This document shows, in pieces, positions 1-64,000 of a stretch of 64,000 nt of DNA. The position numbers and the translations under genes were made by a program. Below the pieces are notes generated by a model. It was not told the DNA's origin. It saw nothing but the letters and a program-made list of their open reading frames with translations, and made no database searches. The number at the start of each line of letters is the position of its first letter. Within the stretch, counting starts at the first letter, position 1. Origin of the DNA: Parvibaculum sp. (GTDB lineage: Bacteria; Pseudomonadota; Alphaproteobacteria; Parvibaculales; Parvibaculaceae); NCBI GenBank assembly GCA_017642695.1, contig JAEPQD010000002.1, positions 1,063,425-1,127,424 of the forward strand, given 5' to 3'.

Positions 1-909
1 ATCCCCATCGTCAAGGCGATGCGCGAGGCGCTGGCCGGCAACGAGATCCGCAGCATTCACGGCATCCTCAATGGCACCTGCAACTACATCCTGACCGAGA
101 TGGAGACGACGGGGCGCGACTTCGCCGACGTCCTGAAGGATGCGCAGGAGCTCGGCTATGCGGAAGCCGATCCGACTTTCGACGTCGGCGGGATCGACGC
201 GGCGCACAAACTCGCGATCCTTGCGAGCCTCGCTTTCGGTACGGAAGTCGATTTCGCAAATGTGCATATCGAGGGGATCGAGAAGATCAGCGCGACCGAC
301 ATCGCGTTTGCGCGCGAGTTCGGTTTCAAGGTGAAGCTGCTCGCGATCGCCGAGAAGGGCGATGACGGGATCGTGCAGCGGGTGCATCCGGCGCTGGTGC
401 CGGAAGGAACGCCGCTTGCCGCCGTGTCGGGCGTCTACAATGCTGTCGCGGTCGATGGCGACCGGGTGGGACATCTCGTGCTGGAGGGCCGCGGCGCAGG
501 CGAAGGGCCGACGGCGTCCGCCGTGCTTTCCGATCTCGTGGATATTGCGCGCGGGCTCGTGGTGCCACCCTTCATCGTTCCGGCCGCGAAGCTGAAGGCG
601 CCCGCGAAGCCGCTGATGGATGCGCACAAGAGTTCGTTCTACCTGCGGCTGCGCGCGGTCGATCGCGCGGGCAGCATGGCCGAGATCACGCGCGCGCTGG
701 CGCAGGCCTCCGTTTCCATCGAACGCATCGTGCAGCGCGGCGAAAAAGGCCGCGCGGGGGGCGACGGCAGCGGCAGGCTGCCGGTTGTGTTCATCACGCA
801 TGAGACGGATGAAGGCACCATGGCCCGTGCGCGGGCACATCTGGCTGAACATGAGGACGTAGCGGGGACGCCGCTGGTCATAAGAATTGAAGACGGGGAG
901 CTCCGCTGA
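1..909 (+). CDS. hom: Homoserine dehydrogenase, 3' part (5' end outside the window)
   Basis: Reduces aspartate semialdehyde to homoserine with NAD(P)H at the branch to threonine and methionine. The frame is open from base 1, so the N-terminal Rossmann domain is off the window and 302 residues remain. The visible part starts in the catalytic domain (NGTCNYIL, then the GYAEADPTFDVGG region with the substrate-binding acidic residues). It ends with an ACT domain at about residue 215 onward (FYLRLRAVDRAGSM), the usual allosteric threonine-sensing module. The next gene, glpX, follows on the same strand after about 60 bp. Family assignment is secure; only the start is unknown. Confidence 0.96.
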   Translation: MPIVKAMREALAGNEIRSIHGILNGTCNYILTEMETTGRDFADVLKDAQELGYAEADPTFDVGGIDAAHKLAILASLAFGTEVDFANVHIEGIEKISATDIAFAREFGFKVKLLAIAEKGDDGIVQRVHPALVPEGTPLAAVSGVYNAVAVDGDRVGHLVLEGRGAGEGPTASAVLSDLVDIARGLVVPPFIVPAAKLKAPAKPLMDAHKSSFYLRLRAVDRAGSMAEITRALAQASVSIERIVQRGEKGRAGGDGSGRLPVVFITHETDEGTMARARAHLAEHEDVAGTPLVIRIEDGELR

Positions 910-967
910 GCTCACGGGGATATGATGCGTCCGGATCGTCCGGGCGGAGATGAAAACGGGGACACCG

Positions 968-1942
968 ATGACTGCGAAGACACCGAACCTGAACCGGATG
1001 CTGGCGCTCGAAATGGGGCGCGTGACGGAACGGGCGGCTGTCTGTTCGGCGCTCTGGGTCGGACGCGGCGACGAGAAGTCGGCCGACCAGGCCGCGGTCG
1101 ATGCCATGCGCAAGGAACTCAACGTGCTCGATATCGACGGCACGGTGGTGATCGGCGAAGGCGAACGCGATGAGGCGCCGATGCTCTATATCGGCGAGAA
1201 GGTCGGTACGGGCAAAGGCCCGAAGGTCGATATCGCGCTGGATCCGCTGGAAGGTACGACGCTGACCGCGAAGGCGATGCCGAACGCAATGGCGGTACTG
1301 GCGGCGGCGGCGGGCGGTACGCTTCTCAACGCGCCCGACACCTATATGGACAAGATAGCGATCGGCGGCGGCTATCCGGAAGGTGTCGTCGATCTCGATG
1401 CAGGCCCGGCCGACAACATCAAGGCGCTCGCCAAGGCGAAGGGCGTTGCGGTTTCGGAAATCACGGCCTGCATTCTCGACCGGCCGCGTCATGCAGACCT
1501 CATCCGCGCTGTGCGCGAGACAGGCGCGCGCGTGACGCTGATCACCGATGGCGACGTCGCCGGCGTGATCGCGACAACGGACCCGGAAACGGGCGTCGAC
1601 ATCTATATGGGTATCGGCGGCGCGCCGGAAGGCGTGCTCGCGGCAGCCGCGCTTCGCTGCATTGGCGGCCAGATGCAGGGCCGCCTCGTCACGCAGAGCG
1701 ACGAGCAGAAGGCGCGTGCCGCGAAGATGGGCGTGAAGGACTTCAACAAGAAGTTCGAACTGAACGAGATGGCCTCCGGCGACGTGATCTTCGCGGCGAC
1801 AGGGGTGACGGATGGATGGCTTCTCGACGGCATCCACCATATTCGCGGTGGTGTCACGACGCATACCATCGTGATGCGCTCGGCGACGGGTACCGTGCGG
1901 CGGCTGAAGTCGTTCCACGCTTCGCCCGACAAGTTCAAGTAG
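968..1942 (+). CDS. glpX: Class II fructose-1,6-bisphosphatase
   Basis: Hydrolyses fructose 1,6-bisphosphate to fructose 6-phosphate for gluconeogenesis; metal-dependent and cytosolic. The 324 residues match the full GlpX length. Visible family motifs are the acidic metal site GEGERDEAPM, the DPLEGTT phosphatase signature and the GIGGAPEGVLAAAAL phosphate-binding region. The start at 968 gives the usual N-terminus (MTAKTPNLNRML) with a GGGGA just upstream; an in-frame ATG at 950 is possible. A hom-glpX-recJ order is familiar in alphaproteobacteria; here a transporter sits between glpX and recJ. Confidence 0.96.
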   Translation: MTAKTPNLNRMLALEMGRVTERAAVCSALWVGRGDEKSADQAAVDAMRKELNVLDIDGTVVIGEGERDEAPMLYIGEKVGTGKGPKVDIALDPLEGTTLTAKAMPNAMAVLAAAAGGTLLNAPDTYMDKIAIGGGYPEGVVDLDAGPADNIKALAKAKGVAVSEITACILDRPRHADLIRAVRETGARVTLITDGDVAGVIATTDPETGVDIYMGIGGAPEGVLAAAALRCIGGQMQGRLVTQSDEQKARAAKMGVKDFNKKFELNEMASGDVIFAATGVTDGWLLDGIHHIRGGVTTHTIVMRSATGTVRRLKSFHASPDKFK

Positions 1943-2023
1943 GAGCAGCGGCGCATCCGGAGAGCCGGCTTCTGCTGCCGGCGACTGGTGCGAAACATAC
2001 GGACCCTGACGGGAGGCCCAAGG

Positions 2024-3475
2024 ATGAAGGGCGGAACCTTCTCCGCTGTTGAGCATATCTTCCCGAAGAGCCAGAAGTTTCTCACGGGGCGCTTCAACAG
2101 GCTGGTACAGGGACGGCTCTGGCTGCAAGTGCTGATCGGCATGGTGCTCGGCATCGGCACGGGGCTGCTGATCAACCCTGATACAGGCTTTGTCTCAAAG
2201 CCCGTTGCGAACGGCATCGGGGAATGGCTGGCGTTGCCCGGCAACCTGTTCCTCGCCTTCATCCAGATGATCGTGGTACCGCTGATCCTCGCATCGATCA
2301 CCCGCGGCATCGCGGCAGCGACCGATGTGCGGCAGCTCAAAAGCACCGGGGTAGGGCTCGCGTTCTATTTCGTTGGTTCGACTATCGTCGCGGCAGCGCT
2401 GGGTGTCGTTATCGGCCTGACGCTTACGCCCGGCAACTATGTGGACCGGGCGGTCGCTCCGGCGGCAGAACTGGCGGGCCCCGTCGCCGAGCTTGCCGCC
2501 GAAGGAGAGGCGCGGGCGGCCAAACCTTTCAGCCTGGTCGATCTTCCAACCGGGATCACGGAGCTGCTGCCCACCAATCCGCTGAACTCGATCGTGAGCG
2601 GCGACATGCTGCAGATCGTCATTTTCTCGATCGTGTTGGGGGTGGGGCTTCTCAGCGTGCCACCGCAATCGTCCAAACCGCTGTTCGAGTTGCTCGGTTC
2701 GGTGCAGGAAATCTGCATGGCGATTGTTGCGACGGTAATGATGTTCGCGCCGGTCGCCGTGTTCGGATTGCTGGCGCAGGCGATGATAAAGACGGGACCT
2801 GGAGTGCTGACCGGCCTCGCGGCCTATGCGGCGGTGGTCGTGTTCGGCATGGCAGTGCTGCTCGTCTTCTATCTCGTTACCGCGCTTGTGCTTGGCGGAC
2901 GCAATCCACTCGAAATGCTGCGTTCGATCCGCGAGCCGTTTCTGCTGGGTTTCTCCACCAACAGCTCGGCCGCTACCATGCCGGTGACGGTGAAGACCGC
3001 AGAGGAGGTACTGAAAGTCCGGCCGTCGTTGTCGCAATTCATCGTGCCGCTGGGCGCGACGATGAACATGGGCGGCACCGCGCTCTATCAGGCGCTGGCG
3101 ACGATCTTTATGGCGCAGCTCTATCAGATCGACCTGTCGATGGGCATGCTGCTGGTCCTCATCGCCACGACGGTAGGCGCCTCTATCGGAACGCCCGCCG
3201 TGCCGGGTGTCGGGATCGTGGTCCTGGCGTCGGTGCTTTCGAGCGTCGGCGTGCCGCTGAGCGGGCTTGCGCTCATCGTCGGTCTTGACCGTATCCTCGA
3301 GCGCTTCCGGACCAGCCTGAACGTGACCGGGGACCTCGTCGCCTGCGTGGTGATGGACCGGCTGGTTCCGGCCAAGGTTTCGCGGGAGAGCGAGATTCGC
3401 AGCGCTGCCGAACGCGAGCACATCCAGGAAACCCGAAATGAGGATGTGGTCATCAATTCCCGGGGAGGCCATTGA
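2024..3475 (+). CDS. Dicarboxylate/amino acid:cation symporter (DAACS family)
   Basis: Inner-membrane secondary transporter of the DctA/GltP family that couples uptake of a C4-dicarboxylate or glutamate/aspartate to H+ or Na+. The 483 residues are rich in membrane segments. They contain the hairpin motif STNSSAATMPVT, the cation-site motif GATMNMGGTALYQ and the second hairpin SIGTPAVPGVGI, in the right order. The ATG at 2024 is preceded by GGGAGG; an upstream GTG at 1988 has no comparable site. The exact substrate cannot be read from the sequence. The C-terminal tail is charged and cytosolic. Confidence 0.92.
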   Translation: MKGGTFSAVEHIFPKSQKFLTGRFNRLVQGRLWLQVLIGMVLGIGTGLLINPDTGFVSKPVANGIGEWLALPGNLFLAFIQMIVVPLILASITRGIAAATDVRQLKSTGVGLAFYFVGSTIVAAALGVVIGLTLTPGNYVDRAVAPAAELAGPVAELAAEGEARAAKPFSLVDLPTGITELLPTNPLNSIVSGDMLQIVIFSIVLGVGLLSVPPQSSKPLFELLGSVQEICMAIVATVMMFAPVAVFGLLAQAMIKTGPGVLTGLAAYAAVVVFGMAVLLVFYLVTALVLGGRNPLEMLRSIREPFLLGFSTNSSAATMPVTVKTAEEVLKVRPSLSQFIVPLGATMNMGGTALYQALATIFMAQLYQIDLSMGMLLVLIATTVGASIGTPAVPGVGIVVLASVLSSVGVPLSGLALIVGLDRILERFRTSLNVTGDLVACVVMDRLVPAKVSRESEIRSAAEREHIQETRNEDVVINSRGGH

Positions 3476-3551
3476 GTGCCCATTCGACCGCTCACGGTCT
3501 ACCGGTCTATCCTGTGGGAATGACCGAATCTCTCCCTTGCCGGGCCGTCCG

Positions 3552-5369
3552 ATGACCGTCGAGGCGTCCTCCAGAGTCTTTCTCGGCGTCGAACGGTCGG
3601 CGACGGGACGCTCATGGGCAAGCCGACTTGCTGACGAGCGCGTGGCGCTTGCCATTGCCCAGCGCGAGGGGTTGCCGGAAATCGTTGCGCGGGTGCTGGC
3701 GGGCCGGGGCATTGCACCGGAAGATTGCGCTGCCTATCTTGCGCCGTCCCTGAAAACGCTGATGCCGGATCCGAGTACGCTTGCCGACATGGACAAGGCT
3801 GCGAAGCGCGTTGCTGAAGGCCTTGCGAAGGGTGAGAAGATCGCGGTCTTTGGCGACTATGATGTCGATGGTGCGACATCGAGCGCGCTGCTCCACCGCT
3901 TCTTCAAGGCCGTGGGGAGCGAGCTTCGCGTCCATATTCCCGATCGCATCCGCGAGGGCTACGGACCGAACGCGCCCGCGCTGAAACGGCTGAGGGACGA
4001 GGGGATCAATCTCGTCATCACCGTCGACTGCGGGACCATGGCGCATAAGGCACTGGGAGAGGCGGCGGATTACGGGCTTCCCTCGATCGTCATCGACCAT
4101 CATCAGGCTGAAGTGTCGCTGCCGCCCGCCGTCGCGCTCGTGAACCCCAACCGCCTCGACGACACAAGCGGTCTCGGGCAGCTTGCGGCTGCCGGCGTCA
4201 CGTTCCTGTTTCTCGTTGCGTTGAACCGGGAGCTACGCGCGTGCGGTTTCTACGATGGCGAAGTCAGGGAACCGGACCTGATGCAATGGCTGGACCTCGT
4301 GGCACTCGGGACGGTGTGCGATGTGGTGCCGCTTACCGGATTGAATCGCGCCTTCGTCGCACAGGGGCTTCGCGTGATGGCGCGGCGGCGCAATACGGGG
4401 TTGGCCGCCCTTGCCGATGTCGCCCGAATGAACGGAACGCCCGCGCCCTACCATTGCGGCTTCCAGCTCGGCCCTCGCGTGAATGCGGGCGGGCGCGTCG
4501 GCAAATCCGATCTCGGCGTCAGATTGCTTACGACAGAGGATGCCATCGAGGCGCGCGATATCGCTGAAGCCCTCAACCGCATGAATGCGGAGCGCCAGGC
4601 GATCGAGGCGCAGGTGCTGGAAGAAGCGCTGATGCAGGTGGACGAGCGTCTGTCGCGTGCACGCGCCAACACACCGCCCCCCGTGATCGTTGCATCGGGC
4701 AAGGGCTGGCATCCGGGTGTCATCGGCATCGTCGCGAGCCGCCTCAAGGACAAGTACGAGCGGCCCAGCCTCGTCATCGCGGTGGATGAGAAGGGCGAGG
4801 GCAAGGGCTCCGGCCGATCGCTCTCGGGCGTCGACCTCGGACGGGCAGTGACGGCGGCACTTGAAGCCGGGCTCCTTATCAACGGCGGGGGACACGCGAT
4901 GGCGGCGGGTCTGACACTGCGCGAAGACAAGATCGAGGCCCTGGAAAGCTTTCTCTCGAAGCGGCTGGCCGACGATGTGGCCGTGGCGTCGGAAGCGCGG
5001 GCGTTGAAGCTCGATGGCGCGATCGCCGCGCGGGGCGCAACACGCGACCTCTTCGATCTTCTGCAGCAGGCGGGACCTTATGGCGCGGGAAATTCGGAAC
5101 CGCGCTTCGCCGTACCCTCCGTGCGCGTGGTGAAGGCAGACATCGTGGGCAAGGCACATGTGCGTTGCATTCTATCCGGCGAGGATGGCGGCAGGCTCAA
5201 GGCCATTGCCTTCCGTGCAGCGGAGACGCCGCTGGGCGCGTTGCTGATGGATCGAGGGAGCGGGTTGATCCATGTCGCAGGCCGGCTTTCCGCTGACGAC
5301 TGGCAGGGACGCCGGGACGTGCAGTTCACCATCGAGGATGCGGTGCCGACCCGCGACGCGCGTCCCTGA
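3552..5369 (+). CDS. recJ: Single-stranded-DNA-specific exonuclease RecJ
   Basis: 5'-3' single-strand exonuclease used in recombinational repair and mismatch repair. The DHH domain shows FGDYDVDGATSSAL (motif I), TVDCGTMA and VIDHHQAE (DHH motif). The DHHA1 domain follows with GWHPGVIGIVASRLKD, GSGRSLSGVDLG and GGHAMAAGLTL, then a C-terminal OB-like region. The 605 residues from the ATG at 3552 match the usual length; an ORF extension to 3438 would overlap the symporter gene. The gene converges with the glycosyltransferase gene, with only 7 bp between the stops. Confidence 0.97.
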   Translation: MTVEASSRVFLGVERSATGRSWASRLADERVALAIAQREGLPEIVARVLAGRGIAPEDCAAYLAPSLKTLMPDPSTLADMDKAAKRVAEGLAKGEKIAVFGDYDVDGATSSALLHRFFKAVGSELRVHIPDRIREGYGPNAPALKRLRDEGINLVITVDCGTMAHKALGEAADYGLPSIVIDHHQAEVSLPPAVALVNPNRLDDTSGLGQLAAAGVTFLFLVALNRELRACGFYDGEVREPDLMQWLDLVALGTVCDVVPLTGLNRAFVAQGLRVMARRRNTGLAALADVARMNGTPAPYHCGFQLGPRVNAGGRVGKSDLGVRLLTTEDAIEARDIAEALNRMNAERQAIEAQVLEEALMQVDERLSRARANTPPPVIVASGKGWHPGVIGIVASRLKDKYERPSLVIAVDEKGEGKGSGRSLSGVDLGRAVTAALEAGLLINGGGHAMAAGLTLREDKIEALESFLSKRLADDVAVASEARALKLDGAIAARGATRDLFDLLQQAGPYGAGNSEPRFAVPSVRVVKADIVGKAHVRCILSGEDGGRLKAIAFRAAETPLGALLMDRGSGLIHVAGRLSADDWQGRRDVQFTIEDAVPTRDARP

Positions 5370-5376
5370 CACGACT

Positions 5377-6213
5377 TTATCGCGCAAGAAGCCGACGCAA
5401 TGTGGCGACCGGGCCCGGTGCGCCGCGCCGGATATCGTTTGCGGCCGCAATGACCTTGTGGAGCGGCACATCCGTTTCGTCGGCGGGGATGTTGCGCCGC
5501 AGCGCCTTCATCATTGCCGGATCCTTGAAGAGTTCGAACCAGATATTCTGTTCGGCCTGTCGCTGCTTTCGTGGCTTGTCTCGCCATGTCTGGGCGGGAA
5601 AGTTGAGACCGGTAACGTGCGACGACGTTGCGAAGCGCATGCCGGGTGCGGAAAGCCATTTCCGCAGCATGTGAAGATCGGTCCAGACATCCGGTGGTGC
5701 GGGCGCCCAACCTTCGGGAAGCCTGCGATAGGCGTCCATGCGATGCGCTCCGGAGGAGAGGCCGAAGAAATTGGTCGTTGTTTCAAGCATGCGGCGGCGC
5801 AGGTCCATGTCGTCGAAGGTGCCGACATAGCCGCGTACCCGCCAGTGGGGATATACGCGCACAAAGCGCGTATTCGCGAAATCGACCGATTGGAGAAGCT
5901 TGCCCATGGTGCGCAGGTGATCCGGGAACCAGAAGTCGTCGTCGGCGAGATAGCAGACAAATTCGCCAGTCGCTTCATCGAGTGTCCGGTGACGGAGTGC
6001 CTCGCCGTGACGTTCGCCCTTCTCGTAGGCGAAGAGGCGAACGCGGGCGTCACGTTTCGCCAGCTTGTTGACCGTATCAATTGTTTCCTCCGGCGCGCCG
6101 TCACCGACCACGAGGAGCTCGAAATCCCGCTCCGTCTGACGCAGGACGCTGCGGATCGCGCGGCCGACGACAGGTCCATTGTTGTGGGTCGGGATCAGGA
6201 CGGTGAAACGCAT
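5377..6213 (-). CDS. Family 2 glycosyltransferase
   Basis: Cytosolic GT-A fold sugar transferase. The N-terminus (MRFTVLIPTHNN) is the nucleotide-sugar-binding first strand of GT2, and LADDDFWFPDHL carries the metal-binding DxD region. Length is 278 residues with no membrane segment. The start overlaps the end of the upstream oxidoreductase gene by 19 bp, so the three genes from 7711 down to 5377 form a translationally coupled set for making and transferring a modified sugar. Donor and acceptor are unknown. Confidence 0.85.
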   Translation of the reverse strand: MRFTVLIPTHNNGPVVGRAIRSVLRQTERDFELLVVGDGAPEETIDTVNKLAKRDARVRLFAYEKGERHGEALRHRTLDEATGEFVCYLADDDFWFPDHLRTMGKLLQSVDFANTRFVRVYPHWRVRGYVGTFDDMDLRRRMLETTTNFFGLSSGAHRMDAYRRLPEGWAPAPPDVWTDLHMLRKWLSAPGMRFATSSHVTGLNFPAQTWRDKPRKQRQAEQNIWFELFKDPAMMKALRRNIPADETDVPLHKVIAAANDIRRGAPGPVATLRRLLAR

Positions 6214-7133
6214 GTTGATCCAAAGGCAAGTTCGTGGACGCGGGCGATGGCTTCGATGATGGCGATTTCTTCGCTGAGTGCCGTGAAAGGCGGCGGCCCG
6301 CCCGCAATGTGATCAAGGAAGGCGGCGAGCTCGGCCTTGAGAGGCATGTCCGAGGCGACGCGGCGCTCCTCGAAGGCGGCGGACTGCAGCGTGCCGCGCG
6401 GCCGGATGACGATGCGATCGTATTGCGTGTCATCGAGCTCGCAGACGGCGTCTCGGCAGGAGAGCACGACGGAGCGGTGCTTGTTGGGTTTGCCCGAGGA
6501 GACCTCGATCACTATGGGAACGCCGGACGACGTTTCGGCGCGAATGAGGGCGCCGCCGTCGCCTTCAACAGACGGGTCGGGCCAGGCGTCGACGACGTGC
6601 GGCACCTCGCCGAAGAGATGGAGCGCGATCGAGAAGTCGTGCGGCGCAAGTACCCAGATTGCGTTTACGTCGTGGTGGTGGTTTTCCCAGCCCATGCGGA
6701 AGGAACGGAGCCCCGTGACGGGACCGAATTCCCGCGTCATCGCGATGCGCGCCAGTTCGACGATGCCAGGATGGTAGCGCCACTTGTGCATGGTAAAGAC
6801 GAGTTTCTCAGCTGCCGGAGGAAGCCGGCGCGCACGAGAGATATCCGGGCTCAGCGGCTTTTCCACATAGATGGGCTTGCCGCGCGCGATCAGGATTTCG
6901 ACCGCTTCGAGATGCGCCGTGGTGTCGGAAGCGATGACATAGCCGCTGCAATGGGAAGGCAGCTCCTCCACCGTTCTCACGATGGAAGCGGCGCCGCCGC
7001 CGGTCGCACGCGTGACGGATGCCTCGGAGCGCGCGACGGTGTGAACCTCGGCGCCAAGCGATTTCAGGTCGCGAAGGATGTGGCGGCCCCAGTCTCCGAC
7101 GCCGACGAGGCCGATCGCCACGGCACTGCTCAT
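6195..7133 (-). CDS. Gfo/Idh/MocA family NAD(P)-dependent oxidoreductase
   Basis: Sugar or cyclitol oxidoreductase of 312 residues. The N-terminal Rossmann motif is GLVGVGDWGRHI and the catalytic EKP motif is present as YVEKPLSPD at about residue 94. The C-terminal alpha/beta domain starts with MHKWRYHPGIVEL. Family members oxidise or reduce nucleotide-sugar or free-sugar carbonyls, often at C3. It overlaps the upstream epimerase gene by 4 bp (ATGA) and the downstream glycosyltransferase by 19 bp, which supports a nucleotide-sugar modification role. Substrate not determinable. Confidence 0.88.
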   Translation of the reverse strand: MSSAVAIGLVGVGDWGRHILRDLKSLGAEVHTVARSEASVTRATGGGAASIVRTVEELPSHCSGYVIASDTTAHLEAVEILIARGKPIYVEKPLSPDISRARRLPPAAEKLVFTMHKWRYHPGIVELARIAMTREFGPVTGLRSFRMGWENHHHDVNAIWVLAPHDFSIALHLFGEVPHVVDAWPDPSVEGDGGALIRAETSSGVPIVIEVSSGKPNKHRSVVLSCRDAVCELDDTQYDRIVIRPRGTLQSAAFEERRVASDMPLKAELAAFLDHIAGGPPPFTALSEEIAIIEAIARVHELAFGSTCVSPS

Positions 7134-7711
7134 GCGTGGGCCGTTCCCGCATTCTCGTGGAAGAGGCGTTCCGTTCTGGCGATATATTCGGTGAGCATTT
7201 TGCTGTACGTGCCGGCCGTTTCGTCACGATGCGACAGCATGGCATCGGGGGCGCCCCAGGAGATGCCGAGTTCGGGATCGTCCCAGCGGCAGCCTATTTC
7301 TTCCTCACGCGACCAGTATTCCGAGACCGAGTAGATATGGATCGCCTTGTCCGGAAAGTAGAAGCCGTGGCCGACGCCCGGCGGGATTGCGATGCTTGCG
7401 GGGATTGCGGCGTCGAGGCTGAGAGTTACGGCGAGATTCTCCGTCGGCGAACCGGGGCGCATGTCCTTCAGGGCAATCTGCATGAGGCCATCGACCATCA
7501 CCAGATAGTCGTGGTGCCGCGGGTGAACGTGGAAGCCGCGCAGCGTGTTTGCCTCGCTACGCACAAGATTCCATTGGAGAGCCTGGAATTCGCGAGTCCA
7601 ACTCTGCCGGAATATCTCGGTCAGGTCGCCGCGCGAATCAAAATGCGAAGCAAGAGGCGTCAAGCTCACGCCTTCAGGCAAACGCATATCGCTTATGGCA
7701 GGGAACGACAC
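7130..7711 (-). CDS. dTDP-4-dehydrorhamnose 3,5-epimerase-like (RmlC) cupin protein
   Basis: Cupin-fold sugar 3,5-epimerase-like protein of 193 residues. The stretch SHFDSRGDLTEIFRQSW and the LRGFHVHPRHHDYLVMVDG block with the catalytic-type His are characteristic of RmlC relatives; IPPGVGHGFYF is the second conserved block. I placed the start at the GTG at 7711 because a GGGGG lies 5 nt upstream; a TTG at 7723 or the ATG at 7687 are alternatives. First gene of the three-gene carbohydrate set. It could be a 3-epimerase or isomerase rather than a rhamnose enzyme. Confidence 0.82.
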   Translation of the reverse strand: MSFPAISDMRLPEGVSLTPLASHFDSRGDLTEIFRQSWTREFQALQWNLVRSEANTLRGFHVHPRHHDYLVMVDGLMQIALKDMRPGSPTENLAVTLSLDAAIPASIAIPPGVGHGFYFPDKAIHIYSVSEYWSREEEIGCRWDDPELGISWGAPDAMLSHRDETAGTYSKMLTEYIARTERLFHENAGTAHA

Positions 7712-7841
7712 AGGTACCCCCAAGCCGTATCAAAAGGCTGTTGATATGAGTGTAATGAACAAGAAGGCCGATACCAAGAACGGTTCTCAATAGACACTGC
7801 GAAACAGCTGATTTTTGCCGGTATTCGGCGAAAATCCGGGG

Positions 7842-7869
7842 TTGCCAGCGTCCGCCTCTGCCCTTATAA
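7842..7869 (+). promoter_or_regulatory. Sigma-70-type promoter of tRNA-Glu
   Basis: TTGCCA at 7842-7847 and TTATAA at 7864-7869 are separated by 16 bp and point at the tRNA-Glu gene about 50 bp downstream. Transcription would start near 7876. Confidence 0.6.
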
Positions 7870-7880
7870 GGCGCGCTCGT

Positions 7881-7912
7881 GGCGGGTGTTCCCGCCCCGG
7901 GCCGAAAGGCCC
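7881..7912 (+). other. Two tandem perfect stem-loops in the tRNA-Glu 5' leader
   Basis: GGCGGG/CCCGCC at 7881-7886/7891-7896 closes a TGTT loop. GGGCC/GGCCC at 7899-7903/7908-7912 closes a GAAA tetraloop. Both lie between the predicted transcription start and the mature tRNA 5' end at 7918, so they would be in the precursor removed by RNase P. Confidence 0.6.
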
Positions 7913-7917
7913 CGCGT

Positions 7918-7992
7918 GCGCCCTTCGTCTATCGGTTAGGACGCCAGATTTTCATTCTGGAAAGAGGGGTTCGACTCCCCTAGGGCGTACCA
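7918..7992 (+). tRNA. tRNA-Glu (anticodon TTC)
   Basis: 75-nt cloverleaf with encoded CCA (7990-7992). The acceptor stem GCGCCCT/AGGGCGT contains one G-U pair at position 1. The anticodon stem is CCAGA/TCTGG with loop TTTTCAT, giving anticodon TTC. The T arm is AGGGG/CCCCT around TTCGACT. It has its own upstream promoter. Confidence 0.97.
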
Positions 7993-8023
7993 ATTTTCTC
8001 TTCAGTTTGTCCGTCAAAGCCGA

Positions 8024-8812
8024 TTATTCGGCCGGGCTGTCCTTCGTGACGTCCCGGAACCAGGCGATGGCGCCGACAATGCCGCCCCTCCCATCGCGAA
8101 CAGGGGCGGCCGATGCCGCGACATCGAGGCTACGCCCCGTCAGTTCGTTGCGGACCACCATCGCCTGATCGATGATCGTGTAGCCGGCGAGGGCGCGCGG
8201 GATGATGCGATAGGCCCCTTCGAGGGGAGTGATGCCGTCTTCGCGGTAAAAACCGGCTGCTTTCGGCCAGTCGCTCATCGGCACGCCTTTGAGGAGGTCA
8301 CCGATATGGCGTTTCGTGTAGTCGTTCATGAACCGGATGGCGCCGCTCAGGTCGACAAGGACAATGCTTCCTTCTATCCCGTTGATGGCTGTCAGCAGGA
8401 CATCGCGGTGCTGTTCCAGCCGCCGAAGCTTGTAGTCCCGGCTCAGCTCCAGAGTGATCGGCCTCAGGGTGACCACCCAGGCGCCTTCTCCGCGATGGAG
8501 CGTGAGATGGAAGACCTCGTCCTCGATGGAGATGTCTCTGCCGGCGAAGGGTTCGCCGTGGCGGATCGTTGACGAGACGAGTTCGACGAGATAGCTGCGC
8601 GCCGGGCCGCAATAGTCGGCAAGGGCGGGCAGATGGCTTTCCGGCAAGGACGAATTAAAGAGGCGCGCCGAAGCGGTGTTGGAAAGGAGGACGCGGAGCT
8701 CTTCGTCCACCACGATGACGGGGTTCGAATTGCTCTCCAGCACATCCTTCATGAGAGAGCGTTGCGTCAGTACACCCGCGTCGAAGTCCTTTTCGATTAC
8801 TTGTGCCGACAC
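8024..8812 (-). CDS. PAS-domain sensor protein without output domain
   Basis: 262-residue protein with two PAS-like sensory modules. The first spans about residues 22-120 (VIVVDEELRVLLSNTASARL). The second spans about 140-258 (SIVLVDLSGAIRFMNDYTKR, ending GIVGAIAWFRDVT, a classical PAS/PAC end), with a short helix linker around 125-135. No kinase, GGDEF, EAL or DNA-binding domain follows. The GTG start at 8812 has an AGGAAA site upstream. It could be a partner protein for a kinase or a regulator acting by protein contact. Ligand and partner unknown. Confidence 0.75.
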   Translation of the reverse strand: MSAQVIEKDFDAGVLTQRSLMKDVLESNSNPVIVVDEELRVLLSNTASARLFNSSLPESHLPALADYCGPARSYLVELVSSTIRHGEPFAGRDISIEDEVFHLTLHRGEGAWVVTLRPITLELSRDYKLRRLEQHRDVLLTAINGIEGSIVLVDLSGAIRFMNDYTKRHIGDLLKGVPMSDWPKAAGFYREDGITPLEGAYRIIPRALAGYTIIDQAMVVRNELTGRSLDVAASAAPVRDGRGGIVGAIAWFRDVTKDSPAE

Positions 8813-8893
8813 CGGAATTTCCTCGTTTTCCCAAGACTATCGACCCTGCCGTCTCTGCTTACACAGGGGCGAACAGAAGTGATACGAGAAGCG

Positions 8894-8923
8894 GGTTAAT
8901 AACCAACTATTTCCCGGGGAAAT
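8894..8923. promoter_or_regulatory. Two inverted repeats upstream of the PAS gene (possible operator)
   Basis: GGTTA-A-TAACC (8894-8904) and ATTTCCC-G-GGGAAAT (8909-8923) lie side by side about 90 bp before the PAS gene start. On the minus strand TTGGTT and TATCAC with 16 bp spacing overlap the first repeat and may be the promoter. Confidence 0.4.
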
Positions 8924-8979
8924 GACTGTTTTTCGCGCGGAATTACTGAAGCGGCTTCACACCTGCCGGAACGGTGCAG

Positions 8980-9345
8980 TCAGTCGGAACCGAAGCCCCA
9001 GCGGCTTGAGGTTTCGCCGTAGGAAGGCGCGTTGTCGCCACAGCCCGTGTAGCCGAAGGAGAAAGGGCTGTCCTCGTTTTCGGTCGTCCTGGTCTGGCAC
9101 TCCGAGAGACCGAAACCGGCGCTCCGCTGCTCGTATTGCCCCCACTCCGGCGAAAGCATGCTCTTTTCGGCCTCATGTTGCTGCAACTGGACGTAAGGTT
9201 CGTAGCGCGCATCCAGTTCGTTGCCGACGCCGGGACGAAACCCGTTGAGCCCGGGGTGCATGCTGCCGACATCATCCGCCGCGGCGAAGGGAGCCGCGAG
9301 GAGAGCGAGGCCGAACAGGACCGTGTGAGCCAGCGTTCTGATCAT
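8980..9345 (-). CDS. Small exported hypothetical protein
   Basis: 121 residues with a clear signal peptide (hydrophobic core TVLFGLALLAAPFAAA, cleavage likely before DDVG). The mature part is about 98 residues, hydrophilic and rich in Glu, Gly and Ser, with two cysteines (SECQ and TGCG) that could form a periplasmic disulfide. No domain recognised. It lies downstream of the glyoxalase-family gene with a 22-bp gap, so co-transcription is likely. Function unknown. Confidence 0.65.
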   Translation of the reverse strand: MIRTLAHTVLFGLALLAAPFAAADDVGSMHPGLNGFRPGVGNELDARYEPYVQLQQHEAEKSMLSPEWGQYEQRSAGFGLSECQTRTTENEDSPFSFGYTGCGDNAPSYGETSSRWGFGSD

Positions 9346-9367
9346 GTTCTCAGGATAGCATGGGAGA

Positions 9368-9787
9368 CTACCAGTGTCCCGTGTTCGGCATGGAAGCCCA
9401 GGGCTCGCGGGGTTCGAGGGGCTTGCCGGCCTGAAGCAGCTCGATGGAGATATTGTCGGGCGAGCGGACGAAGGCCATGCGGCCGTCCCGGGGTGGGCGG
9501 TTTATCGTGACCCCCGACTTCATCAGCCTGTCGCAGGTCTCGTAAATGTCGTCGACCTGGTAGGCGAGGTGGCCGAAATTGCGACCCTCGCCAAGCTCCT
9601 CCGGGTCCCAGTTCCAGGTGAGTTCGACCTGCGCGTCCTTCTGGCCGGGGGCGGCGAGGAAAACGAGGCTGAAGCGGCCTTCCTCGATGTCGAAGCGGCC
9701 GAGATTTTCGAGGCCGAGTTTCGTGCAGTAGAAGTCGAGCGCCTTGTCCAGGTCGCTGACGCGCACCATGGTGTGGAGATATTTCAT
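9368..9787 (-). CDS. gloA: Lactoylglutathione lyase-like VOC family protein (glyoxalase I)
   Basis: Vicinal-oxygen-chelate protein of 139 residues, the normal size of bacterial glyoxalase I, which isomerises the methylglyoxal-glutathione hemithioacetal to S-lactoylglutathione. The N-terminal metal His ([18 protein letters not shown]), the Glu in AQVELTWNW, the His in [12 protein letters not shown] and the Glu in ISIELLQAG fit the two-module metal site. Glyoxalase I is the most likely identity; a related VOC enzyme is possible. Confidence 0.85.
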
Positions 9788-9863
9788 CGGGAATCCTTGA
9801 TGTGTGCGGCAATTGCCGCATGATTCCCCATGAGAGGGACAAGGTCAAAGAGACGGAGAGGGC

Positions 9864-10604
9864 ATGTCGAGAGAACTGAAGCGGGCCATCGAAGACGCCC
9901 ACCGCGTGGTGATCTTCACTGGCGCCGGGATCAGCACGGAATCGGGCATTCCCGATTTCCGGAGCCCGGGAGGTCTCTGGACCAAGATGGCGCCTATCGA
10001 CTTCCAGGACTATCTGCGCGACGCGGATATAAGGGCGGAAGCCTGGCGGCGGAAGTTCGAGATCGACAAGACCATCGTCAAGGCCGAGCCGAACAAGGGA
10101 CACATGGCGATCGCGAAGCTGGTGGACGAGGGCAAGGCGAGCCATGTCATCACGCAGAACATCGATAATCTGCACCAGCTGTCGGGCGTGCCGGCGGAGA
10201 AGGTGATCGAGCTGCACGGCAACGGGACCTATGCGAAGTGTCTCGACTGCGCGACGCGCTACGAGCTCGACTGGGTGCGCGCACAATACGAGGCGTCACT
10301 CGCGGCACCGGATTGTCCGTCCTGTGGCGGCATCGTGAAGTCGGCGACGATTTCCTTCGGGCAGGCGATGCCGGAAGAGGAGATGAACCGCGCACACGAG
10401 GCGACGCTCGGCTGCGATCTCTTCATTTCCATCGGTTCGTCGCTGCAGGTCTATCCGGCCGCGGGCTTCCCGATCCTTGCCAAGCGGAACGGGGCGATCC
10501 TCGCGATCCTCAACCGCGAGCCGACCGAACTCGACCAGATCGCCGACCTTGTGATCCATGACGAGATCGGGCCGACACTCGCGCCCATCGCGATGCTGAA
10601 TTAA
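9864..10604 (+). CDS. cobB: NAD-dependent protein deacylase, Sir2 family
   Basis: Sirtuin of 246 residues that removes acyl groups from lysines using NAD+. The NAD-binding motif GAGISTESGIPDFRS, the TQNIDNLH motif, the catalytic His in IELHGN and the zinc ribbon (CLDC ... CPSCGG) are all present, as is ISIGSSLQVYPAAGFP near the C-terminus. A GGAGAGGG ribosome-binding site precedes the ATG. Its stop shares the tetranucleotide TTAA (10601-10604) with the stop of the convergent halohydrin dehalogenase-like gene. Confidence 0.95.
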   Translation: MSRELKRAIEDAHRVVIFTGAGISTESGIPDFRSPGGLWTKMAPIDFQDYLRDADIRAEAWRRKFEIDKTIVKAEPNKGHMAIAKLVDEGKASHVITQNIDNLHQLSGVPAEKVIELHGNGTYAKCLDCATRYELDWVRAQYEASLAAPDCPSCGGIVKSATISFGQAMPEEEMNRAHEATLGCDLFISIGSSLQVYPAAGFPILAKRNGAILAILNREPTELDQIADLVIHDEIGPTLAPIAMLN

Positions 10605-11335
10605 CGGGCTGTCGCCCAGCCGCCCGCGACGGGGATCAACTGGCCGGTGATGAAGTCGGATGTGGGTCCCGCGAGGAAGGCGACGATGGCAGCGGCTTCT
10701 TCCGGCTTGCCAAGACGGCGCAGCGGAATGTTGCCGAGGATCTTGTCGCGCGACTTCGGGTCTTCGAGGAGCGAGGCCGGGAAGTAATCCGGGCTTTCGA
10801 TGAAATTGAAGCCGAGCGCGTTTACCTGGATGTTGTGCGGAGCGAGCTCCTTAGCGAGCGTGAGCGCGAGCGAATTCGCGGCACCGCGCGCAGCGGCGTA
10901 GATGCTGTAGTTCGGAATGCCGTTCAACGGCGCGGCGGAGGAGAGGAACAGGACCTTGCCTGCCTTCTGCTTCTTCATCTGCGGCACGGCGGCGCGCGTC
11001 ATGGCGAAGGACTTGAAGACGAGCGCCTCGAAGGTCTCGTGCATGTCCTTGTCCGTCGCCTCGTCCACCGGTCCGCGCACGGCCGGCCAGGCATCGTTGT
11101 TGATCAGGACATCGAGGCGGCCTTCCACTTCCAGAACGGCGGCGATGGCCTCTTCCGGCTTCTGCGCGGCGAGGGCCCTTGCGCCCGGTATCTTTTCCTC
11201 GAACGCGGCGCGGGCAGCGGCGTCCGTGAAGCTTGCATCGACGCCATAGACGGAAGCACCCTCCGCCAGCAGCGTGCGGGCAGACGGCCCGCCGACGAAA
11301 TGGGCGATGTCCGTGATCAGGATGCTGCGCGCCAT
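10601..11335 (-). CDS. Probable halohydrin dehalogenase (SDR-derived)
   Basis: 244-residue Rossmann-fold protein that looks like a short-chain dehydrogenase but has lost the NAD(P)H signature. In place of the glycine-rich loop it has T8-x4-F13-x-G15 (TDIAHFVG). Its catalytic triad is Ser133-x12-Tyr146-x3-Arg150, with Arg replacing the SDR Lys. This is the halohydrin dehalogenase (Hhe) pattern; HheC uses Ser132, Tyr145 and Arg149. These enzymes convert vicinal haloalcohols to epoxides with halide release and catalyse the reverse ring opening with small anions. The C-terminus (FITGQLIPVAGGW) is SDR-like. The sirtuin and alpha-glucosidase neighbours give no functional hint. Substrate range unknown. 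Confidence 0.85.
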   Translation of the reverse strand: MARSILITDIAHFVGGPSARTLLAEGASVYGVDASFTDAAARAAFEEKIPGARALAAQKPEEAIAAVLEVEGRLDVLINNDAWPAVRGPVDEATDKDMHETFEALVFKSFAMTRAAVPQMKKQKAGKVLFLSSAAPLNGIPNYSIYAAARGAANSLALTLAKELAPHNIQVNALGFNFIESPDYFPASLLEDPKSRDKILGNIPLRRLGKPEEAAAIVAFLAGPTSDFITGQLIPVAGGWATAR

Positions 11336-11428
11336 GTCTTCCCCCTTGAAATCAGGTTGTCTGTTCCCGTTTGGCCGTGAGACTGTGTTGCCTCGGCAAG
11401 AAGGTCAAGAACGAGCAGGGGACGAGAC

Positions 11429-13033
11429 GTGGGGAGCAAGGCTGAGTGGTGGAAGGGCGCGGTGGTCTATCAGATCTACCCGCGGAGCTTCCGCGACACG
11501 AATGGCGACGGTATCGGCGATCTGAAAGGCATCGAGGAGAAGCTCGATTACGTGGCGGGGCTCGGGGCCGACGCCATCTGGCTGTCGCCCTTCTATCCCT
11601 CGCCGAACAAGGACTTCGGTTACGACGTGTCGGACTATTGCGGCATCGCGCCCGAGATGGGGACGATGGCGGATTTCGACCGGCTGGTGGCGGAGACGCA
11701 CAAGCGGGGCTTGAAGCTCATCGTGGACCAGGTGCTGGCGCATACGTCGGAGCAGCATCAATGGTTTCAGGAGAGCCAGCTCTCCGCCGACAATCCGAAA
11801 TCGGACTGGTATGTCTGGGCCGATGCGAAGGAAGACGGGACCGTTCCCAACAACTGGCTCTCGGCGTTTGGCGGCCCGGCCTGGTCGTGGAACCCGATCC
11901 GGCGGCAGTACTATCACCACAAATTCCTGAAGAGCCAGCCGAAGCTCAACTTCCACAACGAGGAAGTTGTGGCCGCCTGCATGGACGTGCTGCGCTTCTG
12001 GCTCGACAGGGGCGTGGACGGGTTCCGGCTCGACGTCGCCAATGCCTATCTGCACGACGCGACGCTCACCGACAATCCGCCGCTGCCGATGGACAAGCGG
12101 ACTTTCATGGACTGGGCGCATGCGCCGCGGCTGCAGCAGCACATCCATGACGCGAACACGCCCGAGAACGAATGGGCGATGAAGCGGGTGCGCGCCGTGA
12201 TGGAGGAATATGACGAGCGGCTCGCCTTCGGCGAATTCTCGGAGCGGCAGGAAATGCTCGGGCTCTATGCGGGCGGGCTGGAACGGCTGCATACGGGCTA
12301 CACGTTTCACTTCCTTGAGGACTGGAGTTTCGAGCCGCCTGTCTTCCGCGCCTATTACGAGGAACTGCTGGCGCCGCTCGCCGACCTCTTTCCCTGCGTG
12401 ACCTTCTCGAATCACGACATCGTGCGGCCGGTGACGCGGTGGGGCGGGGGCCAGGGCGACGATGCGCTCGCGAAGCTCGCACTGACGATCCTCGTCGCGC
12501 TCAAGGGCACGGTGCTGATGTATCAGGGCGAGGAACTGGGGCTGCCGGAAACGGACCTCGACCGGCAATACATCAAGGACCCGGTGGGCGACCTCTACTT
12601 CCCGTGGGTGAAGGGACGCGACGGCTGCCGCACGCCGATGCCGTGGGAAGCGAAGGCGGAAGGCGCGGGCTTCACGAGCGGTACGCCCTGGCTGCCGATC
12701 CCGGACTATCACAAGGCCCGCGCGGCCGACGCGCAGGCGGGCGACGCGAACTCGGTACTGGCGCATGCGAAGAAGATCGTGGCGCTCCGCAAGGTGCATC
12801 CGGCGCTCAGGCTCGGCGATATCCGGTTTCTCGACACCGAAAGCAAGATGCTCGCCTTCACGCGTGAGGGGGAGGGCGAGACGCTTCTCTGCGTCTTCAA
12901 TCTCGGGACGGAGGCGGCGAGCTACGCGCTGCCGGAGGGTGCGGGCGAGGCGGTGTTCGATCTCGGCGAGGCGAAGCGGGCGGGCGCGACGTTGTCGTTG
13001 GGCGCCCGAGCCGGTGCAATCCTGAAAGCCTAG
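11429..13033 (+). CDS. GH13 family alpha-glucosidase
   Basis: 534-residue (beta/alpha)8 glycoside hydrolase of the alpha-amylase clan, hydrolysing terminal alpha-glucosidic bonds of short oligosaccharides. It shows the N-terminal YQIYPRSFRDTNGDGIGDL, the nucleophile region GFRLDVANAY (Asp near residue 201), the acid/base region LAFGEFSE (Glu near 268) and FSNHDIVRP (Asp near 329). A short beta C-domain ends the protein. No signal peptide, so cytosolic. The start is a GTG at 11429 preceded by GAGCAGGGG. The bond preferred (1,4 or 1,6) cannot be decided; trehalose synthase activity is less likely. Confidence 0.9.
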   Translation: MGSKAEWWKGAVVYQIYPRSFRDTNGDGIGDLKGIEEKLDYVAGLGADAIWLSPFYPSPNKDFGYDVSDYCGIAPEMGTMADFDRLVAETHKRGLKLIVDQVLAHTSEQHQWFQESQLSADNPKSDWYVWADAKEDGTVPNNWLSAFGGPAWSWNPIRRQYYHHKFLKSQPKLNFHNEEVVAACMDVLRFWLDRGVDGFRLDVANAYLHDATLTDNPPLPMDKRTFMDWAHAPRLQQHIHDANTPENEWAMKRVRAVMEEYDERLAFGEFSERQEMLGLYAGGLERLHTGYTFHFLEDWSFEPPVFRAYYEELLAPLADLFPCVTFSNHDIVRPVTRWGGGQGDDALAKLALTILVALKGTVLMYQGEELGLPETDLDRQYIKDPVGDLYFPWVKGRDGCRTPMPWEAKAEGAGFTSGTPWLPIPDYHKARAADAQAGDANSVLAHAKKIVALRKVHPALRLGDIRFLDTESKMLAFTREGEGETLLCVFNLGTEAASYALPEGAGEAVFDLGEAKRAGATLSLGARAGAILKA

Positions 13034-14643
13034 CGCTTCTCGCGCGCTTCGAACTCCGCCTGCGTGTCGATGTCGGTGAGCGTGGCGTCGTCGGGCATGG
13101 GGACTTCGCAGACGGCATCGGCATTTTCGCCGATGAGGTGTTTGGCGCCCGTGTCGCCCTTTACCTCCCTCATCGCGTCGAACCAGTCGCGGCCCCAGAG
13201 GACCGGGTTGCCGCGCTTGCCCGCGACGGTCGGCACGCAGATGGTGCGGCCTTCTTCCGGATCGAAAGCAGCGATGAGGCGGTCGAGATGGGCGGCCTCG
13301 ATGTCCGGCATATCGCCAAGACAGACAAGGACGCCGTCCACATCGTCGGGCAGGGCGGCGAGACCGGCGCGGAGCGAGGTCGAGAGGCCTTCCGCATAGT
13401 CCGGATTGTGGACGAAGGAAGCATCGAACTCCGAAAGCGCCGCACGCACCTCGCTTTCGGCATTGCCGGTGACGACGGTGACGGGACTAGCGCTGCTTGC
13501 ACGAACCGCTTCCGCGACATGAGCGACCATCGGCTTGCCGCCGAGCGGCAGGAGGAGCTTGTTCGGTCCGTTCATGCGGCTCGACCGGCCCGCCGCGAGA
13601 ATGAGCGCTGCGATGCGCGGGCTTGAGGCTGCGGCGCTTGCGCCTTCGCGCGGCTGCGGCCGGGTCGGGATTTCCTTCAGGAGACCGCCGAGGCCCATTG
13701 CCATGATGTCCTTCGGCGTGACCTCCAGCCCGGCGAGCAGGCGGGCCAGCACCCAGTCGAAGCCGTTGAGCTTCGGCGAGCGGGCGCAGCCGGGAAGACC
13801 GACGACCGGCGTTTCGCCGAGACGGGCGAGGAGCAGCAGATTGCCGGGATCGACCGGCATGCCGAAATGGAGGATGTCGCCGCCTGCCTGCACGATCCCG
13901 GCGGGGACGACGTCGCGGCGGTCGACCGTTGCCGAAGCGCCGAAGACGAGGATCGGCGAAAGGCCTTCCTTCGCGAGCGCACGCACGGCATCCGCCACGG
14001 CATGGGCGGTGTGGGGCACGCGGAGCTCGCGCGCGATGCGGCTTCCCATGGCGCCGAGCCGGTCGTCGAGGACGGCGCGGCTCTTGTCGAGCACGCTTTC
14101 CTTCGTGCTGGGCAATTGCGTGGCGACGAGGCCCACACGATGCGGCTCGAAGCGCTGGACCGCGATGGGCGCGGGGCCGAGGCGCGCGACCTCCAGCGCC
14201 TTGTCGAGGTCGGCGCGCGGTACGGCAAAGGGGATCACCTTCACGGTCGCAAGCATCTGGCGTTCGTCGACCGTTTCGAAGGTAGCGAGCGTCGCGACGG
14301 TGAGCGCCTCGCCGATCATGTTGATCGCCAATATGCGCTCGGCGTCGATCTCGAGGACACCCGCCTCCTCTGCGACGAGGTTGGCGCGGCCGGTGAAGGG
14401 CGCGGCGGCGCGGATCGACTTCCCGGCAAGGGCGCTCGCCAGTGCGGCGGCGGCCTCGTCCTCCGGCACGTCCGTTTCCTCGAGGCGCGCGGCGACGATG
14501 TGAGAGACGCCCGCCTCCTTGAGGGCGGCGATGTCGGCGCGGGAGAGCACGCGGCCCTTCTTGAAGGTCTCGCTGCCTGCCTTCTGCGAATGGGCGAGGA
14601 TCGCGCCTTCGGCCTCGTCCGGTGTCATGTCGCCGAAGATCAT
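13030..14643 (-). CDS. Molybdopterin-binding / MobA-like nucleotidyltransferase fusion
   Basis: 537-residue two-domain protein. Residues about 1-335 form a MoeA/MogA-like molybdopterin-binding region (MIFGDMTPDEAEGAILAHS at the start, PILVFGASATVDRRDVVP in the binding loop). Residues about 345-537 are a MobA/MocA-type nucleotidyltransferase (LILAAGRSSRMNGPNKLLL, CLGDMPDIE). This combination attaches CMP to molybdopterin, producing the cytosine dinucleotide cofactor used by xanthine-oxidase-family enzymes. It is the last gene of the cox cluster, overlapping the XdhC gene by 4 bp, which fits cofactor supply to CoxL. Its stop shares CTAG with the GH13 stop. Confidence 0.88.
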   Translation of the reverse strand: MIFGDMTPDEAEGAILAHSQKAGSETFKKGRVLSRADIAALKEAGVSHIVAARLEETDVPEDEAAAALASALAGKSIRAAAPFTGRANLVAEEAGVLEIDAERILAINMIGEALTVATLATFETVDERQMLATVKVIPFAVPRADLDKALEVARLGPAPIAVQRFEPHRVGLVATQLPSTKESVLDKSRAVLDDRLGAMGSRIARELRVPHTAHAVADAVRALAKEGLSPILVFGASATVDRRDVVPAGIVQAGGDILHFGMPVDPGNLLLLARLGETPVVGLPGCARSPKLNGFDWVLARLLAGLEVTPKDIMAMGLGGLLKEIPTRPQPREGASAAASSPRIAALILAAGRSSRMNGPNKLLLPLGGKPMVAHVAEAVRASSASPVTVVTGNAESEVRAALSEFDASFVHNPDYAEGLSTSLRAGLAALPDDVDGVLVCLGDMPDIEAAHLDRLIAAFDPEEGRTICVPTVAGKRGNPVLWGRDWFDAMREVKGDTGAKHLIGENADAVCEVPMPDDATLTDIDTQAEFEAREKR

Positions 14644-15317
14644 GTTCGAAGCGTCTCCGTGATTTCGGCCATGACCGAGATGGCGATTTCCGCCGGGCTC
14701 TTCGCGCCGATGGCGAGGCCGACCGGCCCGTGAATGCGGGCGATCTCATTATCGGTGAACCCGGCCTCGGTCAGCCGGGCGATGCGGGCGGCATGGGTTT
14801 TCTTCGAGCCAAGGGCGCCGATATAGAAGGCAGGGCTGCGCAGTGCGCCCTGAAGCGCCGGGTCGTCGAGCTTCGGGTCGTGGGTGAGGGTGACGACCGC
14901 GGTGCGGGCGTCGGGCGCGAAGGCGGCAAGCGCCTCGTCCGGCCAGTCGGTCACGAGGTGGACGTCCGGGAAACGCTCCTCCGAGGCGAAGGAGGTGCGC
15001 GGATCGACCACCGTCACGTCATAGCCCGAGAGCGCGCCGATGCGGGCGAGGGGCTGGGCGATATGGACGGCGCCGACAAGGAGGAGGCGGAGTGGCGGAT
15101 TGAACGGGTTCAGAAACCACTCGCCATCCGGCCCCTCAACGACGCGGCCCTTGTCGCTCGCCAGCACTTCAGATGCTGCTTCAATTAACCAGTTTTCTTC
15201 TGGTTTTTCAGATGGATAAACGAGTTTCTGGATTCCATCCGTTAATCTTGTCGCGAGGGTAACGGCGCGCTTTTCGGCGCGGTCTTCCACCAGTTTTTTG
15301 AGGATCGGGGCGTCCAT
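14640..15317 (-). CDS. XdhC family protein, Rossmann (C-terminal type) half
   Basis: 225 residues: a short N-terminal region, then the XdhC C-terminal Rossmann domain (LLLVGAVHIAQPLARIGALS), with VVTLTHDPKLDDPAL and YIGALGSKKTHAARIARL, both standard in this family. XdhC proteins bind the molybdenum cofactor, assist its sulfuration and insert it into hydroxylases. The ATG at 15317 follows the stop of the XdhC N-terminal-type gene by one base, so the function is split over two adjacent genes. It overlaps the downstream cofactor gene by ATGA. Confidence 0.9.
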   Translation of the reverse strand: MDAPILKKLVEDRAEKRAVTLATRLTDGIQKLVYPSEKPEENWLIEAASEVLASDKGRVVEGPDGEWFLNPFNPPLRLLLVGAVHIAQPLARIGALSGYDVTVVDPRTSFASEERFPDVHLVTDWPDEALAAFAPDARTAVVTLTHDPKLDDPALQGALRSPAFYIGALGSKKTHAARIARLTEAGFTDNEIARIHGPVGLAIGAKSPAEIAISVMAEITETLRT

Positions 15318-15318
15318 C

Positions 15319-15654
15319 TCAGCCCGTGACCGGTTCGACCATGACGCGGATGCGGCCGCCGCAGGCGAGCCCGACCTCCCAGGCCATGGCGTCGGAGACG
15401 CCATATTCGAGGACTTCCGGCTTGCCACTTTCAAGTGTGTCGAGCGCGCGGGTAACGACGTCGCCCTCGATGCAGCCGCCGGAGACAGAGCCGACAAAGG
15501 TAGCGTCGTCGCGGATCGCGAGCTGGCTGCCGACGGGGCGCGGAGCGGATCCCCAGGTCTCGATGACAGTGGCGAGGGCGACCTTACGGCCTTCGGCCTG
15601 CCAGCGGGCGGCTTCCTCCAGCACGTTGTCGTGGTTTGTGGCGGGCTCGCTCAT
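15319..15654 (-). CDS. XdhC/CoxI family protein, N-terminal type half
   Basis: 111 residues corresponding to the XdhC/CoxI N-terminal domain only: KVALATVIETWGSAPRPVGS, then GSVSGGCIEGDVV with the conserved cysteine, and GLACGGRIRVMVEP. Works with the Rossmann half encoded immediately downstream in handling sulfurated molybdenum cofactor. The start overlaps the coxE stop (ATGA at 15651-15654). The one-base gap to the next ORF is a clean stop/start rather than a frameshift, because each half has full domain boundaries. Confidence 0.9.
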   Translation of the reverse strand: MSEPATNHDNVLEEAARWQAEGRKVALATVIETWGSAPRPVGSQLAIRDDATFVGSVSGGCIEGDVVTRALDTLESGKPEVLEYGVSDAMAWEVGLACGGRIRVMVEPVTG

Positions 15655-16829
15655 GCAGCTCTCCTTTCCGGTGCCTTGCGGATATGGGCATCGGAGAGTG
15701 CTTCGACCAGAGAGGCGAGCGAGGCGAGATTATGGACGGGGCGGAACTCGTCAACATGGGGGAGGAGCGCCTTCACACCCAGTGCCTTCGGCTCGAAGCG
15801 GTCGTAGCGTAGCAGCGGGTTCAGCCAGATGAGACGGCGGGCGCTGCGGTGCAGCCGGGCGATTTCGGGTTCGACGCCCTCACCGGCGTCGCGATCGAGG
15901 CCATCCGTCACCAGCAGCACGGTCGCGCCTTGCCCCAGCACCCTGCGGCTCCAATCCGCATTGAAGCGGTGCAGCGTTTCGCCGATACGGGTGCCGCCGT
16001 CCCAGTCTTCGACGCGCGCGGCGACGCGGGCAAGCGCTTCGTCGACCTCGCGGTGTTTCAGTTCGCGGGTGACGTTGGTGAGGCGGGTGCCGAAAAGGAA
16101 GACATGGACGCGGTCCCGGTCGTTCGTCAGCGCGTGCAGGAAGTGAAGGAACATGCGCGCATAGGCCGACATGGAGCCAGAGATGTCGCAGAGGACGACG
16201 AGGGGCGGGCGGCGGCGGCGATGGTCGCGGCGCTTCAGTGGGATGACGCCGCCGGAGCGGAGTGTCGCCCGGAGCGTGGCGCGCATGTCGACCATATGGC
16301 CGCGGGCGGCGGGCCGCGTGCGCCGGGTGCGGACTTCATCGGAGGTCAGTCGGAGCCGCGAGATCGCAGCCTTGGCTTCGGCCAGCTCTGCGACCGACAT
16401 CTGCTCGAAGTCCTTTGTGCGGAGAAGCTCCTCGCCAGAGAAGGTTTCGCTGCGGTCGATCTCGATGTCGGGCTCTTCCTCGATGTGCGATGCGCCTTCG
16501 CCGAAAAGGGCTTCAGCGAGTCGGCGGCTTTTCTCTTCTTCGGTGGCGTCCGGTGGCGTTTCGATTTCCGGCAGCATCAGCGACATCATCTTGTCGAGAA
16601 GGCGCGGGTTCCGCCAGAAGACGTGGAAGGCCTGGTCGAAGAGTTCGTGTTCCTCATGGCGCTTCACGAGGGTGGCGCGGAGCGTCCAGTAGAAGTCCTC
16701 GCGTGTGCCGATACCCGCCGTTTCGACGGCTTCGACGGCGTCGAGTACCTGACGGGGACCGACGCGGAGACCGGCGCGGCGCAGGACGCGCGCGAAATGG
16801 AGGATGTTTTCCGCGAGGCGGCCGCTCAT
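15651..16829 (-). CDS. coxE: VWA-domain CoxE-like maturation protein
   Basis: 392-residue cytosolic protein with a C-terminal von Willebrand factor A domain; the MIDAS motif is LCDISGSMSAY at about residue 210. CoxE partners the CoxD AAA+ ATPase in post-translational maturation of the Mo/Cu or Mo active site of aerobic CO dehydrogenases and relatives. The ATG at 16829 is one base after the coxD stop; the ORF extends further upstream inside coxD, which is unlikely to be used. It is followed by the XdhC pair with a 4-bp overlap. Confidence 0.9.
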   Translation of the reverse strand: MSGRLAENILHFARVLRRAGLRVGPRQVLDAVEAVETAGIGTREDFYWTLRATLVKRHEEHELFDQAFHVFWRNPRLLDKMMSLMLPEIETPPDATEEEKSRRLAEALFGEGASHIEEEPDIEIDRSETFSGEELLRTKDFEQMSVAELAEAKAAISRLRLTSDEVRTRRTRPAARGHMVDMRATLRATLRSGGVIPLKRRDHRRRRPPLVVLCDISGSMSAYARMFLHFLHALTNDRDRVHVFLFGTRLTNVTRELKHREVDEALARVAARVEDWDGGTRIGETLHRFNADWSRRVLGQGATVLLVTDGLDRDAGEGVEPEIARLHRSARRLIWLNPLLRYDRFEPKALGVKALLPHVDEFRPVHNLASLASLVEALSDAHIRKAPERRAA

Positions 16830-16830
16830 T

Positions 16831-17742
16831 CTAGTCCGCCGCCTGTGCGGCCATCCGGATTTCCTCCAGAATGCGCGCGGCTTCGCTGCCCGCAACACGG
16901 GAAATGTCGTCCTGATATTTGAGGAGCGCGCCCAGCGTGTCGTTGACTGACTGCTTGTCGAGGGAGACGGTGTCGAGTGCGGTGAGCGCTTCCGCCCAGT
17001 CTATGGTCTCGGCGATACCGGGGTTTTTGTAGAGGTCCAGCTCGCGCAGCTTCTGAACGAAGGCGACGATATCACGGGAGAGCTTTTCCGGTGTGCCGGG
17101 GGCCTTCAGTTTCAGGATGGCGAGCTCGCGTTCCGCGTCCGGATAGTCGACCCAGTGATAAAGGCAACGGCGTTTCAGCGCGTCATGGATTTCACGTGTG
17201 CGGTTCGAGGTCACAATCACGACGGGCGGGTGCTCCGCCTTGATGGTGCCGATCTCGGGAACGCTGACCTGAAAGTCGGACAGTACTTCGAGGAGATAGG
17301 CCTCGAAGGGTTCGTCGGTCCGGTCGAGTTCGTCGATGAGGAGAACGGGCGGGCCGCCGGCGGAGGGCGCCAGCGCCTGCAGGATCGGGCGGCGGATGAG
17401 GAAGCGCTCGGAGAAGACGTCCTTGCCAAGTTCGGAGCGGTCCTCGACGCCTTCTGCCTCTGCGAGGCGGATCTCGATCATCTGCGCCTGGTAGTTCCAC
17501 TCATAGACAGCCGCCCCCGTATCGAGGCCTTCGTAGCATTGCAGGCGTATGAGACGGCGGCCGAGCGCATCGGCGAGCACCTTGGCGATCTCGGTCTTGC
17601 CGACGCCCGCCTCGCCCTCGAGGAGGAGGGGACGACCCATCTTGAGCGCAAGGAAGATCACTGTCGCGAGGGAGCGGTCGGCGACATAGTTGCCGCGCGC
17701 AAGCAGTTCGACGGTTTCGTCGATATTGGCAGGTAGCATCAT
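16831..17742 (-). CDS. coxD: MoxR-family AAA+ ATPase (CoxD-like)
   Basis: 303-residue AAA+ chaperone-like ATPase. Walker A is GEAGVGKTE at about residue 42, Walker B is LLIDELDRTDE at about residue 137 and sensor 1 is IVTSNRTREIHDAL. MoxR/CoxD ATPases act with the VWA protein encoded next to them to remodel and activate a metalloenzyme; in carboxydotrophs CoxD helps assemble the hydroxylase active site. It lies between coxM (37-bp gap) and coxE (1-bp gap). Confidence 0.92.
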   Translation of the reverse strand: MMLPANIDETVELLARGNYVADRSLATVIFLALKMGRPLLLEGEAGVGKTEIAKVLADALGRRLIRLQCYEGLDTGAAVYEWNYQAQMIEIRLAEAEGVEDRSELGKDVFSERFLIRRPILQALAPSAGGPPVLLIDELDRTDEPFEAYLLEVLSDFQVSVPEIGTIKAEHPPVVIVTSNRTREIHDALKRRCLYHWVDYPDAERELAILKLKAPGTPEKLSRDIVAFVQKLRELDLYKNPGIAETIDWAEALTALDTVSLDKQSVNDTLGALLKYQDDISRVAGSEAARILEEIRMAAQAAD

Positions 17743-17779
17743 GGGCCCAATCTAGGCCGTTCAGGCCTCGCTCGCCAAG

Positions 17780-18577
17780 TCAGCTTGCCGCCGCTACGGC
17801 GCGCTTCGCCATGACAGTGACCAGATGGGCGCGGTATTCGGCGCTACCGTGAAGGTCGCTGTTGATGCCCTTGGCCGGAACCTTGATGTTCGCGACGGCA
17901 TCCGGCGACCAGCTCTTCGCGAGGGCCTCTTCCATTTCGGCAACGCGAAAGACGCCGTTCTGGCCAGCGCCGGTGACGGCGACACGGACGCCCCAGGGGC
18001 CCTTCGAGACGAAGACACCGACCATGGCGTAGCGCGAGGCCGGGTTGCGGAACTTCATGTAGGCGGCCTTTTCGGGGTGCGGGAAGGTGACTTCCTTGAT
18101 GATCTCGCCGTCCTGAAGTGCCGTCTCGAACATGCCGGTGAAGAATTCATCCGCTTCGATGAGACGCTTCGTTGTGTGGATCTTGGCGTCGAGGCCGAGG
18201 CAGGCGGCGGGGTAGTCTGCCGCCGGGTCGTTGTTCGCTATGGAGCCGCCAAGCGTTCCCATGTGGCGGACGGCGGGATCGCCGATCCAGCCCGCGAGAT
18301 CAGCCAGCGCAGGATTGTGTTTCCTGACGTCCGGTGAAGTGGCGACCGTCGCGTGGCGCGTCGCCGCGCCGATCATGACGGCATCGCCCTCGGCGCGGAT
18401 AAAATCCAGTTCCTTGATGCCGCCAATATCGATGACGTCGCTCGGCATGGCGAGGCGCTGCTTCAGCGTCGGGATCAGCGTCTGGCCACCTGCGAGGATT
18501 TTCGGGTCATCCGCCTTGCCGAGCAGGGCTTCGGCATCCGCCAATGTCTTCGGGCGCTCGTAGTTGAACTGATACAT
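17780..18577 (-). CDS. coxM: Aerobic CO dehydrogenase-like FAD-binding subunit
   Basis: 265-residue flavoprotein subunit of a xanthine-oxidase-family hydroxylase. It passes electrons from the 2Fe-2S subunit to the acceptor. FAD-binding motifs are [15 protein letters not shown] at about residue 29 and [18 protein letters not shown] at about 100; the C-terminal CO dehydrogenase flavoprotein domain follows. The ATG at 18577 has an AAGGAGA site and lies 10 bp after the coxL stop. Transcript order S-L-M is that of form II clusters. Confidence 0.93.
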
Positions 18578-18587
18578 CTGCGTCTCC

Positions 18588-20969
18588 TTATTCGGCGGCG
18601 GCGCGCGGAGCGGCGCTTTGAAGCGCTTCCCAGACTCGCGCGGGCGTTGCGGGCATTTCGATGTCGCGGATACCGAGTGCGTCGGTAACGGCGTTGATGA
18701 TGGCGGGGGGCGAGGCGATGGCACCGGCTTCGCCGCACCCCTTCATGCCAAGTGGATTGGACGGACAGACCGTCTTCGTGAAGCCGAGGGTGAAGCTCGG
18801 CAGGTCGTCCGCGCGGGGCATGCAATAGTCCATGTAGGAGCCGGTGACGAGCTGGCCGGAGTCCGGATCGTAGACGCCGTGCTCCAGCAGGGCCTGACCG
18901 ATGCCCTGTGCGATGCCGCCGTGAACCTGGCCCTCGACAATCATCGGATTGATGACGGTGCCGAAATCATCCACTGCAACGAATTTCACGATCCGCGTTA
19001 TGCCGGTATCAGGATCGATCTCGACCTCGCAGATATGGCAGCCGGCGGGGAAGGTAAAGTTGGTCGGGTCGTAGAATGCGCCTTCCTTGAGGCCGGGCTC
19101 GATGTCGGCTGAGGGGAAACCATGCGCCGTATAAGCGGCGAGCGAAAGCTCAGCCCAGGCGAGAGACTTGTCTGTGCCCTGGACGGTGAAGGTACCGTTC
19201 TCGAACACGATGTCTTCAACGGCAGCCTCCATGAGGTGGGCGGCGATCTTCTTTGCCTTGGTTTCGATCTTGTCGAGAGCGCGAACGATGGCGCTCATAC
19301 CGACGGCGCCGGAACGCGAACCATAGGTTCCCATGCCGAACTGCACCTTGTCGGTGTCGCCGTGAACGATCTCGACGCTATCGAGCGGCACGCCGAGACG
19401 CGAGGCGACGAGCTGCGCGAAGGTCGTCTCGTGGCCCTGGCCGTGGCTGTGCGAGCCGGTCAGTACTTCGATGTTGCCGGTCGGATTCACGCGGACTTCC
19501 GCGCTTTCCCAGAGGCCGACGCCCGCGCCGAGCGAGCCGACAGCGGCGGAGGGCGCAAGGCCGCAGGCCTCGATGTAGGACGAAAAGCCGATGCCGCGCA
19601 GCTTGCCGCGCGAGGCTGCTTCGGACTTGCGGGCGGCGAAGCCCTTGTAGTCGATCGCTTCCAGAGCAGCGTCGAGCGACGCTTCGTAGTCGCCGGCATC
19701 GTAGTTCATGATGACGGGCGTTTGGTGCGGGAAGGTCCGGACGAAATTGCGGCGGCGCAGCTCCGCCGGATCGATGCCGGTTTCGCGTGCGGCAGTTTCG
19801 ACGATACGTTCGACGAGATATGTGGCCTCTGGACGGCCTGCGCCGCGATAGGCGTCGACGGGGGCAGTGTGCGTATAGACGCCGTCGACTTCCACATAGA
19901 TCGCGGGAAAGTCGTATTGACCGGAAAGCAGCGTGCCGTAGAGGTAGGTCGGCACCGAGGCTGAGAAGGTCGAGAGATAAGCGCCGAGATTGGCGATGGT
20001 CTTGACGCGGAGGCCGAGGAATTTGCCGTCCTTGTCGAGAGCCAGTTCTGCGTGGCTCAGGTGGTCGCGTCCATGCGCGTCGGAGAGGAAGGCTTCGGAG
20101 CGGTCGCCGGTCCATTTGATGGGGCGGCCGACTTTCGCCGCAGCCCAGACGCAGGCCGTTTCTTCCGCATAGATGAAAATCTTGGAACCGAAGCCGCCGC
20201 CGACATCGGGGGCAACGACGCGAAGCTTGTGCTCGGGTGCCACGCCGACGAAGGCGGAGAGCACAAGGCGGGCGACATGCGGGTTCTGGCTCGTCGTGTG
20301 GAGCGTGTAGATGCCGGAGCCCTTGTCGTATTCGCCGATGGCGGCGCGGGGCTCCATCGCGTTCGGGATCAGGCGGTTGTTCGTGAGGTCGAGCTTCACC
20401 ACGCGATCCGCCTTTGCGAAGGCGGCTTCCGTTTCTGCCTTGTTGCCGAGTTCCCATTCGAAGCAGGTGTTGCGGGGTGCTTCGGTATGAACCTGTGCAG
20501 TCTTTTCGTCCTGGCAGGTGGAGAGCGCGACGGCGGCTGGCAGGGCCTCGTAGTCGACATCGATGAGTTCGGCTGCGGCGCGCGCATCGGCAAGCGTTTC
20601 CGCAACGACCATGGCGACGTGATCGCCGACATAACGCACCGTATCGAAGGCGAGGACCGGATGTGCGCCTGCCTTCATCGGTGTGCCGTCTTTCGAGGTC
20701 ACAGTCCAACCGCAGATCAAGCCACCGAGACCGTCATCGGCAACATGCTTGCCGGTGAAGACGGCGACGACGCCGGGCGCCGCTTCGGCGGCCGAGGTAT
20801 CTATCGATTTGATGCGGGCATGAGCATGCGGCGAGCGGAGAAAATAGGCGTAGGTTTGGCGTGCGCGGGCGATGTCGTCGGTGTAGTGGCCATTGCCCGT
20901 GATGAAGCGAAAATCCTCCTTGCGGCGGACCGGCTGGCCGATGCCTTCTGCGGCGATTGCTCCGGACAT
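18588..20969 (-). CDS. coxL: Form II CO dehydrogenase-like molybdopterin subunit
   Basis: 793-residue catalytic subunit that binds molybdopterin cytosine dinucleotide. It starts with [20 protein letters not shown], typical of CoxL, has the aldehyde oxidase/xanthine dehydrogenase a/b hammerhead early, then the molybdopterin domains ([24 protein letters not shown]). The active-site loop reads AYRGAGR at about residues 370-376, the form II signature, and not AYxCSFR of genuine form I CO dehydrogenase with its Cu-binding Cys. Form II enzymes have uncertain substrates; CO oxidation should not be assumed. Confidence 0.94.
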
Positions 20970-21009
20970 GGAATGGCCTCCTCCCCTTGAGGTTTTCTCC
21001 GTTTCTTTC

Positions 21010-21474
<465 letters not shown>

Positions 21475-21515
21475 TCGCGTACCTCCCTGTATGAGCCTGT
21501 TGGCTTGGCCTCTTA

Positions 21516-21531
21516 CGGAAACGGGTTTCCG
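21516..21531 (-). other. Hairpin between coxG and coxS
   Basis: CGGAAA/TTTCCG arms (21516-21521 and 21526-21531) with a 4-nt loop in the coxG-coxS spacer. No U tract follows, so it is more likely a processing or stability element, if functional at all, than a terminator. Confidence 0.35.
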
Positions 21532-21592
21532 CCGTATTTTCTAGAGTCTCGGCTGCCTGCGCTTCGCCGTCAAGTTCGCGCTGCCGTCCATG

Positions 21593-22243
21593 TCAGAAGC
21601 CGATGAACCAGAGCAGCAAGATGAGAGCGATTATCAAAAGAGGACCCCAGACCCAGGGTGAGAAGCTCATGCCCGCTTCCTCGTCCGGCATCATGGGAAC
21701 GCCGGTTGGCGAAATCGCGTCTCGGTCCGGCGACTTCGTCGGAATACCGTGTTCCATTTCGCTGATGAGTTCAGGCGTTTCCGAAGTGGCGGGCTCGACC
21801 TTGCTGCCGCCGGCGAGCTTCGAGAAGTTGCCGAAGAATTCTTCGGACATGCGGGAGGCCGTGGAGTCGATGAAGCGTTGGCCAATCTGAGCGAGCTTGC
21901 CACCGACCTGGGCATTTACGGTGTAGGCGAGGAGTGTGCCGCCGTCGGCTTCCGTAAGCGTTACCCTCGCCGATCCCTTGGCGAAGCCCGCGGCGCCACC
22001 ATTGCCTTCACCCGAGATCGTGTAGCCGTTTGGCGGGTCGATGTCGGAGAGTTTCACCTTGCCTTTGAATCGGGCGCTTACAGGACCAACCTTGGCCTTG
22101 GCAACAGCTTCGAACTCGTCATCCGAGATCTTGTTGACGGTTTCCGCACCCGGAATCGATTTCCGCAATACTTCCGGGTCGTTCAGTGCCGCCCAAACTT
22201 CCTCTCGCGGAGCCGGAATCCTGTATTCACCGGACATTTCCAT
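21593..22243 (-). CDS. coxG: CoxG-like SRPBCC protein with C-terminal membrane anchor
   Basis: 216 residues. Residues 1-150 form the SRPBCC domain of the CoxG family (YRIPAPREEVWAALNDPEV, IPGAETVNKISDDEF). After a Pro/Asp-rich linker comes one C-terminal membrane segment (PLLIIALILLLWFIGF). CoxG anchors aerobic CO dehydrogenase to the inner membrane, so this protein should tether the CoxLMS complex there. It is the first gene of the cluster, with AGGAGA before the start and a promoter about 60 bp upstream. The ATG two codons in is an alternative start. Confidence 0.9.
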   Translation of the reverse strand: MEMSGEYRIPAPREEVWAALNDPEVLRKSIPGAETVNKISDDEFEAVAKAKVGPVSARFKGKVKLSDIDPPNGYTISGEGNGGAAGFAKGSARVTLTEADGGTLLAYTVNAQVGGKLAQIGQRFIDSTASRMSEEFFGNFSKLAGGSKVEPATSETPELISEMEHGIPTKSPDRDAISPTGVPMMPDEEAGMSFSPWVWGPLLIIALILLLWFIGF

Positions 22244-22305
22244 CTGGGCGTCTCCTTTTTGTGACCTCGCGCGGCGCCGTTGAAGGTCCGCATTGTAGTG
22301 TTGGC

Positions 22306-22333
22306 ATTATACGTAGGTCAGGACGAGCGTCAT
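22306..22333 (-). promoter_or_regulatory. Promoter of the cox cluster, inside the 3' end of the mrp operon
   Basis: On the minus strand ATGACG (22328-22333) and a perfect TATAAT (22306-22311) are separated by 16 bp. The -10 box overlaps the stop region of the last mrp gene. Start of transcription would be near 22299, giving a leader of about 56 nt to coxG. Confidence 0.6.
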
Positions 22334-24001
22334 ACCCAGCAGAACCGCGATCCACAGCACCATTGACCCTGTTGGCCATGTACGGGCCAAGAGGCCCTGT
22401 GGGCCATGCGCGCGGTAGATGCCGACGAGCATCCGGTCAACTCGATGAAGTGCGACGCGAGCCGCGAAGCGCCACGTGCCTGTAACGGCATGACGAACCC
22501 CACCGACGACAGAGGGTAGCACGCGGCGATAGCTCCAGTCGAAGTCGAGATTGGTCGAGCGCAATTCAGGAGGATATACGCCCGTCTTCATCAAGACGGC
22601 GAAAGCGAGCGCGGAGAAGAAGAGCAACTGAAGCTGAGTAACGACATGGCTCGTCGTGTAGGGCTCGTAGACGACATCGTAGGGCAGCAGTGCGTAGAGC
22701 GGCGCCGGATACACACCGATACCGATGCAGAGAGCTGCGGTAAGGCCCATCGCAAGAAGCATGTGACGCGGTGCTTCCTTGGGCCGCTTGCCACTGTCAT
22801 GCGCAAAGAAGGCGAAGTAGGGAATCTTGATACCCGAGTGGTGAAAAACACCGGCAGAGGCGAAAAGCAGGATCAGCCAGACAATGAAATGTCCTTCGTT
22901 TGCGCTCGCGCTCAGAATCAACGACTTCGAGATGAAACCCGAGAAGAGCGGGAAGGCAGAAATCGAGGCCGCACCGATGACGCAGAAGACCATCGTCCAG
23001 GGCATGGTCTTGTAGAGGCCGCCAAGTTCGGAACCCTTGGCAGTGCCCGTTCGAAAAAGGACCGCGCCAACACTCATGAAAAGCAGGGCTTTGTAGAGAA
23101 TGTGGCAGAAGGCATGTGCCGCAGTGCCGTTGAGTGCGAGCGGAGTGCCGATGCCGACCCCGACGACCATGAATCCCAACTGGTTGTTCAGGCTGTAGGC
23201 CAGGACTCGTCGGAGATCGTTTTCGATGACGGCGTAGAAGATCGGAAACAGGGTCATGACGGCGCCGATATAGATCAGAATTTCCGTCCCCGGAAAGCCG
23301 CGTGCGAGGGCATATACAGCAAGCTTCGTCGTGAAGGCGGAAAGCATGACGGTGCCGGTAACCGTTGCCGCCGGATAGGCGTCCTGTAGCCAGTTGTGAA
23401 GCAGCGGAAAGGCGCACTTGATGCCGAAGGCAAGGAAAATCGCCCAGGTCGCGTAACTTCCGAGATCCATCTGTGTGAAGGAGACCGTTCCCGTTTCGCG
23501 ATAATAGAGGACGATACCCGCGAGAAGGATCACTCCAGATCCGACCTGGATGATCAGGTAACGCATGCCGGTCGCATAGGCACCTTCAGTCCGCCGAGCC
23601 CAGATCAGGAAGACCGAGGCAATTGCCGTACCCTCCCAGAAGACGAACAGTGTGACGAGGTCAGCGGCAAAAACCGCACCGATGGCTGACCCTGCATACA
23701 GAAGACCGGCGACCTGCTGGATTGTGTCACGCACGTGCCATGCGTAAATGGCAGTGAGGAACGCGGCGATCGAGAATATGAGGCCGAAGATGCGGGACAG
23801 ATCGTCAATCCGCATCAATCCGATATGCAACCCCATGAGGTTGTAGGGACTGAAGGTTCCTTCCGGCAATGTCCAGAAGACGCCGACACCGGCGATCGGG
23901 ACCAGAAGTACAAGGGTCTGCCTGAGAGTTCCCTTGGGTAAAAAGGGTAATATCAGAGCCGCGGCGAAATAAAGCGTAGCGGGGGTCAGCAACTCAGGCA
24001 T
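22307..24001 (-). CDS. Mrp-type antiporter subunit D-like (third NuoL/M/N homologue)
   Basis: 564-residue polytopic membrane protein of the proton-conducting NuoL/M/N-MrpA/D superfamily. Conserved charged residues are visible: Glu in FVFWEGTAIASV (TM5), Lys in AFGIKCAFPLLHNWLQDAYP (TM7), Lys in FTTKLAVYALAR (TM8) and Lys/His in FCHILYKALLFM. The C-terminus has an extended hydrophilic stretch and one last membrane segment. It is the last gene of the Mrp/Mbh-like operon, overlapping the 118-residue protein gene by 8 bp, and ends 63 bp before coxG. Start ATG at 24001; a GTG or ATG further upstream would overlap more. Confidence 0.88.
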   Translation of the reverse strand: MPELLTPATLYFAAALILPFLPKGTLRQTLVLLVPIAGVGVFWTLPEGTFSPYNLMGLHIGLMRIDDLSRIFGLIFSIAAFLTAIYAWHVRDTIQQVAGLLYAGSAIGAVFAADLVTLFVFWEGTAIASVFLIWARRTEGAYATGMRYLIIQVGSGVILLAGIVLYYRETGTVSFTQMDLGSYATWAIFLAFGIKCAFPLLHNWLQDAYPAATVTGTVMLSAFTTKLAVYALARGFPGTEILIYIGAVMTLFPIFYAVIENDLRRVLAYSLNNQLGFMVVGVGIGTPLALNGTAAHAFCHILYKALLFMSVGAVLFRTGTAKGSELGGLYKTMPWTMVFCVIGAASISAFPLFSGFISKSLILSASANEGHFIVWLILLFASAGVFHHSGIKIPYFAFFAHDSGKRPKEAPRHMLLAMGLTAALCIGIGVYPAPLYALLPYDVVYEPYTTSHVVTQLQLLFFSALAFAVLMKTGVYPPELRSTNLDFDWSYRRVLPSVVGGVRHAVTGTWRFAARVALHRVDRMLVGIYRAHGPQGLLARTWPTGSMVLWIAVLLGMTLVLTYV

Positions 24002-24350
24002 CGACACTCTCCCGCCCGAGGTCGGCATCTGGATGTTCTTCGGATTCGACGGTCAACGGTGCGTAATAGTCTTCTCCACGTTTCAGGAATACGCGCAAAC
24101 CTTTCGCAGCGATAACGAGAGCCGCACACATAAGGAAACCGTAGAAACCGTAAAACCCCGGGATGTTCTCGACAGGAAAATAGCTGTGCTTGTGATAGAG
24201 AAAGTCGGCGAGCGCCAGCGCGCCGCAGACAAGAGCGAGCGCCCAGACGAGGCGGTCAACGTTTCGTTTGTCGTCCACCCACAGGAGCTGGCGACTGAGC
24301 CAGGGAAGACGCGCAGGATCGTCCGCAGGGGGGATGTCGGAACCGGTCAT
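23994..24350 (-). CDS. Small two-helix membrane protein of the mrp operon
   Basis: 118 residues with two predicted membrane helices (LVWALALVCGALALADFLY and YGFYGFLMCAALVIAAKGL), a cytosolic Pro/Asp-rich N-terminus and an acidic C-terminus. It is not one of the canonical MrpA-G subunits. It overlaps mrpD-like genes on both sides (4 bp upstream, 8 bp downstream), so it is translationally coupled and probably an accessory subunit of the complex. No further function assignable. Confidence 0.75.
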   Translation of the reverse strand: MTGSDIPPADDPARLPWLSRQLLWVDDKRNVDRLVWALALVCGALALADFLYHKHSYFPVENIPGFYGFYGFLMCAALVIAAKGLRVFLKRGEDYYAPLTVESEEHPDADLGRESVDA

Positions 24351-25855
24351 GGCATGCTCTCCGGCAGGATCTGGATGCTGAGCAGATATTCATAGAGGCC
24401 GCCAACTGCGAAAAAGAGGACGAGGCAGCCGATTGCCGTTACGCAGATGGGGATGAGGCAGAGGAGAGGCGCTTCCTCAACGCCCTCGCGGACAGGAGCG
24501 GCCGCGGCGCCAAGGGAGTGAGCCACCTGTCCCCGTGGCGGCGCGAAGAACGCGCGCGCGGGAATAGGGAGGAGATAGGCTACGTTCAGCAATGAACTCA
24601 GCATCAGCACCCCGATGATGACGATTTGGCCCGCATCTGCGGCGGCGAGCATGAGATACCACTTGCTCCAGGCACCACCGAAGGGCGGCAGGCCGATGAT
24701 GCTGAGTGATGCAATGGCGAAACAGATGAAGGTGATCGGCATCTTGCGTCCGAGCCCATCGAGTTCGCTGATCTTCGTTTTATGGGCGGCGACGTAGATC
24801 GCACCTGCGCACATGAAGAGGGTGATCTTGCCCATAGCGTGCATGACGATGTGCATGGAGCCGCCGATCACGCCCATCTGGCTTGCCAACGCGACGCCGA
24901 GCGTGATGTAGGAGAGCTGACTCACCGTCGAATAGGCAAGCCGCGCCTTCAGGTCGTCCTTGGTGAGGGCAACAATGGAAGCAATGAGGATGGATGCGGC
25001 CGCAAGCCACATGAGCCATTCGGCCGCGCCGGTCTTTCCGAGAAAACCGACACCGAAAATATAGGTGCCGACCTTCAACATGGTGAAGACACCGGCTTTC
25101 ACGACGGCGACGGCATGGAGAAGGGCGCTTACAGGCGTAGGCGCCACCATCGCAGCTGGCAGCCACCGATGGAAAGGCATGAGCGCCGCCTTGCTAATAC
25201 CGAAGGCGAAGAGCGCGAGAAGAAACGGTACGTAAGCCGGATCAATCTTGCCTTCGAGAATGCCGCCTGCGCGGAAGTCCATCGTGCCTGCGATGTTCCA
25301 GGTCCAGATGACCGCGACCAGCAGGAAGAGGATCGAGGTCGTCATCAGGATGGCGAGGTAGACGCGTGCGCCCTTTCGCGCTTCCGGCGTTTCCTTGTGG
25401 GCGACCAGCGGGTAGGTCGAGACCGTCAGCACTTCGTAGAAGATGAAGAGCGTAAAGAGATTACCGGAGAACGCGATGCCGAGTGCGGCGGCTATGGCAA
25501 TGGCGAAGCAGATATAGAAGCGGGTCTGGTTCTTTTCGTTCGCTCCGCGCATATAGCCGATCGAGTAGATCGCGGTCGCAATCCAGAGGCCGGAGGCGAC
25601 CGTCGCAAAAAGCATGCCGAGAGGTTCGACCTCGAAGCGAAGTACGAGCCCCGGCATAACTTCGAGCAGGGTGACGGCCGGGCGCGCGCCGTCGATCACG
25701 GCATCCAGCAGTGCGAGGACTGCAGCGAAGGTTGCGAAAGAGGCGAGGACGCTTGCACCATCGCGCAGGTTCGGTCGATTGCCGAGCGCCGCGACGACGA
25801 ACGGCGTCAGTGCCGGAATGGCTATGGCGAGAAGAAGAATGTTTGCGTCGGTCAT
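24347..25855 (-). CDS. Mrp-type antiporter subunit D-like (second NuoL/M/N homologue)
   Basis: 502-residue polytopic membrane protein of the NuoL/M/N superfamily. Conserved features are Glu in FTLFIFYEVLTVSTYP (TM5), Lys in GISKAALMPFHRWLPAAM (TM7), the following VAPTPVSALLHAVAVVKAG and the His/Lys of MHAMGKITLFMCAGA. These residues form the transmembrane proton path. It lies between the first MrpD-like gene (7-bp gap) and the small membrane protein gene (4-bp overlap). Two further homologues in the operon make it one of three antiporter-like subunits. Confidence 0.9.
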   Translation of the reverse strand: MTDANILLLAIAIPALTPFVVAALGNRPNLRDGASVLASFATFAAVLALLDAVIDGARPAVTLLEVMPGLVLRFEVEPLGMLFATVASGLWIATAIYSIGYMRGANEKNQTRFYICFAIAIAAALGIAFSGNLFTLFIFYEVLTVSTYPLVAHKETPEARKGARVYLAILMTTSILFLLVAVIWTWNIAGTMDFRAGGILEGKIDPAYVPFLLALFAFGISKAALMPFHRWLPAAMVAPTPVSALLHAVAVVKAGVFTMLKVGTYIFGVGFLGKTGAAEWLMWLAAASILIASIVALTKDDLKARLAYSTVSQLSYITLGVALASQMGVIGGSMHIVMHAMGKITLFMCAGAIYVAAHKTKISELDGLGRKMPITFICFAIASLSIIGLPPFGGAWSKWYLMLAAADAGQIVIIGVLMLSSLLNVAYLLPIPARAFFAPPRGQVAHSLGAAAAPVREGVEEAPLLCLIPICVTAIGCLVLFFAVGGLYEYLLSIQILPESMP

Positions 25856-25862
25856 CGGCTAC

Positions 25863-27371
25863 TCAATCCTCCCACAGAATTTGCGATGAGCCGATGAGCA
25901 TGTCCGCGGCGCGACTTGCGGCAGCGCTTGTCGTCATGGCGTTTATGCCAAACCAGATCGACATGGCGACCAGAACCCAGGTGGGGATGAGCATAGAGAG
26001 TGGAGCCTCCTTGCGAACCGTGCCTTCAGGTGCGGATTGCAAATAGGCGGTTTCTACGACGCGCCAGACATAGATGATGGCGAGGAGCGACGATGCCATG
26101 ATGAGGAGTGCGACGGGCCACCAGCCGAGTTCGAGCGCGGCCAACACAAGATACCATTTACTTACGAAGCCGACGGTGAGTGGCAAGCCGATAAGGCTGA
26201 ATCCCGCGACAACGAATGCGGCAGTCGTCCAGGGCATGTCGCGGCCGACACCGCGCAGACTCGATATGGAACTCGTGCCGGCCATCAGGACATAGCAGCC
26301 CGCCACCATGAAAAGTGCACCCTTCGTAACGGCATGGTTGAAGAGGTGAATGATGGCCGCTGTCAGGCCGGTATCCGTGAGGAAGGTGAGGCCGAGCAGT
26401 ATGTAGCCGATCTGTGCGACACTTGAATAGGCGAGCATGCGCTTCAGGTCGTCCTGGAAGATAGCGACAAGCGACGCAGCGAACATCGCAAGGATCGCGA
26501 GCGGCAGGACGACCATCTCAAGCGTCGCTGCCTGGAACTCGTAGTCGAAGCCGAAGACCGTAAACATGAAGCGCAGCATCACGTAGACGGCGACTTTTGT
26601 GGCCGTTGCCGCGAGGAAAGCCGTGACTGCGGACGGGGCGAAGCTGTAGGCATTTGGCAGCCAGAGATGCAGCGGGAACATGGCGAGCTTCAGTCCAATG
26701 CCGATCAGAATGAAGACAAAGCCCATATGAACCGTGCTGCTGTCGCCATGGGCCGCAATTCTCACCGCAAGGTCGGCCATGTTGAGCGTGCCCGTGACCA
26801 TGTAGAGCATGCCAATGCCGATGACGAAAAACGTCGCGCCGACAGTTCCCATGATGAGGTAGTTGTAGGCGGCAGTGAGTGCGCGCTTGTTACGCCACGC
26901 GCCCGAGGCAACCAGCGCGTATGTCGAAAGCGAGGAAATTTCGAGGAAGACGAACACGTTGAAGGCGTCGCCCGTGATCGTGACGCCGAGAAGACCCGTC
27001 AGGCAAAGCAGAAAGGCCGTATAGAAGAAGCTCTGACGCTCTGCAGGTATCTCGGCTGCGACGCTGCGCCGTGCGTAGGGCAGGACAATTGCCGCCATGC
27101 CGGAAACGATCATCAGCACGAAAGCGTTCAGCACATCGACGCGATACTCGATACCGACCGGCGGCGCCCATCCGCCCATCTCGTAGGAGATGATGGTGCC
27201 GCCAAAGGTTTTCGTGAAAAGCGAAAGTGCGATCAGGAAGGTGAGCCACGAGACAATTGTCGCAAAAGCCCAAGAACGCGATCCGCGGCCGAGCATGGCA
27301 CAGAGAGGTGCTGCGACGAGCGGGAGCACGACCTGCAGAGCTGGCAGGTTCGTTTCGATCAGAGCCATCAT
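25863..27371 (-). CDS. mrpD: Mrp/MnhD-type antiporter subunit D
   Basis: 502-residue NuoL/M/N-superfamily membrane protein directly after mrpC, the canonical mrpD position. Conserved residues are Glu in VFVFLEISSLSTYALVASG (TM5), Lys in GIGLKLAMFPLHLWLPNAY (TM7), Lys in ATATKVAVYVMLR (TM8) and NHAVTKGALFMVAG. MrpD is the principal Na+/H+ exchange subunit with MrpA in known systems. It overlaps mrpC by 4 bp. Confidence 0.92.
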   Translation of the reverse strand: MMALIETNLPALQVVLPLVAAPLCAMLGRGSRSWAFATIVSWLTFLIALSLFTKTFGGTIISYEMGGWAPPVGIEYRVDVLNAFVLMIVSGMAAIVLPYARRSVAAEIPAERQSFFYTAFLLCLTGLLGVTITGDAFNVFVFLEISSLSTYALVASGAWRNKRALTAAYNYLIMGTVGATFFVIGIGMLYMVTGTLNMADLAVRIAAHGDSSTVHMGFVFILIGIGLKLAMFPLHLWLPNAYSFAPSAVTAFLAATATKVAVYVMLRFMFTVFGFDYEFQAATLEMVVLPLAILAMFAASLVAIFQDDLKRMLAYSSVAQIGYILLGLTFLTDTGLTAAIIHLFNHAVTKGALFMVAGCYVLMAGTSSISSLRGVGRDMPWTTAAFVVAGFSLIGLPLTVGFVSKWYLVLAALELGWWPVALLIMASSLLAIIYVWRVVETAYLQSAPEGTVRKEAPLSMLIPTWVLVAMSIWFGINAMTTSAAASRAADMLIGSSQILWED

Positions 27372-27787
27372 CCGCGATCACCCCCCTGGGGGAGGCCAGA
27401 GCCGAACTCCATCTCATGTTCCATCGCGAGAATATCGTCTTCTTCCACGGTTCCATAGGTCTCGCGGATACGTACCACGAGCGCGAGCGCCAGTGCGGTC
27501 GTGGCAATGCCGACCACAATTGCCGTGAGGATCAAGACGTGAGGCAGCGGGTTCGAATAAACCGCGTCGGGGTTATCGACCAGGATGGGCGCTGTGCCGC
27601 CGATGATCTTGCCCATCGAGATGTAGAGCATGAAGACGGAGGTCTGGAAAATATTCAGCCCGACGATCTTCTTGATCAGATTTCCACGGCTGACCGTGAT
27701 GTAGAGGCCCGTCATCATCAGGATGACGAACATCCAGTAGTTGTAATGGCCGAGCACGTAGTCGAGGTCGAGGATGGAAGCCTGCAT
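27368..27787 (-). CDS. mrpC: Mrp/MnhC antiporter subunit C (NuoK-like)
   Basis: 139-residue NuoK/MrpC-family membrane protein with three hydrophobic helices: MFVILMMTGLYITV, the NIFQTSVFMLYISMG region typical of MrpC, and VLILTAIVVGIATTALALAL. The ATG at 27787 gives a 1-nt overlap with the mnhB stop (TGATG); TTG and GTG codons just upstream are less likely. It is part of the membrane scaffold linking the antiporter-like subunits. Confidence 0.92.
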   Translation of the reverse strand: MQASILDLDYVLGHYNYWMFVILMMTGLYITVSRGNLIKKIVGLNIFQTSVFMLYISMGKIIGGTAPILVDNPDAVYSNPLPHVLILTAIVVGIATTALALALVVRIRETYGTVEEDDILAMEHEMEFGSGLPQGGDRG

Positions 27788-28224
27788 CACCAATCCTGAT
27801 CCTTGAGCGGCGGATTATGGCTCGCGAAGGCGATGAAGATGGTCATCATTACGGAGGCGACGGTGACGCCGACGCCGAACTCCACGATGATGATGCCCCA
27901 TTCCTGTGCATGCACGGGATCATGCGCGAGCGCGTTGTAGCCCAGAAAGGCATCGCCTAGCAGCATCGTGACGATGCCAGTGCCGGCGTAAATAAGCACA
28001 CCGATACCCGCGAAAGCATGAAGGAGACGGGGTGGTACGATCTTCGTCAGCGCATCGACACCGTAGACGAGCGAATAAAGGATGAAGGCGACGGCGAAGA
28101 CGACGCCTGCCTGGAATCCGCCGCCAGGACCGTAGTCGCCATGCCACTGCACGTAGAGGGCATAGAGAATGATCGGTGGGATCAGGAGCTTTGAGATCAC
28201 CCGGAGAATGGAATGATGTTCCAT
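27787..28224 (-). CDS. mrpB: MnhB/MrpB antiporter subunit
   Basis: 145-residue membrane protein of the MnhB family with four helices. Signatures are LLIPPIILYALYVQWHGDYG and the conserved GPGGGFQAGVVFAVAFILY. The ATG at 28224 lies 4 bp after the upstream stop; an ORF extension to 28299 lies inside that gene. Structural subunit of the complex. Confidence 0.93.
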   Translation of the reverse strand: MEHHSILRVISKLLIPPIILYALYVQWHGDYGPGGGFQAGVVFAVAFILYSLVYGVDALTKIVPPRLLHAFAGIGVLIYAGTGIVTMLLGDAFLGYNALAHDPVHAQEWGIIIVEFGVGVTVASVMMTIFIAFASHNPPLKDQDW

Positions 28225-28228
28225 GAGG

Positions 28229-28804
28229 CTATTCTTTCCCCTCGCTATCCTTGCTTTCCCGTCGCTTTCCGGACGCGCCGAGGAGGAGCAGAACGGCAAT
28301 CGCTGCCGTGAAGATCACCGCTGTTTCGCCGAGCGTATCGTAACCGCGGTAGCTCGCGAGGACTGCGGTGACGATGTTCGGAACACCTGTCTCGACGGGT
28401 GTGCGGGCGATGTAGTCGGGAGCGACATGGGTCTGAACTGGCGTATCCGGCGCACCGAAGGCGGGCATGTCGCGCGTGCCGTAGATCAGGGCGGCGCCCG
28501 CGACTGCGCAGACGAGAATCGGTAGCAGGGCAGAGTGCGAGGGCTTCTTCTCCTCGCGGAACGTTAGCGCAATCGTGCCGAGCATCAGCACGGTAGAAAT
28601 GCCCGCACCCACGGCGGCTTCGGTGAAGGCAACGTCGACGGCGTCGAGAGTGACGAAGAGCGCCGCGGAAAGGAGACTGAAGACGCCGGCCAGCATTACC
28701 ACACCGAAAAGGTTGCGCAGGCGTAGGATCGCAATGGCCGTCACGACAAGGAAAGTGAACAGCAGGATGTCGATGATGGCAATGCCGACGAGACCGGGGC
28801 TCAT
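28229..28804 (-). CDS. MbhD/MbhE-like subunit (MrpA C-terminal domains as a separate protein)
   Basis: 191 residues. The first about 85 form the DUF4040/MbhD domain ([20 protein letters not shown], then [19 protein letters not shown]). The C-terminal part resembles MbhE ([24 protein letters not shown]). In standard Mrp operons both domains are fused to the end of the large MrpA; in membrane-bound hydrogenase (Mbh) operons they are separate. Here there is no long MrpA in the operon. It overlaps mrpG by 4 bp (ATGA) and is followed by mrpB. Confidence 0.88.
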
Positions 28805-29175
28805 GGCTGGAATTCCTTGTGAGAGCTCTCGCCGATTACCTCGCCGGATTCATTGCGGCGAAGCCTGACGGGTCGTATGCCGGCGACGAAAGCCGCATTG
28901 GCGACCGCGTGGGTTGCGGTTGGGCTGGTCACGAAGAGAAAGAGACCGATCAGCGCCAACTTCAGGGTCGTTTGCGAAAATCCCGCCTGAAACATCATGC
29001 CGACAAGGATCAGCTCCGCGCCGACCGTATCTACGACGCCGGCGGCATGAAGGCGCGACCAGACATCGGGCAGGCGGACTAGACCGAAAGCCCCGATCAG
29101 AAGGAACACGCCGCCAACTGTGAAGGCGATGCCACTCGCGATATTGAGCAGGAGTTCGATTGTTACAGGATCCAT
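28801..29175 (-). CDS. mrpG: Mrp/MnhG antiporter subunit G
   Basis: 124-residue MnhG/PhaG-family membrane protein with three helices. Typical features are [23 protein letters not shown] and [21 protein letters not shown]. It starts in a 1-nt overlap with the mrpF stop (TAATG). MrpE, F and G form the peripheral module of the antiporter. Confidence 0.94.
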
Positions 29176-29462
29176 TACACGTCCTCCCCGCTCGCTGTTG
29201 CACGACCAAGCGCTCGGTATCGGAAGAACTTGAGAATGGCGATAGTGCTGACGAAGTTGATCAGCGCATAGAGCATGGCGATGTCGAGGAAATCCGGACG
29301 TTCGGTCACGAAGCCGAGAGCGCTGAGGAGAAGCACGGTCAGTGTGCCGAAAGTGTTCACCGCCAGCACGCGATCATAAAGCGTCGGCCCTGCGAACAGC
29401 CGTATCAGGACGAGAAGCACCGCGACGAACAGCGCCGCCGTAATTGCAAGCAGCATGGCCAT
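29175..29462 (-). CDS. mrpF: Mrp/MnhF antiporter subunit F
   Basis: 95-residue MnhF/PhaF-family protein with three helices; the conserved part reads RLFAGPTLYDRVLAVNTFGT, followed by PDFLDIAMLYALINFVSTIA. The ATG at 29462 comes one base after the mrpE stop; another ATG two codons in is possible. Confidence 0.94.
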   Translation of the reverse strand: MAMLLAITAALFVAVLLVLIRLFAGPTLYDRVLAVNTFGTLTVLLLSALGFVTERPDFLDIAMLYALINFVSTIAILKFFRYRALGRATASGEDV

Positions 29463-29463
29463 G

Positions 29464-29937
29464 TCAGCGTGCCTCCACCTCGGTGACGCGCCGTCCCATG
29501 TCGGCGAAACCCTCCAGGTTGGCTGCTTCATCCGTCAGGGCATGGACAAGGAATTTGCCGGGAACCGTTTCGACGGTCACCGTGCCGGGCGTCAGCGTGA
29601 TCGAGTTGGCGAATATGACATGCCCCATCTCGGTTTTCTGGGAGCAGGGGACTGCGATGAGTTGCTGGCTGATCGGCATTTCCCTTGCAAGGATGACTTT
29701 GGAAACAGCCCATGCCGATTTGAAGACTTCGCCGCCGAGCCAGCTCCAATACAGGAGAAGGCCTGGTCGCAATTGCAGAGGTACGGCTTCATCGTCGAGC
29801 AGGTTCATCCGCCGCGCCAGGTAGACCGTGAAGAGGCAGGACAGTACTCCAAGCGTCAGGAGAAACGGCTTGAAGTATCCGGACAAGCCCAACCAGAGCG
29901 CGAACAGCGCGATAAGCAACCCAACCGCCTTGGTCAT
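29464..29937 (-). CDS. mrpE: Mrp/MnhE antiporter subunit E
   Basis: 157-residue MnhE-family protein and first gene of the ten-gene operon. Two N-terminal helices precede the cytosolic beta domain with the family pattern NSITLTPGTVTVE and FLVHALTDE. A GGGAGA lies before the ATG. Gene order E-F-G-(MbhD/E)-B-C-D-D-x-D is that of the Mbh/Mrp group rather than the ABCDEFG order of Bacillus-type Mrp. Confidence 0.93.
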   Translation of the reverse strand: MTKAVGLLIALFALWLGLSGYFKPFLLTLGVLSCLFTVYLARRMNLLDDEAVPLQLRPGLLLYWSWLGGEVFKSAWAVSKVILAREMPISQQLIAVPCSQKTEMGHVIFANSITLTPGTVTVETVPGKFLVHALTDEAANLEGFADMGRRVTEVEAR

Positions 29938-30267
29938 GTTCTCCCTGCGTTCAGATGGCTCGAGAATAGCGACCGCCCGGTCAATACCGACCGGGAGCCG
30001 CGCTGATCGCGGCCGACGGGGAACGATATTCGCCCGATGTGCCGGAGCCCCTTTTTGATGGTTCCAATATGCAATGCGGTCGAGAGGAGGGCAAGAAAGA
30101 CCGGATTCCGGTCTGACGATTTCCTTTTCTCAGGTGCACTTTCAAAGTTAATCGCACACTGTTATAGTTGTCATAATCTACAGCGGGGGTCCTAGGGGAG
30201 GAACCACGGACCAGTGAGGAATTCCGGTACGGCCAATACTGAGGCCTAACCAATATTGACTGACCGG
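29938..30267. promoter_or_regulatory. Divergent intergenic region between mrpE and the cold-shock gene
   Basis: About 330 bp with no credible ORF. It must hold the promoters of both the mrp operon and the cold-shock gene. Visible elements are a perfect inverted repeat at 29976-29995, a possible -10 (CATAAT, 30172-30177) facing the cold-shock gene, and a purine-rich stretch (GGGGAGGAA, near 30195-30203) in its long leader. Confidence 0.5.
29976..29995. repeat. Perfect inverted repeat upstream of mrpE
   Basis: CCCGGTC and GACCGGG arms (29976-29982 and 29989-29995) around a 6-nt AT-rich centre, 39 bp before the mrpE start. It can be a dyad operator or, in RNA, a 7-bp hairpin in the mrp leader. 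Confidence 0.5.
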
Positions 30268-30834
30268 ATGTTGATCGTGGTGGGGATGGAAGAGCGTTTA
30301 GAAAGTACGACGGATTCCGTCGACGTGTCTTTCGAGGTCACGGGTATCGTCAAGTGGTTTGATGCGGTCAAGGGGTACGGCTTCATCATTCCCGATGACG
30401 GACGAGAGGATGTGCTCGTCCACCTCTCATGCCTGAAGCAGGCAGGTCGAGATCTTCTGGAAGAAGGGACTACCGTCACATGCGAAGCTGTACGGCGTCC
30501 CAAGGGAAATCAGGCAATCCGGGTTATCGATGTCGATGATACGACAGCGGTGAAGTCTGCCGCCGGGCCTGCCCGTGCGATCAATCGTTCGCCTTCCTCA
30601 GGCGTCGTTCCGATCGGCGAATTCGAGATTGCCGTCGTGAAATGGTTTAATCGCGCCCGTGGATATGGGTTCGTCACGCGCGGCGAGGGGACGCCCGATA
30701 TCTTCATCCACATGGAAACCCTTCGGAGGTTCGGACTGCGCGATTTGACGCCGGGGCAGGAAGTGAGGGTGCGTTTCGGAGAAGGTCCAAAGGGCCTCAT
30801 GGTCGCTGAAATAGAGCCTGACGAGGAAAGCTGA
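30268..30834 (+). CDS. Twin cold-shock-domain protein
   Basis: About 188 residues with two cold-shock domains that bind single-stranded RNA/DNA. The first (about residues 20-90) has [15 protein letters not shown] with RNP1 KGYGFI and RNP2-type DVLVHLS. The second (about 120-185) has [15 protein letters not shown] and DIFIHMETL. Paired-CSD proteins are common in alphaproteobacteria. The start is uncertain: ATG at 30268, ATG at 30286 or TTG at 30256 are all in frame and none has a well-spaced ribosome-binding site. A terminator follows at 30867. Confidence 0.9.
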
Positions 30835-30866
30835 GCGTTCCGTTTCGCTTCCCGTCCGTGCTATAG

Positions 30867-30897
30867 GGCCGCAGCCGAGTTTGCGGCCTTTTCCTTT
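30867..30897 (+). terminator. Intrinsic terminator of the cold-shock gene
   Basis: GGCCGCA (30867-30873) pairs with TGCGGCC (30882-30888), loop of 8 nt, followed by TTTTCCTTT. It lies 32 bp after the cold-shock stop codon. Confidence 0.8.
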
Positions 30898-30909
30898 CCG
30901 ACGATATGC

Positions 30910-31350
30910 GTGGCCGATGTGAGCGAGACCGAAGACGATAACCCTCCCGAGGATTTTATCCTATCGACGAGCCGCGGGCCTTACACCACGCATAATGGGC
31001 CATTCTTCCACAAAGTGACGGCGAACGGCTTTGTCCACGGCGTGCGCGTGAAGAAGCGGCACTGCAATTCCCGTGGTATCACGCACGGTGGCATGTTGAT
31101 GGCTTTTGCCGATGGATTGCTCGGCACGGCTGTCTGGCGGGAGACGCAGACCGTAGCGCTGACGGTCCGCATGAATTCGGACTTTCTTTCGTCGGCACGA
31201 CCAGGTGAGTGGCTGGAAGGTACGGCGCGGGTAACGCGAGCGACCAGGTCGGTCGCCTTTTGCGAGGCCGAACTCTATGTCGGCAGCCGCCCCGTTCTCA
31301 AGGCGACTGGTGTCTTCAAGCTGATGCCAAGACACAAGAACATCGGGTAA
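30910..31350 (+). CDS. PaaI-like hotdog-fold thioesterase
   Basis: 146-residue acyl-CoA thioesterase-like protein. The hotdog signature is RGITHGGMLMAFADGLLG at about residues 55-72, with the conserved HGG, and the downstream TVRMNSDFLSSARPGEWLEG. The substrate acyl-CoA is unknown. The start is a GTG at 30910, 13 bp after the terminator tail, so its promoter must lie within or before the terminator, or it depends on readthrough. It converges with tRNA-Pro. Confidence 0.82.
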   Translation: MADVSETEDDNPPEDFILSTSRGPYTTHNGPFFHKVTANGFVHGVRVKKRHCNSRGITHGGMLMAFADGLLGTAVWRETQTVALTVRMNSDFLSSARPGEWLEGTARVTRATRSVAFCEAELYVGSRPVLKATGVFKLMPRHKNIG

Positions 31351-31359
31351 CTCGCTGAA

Positions 31360-31436
31360 TGGTCGGGGCGGGGTGATTCGAACACCCGACCCTCTGCTCC
31401 CAAAGCAGATGCGCTACCAGGCTGCGCTACGCCCCG
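31360..31436 (-). tRNA. tRNA-Pro (anticodon TGG)
   Basis: 77-nt cloverleaf on the minus strand with encoded CCA (31360-31362). The acceptor stem is CGGGGCG/CGCCCCG, the anticodon stem TCTGC/GCAGA with loop TTTGGGA, giving anticodon TGG, and the T arm CGGGT/ACCC with TTCGAAT. Faces the thioesterase gene. Confidence 0.97.
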
Positions 31437-31460
31437 ACATCCGCGTGAGCGGCGAGCATT

Positions 31461-31490
31461 GCCATACACCCGATGCGCTTCCTACCGCAA
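31461..31490 (-). promoter_or_regulatory. Possible promoter of tRNA-Pro
   Basis: On the minus strand TTGCGG (31485-31490) and TATGGC (31461-31466), spaced 18 bp, about 25 bp before the tRNA start. The -10 box is weak. Confidence 0.35.
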
Positions 31491-31504
31491 CACTGCTTCC
31501 CAAA

Positions 31505-31535
31505 AGAAAGAAGCCCCCGCGGGACAGGGGGGCTT
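31505..31535 (-). terminator. Intrinsic terminator of the small gene at 31564-31785
   Basis: Read on the minus strand, AAGCCCCC (31535-31528) pairs with GGGGGCTT (31518-31511) and is followed by a CTTTCTTTT tract. It sits about 30 bp after the stop of the 73-residue gene and ahead of tRNA-Pro. Confidence 0.75.
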
Positions 31536-31563
31536 CCTTGATTGTTGGGGCGGGGGCCGGCGA

Positions 31564-31785
31564 TCAGGCCGCCTTTGGTAAATCAATTCCGATTTCGCTG
31601 CGGTCGAGCCACCAGGCGCGGGCGGCAAGACGCTCGACGCTGTGCGCGGCCCAGACTATCGCGCCGTTGCGCGTAATGGGTCCTGCAAGATCGAGAACAC
31701 ACTCGATATCCAAGCTGTTGAAGCCTTGAGCGGCGAGGAGGGAGCTAGCGGTATCGCGGTCGAGATAACGGGGCGGAACGCTCAT
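31564..31785 (-). CDS. Small hypothetical protein
   Basis: 73 residues, soluble, no signal peptide, no recognised domain. The sequence has an acidic/hydrophobic middle ([18 protein letters not shown]) and a Trp-rich segment ([17 protein letters not shown]). It is a stand-alone gene: an intrinsic terminator follows and the neighbour upstream (31979) is divergent. The terminator supports it being a real transcript. Function unknown. Confidence 0.6.
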
Positions 31786-31891
31786 TTTCTGGAACTCCTC
31801 TGGCCTTGGGGTACGTTGCCTTGCATTCGCAGGTGCCGCTTCCGACCGCTTTTCCGGATAAGTCTTGCTCCTGCGATGGTCTTGTTATCGC

Positions 31892-31921
31892 TTGCAAATT
31901 CGTCTCTTTTGGGGCGATAAG
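31892..31921 (+). promoter_or_regulatory. Possible promoter of the NDUFS4-like gene and tRNA-Arg
   Basis: TTGCAA (31892-31897) and GATAAG (31916-31921) are spaced 18 bp, about 55 bp before the TTG start at 31979. No other promoter is evident for tRNA-Arg, which follows within 25 bp of this gene. Confidence 0.35.
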
Positions 31922-31978
31922 AATAAGATTTCGCGACGTTCCCCATAAGTATGGGGATGAAGCCTCAAGGGGACTGAA

Positions 31979-32287
31979 TTGGCACGCGCCCGTATCTACA
32001 AACCAGCCAAGACGGCCATGCAATCCGGCCGCGCCAAGACCAGAAAGTGGGTGCTCGAGTTTGAACCCGGCAGCGCACGCCGCGTCGAGCCGCTGATGGG
32101 CTGGACCAGTTCCGGTGATATGGACTCGCAAGTCACGCTTCGCTTCGACACCAAGGACGAAGCGATCGCCTATGCCAAGAAGCACGGCATCGAGTGTCAG
32201 GTGTTCGAACCAAAGACGCAGCGCCGATCCATCAAGGCCTATGCCGACAACTTCAAGTATGGCCGCCAGGATCTCTGGACTCATTGA
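31979..32287 (+). CDS. NDUFS4-family complex I accessory subunit
   Basis: 102-residue homologue of the mitochondrial 18-kDa (NDUFS4/AQDQ) complex I subunit, found in alphaproteobacteria as an ETC complex I subunit conserved region protein. It opens with RARIYKPAKTAMQSG, then TRKWVLEFEP, the MGWTSSGDMDSQV block, and ends with the aromatic YADNFKYGR motif. It should attach to the peripheral arm of NADH dehydrogenase. The start is TTG at 31979 with AAGGGGA upstream. tRNA-Arg begins 24 bp after the stop. Confidence 0.92.
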   Translation: MARARIYKPAKTAMQSGRAKTRKWVLEFEPGSARRVEPLMGWTSSGDMDSQVTLRFDTKDEAIAYAKKHGIECQVFEPKTQRRSIKAYADNFKYGRQDLWTH

Positions 32288-32311
32288 GACGTTTTCCGTG
32301 AGGCCGTTTCC

Positions 32312-32388
32312 GGTCCCGTAGCTCAACCGGATAGAGCAACAGATTTCTAATCTGTCGGTTGCAGGTTCGAGTCCTGCCGGGATCGCCA
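32312..32388 (+). tRNA. tRNA-Arg (anticodon TCT)
   Basis: 77-nt cloverleaf with encoded CCA (32386-32388). The acceptor stem is GGTCCCG/CGGGATC with one G-U pair, the anticodon stem ACAGA/TCTGT with loop TTTCTAA, anticodon TCT. Its 3' end is 5 bp from the stop of the convergent LigD-type polymerase gene. Confidence 0.97.
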
Positions 32389-32393
32389 ATCCG

Positions 32394-33299
32394 TCACGCG
32401 TCGATTCCGAACTCCCGCAGTGCCGCCGTTTTCAATGACTGGCGGACGGAAGCGTAGCCCTTCCACGGGTCCTTTCTTCGGCGGGAGAATGCCGAGGAGA
32501 CCGTGACTTCGTTTGCGGATTCGACATTTCCGAGACCTTCCCACGATACAGGCCATGCCACCGGCGCACCTTCCCGGGCGCGGGGTGAGTAAGGTGCGAT
32601 TGCCGTCGAAGAGCGATCGTTCCGCAGATAATCGATGAAGACTTTTCCCTTTCGTTTCTCCTTCGACGACACGGCGACGTAGCGGCTTGGGTGAATCTCC
32701 GCCATGTGCCCGGCGACAGCCCGCGCAAAAGCCTTCACGATCGGCCATTCATGGCGTCGTATCAGCGGAGCGACGACGTGGATGCCCTTGCCGCCGGTGA
32801 GGAGGGGGAAGCTCTCTATGTCCAGTGCGTCCAGCATATCCCGTGTTTCGTGAGCGGCTTGGATGACCTCATCGAAAGGCAGGCCGGGGGCGGGGTCGAG
32901 ATCGAAGACGAGCCGGTCCGGCCGTTCGATGGCGTCGATGCGCGATCCCCAGACGTGAAATTCGAGGACGCCCATCTGCGCGGCGGCGATGAGGCCTTTC
33001 TTTCCGTCGAGGTAGAGATATTCCTCCTTCTCCTTTGCGCCTTGTATCTCCATCGTGCGGAAACCGTCGCGGAGCCCCGCGCCCGCATGGCGCTGGAAGA
33101 AGCACTTCTTCTGCTGGCCCTCCGGACAGCGCACGAGGCTTACCAGCCGGTTCTCGACATGGGGCATCATCAACTCAGCCGTCTTTTGCAGATAGCGGGC
33201 GAGTTCGAGCTTCGTGACGTTCTGGTCCCTAAAGAGAACCCGGTCCGGGTGGGTGAGCCGGACACCGGCAATCTCCAGGGAATCCGATTGTTCCTTCAT
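32394..33299 (-). CDS. Stand-alone LigD-type polymerase domain protein (archaeo-eukaryotic primase family)
   Basis: 301 residues equal to the polymerase domain of bacterial NHEJ LigD. It starts with VRLTHPDRVLFRDQNVTKLE and has the catalytic acidic motif VFDLDPAPGLPFDEV. The GGKGIHVVAPL nucleotide-binding motif and the terminal DYLRNDRSSTAIAPYSPRA and GAPVAWPVSWEGL motifs follow. In NHEJ this domain adds ribonucleotides and fills gaps at breaks. No ligase, phosphoesterase or Ku gene is in the window. The ATG at 33299 has AGGAAA upstream. Confidence 0.92.
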   Translation of the reverse strand: MKEQSDSLEIAGVRLTHPDRVLFRDQNVTKLELARYLQKTAELMMPHVENRLVSLVRCPEGQQKKCFFQRHAGAGLRDGFRTMEIQGAKEKEEYLYLDGKKGLIAAAQMGVLEFHVWGSRIDAIERPDRLVFDLDPAPGLPFDEVIQAAHETRDMLDALDIESFPLLTGGKGIHVVAPLIRRHEWPIVKAFARAVAGHMAEIHPSRYVAVSSKEKRKGKVFIDYLRNDRSSTAIAPYSPRAREGAPVAWPVSWEGLGNVESANEVTVSSAFSRRRKDPWKGYASVRQSLKTAALREFGIDA

Positions 33300-33524
33300 T
33301 TTCCTGCTCCGAGCGGAGGATCCATATTCAACGGGCGAAATGAAAAGTATTTCCGGCGAAGAATGTCCATTCTTTGCCATATTCCTGAGGTTTCCTCCGA
33401 TAACGTAACCTGACCAAGGTTTAACTTGAGGGTGTCCGGAGCCTTCCGGATCATGGAAGCTTGAAAAGAGACTGCCGAGGGCGGCGACCCGCCGCCCGGA
33501 ACGGTTTGTCCGCGAGGAGGAAAC

Positions 33525-34298
33525 ATGCGTCGCAATCATGCGGCCGCAGCGAGCGGCGGCGAAGCTTCACAATGGCTTGCGTTCATGCGCGCGGTCGCGT
33601 GGCTGGTGCTGGTCGCCGGCCTCGTATTCTCACTCGGTTCCGGCTACGCCATGGCCGAGGAGCCGATGGCCGATCCCTCGAAGCCCGATCCCGCTATCGA
33701 GGGGCAGCCCAACGAAGCTTCCGGCGCGGACCTCTATCAACGCGGCTTCTATCCCGAGGCGCTTGCCGAGTGGAAAAGGGCGGTTGAGGAGAACAGGGAC
33801 GCGGGTGCCGCTTTCAAGCTCGCTGAGGAATATTTCGACGCCAAGGTCGTCGAGCGCGACCTCGCCACCGCGATCAAGTACTACACCCTCGGTGCTGAAT
33901 GGGGCGATATGCGCGCGCAGATGGATCTGGCGACGCTGTTCGACAAGGGTTGGGGCGTGCCTCAGGATATGGCACGCGCCGCGAAATGGTACGAGGCGGC
34001 TGCAAAGCAGGGGCTCGCGAGTTCCCAATACAACATCGCCACGATGTACGAGGACGGCATCGGTGTGGAGCCGGACAAGGTGCGCGCCTACATGTACTAC
34101 CAGCTCGCCATTGAGGGTGGATTCCCGAAATTCGCGACCGAAGCGCTTGAAGGACTTGCGGCGGAAATGACTCCGGTGGAGATCAAGGAGGCGACCAAGA
34201 TGGCACGGGCCTTCGTGCCGCAGACCCGGGCGGAAAGCGCGGAAGAGATGAAGGTCACAGCCGAAGCGCTCGAAGGTCCTGCCGAAGCGGCGCAATAA
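33525..34298 (+). CDS. Exported Sel1-repeat (TPR-like) protein
   Basis: 257 residues. An N-terminal hydrophobic segment (AVAWLVLVAGLVFSLGSGYA, about residues 23-42, cleavage likely after AMA) directs it to the envelope. Several Sel1-like repeats follow, e.g. ATAIKYYTLGAEWGDMRAQM and ARAAKWYEAAAKQGLASSQY, which build a protein-binding solenoid. The C-terminus is acidic and Ala-rich. A GAGGAGG site precedes the ATG and a terminator follows at 34324. Binding partner unknown. Confidence 0.82.
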   Translation: MRRNHAAAASGGEASQWLAFMRAVAWLVLVAGLVFSLGSGYAMAEEPMADPSKPDPAIEGQPNEASGADLYQRGFYPEALAEWKRAVEENRDAGAAFKLAEEYFDAKVVERDLATAIKYYTLGAEWGDMRAQMDLATLFDKGWGVPQDMARAAKWYEAAAKQGLASSQYNIATMYEDGIGVEPDKVRAYMYYQLAIEGGFPKFATEALEGLAAEMTPVEIKEATKMARAFVPQTRAESAEEMKVTAEALEGPAEAAQ

Positions 34299-34323
34299 CC
34301 TGGTGCGGTCGAAACTGCGACAA

Positions 34324-34355
34324 GGCCCCGGCCCGAGCGCCGGGGCTCTTGTTTT
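34324..34355 (+). terminator. Intrinsic terminator of the Sel1-repeat gene
   Basis: GCCCCGGC (34325-34332) and GCCGGGGC (34339-34346) form an 8-bp stem with a 6-nt loop, followed by TCTTGTTTT, 26 bp after the stop codon. Confidence 0.85.
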
Positions 34356-34414
34356 GGCGCGCATCGGCTCAGCAGCTTCGCTATCATGCTCCTTACGACG
34401 AACGAGGAGGCGCT

Positions 34415-35737
34415 ATGACGGATGTCTGGTCGAACTGGTCGGGCTGGGTGAAGGCCTGGCCGAAGGCGCTGGCGGCGCCTGCGACCGAGGAAGAGGTGGC
34501 CGGGGTCCTGAAAACCGCCGCCGCACCCGTGCGGGTCGCTGGGCGAGGTCATTCCTTCACACCGCTGGTTGAGAGTGACGGAACGCTCGTGACCATATGG
34601 GGGCTTGCAGGCGTCATCGATCACGACGAGAAGATGCAGACGGCGCGGATCAAGGCGGGCACGACAATCCGGGATCTGGGGCCGGAGCTGTTCGAGCGTG
34701 GCCTTGCGCTGATCAATCAGGGAGATATCGACCGGCAGGCGATTTCTGGCGCGGTCGGTACCGGTACGCATGGCACGGGCGGCGCACTTGGTTCAATTTC
34801 TTCTGCGGTGACGGGCTTTCGTCTCGCGACGGTGGATGGCGATATTCTCAACTGCAATGCGAACGAAAACACGGACGTCTTTGATGCGGGCCGCGTGAGT
34901 TTCGGCAGTCTCGGGGTCATGACCGAGATCACGATGAAGTGCCGCCCGGTCTATGCTCTGGAAGAAGAGGGCGGGCGAATGCCTCTCGATGAGGTTCTTG
35001 CGAAGGCCGAAGAGTTTCGCGACAGCAATCGTCATTTTGAGTTTTTCTGGTTTCCCTTCGCCAACGATGCCCTGGTCAAGTTTCTGCGCGAGACGGATGA
35101 AGAAGCGCGGCCCCGGCGCCGCAAGCCGGACGGAGAAATGTCGGCGGGCGACAAGACGATGCTGCGCGCCTGCGAAGTTTCCCGATACCTGCCGTTCCTG
35201 CGTGGGCCGTTGCAGAAGTTTCTTACTTCGGCGAGCGGGTCGCGTTATGCGGGCGGTGTATCGGAAGACGGAGAGAAGAAGACCAAGGCTCGCTGGTCGC
35301 ATGACGCCTTTCCGAGCGACCGCAACGTGCGCTTCAATGAGATGGAATATGCTGTGCCCGCCGCGAAGGGGCCTGACTGCATCCGCGAGGTTGGCGCCTA
35401 TATGCGCGACTGTGGCGTGAACTTCCTCTTCCCGCTCGAATTTCGCTATGTCGCGGCGGACGATGCCTGGCTGAGTCCCTTCTACCAGCGTGACAGCGTC
35501 ACGATCTCGGTCCACCAGTACCACAAGCAGCCATACAAGGAGCTTTTCGCCGGTGTGGAAGCGATCTTCCGGCGCTACGAGGGGCGGCCACACTGGGGCA
35601 AGTTACATACGCTGGGTGCAGTGGATTTCGAAGCGCTCTATCCAAAGTGGGACGACTTTCAGCAGGTCCGCCGCCGTCTCGACCCGTCGGGTAAACTCCT
35701 CAATGCGCATCTGAAGCGCATTTTTGGCGAGGCCTAG
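34415..35737 (+). CDS. FAD-linked sugar-1,4-lactone/alditol oxidase family protein
   Basis: 440-residue flavoprotein of the D-arabinono-1,4-lactone oxidase (ALO) family. The FAD-binding PCMH domain has VRVAGRGHSFTPL, where the His is the usual covalent FAD site, and ISGAVGTGTHGTGGALGSIS. The C-terminal ALO domain has MEYAVPAAKG, HQYHKQPYKELFA and GRPHWGKLHTL, then DFQQVRRRLDPSGKLLN. It oxidises a sugar lactone or alditol with O2 or a cytochrome; substrate not determinable. The ATG at 34415 has GAGGAGG. The stop shares CTAG with the convergent carrier gene. Confidence 0.88.
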   Translation: MTDVWSNWSGWVKAWPKALAAPATEEEVAGVLKTAAAPVRVAGRGHSFTPLVESDGTLVTIWGLAGVIDHDEKMQTARIKAGTTIRDLGPELFERGLALINQGDIDRQAISGAVGTGTHGTGGALGSISSAVTGFRLATVDGDILNCNANENTDVFDAGRVSFGSLGVMTEITMKCRPVYALEEEGGRMPLDEVLAKAEEFRDSNRHFEFFWFPFANDALVKFLRETDEEARPRRRKPDGEMSAGDKTMLRACEVSRYLPFLRGPLQKFLTSASGSRYAGGVSEDGEKKTKARWSHDAFPSDRNVRFNEMEYAVPAAKGPDCIREVGAYMRDCGVNFLFPLEFRYVAADDAWLSPFYQRDSVTISVHQYHKQPYKELFAGVEAIFRRYEGRPHWGKLHTLGAVDFEALYPKWDDFQQVRRRLDPSGKLLNAHLKRIFGEA

Positions 35738-35958
35738 TCCTCTTCGACGATGGCGACGACCTGACCTTCGGAGACGGCGTCTTCCTCCGTCACAAGAAGT
35801 TCGACGAGTTTGCAGTCCATCGGCGCGCTCACCGGGATTTCCATCTTCATGGATTCGAGGATGAGGATCGGATCGTCTTCCTCGATCCGGTCGCCGGGCT
35901 TCGTTTCGATCTTCCAGACTTTTCCGGTGATCTCGCTCTTCACTTCGACCGTTGCCAT
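35734..35958 (-). CDS. Stand-alone biotinyl/lipoyl carrier domain protein
   Basis: 74 residues, a single biotinyl domain: VEVKSEITGKVWKIETKPGD, then ESMKMEIPVSAP with the biotinylated Lys between two Met, and VSEGQVVAIVEED. It resembles the carrier domain of acyl-CoA carboxylases but no carboxylase gene is in the window, so it must serve an enzyme encoded elsewhere. It sits 21 bp after modC and is probably on the metC-modABC transcript. GGGAGGAAG precedes the ATG. Confidence 0.88.
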   Translation of the reverse strand: MATVEVKSEITGKVWKIETKPGDRIEEDDPILILESMKMEIPVSAPMDCKLVELLVTEEDAVSEGQVVAIVEED

Positions 35959-35979
35959 CTCTTTCTTCCTCCCGTCTTC

Positions 35980-37077
35980 CTACTTGCCGCCCGCAATCGC
36001 CACGGACTTGATCAGCGCCCAGACGGGCATGCCTTTCTTGAGGCCGAGGAGTCGCGCAGCGCGGCCGGTGACAAGCGCATGGATTGCCGCACCGCGATCC
36101 CTCGTTTCGAGTGTGACGCTCACCTGGCCGGCGCTCGCGTCTTCAATCAGGCGGATCGTCCCCTCGATCACGTTCTGAATGCTGAGATTGGACGGTGCAG
36201 CGGTCGCAAGCGCAACGTCTTTCGCGCGGAGACGCAGGCGGACCGGCGTGCCTTCGGGTGAGACGAGCTTCGAGACAACGAGACGGAATCCTTCGCCACC
36301 GACTTCCGTCAGCCCGTCCGCATCGTCGTGGCGCAGGACTTTGGCGTCAAGAATAGTGCCTGTGCTGTCGTCTTCCGCCTCGCCCAGGATCAGGTTCTGC
36401 ACGTCGAGCCTGTTCAGCACTTCGCCGACGCCCCCCTTTGCCGCGATGCGACCGCCGTGAAGCACGATCACTCGATCCGCGAGGCGAACGATCTCGTCGA
36501 TATTGTGGCTGACGAAGAGGACGGGCAGGCGGAGCCGTTCATGCAGCGCTTCAAGGAATGGCATGATCTCTCGCCGTCTGCGAATGTCGAGACTTGCGAG
36601 CGGCTCGTCCATTAGCAGTAGGCGTGGTGCTGAGAGAAGCGCGCGGCCGATGGCGACGCGTTGAGCCTCGCCGCCTGAGAGGCTTGCCGGATGGCGTTCG
36701 AGCAGGGGAGCGATGCCCAGAAGCTCGATCACTTCTGCACGCGACGCCGGTGCGCCGGGTCCGCGCCGCTTCGCGCCGTAATCGAGATTGGCGGCGACGG
36801 TCATGTGCGGAAAGAGCCGCGCCTCCTGAAAGACGTAGCCGATGTTCCGTTTTTCAGGCGGCAGCGAGATGCCATCCGCCGTATCGATGAAAACTTCGTC
36901 ACCAAGCGCGATCCGCGCCTTGTCGGGCCGATTGAGTCCGGCAATTGCCTGCAGCGCCATAGTCTTGCCCGCGCCCGAAGGCCCGATGATGCCGGTAACG
37001 CCGGGCGGTGCTTCGAAGGATACGTCCAGCGAGAAGCCGCCCGCGCGCCGCTCGATGCTGGCGGTGAGCGCGATCAT
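35980..37077 (-). CDS. modC: Molybdate ABC transporter ATP-binding protein
   Basis: 365-residue ATPase of the ModC type. Walker A is GIIGPSGAGKTMALQ, the signature ASLSGGEAQRVAIGRALL, Walker B RLLLMDEPLASLD and the H-loop FVSHNIDE. The last about 130 residues include a TOBE/Mop domain (LSIQNVIEGTIRL, VTGRAARLLGLKKG) that binds molybdate in ModC. It overlaps modB by 4 bp. Molybdate taken up here can feed the cox hydroxylase cofactor. Confidence 0.95.
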   Translation of the reverse strand: MIALTASIERRAGGFSLDVSFEAPPGVTGIIGPSGAGKTMALQAIAGLNRPDKARIALGDEVFIDTADGISLPPEKRNIGYVFQEARLFPHMTVAANLDYGAKRRGPGAPASRAEVIELLGIAPLLERHPASLSGGEAQRVAIGRALLSAPRLLLMDEPLASLDIRRRREIMPFLEALHERLRLPVLFVSHNIDEIVRLADRVIVLHGGRIAAKGGVGEVLNRLDVQNLILGEAEDDSTGTILDAKVLRHDDADGLTEVGGEGFRLVVSKLVSPEGTPVRLRLRAKDVALATAAPSNLSIQNVIEGTIRLIEDASAGQVSVTLETRDRGAAIHALVTGRAARLLGLKKGMPVWALIKSVAIAGGK

Positions 37078-37793
37078 GCGGGTGCCTCCGCCTGACGGCC
37101 TTGAATCCGGCGCCGCATGCGGGCGGCGAAAATTTCGGAGGCAGCAAGTGCACCGATGGCGAGCAGAATCGAGAGGATGAGGAGACGCAAGGCGCGAATC
37201 TCTCCGTCCGGCGATTGCAGGGCGCTATAGAGGGCGATGGGCAGCGTCTGCGTTTCGCCTGGAATATTGGCGACGAAGGTGATGGTTGCGCCGAACTCGC
37301 CGAGTCCGCGGGCGAAGGCGAGCAGCATTCCGGTCACGAGGCCCGGCAGGATGAGCGGCAGGGTGACACTGATGAAAGTATCGAGCCTCCCCGCTCCGAG
37401 CGTCCGCGCCGCCTGTTCGAGCCGTGTATCGACCGCGTCGAAGGAAAGCCGGAGCGCGCGAACGAGAAGTGGAAAACCCATGATGGCAGCGGCAAGCGCC
37501 GCGCCCTTCCAGTTGAAGGCGAGGGTGAAGCCGAAGGTCTCGTTAAGCCACCCACCGACGAGGCCCCGGTTACCGAAGGCAAGGAGAAGGAGATAGCCCG
37601 TGACGACCGGTGGCATGACGAGTGGCAGGTGAACGGCGAGATCGAGCGCGAACTTGCCGGGGAAATTCCGCCGCGACAGTGCCCATGCGATGAGGAGACC
37701 CGGCGGCAGACTAATGACGGCGCCCACGAGCCCCGTCTTGAGCGAGAGCCAGAGCGCTTCGGCTTCGGCGGGTGAGAGGGTGAGGTCCGGCAT
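37074..37793 (-). CDS. modB: Molybdate ABC transporter permease
   Basis: 239-residue permease with about five membrane helices. It contains the ModB pattern VVTGYLLLLAFGNRGLVG, the EAA loop region EQAARTLGAGRLDTFISVTLP and GLGEFGATITFVANIPGETQT, characteristic of molybdate permeases. It follows modA after 6 bp and overlaps modC by ATGA. Confidence 0.96.
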   Translation of the reverse strand: MPDLTLSPAEAEALWLSLKTGLVGAVISLPPGLLIAWALSRRNFPGKFALDLAVHLPLVMPPVVTGYLLLLAFGNRGLVGGWLNETFGFTLAFNWKGAALAAAIMGFPLLVRALRLSFDAVDTRLEQAARTLGAGRLDTFISVTLPLILPGLVTGMLLAFARGLGEFGATITFVANIPGETQTLPIALYSALQSPDGEIRALRLLILSILLAIGALAASEIFAARMRRRIQGRQAEAPA

Positions 37794-37799
37794 CGGCCT

Positions 37800-38582
37800 T
37801 CAGTTGACGGGAGTGTCGAGCGGCGTAAAGCCAAAACGGGCGAATATCTTCGATGCCTTGCTGCCGGACATGAAGGCGAGGAACTCGCGCGCGGTATCGT
37901 TCTCCTGTGCCTCGATGAGGGCGATCGGATAGCGCACGGGTTCGTGCGATCCCTCGGACAGCGCGTCCACGATGATGACGTCGGAGGATATCTGCGCATC
38001 GGTGCGGTAGACGATCCCGGCTCGCGCCTCGCCGCGCGCGACCCAGGCGAGGGCGGTCCGCACATCGTCGCCCGCGATCACATGCGGTGCGACGCCGTCC
38101 CAAAGGCCGAGATGGATGAGGGCTTCCTTCGCATAGATACCGGCGGGCACGCCATCGGGATTGCCGAGCGCGAGCCTGCCGCCGCCCAGCGCATCGGTGA
38201 GGTTGCCGCCGTCTGCAAAACGGTAATCGAGCGGTTCGTCCTTCGGGGCGACCAGCACGAGGTCGTTGCCGAGAATATCCTTGCGTGTCTCGGGTGCGAG
38301 GAGGCCCTGTTCCTCGATGCGGTCCATCCAGTCGAGATTGGCGGAAAGGAAAAGGGTAGCAGGTGCGCCTGCCTCGATCTGCTTTGCGAGCGTCGATGAA
38401 CTCGCGAAGACGGTCGTCACCTCGCAATACGTTTCCGCGGTGAAAGCGCGGGCGACTTCCGTCAGCGCGTCCGTCGTGCTGGCTGCGGCATAGACCGATA
38501 CGGGATCGCAGGCGAGGGCAGGGCCAGTGGCGAGGCTGAAAAGCGCCACGAGCGGCAGCAGGAGGGGACGCATGTTCTTCAT
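37800..38582 (-). CDS. modA: Molybdate-binding periplasmic protein
   Basis: 260-residue binding protein with a signal peptide (LLLPLVALFSLATGPALA, cleavage before CDPVS; the Cys could alternatively be a lipid site, but the preceding box is not typical). VYAAASTTDALTEVARAF carries the first oxyanion-binding Ser residues; SSTLAKQIEAGAPATLFLSA and AGIVYRTDA are family motifs. The start is directly adjacent to the metC stop. Confidence 0.94.
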   Translation of the reverse strand: MKNMRPLLLPLVALFSLATGPALACDPVSVYAAASTTDALTEVARAFTAETYCEVTTVFASSSTLAKQIEAGAPATLFLSANLDWMDRIEEQGLLAPETRKDILGNDLVLVAPKDEPLDYRFADGGNLTDALGGGRLALGNPDGVPAGIYAKEALIHLGLWDGVAPHVIAGDDVRTALAWVARGEARAGIVYRTDAQISSDVIIVDALSEGSHEPVRYPIALIEAQENDTAREFLAFMSGSKASKIFARFGFTPLDTPVN

Positions 38583-39749
38583 CTAGCCCTCCGCCTTCCC
38601 CATCCGCTCGAAACCCGCTTCGAGGTCGGCAATCAGATCGTCCACATCTTCGAGGCCCGCATGCAGGCGAAGGATCTGTCCCTCCGCCGTCCATTCGGTC
38701 GCGGTTCGCATCTTCTTCGGATATTGCGGAATGATGAGGCTTTCGAAGCCGCCCCACGAATAGCCCATGCCGAAGAGTTCGAGATCATCGAGGAAGGCGG
38801 CGAGCGCCTTTTCCGTGCAGGGCCTCAACTCGATCGAGAAGAGGCCGCTCGCACCAGTGAAGTCGCGTTTCCAGATTGCATGGTCGGGATGATCGGGCAG
38901 GGCAGGATGGATCACCTGCGCAACTTCCGGCCGCTTGCCGAGCCATCGCGCGAGCGCGAGACCCGTTTCCATGTGCCGTTCGAGTCTCACCGAAAGCGTC
39001 CGCAACCCACGTAATACCAGGTAGATATCGTCCGGCCCGGCGCATTGGCCGAGGGCACCGTGATCGGCAAGCGTCTCCTTCCATGCGGCTTCCGTCGAGG
39101 TGATGGCTCCCATCATCACGTCGGAATGGCCGCAGAGATATTTCGTGACCGCCTGTATCGACAGGTCGGCGCCGTGTTCGAAGGGCTTGAAGTAGAGCGG
39201 CGAAGCCCAGGTGTTGTCGACCATTACGATGGCGCCTGCGCGGTGCGCCGCCTCGGAGATCGCGGGCAGATCCTGCACCTCGAAAGTGACGGAGCCGGGG
39301 GATTCCGTGAAGACCACCGCCGTTTCCGGCCGCAGGAGCTTTTCGATGCCAGCGCCGATGCACGGATCGTAATATTCGACATCAACGCCATAGCGCTTGA
39401 GCACGTTGTCGCAAAAGTTGCGAGAGGGCTGGTAAGCGCTGTCGGTAATGAGCAGGTGGTCGCCCGCCTTCAAATGCGCGAGCAGCGCCGTGGTGACGGC
39501 GGAAAGGCCAGATGAGGTTAGCACCGTCCGGTACCCACCTTCGAGTTCGGCGATGGCGTCCTGCAGCGCGAATGTCGTGGGCGTCCCCCGGCGGCCATAG
39601 GTCACGGGCTGGGCGCGGGTCTTGACGGCCTCCAGCGTCGGATAAAGCACAGTCGAGGCATGATAAACTGGCGGATTGACGATGCCGAAATTCGCTTCCG
39701 GATCGCGCCCGGCGGTGACGATCAGCGTATCCTGCTTCTTCTTGTTCAT
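38583..39749 (-). CDS. metC: Cystathionine beta-lyase
   Basis: 388-residue PLP enzyme of the Cys/Met-metabolism family, cleaving cystathionine to homocysteine, pyruvate and ammonia. N-terminal NPPVYHASTVLYPTLEAV, the PLP-lysine motif SIQAVTKYLCGHSDVMMGA and the C-terminal SWGGFESLIIP, which is typical of MetC rather than MetB or MetZ. The ATG at 39749 has GGAAGACGG upstream. It abuts modA (TAG immediately followed by ATG), so it is probably co-transcribed with modABC. Confidence 0.92.
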   Translation of the reverse strand: MNKKKQDTLIVTAGRDPEANFGIVNPPVYHASTVLYPTLEAVKTRAQPVTYGRRGTPTTFALQDAIAELEGGYRTVLTSSGLSAVTTALLAHLKAGDHLLITDSAYQPSRNFCDNVLKRYGVDVEYYDPCIGAGIEKLLRPETAVVFTESPGSVTFEVQDLPAISEAAHRAGAIVMVDNTWASPLYFKPFEHGADLSIQAVTKYLCGHSDVMMGAITSTEAAWKETLADHGALGQCAGPDDIYLVLRGLRTLSVRLERHMETGLALARWLGKRPEVAQVIHPALPDHPDHAIWKRDFTGASGLFSIELRPCTEKALAAFLDDLELFGMGYSWGGFESLIIPQYPKKMRTATEWTAEGQILRLHAGLEDVDDLIADLEAGFERMGKAEG

Positions 39750-39935
39750 CCGTCTTCCGGCCTGTCGAGACGTGGCGATGGCATGTCTCCGCGCATTTAA
39801 GGGTAAAACCCCCGGCAAAGTAAAATCGGCGCGATTGTATGCCTGCAAAAGGCCCCAAGGGTTTGCGTGACCGGTTATGGGGGGTAGTCTCAGCGAATCG
39901 AGACCATCCCGCCTTCTTCCTTCAAAGGGACCCCA

Positions 39936-41039
39936 ATGAAGAATCCCCTGGTCGCCCTTCTGGTGGGCATCCTGATCGGTGTCGGCGGCCTCTATTTCTT
40001 CCTGCCCTACGATCCGCTGTCGCTCGGTAGCGGCCAGGTTGATACGTCATCCCCCGCCGCCGGTGATGGGCAGGAGCGGGCGTCGGCGGGCGACACGCTC
40101 CGCCGTGTCAAGCAGCGCGGTTTTCTCCAGTGTGGCGTCAGTCAGGGCCTGCCTGGCTTCTCGAACCCGGACGAGCGCGGCAACTGGTCCGGCATCGACG
40201 TCGATTTCTGCCGTGCGATCGCGGCCGCCATTTTCGGGGATGGAAGCAAGGTGCGTTTCCGTCCGTTGTCGGCGAAGGATCGTTTCACTGCGCTTCAGTC
40301 CGGCGAGATCGATATTCTTTCGCGCAACACCACATGGACCATGTCGCGAGATACTCAGCTCGGCTTCGACTTCGTGGGTGTGACCTATTACGACGGCCAG
40401 TCCTTCATGGTACGCAAGGCGGCGGGCATCACCTCCACGAAAGATCTGGCGGGTGGAACAATCTGCACGGAGACCGGCACAACGACCGAACTCAATCTCG
40501 CCGACTATTTCCGCAGCCGTGGTCTTTCCTACAAGGTTCTTTCCTTCGAGAAAAACGACGAGGCCATTGTTGCCTATGATCGCGGGCGCTGCGATGCCTA
40601 TACGACGGATGCCTCCGGCCTCTATGCGCAGCGCCTGAAGTTGACGGACCCGGACGCCAACATGGTCCTTTCCGACATCATTTCGAAGGAGCCGCTTGGC
40701 CCTGCCGTACGGCAGGGCGATCCGCAATGGGAGGATATTGCGCGCTGGACGCTCAACGCCCTTCTCAATGCCGAAGAACTCGGCGTTACTTCTGAAAATG
40801 TCGACGAGATGCTTGTGAGCGACAATCCGCGGATACGGCGCCTGCTGGGCAGGGAGGGCGCTTATGGCGAGGCGGTCGGTCTCGGGCCGGATTGGGCGGT
40901 TCACGCGATCCGCGCGGTCGGAAACTACGGGGAGATGTTCGAGCGCAATGTCGGCACGGAAACGCCGCTCGGCATCAAGCGCGGCCTGAACGCGCTCTGG
41001 AACGAAGGCGGCGTGCAGTATGCGCCGCCGGTACGGTAG
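39936..41039 (+). CDS. aapJ: General L-amino acid ABC transporter, periplasmic binding protein
   Basis: 367-residue solute-binding protein of the AapJ type. After an N-terminal hydrophobic export segment (VALLVGILIGVGGLYFFLP) come LRRVKQRGFLQCGVSQGLPG, GIDVDFCRAIAAAIFGD and DILSRNTTWTMSRDTQLGFDF, all typical of AapJ/BztA. AAGGGA precedes the ATG. First gene of a four-gene operon with permeases and ATPase in the standard order J-Q-M-P. Imports a broad range of L-amino acids in relatives. Confidence 0.95.
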   Translation: MKNPLVALLVGILIGVGGLYFFLPYDPLSLGSGQVDTSSPAAGDGQERASAGDTLRRVKQRGFLQCGVSQGLPGFSNPDERGNWSGIDVDFCRAIAAAIFGDGSKVRFRPLSAKDRFTALQSGEIDILSRNTTWTMSRDTQLGFDFVGVTYYDGQSFMVRKAAGITSTKDLAGGTICTETGTTTELNLADYFRSRGLSYKVLSFEKNDEAIVAYDRGRCDAYTTDASGLYAQRLKLTDPDANMVLSDIISKEPLGPAVRQGDPQWEDIARWTLNALLNAEELGVTSENVDEMLVSDNPRIRRLLGREGAYGEAVGLGPDWAVHAIRAVGNYGEMFERNVGTETPLGIKRGLNALWNEGGVQYAPPVR

Positions 41040-41043
41040 GCAC

Positions 41044-42231
41044 ATGAGCATGGGGCAGGGGCAGAAGCGACCCAGAGCAGCGTTTGGCTGGTATAATCCG
41101 CGCGTCCGGTCGGTCTTCTATCAAAGCGTGGTTCTTGTTTCCGTCCTCGGCATCGTCTGGTTCTTCGCCGCGACCGCGCAACACAATCTCGAACGTCTCA
41201 ATATCTCTTCAGGTCTCGGCTTTCTCGATACGACGGCCGGTTTCGGCATCATTCAGACGCTGATCCCCTATAGCGAACAGTCTAGCTACGGACGTGCCTT
41301 TCTCGTCGGTCTCCTCAACACGCTCGTCGTTGCCGTTATCGGTATTGTGCTTGCGACGCTTCTCGGTTTCTTCGTCGGTATCGCGCGATTGTCACGCAAC
41401 TGGCTGATTGCCAAACTCGCCGCCGCTTATGTCGAGATCATGCGGAATATTCCGCTGCTGTTGCATCTCTTCTTCTGGTACTTCGCCGTGCTGCGGCCGC
41501 TGCCCGGACCGGAAAACAGCCTGACGCCTTTCGATGGCGTTTATCTCAACAACCGTGGGCTTATCCTCCCGGCGCCTGTCTTCGACGGTAGCGCGGTTTA
41601 CTTCTTCGCGAGCATCGTTCTGGCACTTGTCGGTAGTGCGTTCCTGATCCGCTGGTCAAAGCGGAGACAGATTGCAACCGGGCAGTTATTCCCGGCCTGG
41701 CGTACGGCCATCGGGCTCGCCGTTGCTCTTCCCGCCCTTGTCTGGCTTGTGGCAGGGCGGCCATTCGAGCTCGAATTCGCGGTGCGGGATGCCTTCGACT
41801 ACACGGGCGGCATGCGGCTCCTGCCGGAGTTTGTTGCGCTGGTGCTTGGCCTCACGCTCTACACGGCAGCCTTCATCGGTGAGATCGTTCGTGCGGGCAT
41901 CCAGTCTGTCAGCAAGGGCCAACGCGAGGCGGCCGCCGCGCTCGGCCTCAAGGACAGCACGACGCTCCGTCTCGTCGTCATTCCGCAGGCGCTCAGGCTC
42001 ATCATCCCGCCGCTCACGAGCCAGATTCTGAACCTCACCAAGAATTCCTCGCTCGCGGTTGCCATCGCCTATCCGGATCTCGTCGCGGTTTTCGCAGGTA
42101 CGGTTCTCAATCAGACCGGGCAGGCAATCGAGGTCATTGCGCTCACCATGGCGGTCTATCTGACGCTCAGCCTTCTGACCTCGCTCGCGATGAACTGGTA
42201 CAACGCGCGCATCGCGCTGAAGGAGCGGTAA
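41044..42231 (+). CDS. aapQ: General L-amino acid ABC transporter permease 1
   Basis: 395-residue permease. N-terminal WYNPRVRSVFYQSVVLVSVL, then a NTLVVAVIGIVLATLLGF block and the EAA loop (KGQREAAAALGLKDSTTLRL) near the C-terminus, all characteristic of AapQ/BztB. The ATG at 41044 is 4 bp after the aapJ stop; a longer ORF from 41020 would overlap aapJ. Confidence 0.95.
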   Translation: MSMGQGQKRPRAAFGWYNPRVRSVFYQSVVLVSVLGIVWFFAATAQHNLERLNISSGLGFLDTTAGFGIIQTLIPYSEQSSYGRAFLVGLLNTLVVAVIGIVLATLLGFFVGIARLSRNWLIAKLAAAYVEIMRNIPLLLHLFFWYFAVLRPLPGPENSLTPFDGVYLNNRGLILPAPVFDGSAVYFFASIVLALVGSAFLIRWSKRRQIATGQLFPAWRTAIGLAVALPALVWLVAGRPFELEFAVRDAFDYTGGMRLLPEFVALVLGLTLYTAAFIGEIVRAGIQSVSKGQREAAAALGLKDSTTLRLVVIPQALRLIIPPLTSQILNLTKNSSLAVAIAYPDLVAVFAGTVLNQTGQAIEVIALTMAVYLTLSLLTSLAMNWYNARIALKER

Positions 42232-42234
42232 GTC

Positions 42235-43347
42235 ATGGCAATGGAGGATGTGACAGGCCGCCCACCGCCCAAGAACGCCATGCCGATATCACCCATCGGC
42301 TGGGCGCGGCGCAATCTCTTCTCGAGCGTCGGCAACACGATCCTGACGTTGCTGTCGCTCTATCTGCTCTGGCTGCTTGTTCCGCCGTTCGTCGACTTCA
42401 CTATCTTCAGTGCGGTCTGGACAGGAACGACGCGCGAGGCCTGTCTCGTACCCGATGCGGGAGCGTGCTGGCCGTTCGTCTGGGCGAACATCGACCAGTT
42501 CATCTATGGACGATACCCGCCGTCGGAAATCTGGCGGGTAAATCTTACCTTTGCGCTCGGCGCGGCGGTCATCATTCCGATGCTTATTCCCGGTCTCCCG
42601 GCGCGCAAACTGAATCTCGTCTTCCTGCTGGTCGTCTACCCGCTGGTTGCGCTGGTGCTGCTCGCCGGTGACAGGCCGGGCCTGCCGCCGGTTCCTACCA
42701 GCGAGTGGGGCGGCCTTCTTGTCACGCTCGTCGTTGCGATCACCGGCATCGTCGCGTCGCTTCCGCTTGGAGTGCTGCTTGCACTCGGGCGCCGATCCGA
42801 CATGCCTGCGATCCGTATGCTCTCGATCATCTTCATCGAATTCTGGCGCGGTGTACCGCTCGTTACCGTACTCTTCATGGCGAGCGTGATGCTGCCACTC
42901 TTCCTGCCAGAAGGCTTCAGCCCCGACAATCTCCTGCGCTGTCTCGTCGGTGTTGCGCTCTTCTCCTCGGCCTATATGGCGGAGGTCGTGCGCGGCGGGT
43001 TGCAGGCAATTCCCGCCGGCCAGTACGAAGCGGCCCGTGCTGTCGGGCTCACCTACTGGCAGGCGATGATGCAGGTGGTGCTACCCCAGGCGCTGCGTCA
43101 CGTCATTCCCGGCATCGTCAACACCTTCATCGGCCTCTTCAAGGACACGACGCTTGTGTTGATCGTCGGGCTTTTCGACCTGCTCGGACAGGTCCGTGCG
43201 CAGCTCAGCGATCCGAACTGGACCGTGCCGCAGGGCGCGCTAACCGGCTACATTTTCGCTGCGCTGGTCTTCTGGGCTTTCTGTTTTGGTATGTCGCAAT
43301 ATTCGAACTTCATGGAGCGCCGGCTCGATACGTCGCGCGAGCGGTAG
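42235..43347 (+). CDS. aapM: General L-amino acid ABC transporter permease 2
   Basis: 370-residue permease with [20 protein letters not shown] at the N-terminus, the inserted cysteine-bearing soluble loop ([20 protein letters not shown]) typical of AapM/BztC, and the EAA loop [19 protein letters not shown]. It follows aapQ after 3 bp. With AapQ it forms the membrane channel. Confidence 0.95.
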
Positions 43348-43357
43348 GAGAACACCG

Positions 43358-44140
43358 ATGTCCAATGGCAGCGAAGCCCCGGCGAAACGTCTCAAGGTCT
43401 CCGACAAGGTGATGATTGAGATGAAGGGCGTGAACAAGTGGTTCGGCGACTTTCATGTGCTGAAGGATATCGACCTGACGGTGAACGAAGGTGAGCGCAT
43501 CGTCATTGCGGGTCCTTCAGGTTCAGGAAAGTCGACGCTCATCCGCTGCATCAATCACCTGGAACCTCACGACGAGGGCGGCATCGTCATCGACGGCGTC
43601 GAGCTGACGGATGACCTGAAGCGCATCGACGAGGTACGCCGCGAAGTCGGCATGGTGTTCCAGCAATTCAACCTGTTTCCGCACATGACGGTCCTGGAGA
43701 ACTGTACGCTGGCGCCGCTCTGGGTACGCAAGATGCCGGAAGCGGAAGCGCGCGAGCTTGCGATGAAGTATCTGGAACGCGTGCAAATTCCCGAGCAGGC
43801 GAACAAGTATCCGGGCCAGCTTTCGGGCGGCCAGCAACAGCGCGTCGCTATCGCCCGCGCGCTCTGCATGAACCCGAAGATAATGCTCTTCGATGAACCG
43901 ACCTCGGCGCTTGATCCTGAAATGATCAAGGAGGTCCTCGACGTCATGGTCGAACTCGCGGAGGAGGGGATGACCATGCTCTGCGTGACACATGAGATGG
44001 GGTTTGCCCGCGAGGTCGCGAACCGCGTCGTCTTCATGGATGAGGGCGAGATTATCGAGGAGGCGCCGCCGGAAGACTTCTTCAACGCGCCGAAGAACGA
44101 GCGCACGAAGGAATTCCTCGCGCAGATCCTCGCGCATTGA
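43358..44140 (+). CDS. aapP: General L-amino acid ABC transporter ATP-binding protein
   Basis: 260-residue ATPase: Walker [17 protein letters not shown]-loop [16 protein letters not shown], signature [16 protein letters not shown], Walker [15 protein letters not shown] and H-loop VTHEMGFA. The ATG at 43358 has TAGGAGAA; the longer ORF from 43286 lies within aapM. The stop is 3 bp from that of the convergent GNAT gene, so no intrinsic terminator fits between them. Confidence 0.96.
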
Positions 44141-44143
44141 CGT

Positions 44144-44662
44144 TCAGTCCAGTTCCTCCAGCTCGGCTTCCTCCTGTGCAAAGGGCGTGAAGCCCATGCG
44201 CTGGTAGAGCGGTAGTGCGCGCGGATGGTCCAGCGTGCAGGTCTGTACAATGAGCCGGTTGGGATTTCGGCCCCACGCGGTCTGTATCGCTTCGCGCAGC
44301 AAGAAACTGCCGAGGCCTGAGCCTACATGTTCCGGCATCACGCCCAGAAACGACAGTTCAACGCGTGGCATGGAACGGAAATCGAGTTCGAAATATCCGG
44401 CGGGAACGCCGCCGCAATAGAGCACGTAGATCTCGACGTCCTCATGCTGAACGATGCCGGCGAGAGTCTCGTCGGAGAGCCGCTTCCGATTCACCCAGAC
44501 ATAGTCGCGCCCGACGGCGTCGTAGAGATAGCGGTAGAAATGGACGGGCGGGTTCTCCGCGCGCATCAGCGCATATTTGCCCATCGGTCGAGGGCAAGGC
44601 GGCAGACGCGGCTCTGCCGTCATTTCGAGATGGGTGACAGTGGTCTTGTGTTTCTTCCCCAT
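44144..44662 (-). CDS. GNAT family N-acetyltransferase
   Basis: 172 residues with the GNAT fold. The acetyl-CoA-binding motif A is LGVMPEHVGSGLGSFLLREA at about residues 107-126, followed by LDHPRALPLYQRMGFTPF. The N-terminal part (PPVHFYRYLYDAVGRDYVWV) is typical of a subgroup of bacterial GNATs of unknown substrate. The C-terminus is acidic. Lies 21 bp downstream of sseA and is probably co-transcribed with it. Confidence 0.85.
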   Translation of the reverse strand: MGKKHKTTVTHLEMTAEPRLPPCPRPMGKYALMRAENPPVHFYRYLYDAVGRDYVWVNRKRLSDETLAGIVQHEDVEIYVLYCGGVPAGYFELDFRSMPRVELSFLGVMPEHVGSGLGSFLLREAIQTAWGRNPNRLIVQTCTLDHPRALPLYQRMGFTPFAQEEAELEELD

Positions 44663-44683
44663 GCCCGGTTCGCCAGCGCTTCC

Positions 44684-45529
44684 TCAGACCTCTACGGGCA
44701 TCTCCGCAACCGCCCCCCATTCGGCCCATGAGCCATCATAGACGGGAACCTGCGGCTTGCCGAGAACGGCGAGCCCGAGGGCAAGGATAGAGGCGGTCAC
44801 GCCAGAGCCGCAGGTGGTGACCACCGGTTTTCCGAGATCGATCCCGGCCTTTTCATAGAGAACTCTTAGTTCGTCGGGCTTCTTCATCGTGCCGTCAGCG
44901 TTGATGAGGGCGCTCGCCGGAAGGTTGAGGCTGCCGGGAATATGTCCGCCGCGCAGGCCCGGCCGGGGCTCCGGCTCCTTCGCGCAGAAGCGTTCCGCGC
45001 TCCGTGCGTCCAGCACCTGTTCGTTGCACGTATCGATGTTGTGGAGCATCGCCACGCGGTCGCGGATGAGGCCGGTGTTCCGTCGTGCGGTGAAGTGGCG
45101 TGCGGAGGCACGCGGGCGCATGTCGTCGAGCGGCCGGCCTTCAGCTCTCCACTTCTTCAGACCTCCGTCGAGCACGACGACATCGTCATGTCCCATCACA
45201 CGGAACATCCACCAGACGCGCGCCGCGCTGAAGAGCCCGGCACCATCATAGACGACCACGCGGTTGCCGTCGCCGAGGCCCATGGCGCGCACGCGCGAGG
45301 AGAATTTCTCCGGGCTCGGCAGCATGTGCGGATAGGGGCTTTCCAGGTCGCAGATTTCGTCGATGTCGAAGAAGACGGCGCCCGGGATGTGTTCCTTCTC
45401 GTATTCCGCCTTCGCGTTCCTCTGTGTCTGCGGCAGATACCACGAGGCATCCACCACACGGACATCCGGCGCGTCGAGGTGCTCCGCCAGCCATTCTGTC
45501 GTTACCAGCGGGGAGGAGGCCTCATACAT
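44684..45529 (-). CDS. sseA: 3-mercaptopyruvate sulfurtransferase
   Basis: 281-residue tandem rhodanese. The first domain is inactive (SWYLPQTQRNAKAEYEKEHI); the second has the active-site loop CGSGVTAS near residue 236, whose Gly/Ser pattern marks mercaptopyruvate rather than thiosulfate sulfurtransferases (CRKGxT). It transfers sulfur from mercaptopyruvate to thiols or cyanide. The ATG at 45529 gives the normal N-terminus. Lies just downstream of cysK on the same strand, making a small cysteine-sulfur group. Confidence 0.94.
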   Translation of the reverse strand: MYEASSPLVTTEWLAEHLDAPDVRVVDASWYLPQTQRNAKAEYEKEHIPGAVFFDIDEICDLESPYPHMLPSPEKFSSRVRAMGLGDGNRVVVYDGAGLFSAARVWWMFRVMGHDDVVVLDGGLKKWRAEGRPLDDMRPRASARHFTARRNTGLIRDRVAMLHNIDTCNEQVLDARSAERFCAKEPEPRPGLRGGHIPGSLNLPASALINADGTMKKPDELRVLYEKAGIDLGKPVVTTCGSGVTASILALGLAVLGKPQVPVYDGSWAEWGAVAEMPVEV

Positions 45530-45568
45530 TGCGTCGTCTTTCCTCGTTCGGAAAACCAAAGCTGGAAA

Positions 45569-46567
45569 TTACAGCCAGTCGGGATAGGGCAGGTTCTTTT
45601 CCTTCAGGAAGGAAGGATTGAAGAGCTTGCTCTGATAGCGCGTCCCGTAGTCGCAGAGGACGGTGACGATAGTGTGTCCGGGCCCCATCTCCTTCGCGAG
45701 GCGGATTGCGCCGGCGACGTTTATGCCGCTCGATCCTCCGAGGCAAAGACCTTCCTCCTTCAGAAGATTGAAGACGATCGGCAGCGCTTCCTCGTCGGGA
45801 ATCTGGAAGGCCTGGTCGATGGGGGCATCCTCGAGGTTTGCCGTGATGCGGCCCTGGCCGATGCCTTCCGTGATGGAAGTGCCTTCCGATTTCAGTTCGC
45901 CATGCTTGTAGAAGTGGTAGAGCGCGGCGCCCATCGGATCGGCAATGCCGATCTGCACGTTCCGGTTCTTCTCTTTCAGCGCCATGCCGGTGCCCGCGAG
46001 CGTGCCGCCCGTGCCGACGGCGCAGATGAAGCCGTCGACCTTGCCGTCCGTCTGCTTCCAGATTTCAGGGCCGGTGGTTTCGATATGCGCCTGACGGTTC
46101 GCGACATTGTCGAACTGGTTCGCCCAGATAGCGCCGTTCGTTTCCTTCGCGGCTAGCTCCTCGGCGAGGCGGCCGGAATATTTCACGTAGTTGTTCGGGT
46201 CCTTGTAGGGCACCGCAGGAACCTCGATCAGCTCCGCGCCGCAGAGCCGGAGCATGTCCTTCTTCTCCTGGCTCTGCGTCTCGGGGATCACGATCACAGA
46301 GCGAAAGCCGAGCGCGTTGCCGACCAGCGCGAGGCCGATACCGGTATTTCCCGCCGTCCCTTCCACGATCACGCCGCCGGGCTTCAGCGCGCCGCGCGCC
46401 ACGGCATCCTTGATGATGTAGAGCGCCGCGCGGTCCTTCACCGACTGGCCCGGATTCAGGAACTCGGCCTTGCCGAGAATCTCGCACCCTGTTTCTTCGG
46501 AGGCGCGCTTCAGGCGAAGCATGGGTGTGTTGCCGATCGAATCGACGAGGCCGTTCTTGATGTCCAT
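45569..46567 (-). CDS. cysK: Cysteine synthase A
   Basis: 332-residue PLP-dependent O-acetylserine sulfhydrylase. The PLP lysine is in LNPGQSVKDRAALYI (about residue 46), the substrate loop is EGTAGNTGIGLAL and the phosphate-binding Gly loop is AVGTGGTLAGTGMALKE. Slightly longer than the 310-residue E. coli CysK, with VPYKDPNNYVKYSGRLAEEL in the variable region; this is a common alphaproteobacterial subgroup. The ATG at 46567 fits the family start. Confidence 0.92.
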   Translation of the reverse strand: MDIKNGLVDSIGNTPMLRLKRASEETGCEILGKAEFLNPGQSVKDRAALYIIKDAVARGALKPGGVIVEGTAGNTGIGLALVGNALGFRSVIVIPETQSQEKKDMLRLCGAELIEVPAVPYKDPNNYVKYSGRLAEELAAKETNGAIWANQFDNVANRQAHIETTGPEIWKQTDGKVDGFICAVGTGGTLAGTGMALKEKNRNVQIGIADPMGAALYHFYKHGELKSEGTSITEGIGQGRITANLEDAPIDQAFQIPDEEALPIVFNLLKEEGLCLGGSSGINVAGAIRLAKEMGPGHTIVTVLCDYGTRYQSKLFNPSFLKEKNLPYPDWL

Positions 46568-46684
46568 GGGGGCTTCGTTCTTCTGTTCTTCAAGGAATGG
46601 AGACCGCGCCGGAGGGCCCTGCGCGCAATGGAACATACGGAGGGGGGTGGCCGGGTTCAAGGAGGGAACGCAAAAGGCGGAAGC

Positions 46685-47299
46685 TCAGACGATGCTTTCT
46701 TTGTTGAGCATAAGCCATTGAATCAAAAGAATTGTCTTGGTGTCACGGATGCGACCGTCGAGTGTTGCGGCATGGGCCTCTGCGAGAGGTACAACTACCG
46801 CCCGGATATCCTCGTGCTCGTGGGCGAGCCCGTGAATCCCGCCAACGCCCGAAAGGTCGGCCTCACCGACGAAGAGATGCGCCCGCTCGCCATAGCCACC
46901 GGGAGAGGACCAGACAGTGGTAAGCGGATGGACCGCCGTCAGCTTGCAACCCGCTTCCTCCTCCGCCTCGCGCCTTGCCACGTCGTCGGGTTCCTCGCCT
47001 TCTTCCTGCACGCCCGCCACCGCTTCGAAGAGCCAGGTTGCCTCCTCCCAGACGAGACCGCAGGTTCGGAACTGCTCGATCAGGGCCACGGCGTCGCGTT
47101 TGCGGTCGTATGGCAGCACGTTCACGACTTCGGCGATCGTATAGACGTCCCGTGTCACCTCGTCCGACCATTCGCCGTCGAAGCGCCGGTGACGGAAGAC
47201 AAAACGCTCGAGCTTGCCCCAGCCCTTGCCGATGAGGTCGCGTGAACGAAGGTCGACGTCGGCAAGACTGCGCGGCGTCGGGACGAGACGGGATTCCAT
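46685..47299 (-). CDS. Nudix hydrolase, ADP-ribose pyrophosphatase type
   Basis: 204 residues. The Nudix box matches G-x5-E-x7-R-E-x2-E-E-x-G (GVQEEGEEPDDVARREAEEE, then AG) at about residues 94-115. The N-terminal beta region (WGKLERFVFRHRRFDGEWSD) and YDRKRDAVALIEQFR are as in ADP-ribose diphosphatases of the NudF/TrgB kind. It cleaves ADP-ribose to AMP and ribose 5-phosphate. The ATG at 47299 fits; the ORF runs further upstream without a better start. Confidence 0.9.
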   Translation of the reverse strand: MESRLVPTPRSLADVDLRSRDLIGKGWGKLERFVFRHRRFDGEWSDEVTRDVYTIAEVVNVLPYDRKRDAVALIEQFRTCGLVWEEATWLFEAVAGVQEEGEEPDDVARREAEEEAGCKLTAVHPLTTVWSSPGGYGERAHLFVGEADLSGVGGIHGLAHEHEDIRAVVVPLAEAHAATLDGRIRDTKTILLIQWLMLNKESIV

Positions 47300-47364
47300 G
47301 GAAAGCTCCGGTTGGTGGGCGGACGAGCTTAGCAGCCGTCTCCGCCAACCGCTATTCTGGTGCG

Positions 47365-48630
47365 CTATTGCCGGGCGAGGGTCAACTGCGTCACGTCGAT
47401 ATTGCCGGCGCGGAAACCGGCTTCGCAGTAGGAGAGGTAGTATTCCCACATGCGGCGGAAGCGTTCATCGAAGCCCTGCGCGTTTATGTCGGGCCAGGCG
47501 GCGCGAAAGCGTTCGCGCCAGAGCTTCAGTGTTTCGGCATAGTCGAGCCCGAACTCAAGATTGCCCGCCCAGGTGAGCCCGGCTTGCGCCACCTGCTGGC
47601 GCAGTGCGGCGGGCGAGGGCAGCATGCCTCCGGGGAAAATGTAGCGCTGGATGAAATCGGCGCGCTTGCGGTAGCTGGCGAAGGAGCGGTCTGCGATGGT
47701 GATGATCTGCAGGCCGGCCTTGCCGCCCGGTTTCAGGCATTGACGGATCTTGGCGAAATAGTCCGGCCAGTATTCCTCACCCACCGCCTCGAACATTTCG
47801 ATGGATGCGATACGGTCGAACTTTTCGTCCACGTCGCGATAGTCCTGATAGCGGATGTCTACCTTGTGGGAGAGCTGCTTTCTCTCCATACGCTCGCGCG
47901 CGAAGGCAAGCTGCTCCTTGCTGATGGTGATGCCGGTGACGCGGCAACCGATCTCGCTCGCGGCATATTCCGCGAAACCTCCCCAGCCGCTGCCGATTTC
48001 GAGCAGGTGGTGTTCGGGCCTGAGGTCGATGCGTTCCGCGAGTGAGCGGTACTTGTTGATCTGCGCTTCGGAGAGGTCCTGCCCCGGATGCTCGAAACGC
48101 GCCGACGAATAGGTCATGGTCGGGTCGAGCCAACGCCGGTAGAAGCTGTTTCCGAGGTCGTAGTGATATTCGATATTGCGCTTCGAGCCACGCTTCGAGT
48201 TCCGCCGGAGCAAGTGGCCGAGCCGGGACACGAAACGGGCGCCGGGAATTCCCTTCAACTTGTCTTGCAGGGCCTCCCCGTTGCGCAGGAAGAACTGCAG
48301 AAACGCGGTCACGTTGGGGCTGTCCCACATGCCGTCGAGAAAGGCTTCCGCGGCGCCGAGGTCGCCGCTTGCGACGAAGCGCCGGGTGAGGCCGAAGTCG
48401 CGAATGATCATTTCCGCATTTTCGCCGGGCTCGCTGCCGCTGAAGCGCAGGCGCCGTCCGTCCGGCAGAACGATCACCAGGCTGCCGCGTCTTATATTGA
48501 GGAGCGCGCGGAACGCCATGCGCGCAAGCCGGGGAATGCCTGCGATCTTCGAGACATTCGCGGGCGTCACATCGAGACTGTCGGCGACGGCTCCGTCAGT
48601 ATGCATGCCGTCAACGGAGATTTGGGTCAT
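47365..48630 (-). CDS. cfa: Cyclopropane-fatty-acyl-phospholipid synthase
   Basis: 421-residue S-adenosylmethionine-dependent enzyme that adds a methylene bridge across double bonds of membrane lipids. Typical blocks are NIEYHYDLGNSFYRRWLDPT, TYSSARF, the SAM-binding HHLLEIGSGWGGFAEYAA and EMFEAVGEEYWPDYF, with a C-terminal YLSYCEAGFRAGNIDVTQL. GGGAGG precedes the ATG at 48630. Divergent from recQ across a 185-bp region with GC-rich palindromes. Confidence 0.95.
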   Translation of the reverse strand: MTQISVDGMHTDGAVADSLDVTPANVSKIAGIPRLARMAFRALLNIRRGSLVIVLPDGRRLRFSGSEPGENAEMIIRDFGLTRRFVASGDLGAAEAFLDGMWDSPNVTAFLQFFLRNGEALQDKLKGIPGARFVSRLGHLLRRNSKRGSKRNIEYHYDLGNSFYRRWLDPTMTYSSARFEHPGQDLSEAQINKYRSLAERIDLRPEHHLLEIGSGWGGFAEYAASEIGCRVTGITISKEQLAFARERMERKQLSHKVDIRYQDYRDVDEKFDRIASIEMFEAVGEEYWPDYFAKIRQCLKPGGKAGLQIITIADRSFASYRKRADFIQRYIFPGGMLPSPAALRQQVAQAGLTWAGNLEFGLDYAETLKLWRERFRAAWPDINAQGFDERFRRMWEYYLSYCEAGFRAGNIDVTQLTLARQ

Positions 48631-48735
48631 GCAAGCCTCCCTGCGTCAGCTCCCCGACTATAGCGGCAGGGTGCCCGAACCCACAATCGGGTTTGTACCT
48701 GGAGATACGCGCAGGAGGCGGTTCCGGTTCAATGT

Positions 48736-48765
48736 CCCGGGGCCCCGGGGCTTTCATGGGGCCCC
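48736..48765. repeat. GC-only palindromes between cfa and recQ
   Basis: A perfect 14-bp palindrome (CCCGGGGCCCCGGG, 48736-48749) and a second 8-bp palindrome (GGGGCCCC, 48758-48765) 8 bp later, in the divergent intergenic region. They can also pair with each other as a stem around the CTTTCAT spacer. Confidence 0.5.
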
Positions 48766-48815
48766 GCAGGTGTTAGTTTCAGCGTCCTCCCGAATTCCTC
48801 CTACTGAGTCGCTCC

Positions 48816-50645
48816 ATGTCCGAGGCCCTGAAAACGACCGGCGAGCCGATGCTCCAGCCTGAGAAGGTGCTGAAGCAGGTATTCGGGTTGCCTTCGTTCC
48901 GCGGCCAACAGGCCGAAATCATCGGGCATGTCGTCGATGGCGGGGATGCGGTGGTGCTGTTGCCGACTGGCGCAGGCAAGTCGCTCTGCTACCAGATACC
49001 GGCGCTGTGCCGGCGGGGTGTTGCAGTCGTCGTTTCGCCGCTCATCGCGCTGATGCGGGACCAGGTGGAAGCGCTGCGCCAGTCCGGCGTGCGGGCGGCG
49101 GCGCTCAACTCGACATTGACGCCGGAGGAGGCGCGCAACATTCGCGACGCTCTCGCGGCGGGTGAGCTCGATCTTCTTTATGTCACGCCGGAGCGCCTCG
49201 CCGGCGACGGTTTCATGGGGTTGCTGTCGCGCGTTCCGCTCGCGCTCTTCGCCATCGACGAAGCGCATTGCATCAGCCAGTGGGGCCATGACTTCCGGCC
49301 GGAATATCTGCAGCTTGCAAGACTGAAGGAGCGTTTCCCCGGGGTGCCGCGTCTCGCTCTCACGGCGACGGCCGATCCGCAGACGCGCGACGATCTCATT
49401 CAGCGGCTGCAGCTCGACGATGCGCGCATCTTTTCCGCAAGCTTCGACCGCCCGAACATTCGCTACACCATCGTCCGCAAGGACAATGCGAAAGCGCAGC
49501 TTCGCGATTTCCTCAAGGCGCATGAGGGAGCGAGCGGCATTGTCTACTGCCTGAGCCGGAAGAAGGTCGAGGATACCGCCGAGTGGCTGACCGCGCAGGG
49601 TATTCAGGCGCTTCCCTATCATGCTGGTCTCGACCGCAGTGTGCGCGACAGACACCAGGATGCCTTCCTCAAGGACGAAGGGCCCGTCCTGGTCGCTACC
49701 ATTGCTTTCGGCATGGGGATCGACAAGCCGGACGTGCGCTTCGTCGCGCATCTCGATCTGCCGTCGAGTATCGAAGCCTATTATCAGGAGACCGGCCGCG
49801 CGGGGCGCGACGGGTTGCCGTCCGACGCCTGGATGGCCTACGGCATGAGCGATGTTTCCCAGCGGCGGCGGATGATCGATGAAGGCGGTTCGCCGGAGGC
49901 GGTCAAGCAGGTCGAGCGGGCGAAGCTCGATGCGCTGCTTCATGTCTGTGAAACGGCCGATTGCCGGCGGCAGGCGTTGCTTGCGCATTTCGGCGAACAA
50001 CACGAAGGCGCATGTGGCAACTGCGACGCCTGTCTCGATCCTGCGGAAATGTGGGACGGCACGGAAGCGGCGCGGAAGGCGCTGTCGGCAATCTATCGTA
50101 CCGGGCAGCGCTTCGGCGCGGGCCACATCATCGATGTCCTGCGCGGCAACAGGACGGAGAAAGTCGAACGCAGCCGCCATGACGATCTGCCGACATTCGG
50201 CGTCGGCAGGGATATCGACCAGAAGGCCTGGCAATCGGTGTTCCGCCAGCTCGCAGCGCGAGGGATCATTTCCGTCGACCACACGGCTTATGGCGCGCTG
50301 AAGCTCGAGGAAAGCGCTAGGCCGGTCTTGCAGGGACAACAGCCGGTCGAGTTTCGGCGCGATCCTGTCCGGACGCGCCGGCAGAAAACCGCCGCGGCGG
50401 CGTCCGACCCGCTGGCCTCGCCTGAAGAGGAAGCCCTGTTCCAGTCGCTTCGCGCGGAGCGGTTGCGGCTCGCGCGCGAACAGGGCGTGCCGCCCTATGT
50501 GATCTTCCACGATACGAGCCTGCGCGAGATGGCCCGGCGGCGGCCCGCAAGCGTTTCCGACATGGGCGACATTCCCGGCGTCGGCGGCGCCAAGATCGCG
50601 CGCTACGGCGAAGCCTTTCTCGCCGTGATTGCCACGGCAGGCTGA
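48816..50645 (+). CDS. recQ: ATP-dependent DNA helicase RecQ
   Basis: 609-residue 3'-5' helicase for recombination and fork repair. The helicase core has Walker A LLPTGAGKSLCYQIPAL, the DEAH box FAIDEAHCISQWGHDFRPEY, GIVYCLSRKKVED and motif VI QETGRAGRDGLP. The zinc-binding RQC region (CETADCRRQALLAHFGE, CGNCDACLDP) follows, and a single HRDC domain (residues about 530-605, ending DIPGVGGAKIARYGEAFL). The ATG at 48816 has no strong ribosome-binding site; an ATG 11 codons in is an alternative. Confidence 0.96.
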   Translation: MSEALKTTGEPMLQPEKVLKQVFGLPSFRGQQAEIIGHVVDGGDAVVLLPTGAGKSLCYQIPALCRRGVAVVVSPLIALMRDQVEALRQSGVRAAALNSTLTPEEARNIRDALAAGELDLLYVTPERLAGDGFMGLLSRVPLALFAIDEAHCISQWGHDFRPEYLQLARLKERFPGVPRLALTATADPQTRDDLIQRLQLDDARIFSASFDRPNIRYTIVRKDNAKAQLRDFLKAHEGASGIVYCLSRKKVEDTAEWLTAQGIQALPYHAGLDRSVRDRHQDAFLKDEGPVLVATIAFGMGIDKPDVRFVAHLDLPSSIEAYYQETGRAGRDGLPSDAWMAYGMSDVSQRRRMIDEGGSPEAVKQVERAKLDALLHVCETADCRRQALLAHFGEQHEGACGNCDACLDPAEMWDGTEAARKALSAIYRTGQRFGAGHIIDVLRGNRTEKVERSRHDDLPTFGVGRDIDQKAWQSVFRQLAARGIISVDHTAYGALKLEESARPVLQGQQPVEFRRDPVRTRRQKTAAAASDPLASPEEEALFQSLRAERLRLAREQGVPPYVIFHDTSLREMARRRPASVSDMGDIPGVGGAKIARYGEAFLAVIATAG

Positions 50646-50671
50646 CGCGTGCTTCCCGAACTGTCTGAAAA

Positions 50672-50706
50672 CAAAAAAGCTGCGGCGCGTTTCCGCGTTC
50701 CGCAGC
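50672..50706 (-). terminator. Intrinsic terminator of tRNA-Asn
   Basis: On the minus strand GCTGCGG (50706-50700) pairs with CCGCAGC (50685-50679) around an inner CGCG-rich loop, followed by TTTTTTGTTTT. It begins 8 bp after the tRNA 3' end. Confidence 0.85.
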
Positions 50707-50714
50707 AGCAAAGC

Positions 50715-50789
50715 TGGCTCCCCGGGCCGGATTCGAACCAGCGACCAACCGGTTAACAGCCGGTTGCTCTACCACTGAGCTACCGGGGA
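50715..50789 (-). tRNA. tRNA-Asn (anticodon GTT)
   Basis: 75-nt cloverleaf on the minus strand with encoded CCA (50715-50717). The acceptor stem is TCCCCGG/CCGGGGA, anticodon stem ACCGG/CCGGT with loop CTGTTAA, anticodon GTT. An intrinsic terminator follows. Confidence 0.97.
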
Positions 50790-50832
50790 GCAGACCGGCG
50801 AAGCACCCTGAGGCGCCCGCCGATGAGCGCTG

Positions 50833-50862
50833 CGTATAGCAAAGACATTGGCCCCATGCCAG
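50833..50862 (-). promoter_or_regulatory. Possible promoter of tRNA-Asn
   Basis: On the minus strand CTGGCA (50857-50862) and TATACG (50833-50838) are spaced 18 bp, about 44 bp before the tRNA start. Confidence 0.4.
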
Positions 50863-50956
50863 CCTAAATGTCTTGTTCTTGCCGCCTTTCGCGCTTATCT
50901 GGCATTCGGGTTCGGGCGTTTCGATGCCGTGAATTTTCTCAGGAGACCCGGGATTT

Positions 50957-51199
50957 ATGGCGGCAGTACGATTCGGTGGCAGGACGATACGCATTCCCGG
51001 GCCGCCGCTCCTGCGGATCGTTGTCGGTTTGCTGCTCATCCTGGGCGGCATGGTGGGCTTTCTGCCCATTCTCGGCTTCTGGATGCTGCCGCTCGGAGTG
51101 CTTGTCCTCTCGGTTGATCTCCATCCCGTCCGCCGCCTCAGGCGGCGTATCGAAGTCTGGTGGGGCAGGCGGCGCCGGCGCAGCCCATCGGACGGCTAG
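50957..51199 (+). CDS. Small membrane protein, PGPGW-like family
   Basis: 80 residues. The pattern IPGPPLLRIVVGLLLILGGM, then VGFLPILGFWMLPLGVLVLS, matches the family of short putative transmembrane proteins with a PGP-x-R ... LGFLPILGFWM signature. One or two membrane segments are followed by a strongly basic cytosolic tail (RRLRRRIEVWWGRRRRR). AGGAGA lies 10 nt before the ATG. The stop shares CTAG with the convergent deacetylase gene. Function unknown. Confidence 0.75.
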   Translation: MAAVRFGGRTIRIPGPPLLRIVVGLLLILGGMVGFLPILGFWMLPLGVLVLSVDLHPVRRLRRRIEVWWGRRRRRSPSDG

Positions 51200-52278
51200 T
51201 CGATTCCCAGCGAGCGGATCGGTCGCGCCAGCGCGAAGGGCAGGCCGCTCAGCAAGGCTTCCAGCATCCGCCGGTCCTGATAGTCCCCATTGAGCGATAG
51301 CCGTGGCAGGGCGTGGAGCCGTTTCGCATGTTGCGGGTGGATGACGCCCTTGCGTGTTGTCGTGGCAGAGCGGAAGCCGAGTGTTTCTGCCGTGGTGAAG
51401 TCCCGTTCGCCTGCAGATGCCGGATCGCCATAAGGATAGGAGAAATGCGCCGGTCGCCGTCCGAGTTCGGCTTCCATGCGCGTCAGTCCACGCTCGATGT
51501 CGAGCCGGGCATCATGCGTGTTCATGCCCGACTGCGCGAAGTGCTCCGCCGTGTGCGCCTCGATGCCTGCAAGCGGATGCGCGTCGAGCACCCGCACATC
51601 GTCCCATGTCATTGCGAGTTCGCGGGTCAGCGCGGCCATGTCGACGTCGTGTTCCGATGCGAGGCGGCGGACCTCCGCGCGCAGCAGTACTTCCGGCAGT
51701 GCACGCAGCGCCCAATAGACCTTGTTCCAGGCCGCCTGTTTTTCTTCTGTCGTCCTTGTCCAGAGGTCGAGGGCGCCGTCCGGCAGTTTCACCGCGATGG
51801 CGGTCGCATTGGCGATCGCCCGTTCGAGCGCCACCCACCAGATTTCCGCGTGACCATCCGGCAGCCCCGTCGTCAGGTAGACGGTGAAGGGCGTGTTCGT
51901 TCGTTCGAAGACGGGAAATGCCTCCGTCAGGTTGTCCTTGTAGCCGTCGTCCAGCGTGAACACGGCGAAGCGTTCCGAGCGGTCGCCCGCCTCGATGCGT
52001 GACACGGCCTCGTCAAGAGACAGGCAGCGGTATCCCTGTTCCCGGACGAACCCGATCGTCTCTTCCAGGAAGGTCGGCGTGATTTCGAGAATGCGGTTCG
52101 GCGCGAAGTCCGCGCCGTCGTCCGGCCTCACCCTGTGCAGCATGAAAATGACGCCCATGCCCGCGAGCGATTTTGGCGCGACCCGGCACGCGCCGCTCGC
52201 CTGTAAGGCGAGCAGGGCCTGTCCCATCAGGGAGGGTCTGGCAGTGCGGATGCGGGGCTCCTGAATCATCGGCGCCAT
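51196..52278 (-). CDS. Polysaccharide deacetylase family protein
   Basis: 360-residue NodB-homology protein. The metal-binding Asp pair is in AVFTLDDGYKDNLTEAFPVF (about residue 110). The His pair H-x3-H lies in GIEAHTAEHFAQSG, and HFSYPYGDPAS is the C-terminal NodB motif. These enzymes remove N-acetyl groups from polymeric or lipid-linked sugars. The start is uncertain: ATG at 52278 or 52269; the upstream TTG at 52290 is less likely. Divergent from the acyltransferase gene at 52418 and placed at the edge of the exopolysaccharide locus. Confidence 0.82.
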   Translation of the reverse strand: MAPMIQEPRIRTARPSLMGQALLALQASGACRVAPKSLAGMGVIFMLHRVRPDDGADFAPNRILEITPTFLEETIGFVREQGYRCLSLDEAVSRIEAGDRSERFAVFTLDDGYKDNLTEAFPVFERTNTPFTVYLTTGLPDGHAEIWWVALERAIANATAIAVKLPDGALDLWTRTTEEKQAAWNKVYWALRALPEVLLRAEVRRLASEHDVDMAALTRELAMTWDDVRVLDAHPLAGIEAHTAEHFAQSGMNTHDARLDIERGLTRMEAELGRRPAHFSYPYGDPASAGERDFTTAETLGFRSATTTRKGVIHPQHAKRLHALPRLSLNGDYQDRRMLEALLSGLPFALARPIRSLGID

Positions 52279-52417
52279 TCTGCTTGGCAAAGGTTAACGC
52301 GAGGCAACTTGCATGGGCCTTGCAAAACAGGGGTGACACAGCAAGGCGCGTCCAGAATCGGGAACCGGTCGCGCGCGCCCTTGCCGGAAAGAACACTACA
52401 GCAAGGCGAGGCCCCTG

Positions 52418-53689
52418 ATGACGCCGCTGACGCACGCATTCGACAAGCTCGATGGCATTTCTCTTCCTTTCAGTGGTGAAGAGACGAGAAAAAGCCAGGT
52501 TCCCGGCGGTTTTCAGACCAGCAGGCCGGAAATCCTGATCTCGGTCCATGATGACTTCGAACCGCTTAAGACGGTCTGGCAGGCGCTGGAGCGCAAGGGC
52601 GACGGCACGCCGTTCCAGACATATGCCTGGCTTTCGGCCTGGCAGCGCCATATCGGGACGAAGCAGGGCGTGATGCCCGCCATTGTCGTGGGATGGGACA
52701 ACCGGGGGGGCGCTCTCTTCATCTTTCCGTTCGGCGTCGAACGCGGTCTGATCTGCAACCGGCTGGTCTGGCTCGGCGGCGAGATTTCCGATTATCACGG
52801 CCCGCTCCTGGCACGGGATTTCGCCCGTCATGTAAGTCCCGTGCAGTTCGGAATGCTCTGGGACGACATTCGCGACCTCCTGCCGACGCACCACATGGTT
52901 TCGCTCGGCCGCATGCCGGAACGTGTGGGTGATCAGGCCAACCCCTTCATGGCGCTGGGCGGCATGCGCCGTCACCCGAGCTCCGCACATATGACGATGC
53001 TGAAGGAGGATTGGGCGTCCTACTACGCCGAGAAGCGCTCCTCCGGCAGCAAGAAGCGCGACAAGCAAAAGCGCCGCAAGACCGAAGAACTTGGCGCGGT
53101 TGCATTCGTTTCGCCGGACACGGCCGAGGCGAAGCTCGCGACCCTCGAGGCGCTTGTCGCCCAGAAGTCCGTTGCCTTTCAGCGCATGGGCGTCACGAAT
53201 TTCTTCGAGAAGCCGGGTTATCTCGACTTCTACCGCTCGCTTGCGACCGAGCCGGAAGCGGAAGGCCTTCTTCACCTGAGCCATCTCGACGTCGGCGGCG
53301 TCGTCACGGCGGCAAGCTGTGGCGTCAGCTTCGGTGGCCGCTATTATTATGTGCTCGCGAGCTACGACGAAAAGGCGGAAGCCGCACGCTTCGGTCCGGG
53401 TGTCATCCAGCTCATGGAGCTGATGCAGCACGCAACGGAGAACGGCCACACCGTCTTTGACTTCACCATCGGCGACGAATCCTACAAGGAGCAGTGGTGC
53501 GAGGTCGAAGTACCGCTTTTCGACTATGTCGAGCCCAACACGCTGGCGGGCTGGGCCGGTCTCGGACCCCGTGTCGCCTATCTCGAAGCTAAACGTTTCA
53601 TCAAGCAGACCCCGGTACTTTGGAACGGGTTCACCCGGTTGCGGGCCGCTTTGGGCGCCCTGTCGGCGGCATTTCCCGCCCGGGCCTGA
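52418..53689 (+). CDS. CelD/BcsL (FemAB-like) GNAT acyltransferase 1
   Basis: 423 residues of the double-GNAT CelD/BcsL family, which transfers acyl or aminoacyl groups in cell-envelope polysaccharide loci. N-terminal half: VWQALERKGDGTPFQTYAWL. Linking region: SSGSKKRDKQKRRKTEELG, typical of FemAB-like folds. C-terminal GNAT half: LSHLDVGGVVTAASCGVSFG and FTIGDESYKEQWC. GCGAGG lies before the ATG. Followed by the flippase gene after 11 bp. A second paralogue is encoded at 55094. Confidence 0.8.
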   Translation: MTPLTHAFDKLDGISLPFSGEETRKSQVPGGFQTSRPEILISVHDDFEPLKTVWQALERKGDGTPFQTYAWLSAWQRHIGTKQGVMPAIVVGWDNRGGALFIFPFGVERGLICNRLVWLGGEISDYHGPLLARDFARHVSPVQFGMLWDDIRDLLPTHHMVSLGRMPERVGDQANPFMALGGMRRHPSSAHMTMLKEDWASYYAEKRSSGSKKRDKQKRRKTEELGAVAFVSPDTAEAKLATLEALVAQKSVAFQRMGVTNFFEKPGYLDFYRSLATEPEAEGLLHLSHLDVGGVVTAASCGVSFGGRYYYVLASYDEKAEAARFGPGVIQLMELMQHATENGHTVFDFTIGDESYKEQWCEVEVPLFDYVEPNTLAGWAGLGPRVAYLEAKRFIKQTPVLWNGFTRLRAALGALSAAFPARA

Positions 53690-53700
53690 GGGTCGATTTG

Positions 53701-55080
53701 ATGATTTCCGCCGTACTCCCGCAGCCTCTGAGAAAGATGGCCGGGCCGCTTCTTGCGCGTCTCGAAGACGGACACCTTGGTGGCGTTATCCGCGGTGCGG
53801 CTTTCGTCATGGGTATCCGCGTCGTGGGCGCGGCCATAGCGCTGTTGAGCCAGGTGTTGCTGGCGCGCTGGATGGGCGCGTTCGAGTACGGCGTGTTCGC
53901 CTATGTCTGGGTCTGGGTCGTCGTGCTTGGCATTGTCGTGCCCCTGGGTTTCGGCACCTCCGTCCTCCGCTTCATTCCCGAATACCGCTCCAGGGCCCGC
54001 TGGGCCCGTCTCGCTGGCTTCTTGCGTGCCTCGCTTGGTGTCGTGCTTGCGGTCAGCGCTATCACCGCCGCGCTCGGTCTCCTGCTCCTCTGGGCATTCC
54101 GCGGCCATATCGAGAGCTATTATTTCTGGCCGCTTGTCGTCGCGCTTCTCTGCGTGCCGGGCTTTGCCGTGACGGACTGGCAGGAGGGGGCCGCGCGCGC
54201 CTTCGGCTGGGTGAACCTGGCTTATATCCCGCCTTACATCATCCGGCCGCTCGCGATTGTTGCGGCTGCGGGAACCGTTCTCTTCTTCACCGGCAGCGCC
54301 ACCGGCCTCCAGGTCACACTCGCGGCGCTCGTTGCTACCTTCGCCACCATGCTGGCGCAGCAGATTTTCTTCTCGCGCCGCGTCGGCCGCGTGGTGCCGT
54401 CCGCGAAGCCCGCCTATCACCTGAAGCATTGGGTCGCGATATCGACACCGCTCGTGCTCGTCGAGGGTCTCTATCTCCTGATGACGAACACCGACATTGT
54501 GCTGCTCGGCTATTTCGTCGATCCGGACGAGATCGGCGTCTATTTCGCCGCGACGCGTATTGCGAACCTCATGGCGTTCATCTTCTTCTCGATCAATGCG
54601 CTCGCCGTACCGAAATTCGCAGAGCTTCACGGCGCGGGCAAACGCGCCGAACTCCAGAGTTTCGTTCACGGGGTCACGCAATGGAATTTCTGGCCGACGC
54701 TTGCCGCGGGCCTCTTCCTGCTGCTCATCGGCAAGTTCGCGCTCGGCCTTTTCGGCGAGGGCTTCGATCGCGGCTATCCGCTGCTGGGTCTCCTGATGCT
54801 GGGCTTCCTTGCCCGCGCCGCAACGGGACCCACCGAATACCTTCTCAACATGACCGGCAACCAGAATGCCGTGGCGGTCGTCTATGGCGCAGCCTTTTTC
54901 GGCAATGTCGGACTCAACCTGTTGCTGATTCCGGCTTTCGGACTGATCGGTGCGGCAGTTGCGACGGCCATCTCCGTTCTGCTCTCGACGGTGTGGCTTG
55001 CCGTCATCGTCCACCGTCGTCTCGGCATCACCGCCTTTGTATTCGCACGCGGACGCGGTAACGCGCTCGCCACCGCCTGA
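53701..55080 (+). CDS. Polysaccharide flippase (Wzx-like, MATE/MVF clan)
   Basis: 459-residue membrane protein with about 12-14 helices. It starts GGVIRGAAFVMGIRVVGAAI and LLARWMGAFEYGVFAYVWVW, as in O-antigen/exopolysaccharide flippases, and has VLLGYFVDPDEIGVYFAATR in the middle. It moves lipid-linked repeat units across the inner membrane. The ATG at 53701 is chosen because the ORF upstream overlaps the acyltransferase gene. Lies between two acyltransferase genes. Confidence 0.9.
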   Translation: MISAVLPQPLRKMAGPLLARLEDGHLGGVIRGAAFVMGIRVVGAAIALLSQVLLARWMGAFEYGVFAYVWVWVVVLGIVVPLGFGTSVLRFIPEYRSRARWARLAGFLRASLGVVLAVSAITAALGLLLLWAFRGHIESYYFWPLVVALLCVPGFAVTDWQEGAARAFGWVNLAYIPPYIIRPLAIVAAAGTVLFFTGSATGLQVTLAALVATFATMLAQQIFFSRRVGRVVPSAKPAYHLKHWVAISTPLVLVEGLYLLMTNTDIVLLGYFVDPDEIGVYFAATRIANLMAFIFFSINALAVPKFAELHGAGKRAELQSFVHGVTQWNFWPTLAAGLFLLLIGKFALGLFGEGFDRGYPLLGLLMLGFLARAATGPTEYLLNMTGNQNAVAVVYGAAFFGNVGLNLLLIPAFGLIGAAVATAISVLLSTVWLAVIVHRRLGITAFVFARGRGNALATA

Positions 55081-55093
55081 GGAAGACCAACCC

Positions 55094-56383
55094 ATGACCG
55101 ACGTTCGGCAACCCTTCTTCTGGCGCAGTCCTCCGGAGGCCGGTGGAACCGGGGGCGAGCTTACGGTGGTGACGCTTGAATATGCCGCACGCTATCTGCG
55201 CGACGATCCCCCGGATGCCGATGTTGTTATCCTCGAAAGTGCGGACGCCCTCAGTCCCTATCGCGTGCAAATCGACGAGCTTGCCGCCGCTTCGGCGGAC
55301 ACCAACAGCCAGTTCGAATATGTCACGCTCAGCGCTGCGATGGAGCATCTGCGGGGCGGGGAAACCGTTCGCGTTGCGCTTTTGTGGAGCGATGCGGATG
55401 AAAACGGCAAACGCGTTCTGACGGGCCTCGTTCCCTATCGTGTCTCGTCTGGTTTCTTTGGTCTGCCGAAGCCCGTCTGGCGCGTCTGGCGGCATATTCA
55501 CAGCTACATCTCGACACCTGTTCTGCGCAGCGGTCATGAGCGGCTGGCGCTCCGCCGCTTTCTCACGCTTGCCGACATGTCCGGTGCGGCATTCGTCGAA
55601 TTTCCGATCTTTCATGCCGGCAGTGCCTTTGCCGACGCGCTGGAAGATGTCGCCGGCCGGCAGGGTCGTCATGTTGCCGAGACAAACGCTCATGAACGCG
55701 CCTTTCTCCAGTCGGATCTCTCCGGGGACGCCTATCTCTCTGCTCACATCCGCAAGAAGAAGCGCAAGGAATTCAACCGGCTCTGGAACAGGCTCGCCGA
55801 ACTCGGCGAACTCCGCTTCGAGGCGCATGACGGCGGCACGAATCCGTCGTCATGGATAAGACTTTTTCTCGATCTCGAGGCGCGGGGCTGGAAGGGCAAG
55901 CGCGGCACGGCGCTCAAGGCTGATCCCGGTCAGCGCGCTTTCTTCGAGAAGATTTGCCGCGGAGCCCACGCGCAGGGAAAGCTTCACTGCGCGGAGCTCA
56001 CGCTCGACGGCAAGCCGCTTGCCATGCTGGCGAGCTTCCGTGCGAGTGGAGGTGTTTACACCTTCAAGATCGCGTTCGATGAGGACTACTCGCGCTACTC
56101 GCCCGGTGCGCTCCTGATGCTGAAGGCCACGGGTGCGTTCCTCGGAGACGAACGCAGCATATGGGTCGATTCCTGCGCCGTGCCGAACCACCCGATGATC
56201 GACCATATCTGGGCTCAACGCCGCGCCATGCGCAGCGTCCTGGTCTCATGCGCGAGCCCGTTCGGCGTACCCTCCGTTCGTTACGCCGCAGCGGCAATGA
56301 CGTTTGCCGAAACCGTACGCACGAAGCTTCGTGCCCGCTATCACGCCTTTCGCAAGGGGACTGAACATGACGCGGCTGATTGA
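55094..56383 (+). CDS. CelD/BcsL (FemAB-like) GNAT acyltransferase 2
   Basis: 429-residue paralogue of the CelD/BcsL-type protein at 52418. Family features: the basic SAHIRKKKRKEFNRLWNRLAE segment, HCAELTLDGKPLAMLASFR and the GNAT core FKIAFDEDYSRYSPGALLML followed by WVDSCAVPNHPMIDHIW. The ATG at 55094 follows the flippase stop by 13 bp with GGAAGA before it. Its 3' end overlaps the cupin gene by 17 bp. Donor and acceptor unknown; probably decorates the polymer or its lipid-linked precursor. Confidence 0.8.
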   Translation: MTDVRQPFFWRSPPEAGGTGGELTVVTLEYAARYLRDDPPDADVVILESADALSPYRVQIDELAAASADTNSQFEYVTLSAAMEHLRGGETVRVALLWSDADENGKRVLTGLVPYRVSSGFFGLPKPVWRVWRHIHSYISTPVLRSGHERLALRRFLTLADMSGAAFVEFPIFHAGSAFADALEDVAGRQGRHVAETNAHERAFLQSDLSGDAYLSAHIRKKKRKEFNRLWNRLAELGELRFEAHDGGTNPSSWIRLFLDLEARGWKGKRGTALKADPGQRAFFEKICRGAHAQGKLHCAELTLDGKPLAMLASFRASGGVYTFKIAFDEDYSRYSPGALLMLKATGAFLGDERSIWVDSCAVPNHPMIDHIWAQRRAMRSVLVSCASPFGVPSVRYAAAAMTFAETVRTKLRARYHAFRKGTEHDAAD

Positions 56384-57278
56384 AATCGAGAAGGAAGCTG
56401 TCGGCGGCGAAATGCCGAAGAAGACATTCCGGGTTTCTCACGCGTTGAGCGATCATCCGCTCTTCGATCTCGAGAGGCTTGCTCGTCTGGCGGCGTCGCT
56501 TCCATCGGATCAGGTGGAATTCAACGGCCCGGTCGCGCCCAATCAGGACCCGAACCTCACGCCGTCGAACGGGCTCTCGCCTGAGGAAACCGTGCGCCGG
56601 ATCGAGGAGGCGAGATCCTGGATGGTCATCAAGAACGTGGAAGCCGATCCGGAATACAAGGCATTGCTCGACGCCTGTCTTGACCAGGTGGCGGAGGAGA
56701 CTGGCGGCGTCATGGGCGGCGCGCTGCAGCGGCAGGCATTCATCTTCGTCACCTCGCCCGGTAACGTCACGCCGTTCCACTCCGATCCCGAGCTCAATTT
56801 TCTCCTTCAGGTTCGCGGGTCCAAGCGCATGTCGCTGTTCGATCACCGCGATCGGGAAATTGTCAGCGCCGAAGATGCTGAACTCTTCCCCGGCAAGCAT
56901 CGCAATCTTCCCTACAGGGAAGAGGTCGAGATGCGCGCGACGCATCAACACATCGAGCCGGGCCAGGGTATCTTCGTGCCGATCTTCGATCCTCACTGGG
57001 TACAGAATGGACCGGAAGTCTCGGTCTCATTCTCGATCACCTGGCACACGGAAGAGACGCTGCGTCTCGTGAAGCTTTCCTATATCAACGCTGCGCTTCG
57101 CAAGCTGGGTATGCCGCAGTCGGACGAAGGCGCTCAACCATTATGGGATGGGATCAAGGTCGCGGCTTATGACGTGCTGCGTCCCGTCTACGACCTGGTG
57201 AAGCGTGTTGTCGGCGGGCGGCGCAAGGCGGTGGCGCTTCTATTCGGACGGAAGGAACCGGCCGTCGCGGCGGGCTAG
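56367..57278 (+). CDS. JmjC/cupin-like Fe(II)/2-oxoglutarate-type protein
   Basis: 303 residues with a JmjC/cupin fold at about residues 120-235. The iron-site pattern is HSD (GNVTPFHSDPELNFLLQVRG), with a downstream His in IFVPIFDPHWVQNG, and the VSFSITWHTEE end strand. Such proteins hydroxylate proteins or small metabolites. The last about 60 residues form a helical tail, and it overlaps the second acyltransferase gene by 17 bp, so it belongs to the polysaccharide locus. Substrate unknown; its stop shares CTAG with the Wzc-like gene. Confidence 0.78.
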   Translation: MTRLIEIEKEAVGGEMPKKTFRVSHALSDHPLFDLERLARLAASLPSDQVEFNGPVAPNQDPNLTPSNGLSPEETVRRIEEARSWMVIKNVEADPEYKALLDACLDQVAEETGGVMGGALQRQAFIFVTSPGNVTPFHSDPELNFLLQVRGSKRMSLFDHRDREIVSAEDAELFPGKHRNLPYREEVEMRATHQHIEPGQGIFVPIFDPHWVQNGPEVSVSFSITWHTEETLRLVKLSYINAALRKLGMPQSDEGAQPLWDGIKVAAYDVLRPVYDLVKRVVGGRRKAVALLFGRKEPAVAAG

Positions 57279-59500
57279 ACAGCTCTTGCGCGTCTGGACC
57301 GCAGTGCCTGGGTCTGCGCAGGATACTCCTCGATCGCATCGCTGCCGTAGCGGCGATAACGCTTGAGGTTGACCTGGGTCAGCAGGATACCGACGCGCCG
57401 GCTCGATGCGGCCGAGAGCATCTTCAAGGCCCGGAGCACGGTCTTGCGGTCCGTCTCCGACCATTTCACAGCAAGGACGGTTACATCGGCGAGCTTGGCA
57501 AGCACCTGCGCGTCGGCGGTCGCCAGCGCCGCGGGTGAATCGATGATGATGTAGTCATAGGTCTGCTGTAGCGCCGTCAGCACCCACTGCATCTGCGACG
57601 AGGCGAGTGCCGCGGTTGTGTTGGAAATCGGTGTGCCTGCCTGAATGACATGGGCATGGCTGGCAGTGTCCCGGCGGATCACGTGCTGGAAGGCGGCGCG
57701 GCCCACAAGCAGATCTGCGAGTCCCGGCAAGCGGCGTATGCCGAGGGCCTCGTGTACCGTCGGGTTGTGCATGTCGGCGTCGACGATCACGGTGCGGTAA
57801 CCGCCCATCGCGAAGACGCGGGCGAGGCTGGCGGCCGTCGCCGTCTTGCCTTCGCCGGGTTGGGAAGACGTAACAAGCACCACGCGCGCGCGGCGTTGGC
57901 CCACGCGGGCGAGAAGCACGTGCCCCTGCAGCGAGCGGATCGCTTCGGCATAGAGACCGGACGGATCGCGCATCACCTCGTCGGCGGGATTCGGGTTGCG
58001 ATTTTTCGGGTCGAGTTCGGGCACCAATCCGAGGAACGGCATGCCGGTACCGCGCTCTATCTGATCGCCCGTGCGGAAGCCGCGTGCGAAGACTTCGATC
58101 AGGAAGGCGACGCAGAAGGCGAATACGACACCAGCAAGTGTGGCGAAGGTGATGGCGGAGCCCATGCGCGGGAATGTCGGATCGGCTGGTTGCTGCGCGC
58201 GCGAGACGATGCGTGCGTTCGCGGCCTGAGCATCGGCTTCGGCTCGCGCATTCGCCTGCTGGTAGCGCAGCAGGAAGGATTCGAGGAGCGCGCGGTTCGT
58301 GTCCGCGTCGCGCTGGAGTGCGCGCAGTTTCACCTCGTCCTGGTTGAGCTGGCCCATGCGGCGCTGCAACCGGTTGAGGCTCGCGCGCAGCGAGTTCACC
58401 CGAGCCGTCGCGACCCGCGCCTCGTTTTCCAGTGCCTCGATAACCTTGTGAACTTCCTTCTCGATCTGCATCTGGAGATCGGCGAGATTTGCTTCCGCTT
58501 CCTGTACGCGGGGATGGCTCGGCAACAGCGTTTCCGACATCTGCGCGATCTGCGCGCGCAGGGCGACCTCCTGCTGGCGAAGGTTCTGGATCAGCGGCGA
58601 TTGCAGAACTTCGGCGGCCGAGTTGACGGCATTGCCGGAAGCAAGCAGGTTGCGCGCGTTGCCGAGTTTCGCCTGGGAGGCGGCACGGTCGGCTTCGGCG
58701 GCCGAGAGCTGGCTGTTCAGTTCGGTCAATTGCTGCTGGGGCAACGTCGATCCGTTGGTGAGGAAGAGGCCGGACTTCGTGCGGAAGGCTTCCACGGCTG
58801 CTTCCGATTTCTGTACCTTGACGCGCAGTTCAGCGATCTGTTCGCCGAGCCATTTCGTGGCTTCGTTATTGACGCCCGAGCGTTGTTCGATCTGCTGCGC
58901 GATATAAAGCTCGGCAAGGCGGTTCGGTACAATCGCAGCCATGCGTGGATCGACGGAGGTGAAGACGATTGCGATCACGCGAGAGCCCGACTTCTGGTAG
59001 ACCTCGAGCCGTGACAGCACCACGTCGGTGATTTCCTCGATATCCGTTTGTGGGTTGCGCTCGCGCATACCGAACGCGGCAGCGATGCGTCCGAGGAAAC
59101 CTGGTGAACGGAGCGCCGGATTGAATTCAGGATTGGCGGCAAGGCCGAGATCTGCAATGAGGCGCGCGACCAGAGGGCGCGATGTCAGTACCTGGATTTC
59201 GCTCTGCAGCGTTTCGCTGTCGGGCAGGGAAGGGCCGCTTTCGGCGTCGAATGTCGATATCTCGCCCGCGCGCGGCGATAGCATCACCCGCGCTTCGACC
59301 GTATAGGTTGGCGTCACCGTCGCGAGCCAGAATACCGCGATCGCCATGAAGCCGGCGAAGGCGCAGAGGATGATTTCCTTGCGGGCCCAGATGCCGCGCA
59401 GGATTTCCCACGGCGAAAGGTCGCCGATGGCGTTTTCGTCGGGTGTCGTCCGGCGGCGGTCGCCGAAGGAAACGATGGGGTTGGTCTGGGTCTCGCTCAT
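57275..59500 (-). CDS. Wzz/Wzc-type polysaccharide co-polymerase with BY-kinase domain
   Basis: 741-residue inner-membrane protein. N-terminal Wzz domain with first membrane segment IILCAFAGFMAIAVFWLATV, a long periplasmic coiled-coil region (about residues 190-425), a second membrane segment (FATLAGVVFAFCVAFLIEVF) and a cytosolic kinase. Kinase motifs are Walker A VTSSQPGEGKTATAASLA, Walker A' VIVDADMHNP and Walker B YDYIIIDSPAAL. The C-terminus has only three Tyr (RYRRYG, EEYP) instead of the usual dense cluster. Controls chain length and export with the Wza-like protein encoded divergently. Confidence 0.9.
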   Translation of the reverse strand: MSETQTNPIVSFGDRRRTTPDENAIGDLSPWEILRGIWARKEIILCAFAGFMAIAVFWLATVTPTYTVEARVMLSPRAGEISTFDAESGPSLPDSETLQSEIQVLTSRPLVARLIADLGLAANPEFNPALRSPGFLGRIAAAFGMRERNPQTDIEEITDVVLSRLEVYQKSGSRVIAIVFTSVDPRMAAIVPNRLAELYIAQQIEQRSGVNNEATKWLGEQIAELRVKVQKSEAAVEAFRTKSGLFLTNGSTLPQQQLTELNSQLSAAEADRAASQAKLGNARNLLASGNAVNSAAEVLQSPLIQNLRQQEVALRAQIAQMSETLLPSHPRVQEAEANLADLQMQIEKEVHKVIEALENEARVATARVNSLRASLNRLQRRMGQLNQDEVKLRALQRDADTNRALLESFLLRYQQANARAEADAQAANARIVSRAQQPADPTFPRMGSAITFATLAGVVFAFCVAFLIEVFARGFRTGDQIERGTGMPFLGLVPELDPKNRNPNPADEVMRDPSGLYAEAIRSLQGHVLLARVGQRRARVVLVTSSQPGEGKTATAASLARVFAMGGYRTVIVDADMHNPTVHEALGIRRLPGLADLLVGRAAFQHVIRRDTASHAHVIQAGTPISNTTAALASSQMQWVLTALQQTYDYIIIDSPAALATADAQVLAKLADVTVLAVKWSETDRKTVLRALKMLSAASSRRVGILLTQVNLKRYRRYGSDAIEEYPAQTQALRSRRARAV

Positions 59501-59710
59501 GCCTTCCGCCCGCAGATGCCGAAGAGGTCCGGCGTGCAAGTGCACCGGGGTCATCGGACATCACGCCAAAATCCAGTCCGCAGTAGACGGTCTTTAGGTA
59601 ACGGAAGACTTAACGGGAAGCCTTGAAGATGCTGTTTCCGCCCGGATTCCCGTGAATTTCCGTCAGCGAGAGCCGGCTTCAGGACATCGGGTTGCCGAAA
59701 AATTAACCCT

Positions 59711-59748
59711 TCCGGACGTACCGTTTGGATACGAATTCCCCGTCCGGA
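59711..59748 (+). promoter_or_regulatory. Inverted repeat that can sequester the wza ribosome-binding site
   Basis: TCCGGACG (59711-59718) and CGTCCGGA (59741-59748) form a perfect 8-bp stem with a 22-nt loop. The right arm overlaps the GGAGAG (59745-59750) that serves the ATG at 59760, so the stem would mask it. It could also be a DNA dyad for a regulator. Confidence 0.55.
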
Positions 59749-59759
59749 GAGTAGCGAGA

Positions 59760-60320
59760 ATGAAGCTCCGCATTGCCCTCATCCTTCTGGCCGTGAGTGC
59801 GCTTGCCTCGTCCTGCGCGTCGAGGGGCGTGATCGCGGAACGGCCGGTTCCAATCGAAAACGAGGTCTATCATCTCGATACCGGTGACCAGTTGCGCGTT
59901 ACCGTCTTCGGCCAGGCCGATCTCAGTGGCGACTTCTCGGTCGACGGCACCGGCACTATCTCCATGCCGCTGCTTCCGCCCATCGTTGCGCGCGGACTCA
60001 CGACCGATGATCTGGAAGATGTGGTCGAGGCGGAGCTTGGCGAGCGCCTGCTTCGCAATCCGAATGTCAGCATCCAGGTGATGCAGTTCCGGCCCTTCTT
60101 CATTCTCGGCGAAGTCCAGAAAGCGGGGCAGTATCCCTATGTCAGCGGCATGACGGTGCAGAGCGCTGCCGCGATTGCAGGCGGCTTCACCTATCGCGCC
60201 GATGCCAATCGTGTGACGATCACGCGTAATCGTGGCGATCGTGTCGTCGAGATCGGAGTCGACAGCACGGCCGCGGTGATGCCGGGTGACACGATCCTTG
60301 TCAGGGAACGCTATTTCTGA
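59760..60320 (+). CDS. Wza-like polysaccharide export lipoprotein
   Basis: 186 residues: signal peptide with lipobox-like ALASSCAS (lipidated Cys about residue 20), then the polysaccharide export domain (YHLDTGDQLRVTVFGQADLS, SVDGTGTISMPLLPPI) and an SLBB domain (FFILGEVQKAGQYPYVSGMT). This is the outer-membrane exit channel working with the Wzc-like kinase encoded divergently. It is about half the size of E. coli Wza, the short single-SLBB form common in alphaproteobacteria. The stop overlaps the next start by one base. Confidence 0.92.
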   Translation: MKLRIALILLAVSALASSCASRGVIAERPVPIENEVYHLDTGDQLRVTVFGQADLSGDFSVDGTGTISMPLLPPIVARGLTTDDLEDVVEAELGERLLRNPNVSIQVMQFRPFFILGEVQKAGQYPYVSGMTVQSAAAIAGGFTYRADANRVTITRNRGDRVVEIGVDSTAAVMPGDTILVRERYF

Positions 60321-61528
60321 TGGCCCCCGCCGCGCATAGCGGAGGGGACGTACGGCGGGTTCTGCATGTCATGCGCCTGCCGATGGGTGGTCTTTTCCGT
60401 CATGTCCAGGATCTGGTTCTGGGCCAGCAGGAAAACGGCATTGCAGTCGGGGTGGTCTGTGCCGAGCCCGCGCCTGGCGACACGGTATCCGCCAAGCGGC
60501 TTGCGGCGCTCGAACCGCATTGCGGTCTCGGTCTCCATCTTCTTCCGATGTCGCGTCTGCCGGGGATCGGAGATCTCGTCAACATTCGCGAAGTTGGCGT
60601 ACTCACCCGCTGGTTGAAGCCGGACGTTGTTCACGGTCACGGTGCAAAGGGTGGCCTTCTCGCCCGTCTTGCGCCGGCGCCGGGCGCGACGGTCCGCGTC
60701 TACACGCCCCATGGCGGCTCCCTTCACTACGATGCCACCAGCCCGCAGGGCTTCGCCTATCTCGCGGCGGAACGGCTGATGCGCGCACGTACAGGCGGTA
60801 TCATCTTCGAATCCGAATTCAGCCGCGCCGCCTATTTTCACAAAATCGGCCGGCCGGGTGGGTTGGCCACCGTGATCCACAACGGCGTTTCGGAAACCGA
60901 GTTCGAACCCGTGGCGCCGGCCGAATCCCTCGCCGACTTTCTCTTCATCGGCGAATTGCGGATGCTGAAGGGCATTTCGACGCTGATCGAGGCGGCATCG
61001 CTGATGAACCGTCCCGTCCATCTCCGGATCGTGGGCGCGGGGCCTGATCGCGCGCGTTTCGAGGAAATGGCAAAACGGGTGGGCGCTCATGTCCACATGG
61101 AGTTCATGGGCCCGATGCCCGCGCGCGACGCCTTCCGCCTCGCCAAGGCAGTCGTTCTGCCTTCCTGGAAGGAATCGCTTCCCTATGTCGTGCTCGAGGC
61201 CGCAGCCGCGGGCCTGCCGCTGATTGCAACGCGAGTTGGCGGCATCCCGGAAATTTTCGGTCCTGATGCGGAGCGGCTGGTGCCGCCGACGGACGCCGCC
61301 GCGCTTTCGGCGGCGATGGAGCTCGTGCTTGCCGATCCGGCTGACGCGATTGCCGCCGCCGCGGGCCTCCGCGCGCGCGTGATGGCGCATTTCTCCGCTG
61401 CCCGCATGGTCGAGAGCGTCGGTCATTTCTATGCGCGGCTTTCGGAGGCGCGCCGGGCGCAGCTCAGGGCAGGGCGAGGAAGTGCCGCCGACGGGGTGAA
61501 GCCCGGTTTCACCGGTGCGGGGCGCTAG
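60320..61528 (+). CDS. Family 4 glycosyltransferase
   Basis: 402-residue GT-B glycosyltransferase. N-terminal GGDVRRVLHVMRLPMGGLFR binds the acceptor side. The C-terminal GT4 domain has FLFIGELRMLKGISTLIEAA and the EX7E-like motif region SWKESLPYVVLEAAAAGLPL. It probably adds a sugar to the lipid-linked repeat unit. The start overlaps the wza-like stop (TGATG), so it is translationally coupled. Donor sugar unknown. Confidence 0.9.
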   Translation: MAPAAHSGGDVRRVLHVMRLPMGGLFRHVQDLVLGQQENGIAVGVVCAEPAPGDTVSAKRLAALEPHCGLGLHLLPMSRLPGIGDLVNIREVGVLTRWLKPDVVHGHGAKGGLLARLAPAPGATVRVYTPHGGSLHYDATSPQGFAYLAAERLMRARTGGIIFESEFSRAAYFHKIGRPGGLATVIHNGVSETEFEPVAPAESLADFLFIGELRMLKGISTLIEAASLMNRPVHLRIVGAGPDRARFEEMAKRVGAHVHMEFMGPMPARDAFRLAKAVVLPSWKESLPYVVLEAAAAGLPLIATRVGGIPEIFGPDAERLVPPTDAAALSAAMELVLADPADAIAAAAGLRARVMAHFSAARMVESVGHFYARLSEARRAQLRAGRGSAADGVKPGFTGAGR

Positions 61529-61529
61529 C

Positions 61530-62855
61530 ATGGACGGTTGGCAGATCGACAGCGGCCGTCCGGCACCGCAGGCGATGCCCCGGCGCACGCTCTTCATGCA
61601 GGCGGGCGAATGGCTCGTGGTTCTCGTTCTGCTGACCAGTTTCTACGTCAAGTCCGAACAGGGACAGGACCAGCCGACGCCCTACGACATCATGATGGCG
61701 GGCACCATTGCGCTGATGTTTCTTCTCGGCCTGCGTTTTCCGCGCAGCCTCGGCTGGCCGGCGGCGCTCTGGGGCCTCGTCGTCATCGGCTTCGGCATCG
61801 GCGCCGTCAACGCGCTCTACATCGATCGGGTGCGCCCCGCCCTGATGGTCACGATCTACCTGATCGGGACGTTCCTGTTCTTTGCCTCCTACATCTATGC
61901 CGATCCGGTGCGACGCTTCACTCAGGTGATGTGGGCCTATACCGCGGCCGCGGCTTTCGCGGCCGCAACGGGTGTCATCGGTTATTTCGGGCTTCTGCCG
62001 GGCACGGAAATGTTCACCGAGTTCGGACGTGCAAGCGGCACATTCAACGATCCCAACGTCTTCGGCCCCTTCCTGGTCGCGCCGATCCTCTTTCTGGGCC
62101 TGAAGCTCAGCCGCGCGTCGTCCTTGCGCTCTCTATGGATGATCGCGCCGTTCGGTCTGCTGGTGCTTGCGCTGCTGCTCAGCTTCTCGCGCGGCGCCTG
62201 GGGCAATCTGCTTTTGTCGGGCGCTGTCTTCTTCGTGATGACACTGGCGACCTCCACCTCCGCGCGTCAGACCATGCGCCTCATCGGCTTCGGCATTCTG
62301 GTCGCGCTTGTCGGGATTGGTGTCATCGGTGTGGCGCTGTCGAACCCGAAGGTTTCGTCGCTGTTCGAGGAGCGGGCCTCACTCACCCAGAGCTATGACA
62401 TCGACCCCGAGCACGGGCGTTTCGAGGGGCAGGCGCGCGCCTTCCGCGCGGTGCTCGACCGCCCGCTCGGTCTCGGACCGTCGCAATGGGCGGTCATCAA
62501 CAATCTCGACACGCACAATGTCTACCTGCATGTCCTCGTCGCGGGCGGTTTCCTGTCGGGGCTGGCCTTCATCGCCTTCCTTCTCATGACGCTCGTGCGC
62601 GGCTGGCGCGCGATCGGGCGGGGCGGGCCGGAGACCGGACTGCTGATCGTTGTCTATGCCGCCTTCGTCGGCCATCTCGGCGAGGCGATCATCATCGACA
62701 TCGACAACTGGCGTCACTTCTATCTGCTGGCCGGGCTTCTCTGGGGGGCTCTTCTCGCGATCGAGTCGCGGGGCAGGGCGCCGCGTGCGATTCTTCTGCC
62801 GCGTGCCCGTGCGTCCACCGCCGGGGTTCCCGAAGGCGCCGGCTTCCGCGTCTGA
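61530..62855 (+). CDS. O-antigen ligase / Wzy-type polymerase family membrane protein
   Basis: 441-residue polytopic protein with about 10-12 helices. The large periplasmic loop holds GLGPSQWAVINNLDTHNVYL, the typical Wzy_C/WaaL motif with the conserved His. FSRGAWGNLLLSGAVFF lies just before it and SGTFNDPNVFGPFLVAPILF earlier in the protein. These polymerise repeat units or ligate polymer to an acceptor. One base separates it from the GT4 stop; it is the last gene of the wza-like operon. Polymerase is favoured by context because no lipid A locus is nearby. Confidence 0.85.
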   Translation: MDGWQIDSGRPAPQAMPRRTLFMQAGEWLVVLVLLTSFYVKSEQGQDQPTPYDIMMAGTIALMFLLGLRFPRSLGWPAALWGLVVIGFGIGAVNALYIDRVRPALMVTIYLIGTFLFFASYIYADPVRRFTQVMWAYTAAAAFAAATGVIGYFGLLPGTEMFTEFGRASGTFNDPNVFGPFLVAPILFLGLKLSRASSLRSLWMIAPFGLLVLALLLSFSRGAWGNLLLSGAVFFVMTLATSTSARQTMRLIGFGILVALVGIGVIGVALSNPKVSSLFEERASLTQSYDIDPEHGRFEGQARAFRAVLDRPLGLGPSQWAVINNLDTHNVYLHVLVAGGFLSGLAFIAFLLMTLVRGWRAIGRGGPETGLLIVVYAAFVGHLGEAIIIDIDNWRHFYLLAGLLWGALLAIESRGRAPRAILLPRARASTAGVPEGAGFRV

Positions 62856-62888
62856 GGCGCGGTTTGTCTCAATCCATAGAGAAGACGC

Positions 62889-62962
62889 TGGAGGCCACGC
62901 CCGGAATCGAACCGGGGTATACGGATTTGCAGTCCGCTGCGTCACCACTCCGCCACGTGGCC
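62889..62962 (-). tRNA. tRNA-Cys (anticodon GCA)
   Basis: 74-nt cloverleaf on the minus strand with encoded CCA (62889-62891). The acceptor stem is GGCCACG/CGTGGCC, anticodon stem GCGGA/TCCGT with loop CTGCAAA, anticodon GCA. The T arm is CCCGG/CCGGG around TTCGATT. It has a good upstream promoter. Confidence 0.97.
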
Positions 62963-63021
62963 ATTCCCCGCCGAATCCCGGTGCCTTCGAACGAAGGCGC
63001 GGTAAAGGGCAGGGCGGGCGG

Positions 63022-63050
63022 GGTATAGCAATTCCCCGGCCCGGGTACAA
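63022..63050 (-). promoter_or_regulatory. Promoter of tRNA-Cys
   Basis: On the minus strand TTGTAC (63045-63050) and TATACC (63022-63027) are separated by exactly 17 bp, about 60 bp before the tRNA start. Confidence 0.6.
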
Positions 63051-63198
63051 CGATCATTGGCCCATCGCATTGAAGAGGCGTTAACCGGACTGCCCTGCGG
63101 CCATCCGGCGAATTGAGTTTGGCCCGCCGGGGCTTTATAAACGCGCCGGAGGCTTTCGCTCCCGGCCGCCTTCCCGCAAATCCAGTTCAGGACCGATC

Positions 63199-63861
63199 AT
63201 GACCGATTTTCCCGCCGCCCGCCTCAACATGGTCGAAAGCCAGGTGCGTGTGAACGCGGTGACGGACGGGCGCGTGATCGATGCGCTCGGCGCCGTTCCC
63301 CGCGAACGCTTCGTGCCGCTGTCGCGTCAGGGCATCGCCTATGTCGACGAGGACGTCCGGATCTCGGATGGCAATCCGCCGCGCTTCCTGATGGAGCCGC
63401 GCGTCTTCGCGAAGCTCGCGCAGCTCGCCGCCATCGGGCCCGACGATCTCGTTCTCGATGTCGGTTGCGGCACCGGCTATTCGACCGCCGTCCTTTCCCG
63501 CCTGGCGGGCACCGTCGTGGCGCTTGAGAGCGACGAGGATCTCGCCGCCCGAGCGGGCGCGACCCTTTCCGATCTCGGCGTCGACAACGCGGTCGTCGTC
63601 ACCGGTCCGCTCACCGAGGGTTATGCGAAGCAGGCGCCCTACGACGTCATCTTCATCAACGGCATGGTCAGTTCGGTCCCGGAAGCATTGCAGAACCAGC
63701 TTCGCGAGGACGGGCGTCTCGTCACCGTTCTCGGCGACGGCGTTTCGGGCCGCGCCCGGCTCTACATGCGTTCGGGCGGCGGTTTCAGCGGGCGCGACGC
63801 CTTCGATGCGAACATCCGCTTTCTGCCCGGCTTCGAGCCCGCGGAGAGCTTCGTTTTCTGA
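63199..63861 (+). CDS. Protein-L-isoaspartate O-methyltransferase family protein
   Basis: 220-residue SAM-dependent methyltransferase of the Pcm family. MVESQVRVNAVTDGRVIDAL opens the protein, as in the alphaproteobacterial form. SAM motif I is VLDVGCGTGYSTAVL at about residue 90, with ALESDEDLA as motif II and PYDVIFINGMVSSVPEAL following. It lacks some Pcm active-site residues in the N-terminal helix, so isoaspartate repair is likely but not certain. It stands alone, divergent from tRNA-Cys. Confidence 0.85.
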   Translation: MTDFPAARLNMVESQVRVNAVTDGRVIDALGAVPRERFVPLSRQGIAYVDEDVRISDGNPPRFLMEPRVFAKLAQLAAIGPDDLVLDVGCGTGYSTAVLSRLAGTVVALESDEDLAARAGATLSDLGVDNAVVVTGPLTEGYAKQAPYDVIFINGMVSSVPEALQNQLREDGRLVTVLGDGVSGRARLYMRSGGGFSGRDAFDANIRFLPGFEPAESFVF

Positions 63862-64000
63862 CTGTTGCTGGCAGATTGCACCTATTGCCGGAAAATAGTG
63901 TCCCATATGGGAATAGCATTTCGCCTTTCCTACATTTAGCCTGCGCAACGAGAATTCACCTGCGGAAGCGTTGAGGGACGAAGCCGCCCGAAAGCGGAGA
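63862..64000. other. Intergenic sequence at the window edge with a 12-bp palindrome
   Basis: No credible ORF. It contains the perfect palindrome TCCCATATGGGA (63901-63912) in an otherwise AT-richer stretch, probably the promoter region of a gene beyond the window. Confidence 0.4.

Follow-up and report, generated by a model that had tools for sequence, protein, structure and literature searches.

The natural function of halohydrin dehalogenases (HHDHs) has been given as the reaction itself (PMC6434027), and the native detoxification of natural haloalcohols is an assumption made in the literature. According to a 2016 review, the classical HHDHs were obtained by enrichment of strains on epihalohydrins or haloalcohols, and in HheC the Tyr accepts a proton, the Arg lowers the pKa of this Tyr and a nucleophile pocket is found at the former glycine motif (PMC4989007). 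The fingerprints published for these enzymes are T-x4-F/Y-x-G and S-x12-Y-x3-R (PMC4989007; PMC11976700). The review also reports HheA3 of Parvibaculum lavamentivorans DS-1 as characterised, credits this to Wan et al. 2014 (in whose title the enzyme is named HHDH-PL), assigns HheA3 to the A subtype and lists it among the enzymes more thermostable than HheC (PMC4989007); the statement, in a preliminary description of the locus analysed here, that such an enzyme had been described from Parvibaculum is thereby confirmed.

The locus lies in a 64,000-nucleotide stretch of Parvibaculum sp. DNA, which in its entirety is referred to as the window. The gene located at 10601..11335 on the minus strand (the window gene) encodes, with a probability of about 0.93, a cofactor-free HHDH orthologous to HheA3 of DS-1, its chemistry and independence from NAD(P) being predicted properties. 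This reading is based on the motifs, the loss of four cofactor-site signatures, the tree, the fold search, orthology combined with synteny, and purifying selection.

The HHDH gene and its immediate surroundings

Translation of the window gene yields an intact open reading frame of 244 aa with an ATG start, and direct reading of the sequence places a Shine-Dalgarno-like AAGGGGG (11341..11347, minus strand) with its end 5 nt before this ATG; its naming as HheA3 ortholog draws on the ORF, the PDB search, the tree, the fold search and the residue columns. The gene converges with that of a Sir2-family protein (9864..10604, plus strand; Pfam PF02146), the two sharing 4 bp at the HHDH stop; the Sir2 gene is a conserved neighbour by synteny, as is the glyoxalase-superfamily protein encoded at 9368..9787 on the minus strand (Pfam PF00903). 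On the other side, an alpha-amylase-family protein (Pfam PF00128; alpha-glucosidase-like is a name given by eye) is encoded divergently at 11429..13033 on the plus strand and is again a syntenic neighbour. Next to it is a flank conserved in Parvibaculaceae (13030..17742, minus strand), in which MobA-like and CoxE-like genes were recognised by Pfam, and XdhC-like and MoxR-like genes by eye, and which we take to be maturation genes of a molybdenum hydroxylase. No halogen- or epoxide-related Pfam name occurred among the ten HHDH neighbours scanned and the epoxide-hydrolase-family matches of the genome are distant, for which reason an operon with epoxide or halogen metabolism was rejected; a functional link between the HHDH and its neighbours is unproven.

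Motifs and cofactor-site residues

Both published HHDH motifs are present in the window protein, TDIAHFVG being found at residues 8-15 and SAAPLNGIPNYSIYAAAR at residues 133-150, 125 residues apart. The first, T8-D-I-A-H-F13-V-G15 (11291..11314, minus strand), is the predicted nucleophile (halide) pocket loop that replaces the TGxxxGxG of SDRs, and the second, S133-x12-Y146-x3-R150 (10886..10939, minus strand), is the predicted catalytic triad; translation, motif scan and alignment columns locate T8-x4-F13-x-G15 and Ser133-x12-Tyr146-x3-Arg150 exactly where the preliminary description had put them. Its one-residue offset to HheC agrees with the alignment of residues 5-241 with residues 4-244 of HheC, and the NND segment to which it had drawn attention is found as N79-N80-D81-A82 in place of the SDR NNAG (11090..11101, minus strand; alignment columns). 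At the spacing seen in the window, the paired motif was retrieved from 37 of the 108 loci scanned, a set in which several genomes are counted twice. Within the own genome it was carried by one of 30 homologues scanned (the best 30 of 47), namely the window gene, and within genome G002, taken as P. lavamentivorans DS-1, likewise by one of 30 (the best 30 of 51). By these counts the paired motif in the window protein is not due to chance.

The alignment columns compare 53 HHDH-type rows (21 from the family Parvibaculaceae, three distant Parvibaculum copies, 25 from the class and four from the PDB) with 29 SDRs of the own genome, among which L094-L098 were omitted from the 57-row tree described below. 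The classical TGxxxGxG is absent from the window protein, D9 and F13 standing at positions occupied by G in 24/29 and 28/29 SDRs; position 13 is F in all 21 family rows, all three distant copies, 22 of the 25 class rows (W in the other three) and all four PDB rows. D is found at position 81 in 21/21 family, 25/25 class and 4/4 PDB HHDHs and in none of the three distant Parvibaculum copies, which have G, while 24 of the 29 SDRs have A. The Lys of the classical YxxxK is likewise missing, position 150 being R in 53/53 HHDH-type rows (SDRs: K in 28/29, R in 1/29), and position 177 (10805..10807, minus strand), where Gly of the SDR 'PG' motif is replaced, is N in 53/53 HHDH-type rows and G in 27/29 SDRs. 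These columns also set apart the segment Y184-F185-P186 (10778..10786, minus strand), in which Y184 is present in 52 of the 53 HHDH-type rows and the Y184-F185 stretch corresponds to a gap in 27 of the 29 SDRs. The window protein thus departs from SDRs in four cofactor-site signatures at once (F13 for G, NNDA for NNAG, R150 for K and N177 for PG), and since the glycine loop, NNAG, YxxxK and PG are all altered, chance loss of the Lys is an inadequate explanation.

At position 176, which aligns with the pocket residue P175 of HheC, F is found in ten of the 21 family rows including the window protein, P in ten and A in one; the pocket of the window protein therefore differs from that of HheC. Motif 1 varies in HHDH-like proteins of other alphaproteobacteria that keep S-x12-Y-x3-R, reading T-x4-W-x-G in L161, L163 and L165 and having S in place of T in L162 and L170, so that these copies would be missed when searching by the published motif.

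Relatives by sequence, fold and phylogeny

When the PDB was searched with phmmer, the top match of the window protein was 6a41 ('dehalogenase', 4e-64), followed by entries of the HheC and HheA types with E-values from 1e-41 to 2e-36 (HheC 9.9e-39, HheA 3.1e-38), and the first clearly classical SDR was DHRS4 (3o4r, 3.1e-27). Entries 8xxb and 7b73 (named only 'SDR') and 8h8y ('alpha/beta hydrolase') ranked among the HHDHs, 7b73 presumably being HheD2, and the HheB entries 5b12 and 4zd6 (8e-23 and 1.5e-22) ranked below several SDRs. An AlphaFold2 model generated from an 11-sequence alignment (mean pLDDT 76.6, pTM 0.78; C-terminal part poor, with residues 237-244 below pLDDT 50) has the SDR fold overall. 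In a Foldseek comparison of this model, ranks 1-15 went to 6a41 ('Dehalogenation enzyme') and to chains of the HheC or HheA type; the first NAD-bound SDR came at rank 16, with SDRs from there on, and the only HheG entry among the matches listed came at rank 42, amid SDRs. Sequence and fold searches are thus both headed by HHDHs (6a41, HheC and HheA). NCBIfam and Pfam gave SDR family names only, the 25 NCBIfam matches listed all falling under the curated cut-offs.

The best solved relative, both by sequence and by fold (44% identity), is 6a41, which shares the motifs but, unlike the window protein, belongs with sequences of a different alphaproteobacterial family (L168, L169, L172); L191, the sole locus of the 6a41 group read with 8-kb flanks, lacks the conserved neighbours of the window gene. 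HheC (1pwx) and HheA/HheA2 (4z9f, 1zmo), with sequence matches at about 1e-37 to 1e-39 and 33-36% identity in fold alignments, have in common with the window protein the Ser-Tyr-Arg, the nucleophile-loop motifs and the SDR-derived fold. With classical SDR oxidoreductases it shares the fold and the Ser and Tyr positions, but not TGxxxGxG, NNAG, YxxxK or PG.

In a tree of 57 rows, a 100/100 branch separates 29 HHDH-type rows (21 family rows, three distant Parvibaculum copies and five PDB entries, 7b73 being a fragment) from 28 SDR rows (24 of the own genome and four from elsewhere), and within this set the Parvibaculaceae orthologs form one clade (97/95). The tree places the window protein within the HHDHs instead of among SDRs that have simply lost the Lys; the original proposal of a probable halohydrin dehalogenase among SDR proteins is therefore supported by the tree as well as by the sequence and fold matches. 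Considering that rows were picked with the motif in view, this tree is taken as evidence for separation and not as a full subtype tree: the B and G types were omitted despite their PDB entries, the E and F types were not included, and the bootstrap was incompletely settled (0.963). L012, L018, L019, L021, L024 and L027-L030, which are near-copies, partial sequences or distant SDRs, were left out of the trees.

The three distant Parvibaculum copies (L044:1501-2223, L045:1501-2214 and L046:1501-2214, in G019, G020 and G024) are 37-39% identical, carry both motifs and have C-T-G-G at the place of the HHDH N-N-D; the best PDB matches of L044 are 6a41, HheA and HheC. They are possibly an undescribed HHDH subtype. 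Their three genomes are without the copy at the conserved position described below, and replacement of the latter by the distant copy was considered and set aside, three of 27 genomes being too few to rely on.

Distribution and the conserved slot

Relatives were counted at E<=1e-30. Within the genus Parvibaculum they occur in 17 of 27 genomes including the own one, as 14 orthologs (that of G006 broken, that of G023 split across two contigs) and the three distant copies. The preliminary description had called these enzymes rare, a statement that needs qualifying, given that relatives are present in 27/40 genomes and 4/5 genera of the Parvibaculaceae and, for the class sampled evenly, in 49/385 genomes and 30/276 genera, five of these 49 genomes being Parvibaculaceae. 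Outside this family both motifs were found in 20 of 25 class loci (the best 25 fetched). In G135, G243 and G332, genomes of 1.6-2.3 Mb from one alphaproteobacterial genus, two HHDH-like matches are adjacent (e.g. G135:C6:94859-95569 and 95605-96321) and may represent a tandem pair.

Synteny was read at 23 loci, 20 of which (from 20 genomes and four genera) contain SIR2, HHDH and MobA-like genes in the order and directions of the window; this arrangement is referred to as the slot. The alpha-glucosidase gene is complete at 18 of the 20 slot loci, G006 retaining a remnant and G037 none, while glyoxalase is found at 19/20 and recJ at 18/20, the misses falling at contig or stretch ends; several slot loci contain insertions, and SIR2 lies ~6 kb off in G001 and G021. 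In G037 (L118) the HHDH gene directly follows the MobA-like/XdhC-like/CoxE-like/MoxR-like genes on the same strand. The three distant copies, read for synteny as L122-L124, share no slot gene.

Gene order is unchanged in G002, the ortholog of which is 91% identical to the window protein (~9% of residues differ). This DS-1 slot protein is very probably the characterised HheA3, since it is the only carrier of the paired motif among the best 30 of 51 DS-1 homologues. The window enzyme is thus very probably not new as an enzyme, being a close ortholog of one already characterised.

For other families of the class, 20 loci were examined together with at most 8 kb of flanking sequence, some of these stretches being cut by contig ends. 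Three loci from one family (L173-L175) keep the order recJ-glyoxalase-SIR2-HHDH-alpha-glucosidase, two (L176 and L182) keep recJ, and the remaining 15 have no slot genes, a weak 35% glyoxalase match at L187 being left uncounted. No plasmid match at E<=1e-30 was obtained in 72,556 records, a set from which records near the window's genome were possibly left out. No paper on the conserved HHDH slot or on its class-wide spread was found in the open-licence literature, which makes for a weak claim.

Descent, loss and selection

A second tree contained ten of the 21 family rows, five SDRs and copies from other families. The slot-bearing copies of both families form one clade (98/94), which supports common descent of their slot gene; the remaining two lineages linked to recJ lie outside it, where the branching is unresolved. 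Within the slot clade, the other family's three sequences are joined to P. indicum (90/90, unstarred) instead of standing beside the Parvibaculaceae set as a whole. Owing to this nesting strictly vertical descent is not established, poor resolution and transfer of the slot both fitting the observation.

The Sir2 protein was used to search the 16 Parvibaculaceae genomes that lack a slot copy; 11 gave a match, and ten stretches were taken from these (not that of G027). Seven of the ten (G012, G007, G024, G020, G019, G025 and G003) contain SIR2 and alpha-glucosidase with no HHDH match between them, the gaps measured between match ends being ~256, 248, 23, 75, 53, 1317 and 591 bp, in that order. 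In G010 (L138:5469-5690) the HHDH gene is lost internally, residues 1-20 and 203-244 remaining; in G005 the contig ended, and in G028 no alpha-glucosidase was seen. The broken copy of G006 (L121:8004-8354) consists of the C-terminal half only, beside the alpha-glucosidase remnant. Some of these losses could be artefacts of draft assembly.

Comparison of the window gene with seven orthologs gave dN/dS values (NG86) of 0.048-0.110; the gene is under purifying selection. The HHDH gene appears to be a long-established part of the Parvibaculaceae chromosome rather than an accessory gene, and an old native role is favoured by the conserved slot, the losses in several Parvibaculum genomes and the purifying selection taken together.

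Proposed function and alternative explanations

In the triad of HHDHs the Ser holds the substrate. By analogy with HheC, the window enzyme very probably makes and opens epoxides through the removal and addition of halide: Tyr146, acidified by Arg150, would deprotonate the hydroxyl of a vicinal haloalcohol held by Ser133, the resulting alkoxide would displace the halide on the adjacent carbon to form the epoxide, and the halide would leave into a pocket lined by two loops, those of T8-F13-G15 and N177, at the place occupied by the nicotinamide in SDRs. The residue states at these positions and the fold matches are compatible with such a predicted halide pocket. In the reverse direction, epoxides would be opened with halide, azide, cyanide or nitrite. 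The native role would most likely be the disposal of haloalcohols and epoxides met naturally, the epoxide product then being handled by an epoxide hydrolase encoded elsewhere in the genome. The own genome contains two EHN-type and two LEH-type epoxide-hydrolase-family matches above cut-off, located on C1, or on C2 far from the HHDH gene, none being near it; these four matches make a haloalcohol-to-diol route possible in principle. The two EHN-type matches at G000:C1:33171-34705 adjoin each other on one strand.

A different native job for the same HHDH fold, namely the opening of epoxides (or another elimination or addition) with an everyday anion, halohydrin activity being a side reaction, is the less likely proposal and has perhaps one chance in a few of being correct. 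It is in keeping with a chromosomal slot conserved across four genera of the family and three genomes of another, with the loss of the gene from this slot, with the plasmid search that returned nothing at E<=1e-30, and with the ten scanned neighbours, none of which is a catabolic gene for halogenated compounds; the same facts, however, fit the native detoxification of natural haloalcohols too. Chance loss of the Lys and glycine loop from an NAD(P)-dependent SDR oxidoreductase of the ordinary kind, or a dead SDR, would account for the SDR fold and for the SDR names given by generic family libraries, but is very improbable: the 100/100 branch and the joint HHDH states of the four cofactor-site signatures rule out an ordinary SDR minus its Lys, and dN/dS values of 0.05-0.11 against seven orthologs argue against a dead gene. 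Recent acquisition as a xenobiotic-degradation gene, for which the origin of classical HHDHs from epihalohydrin-enriched strains (PMC4989007) and the nested copies of the other family (on unstarred forks, so that some transfer is possible) can be invoked, is scarcely credible, recent or plasmid origin being disfavoured by a slot common to several genera and another family, by the single clade of the copies of two families (98/94) and by the lack of a match at E<=1e-30 in the 72,556 plasmid records.

With regard to biocatalysis, one more HHDH that is 91% identical to a very probably characterised enzyme is a small gain. Its distribution outweighs the enzyme itself, since a resident chromosomal slot gene is at issue here, as opposed to the classical HHDHs of enrichment strains. 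We place at about even odds the broader proposal that an ancestral slot HHDH, older than man-made halohydrins, exists in the Parvibaculaceae and in one or more further alphaproteobacterial families and has a native function, which would be either the disposal of natural haloalcohols or the opening of epoxides with an everyday anion, with dehalogenation as a by-product. Being resident in the slot, the gene makes this question of native function testable by a single defined deletion in a cultured strain.
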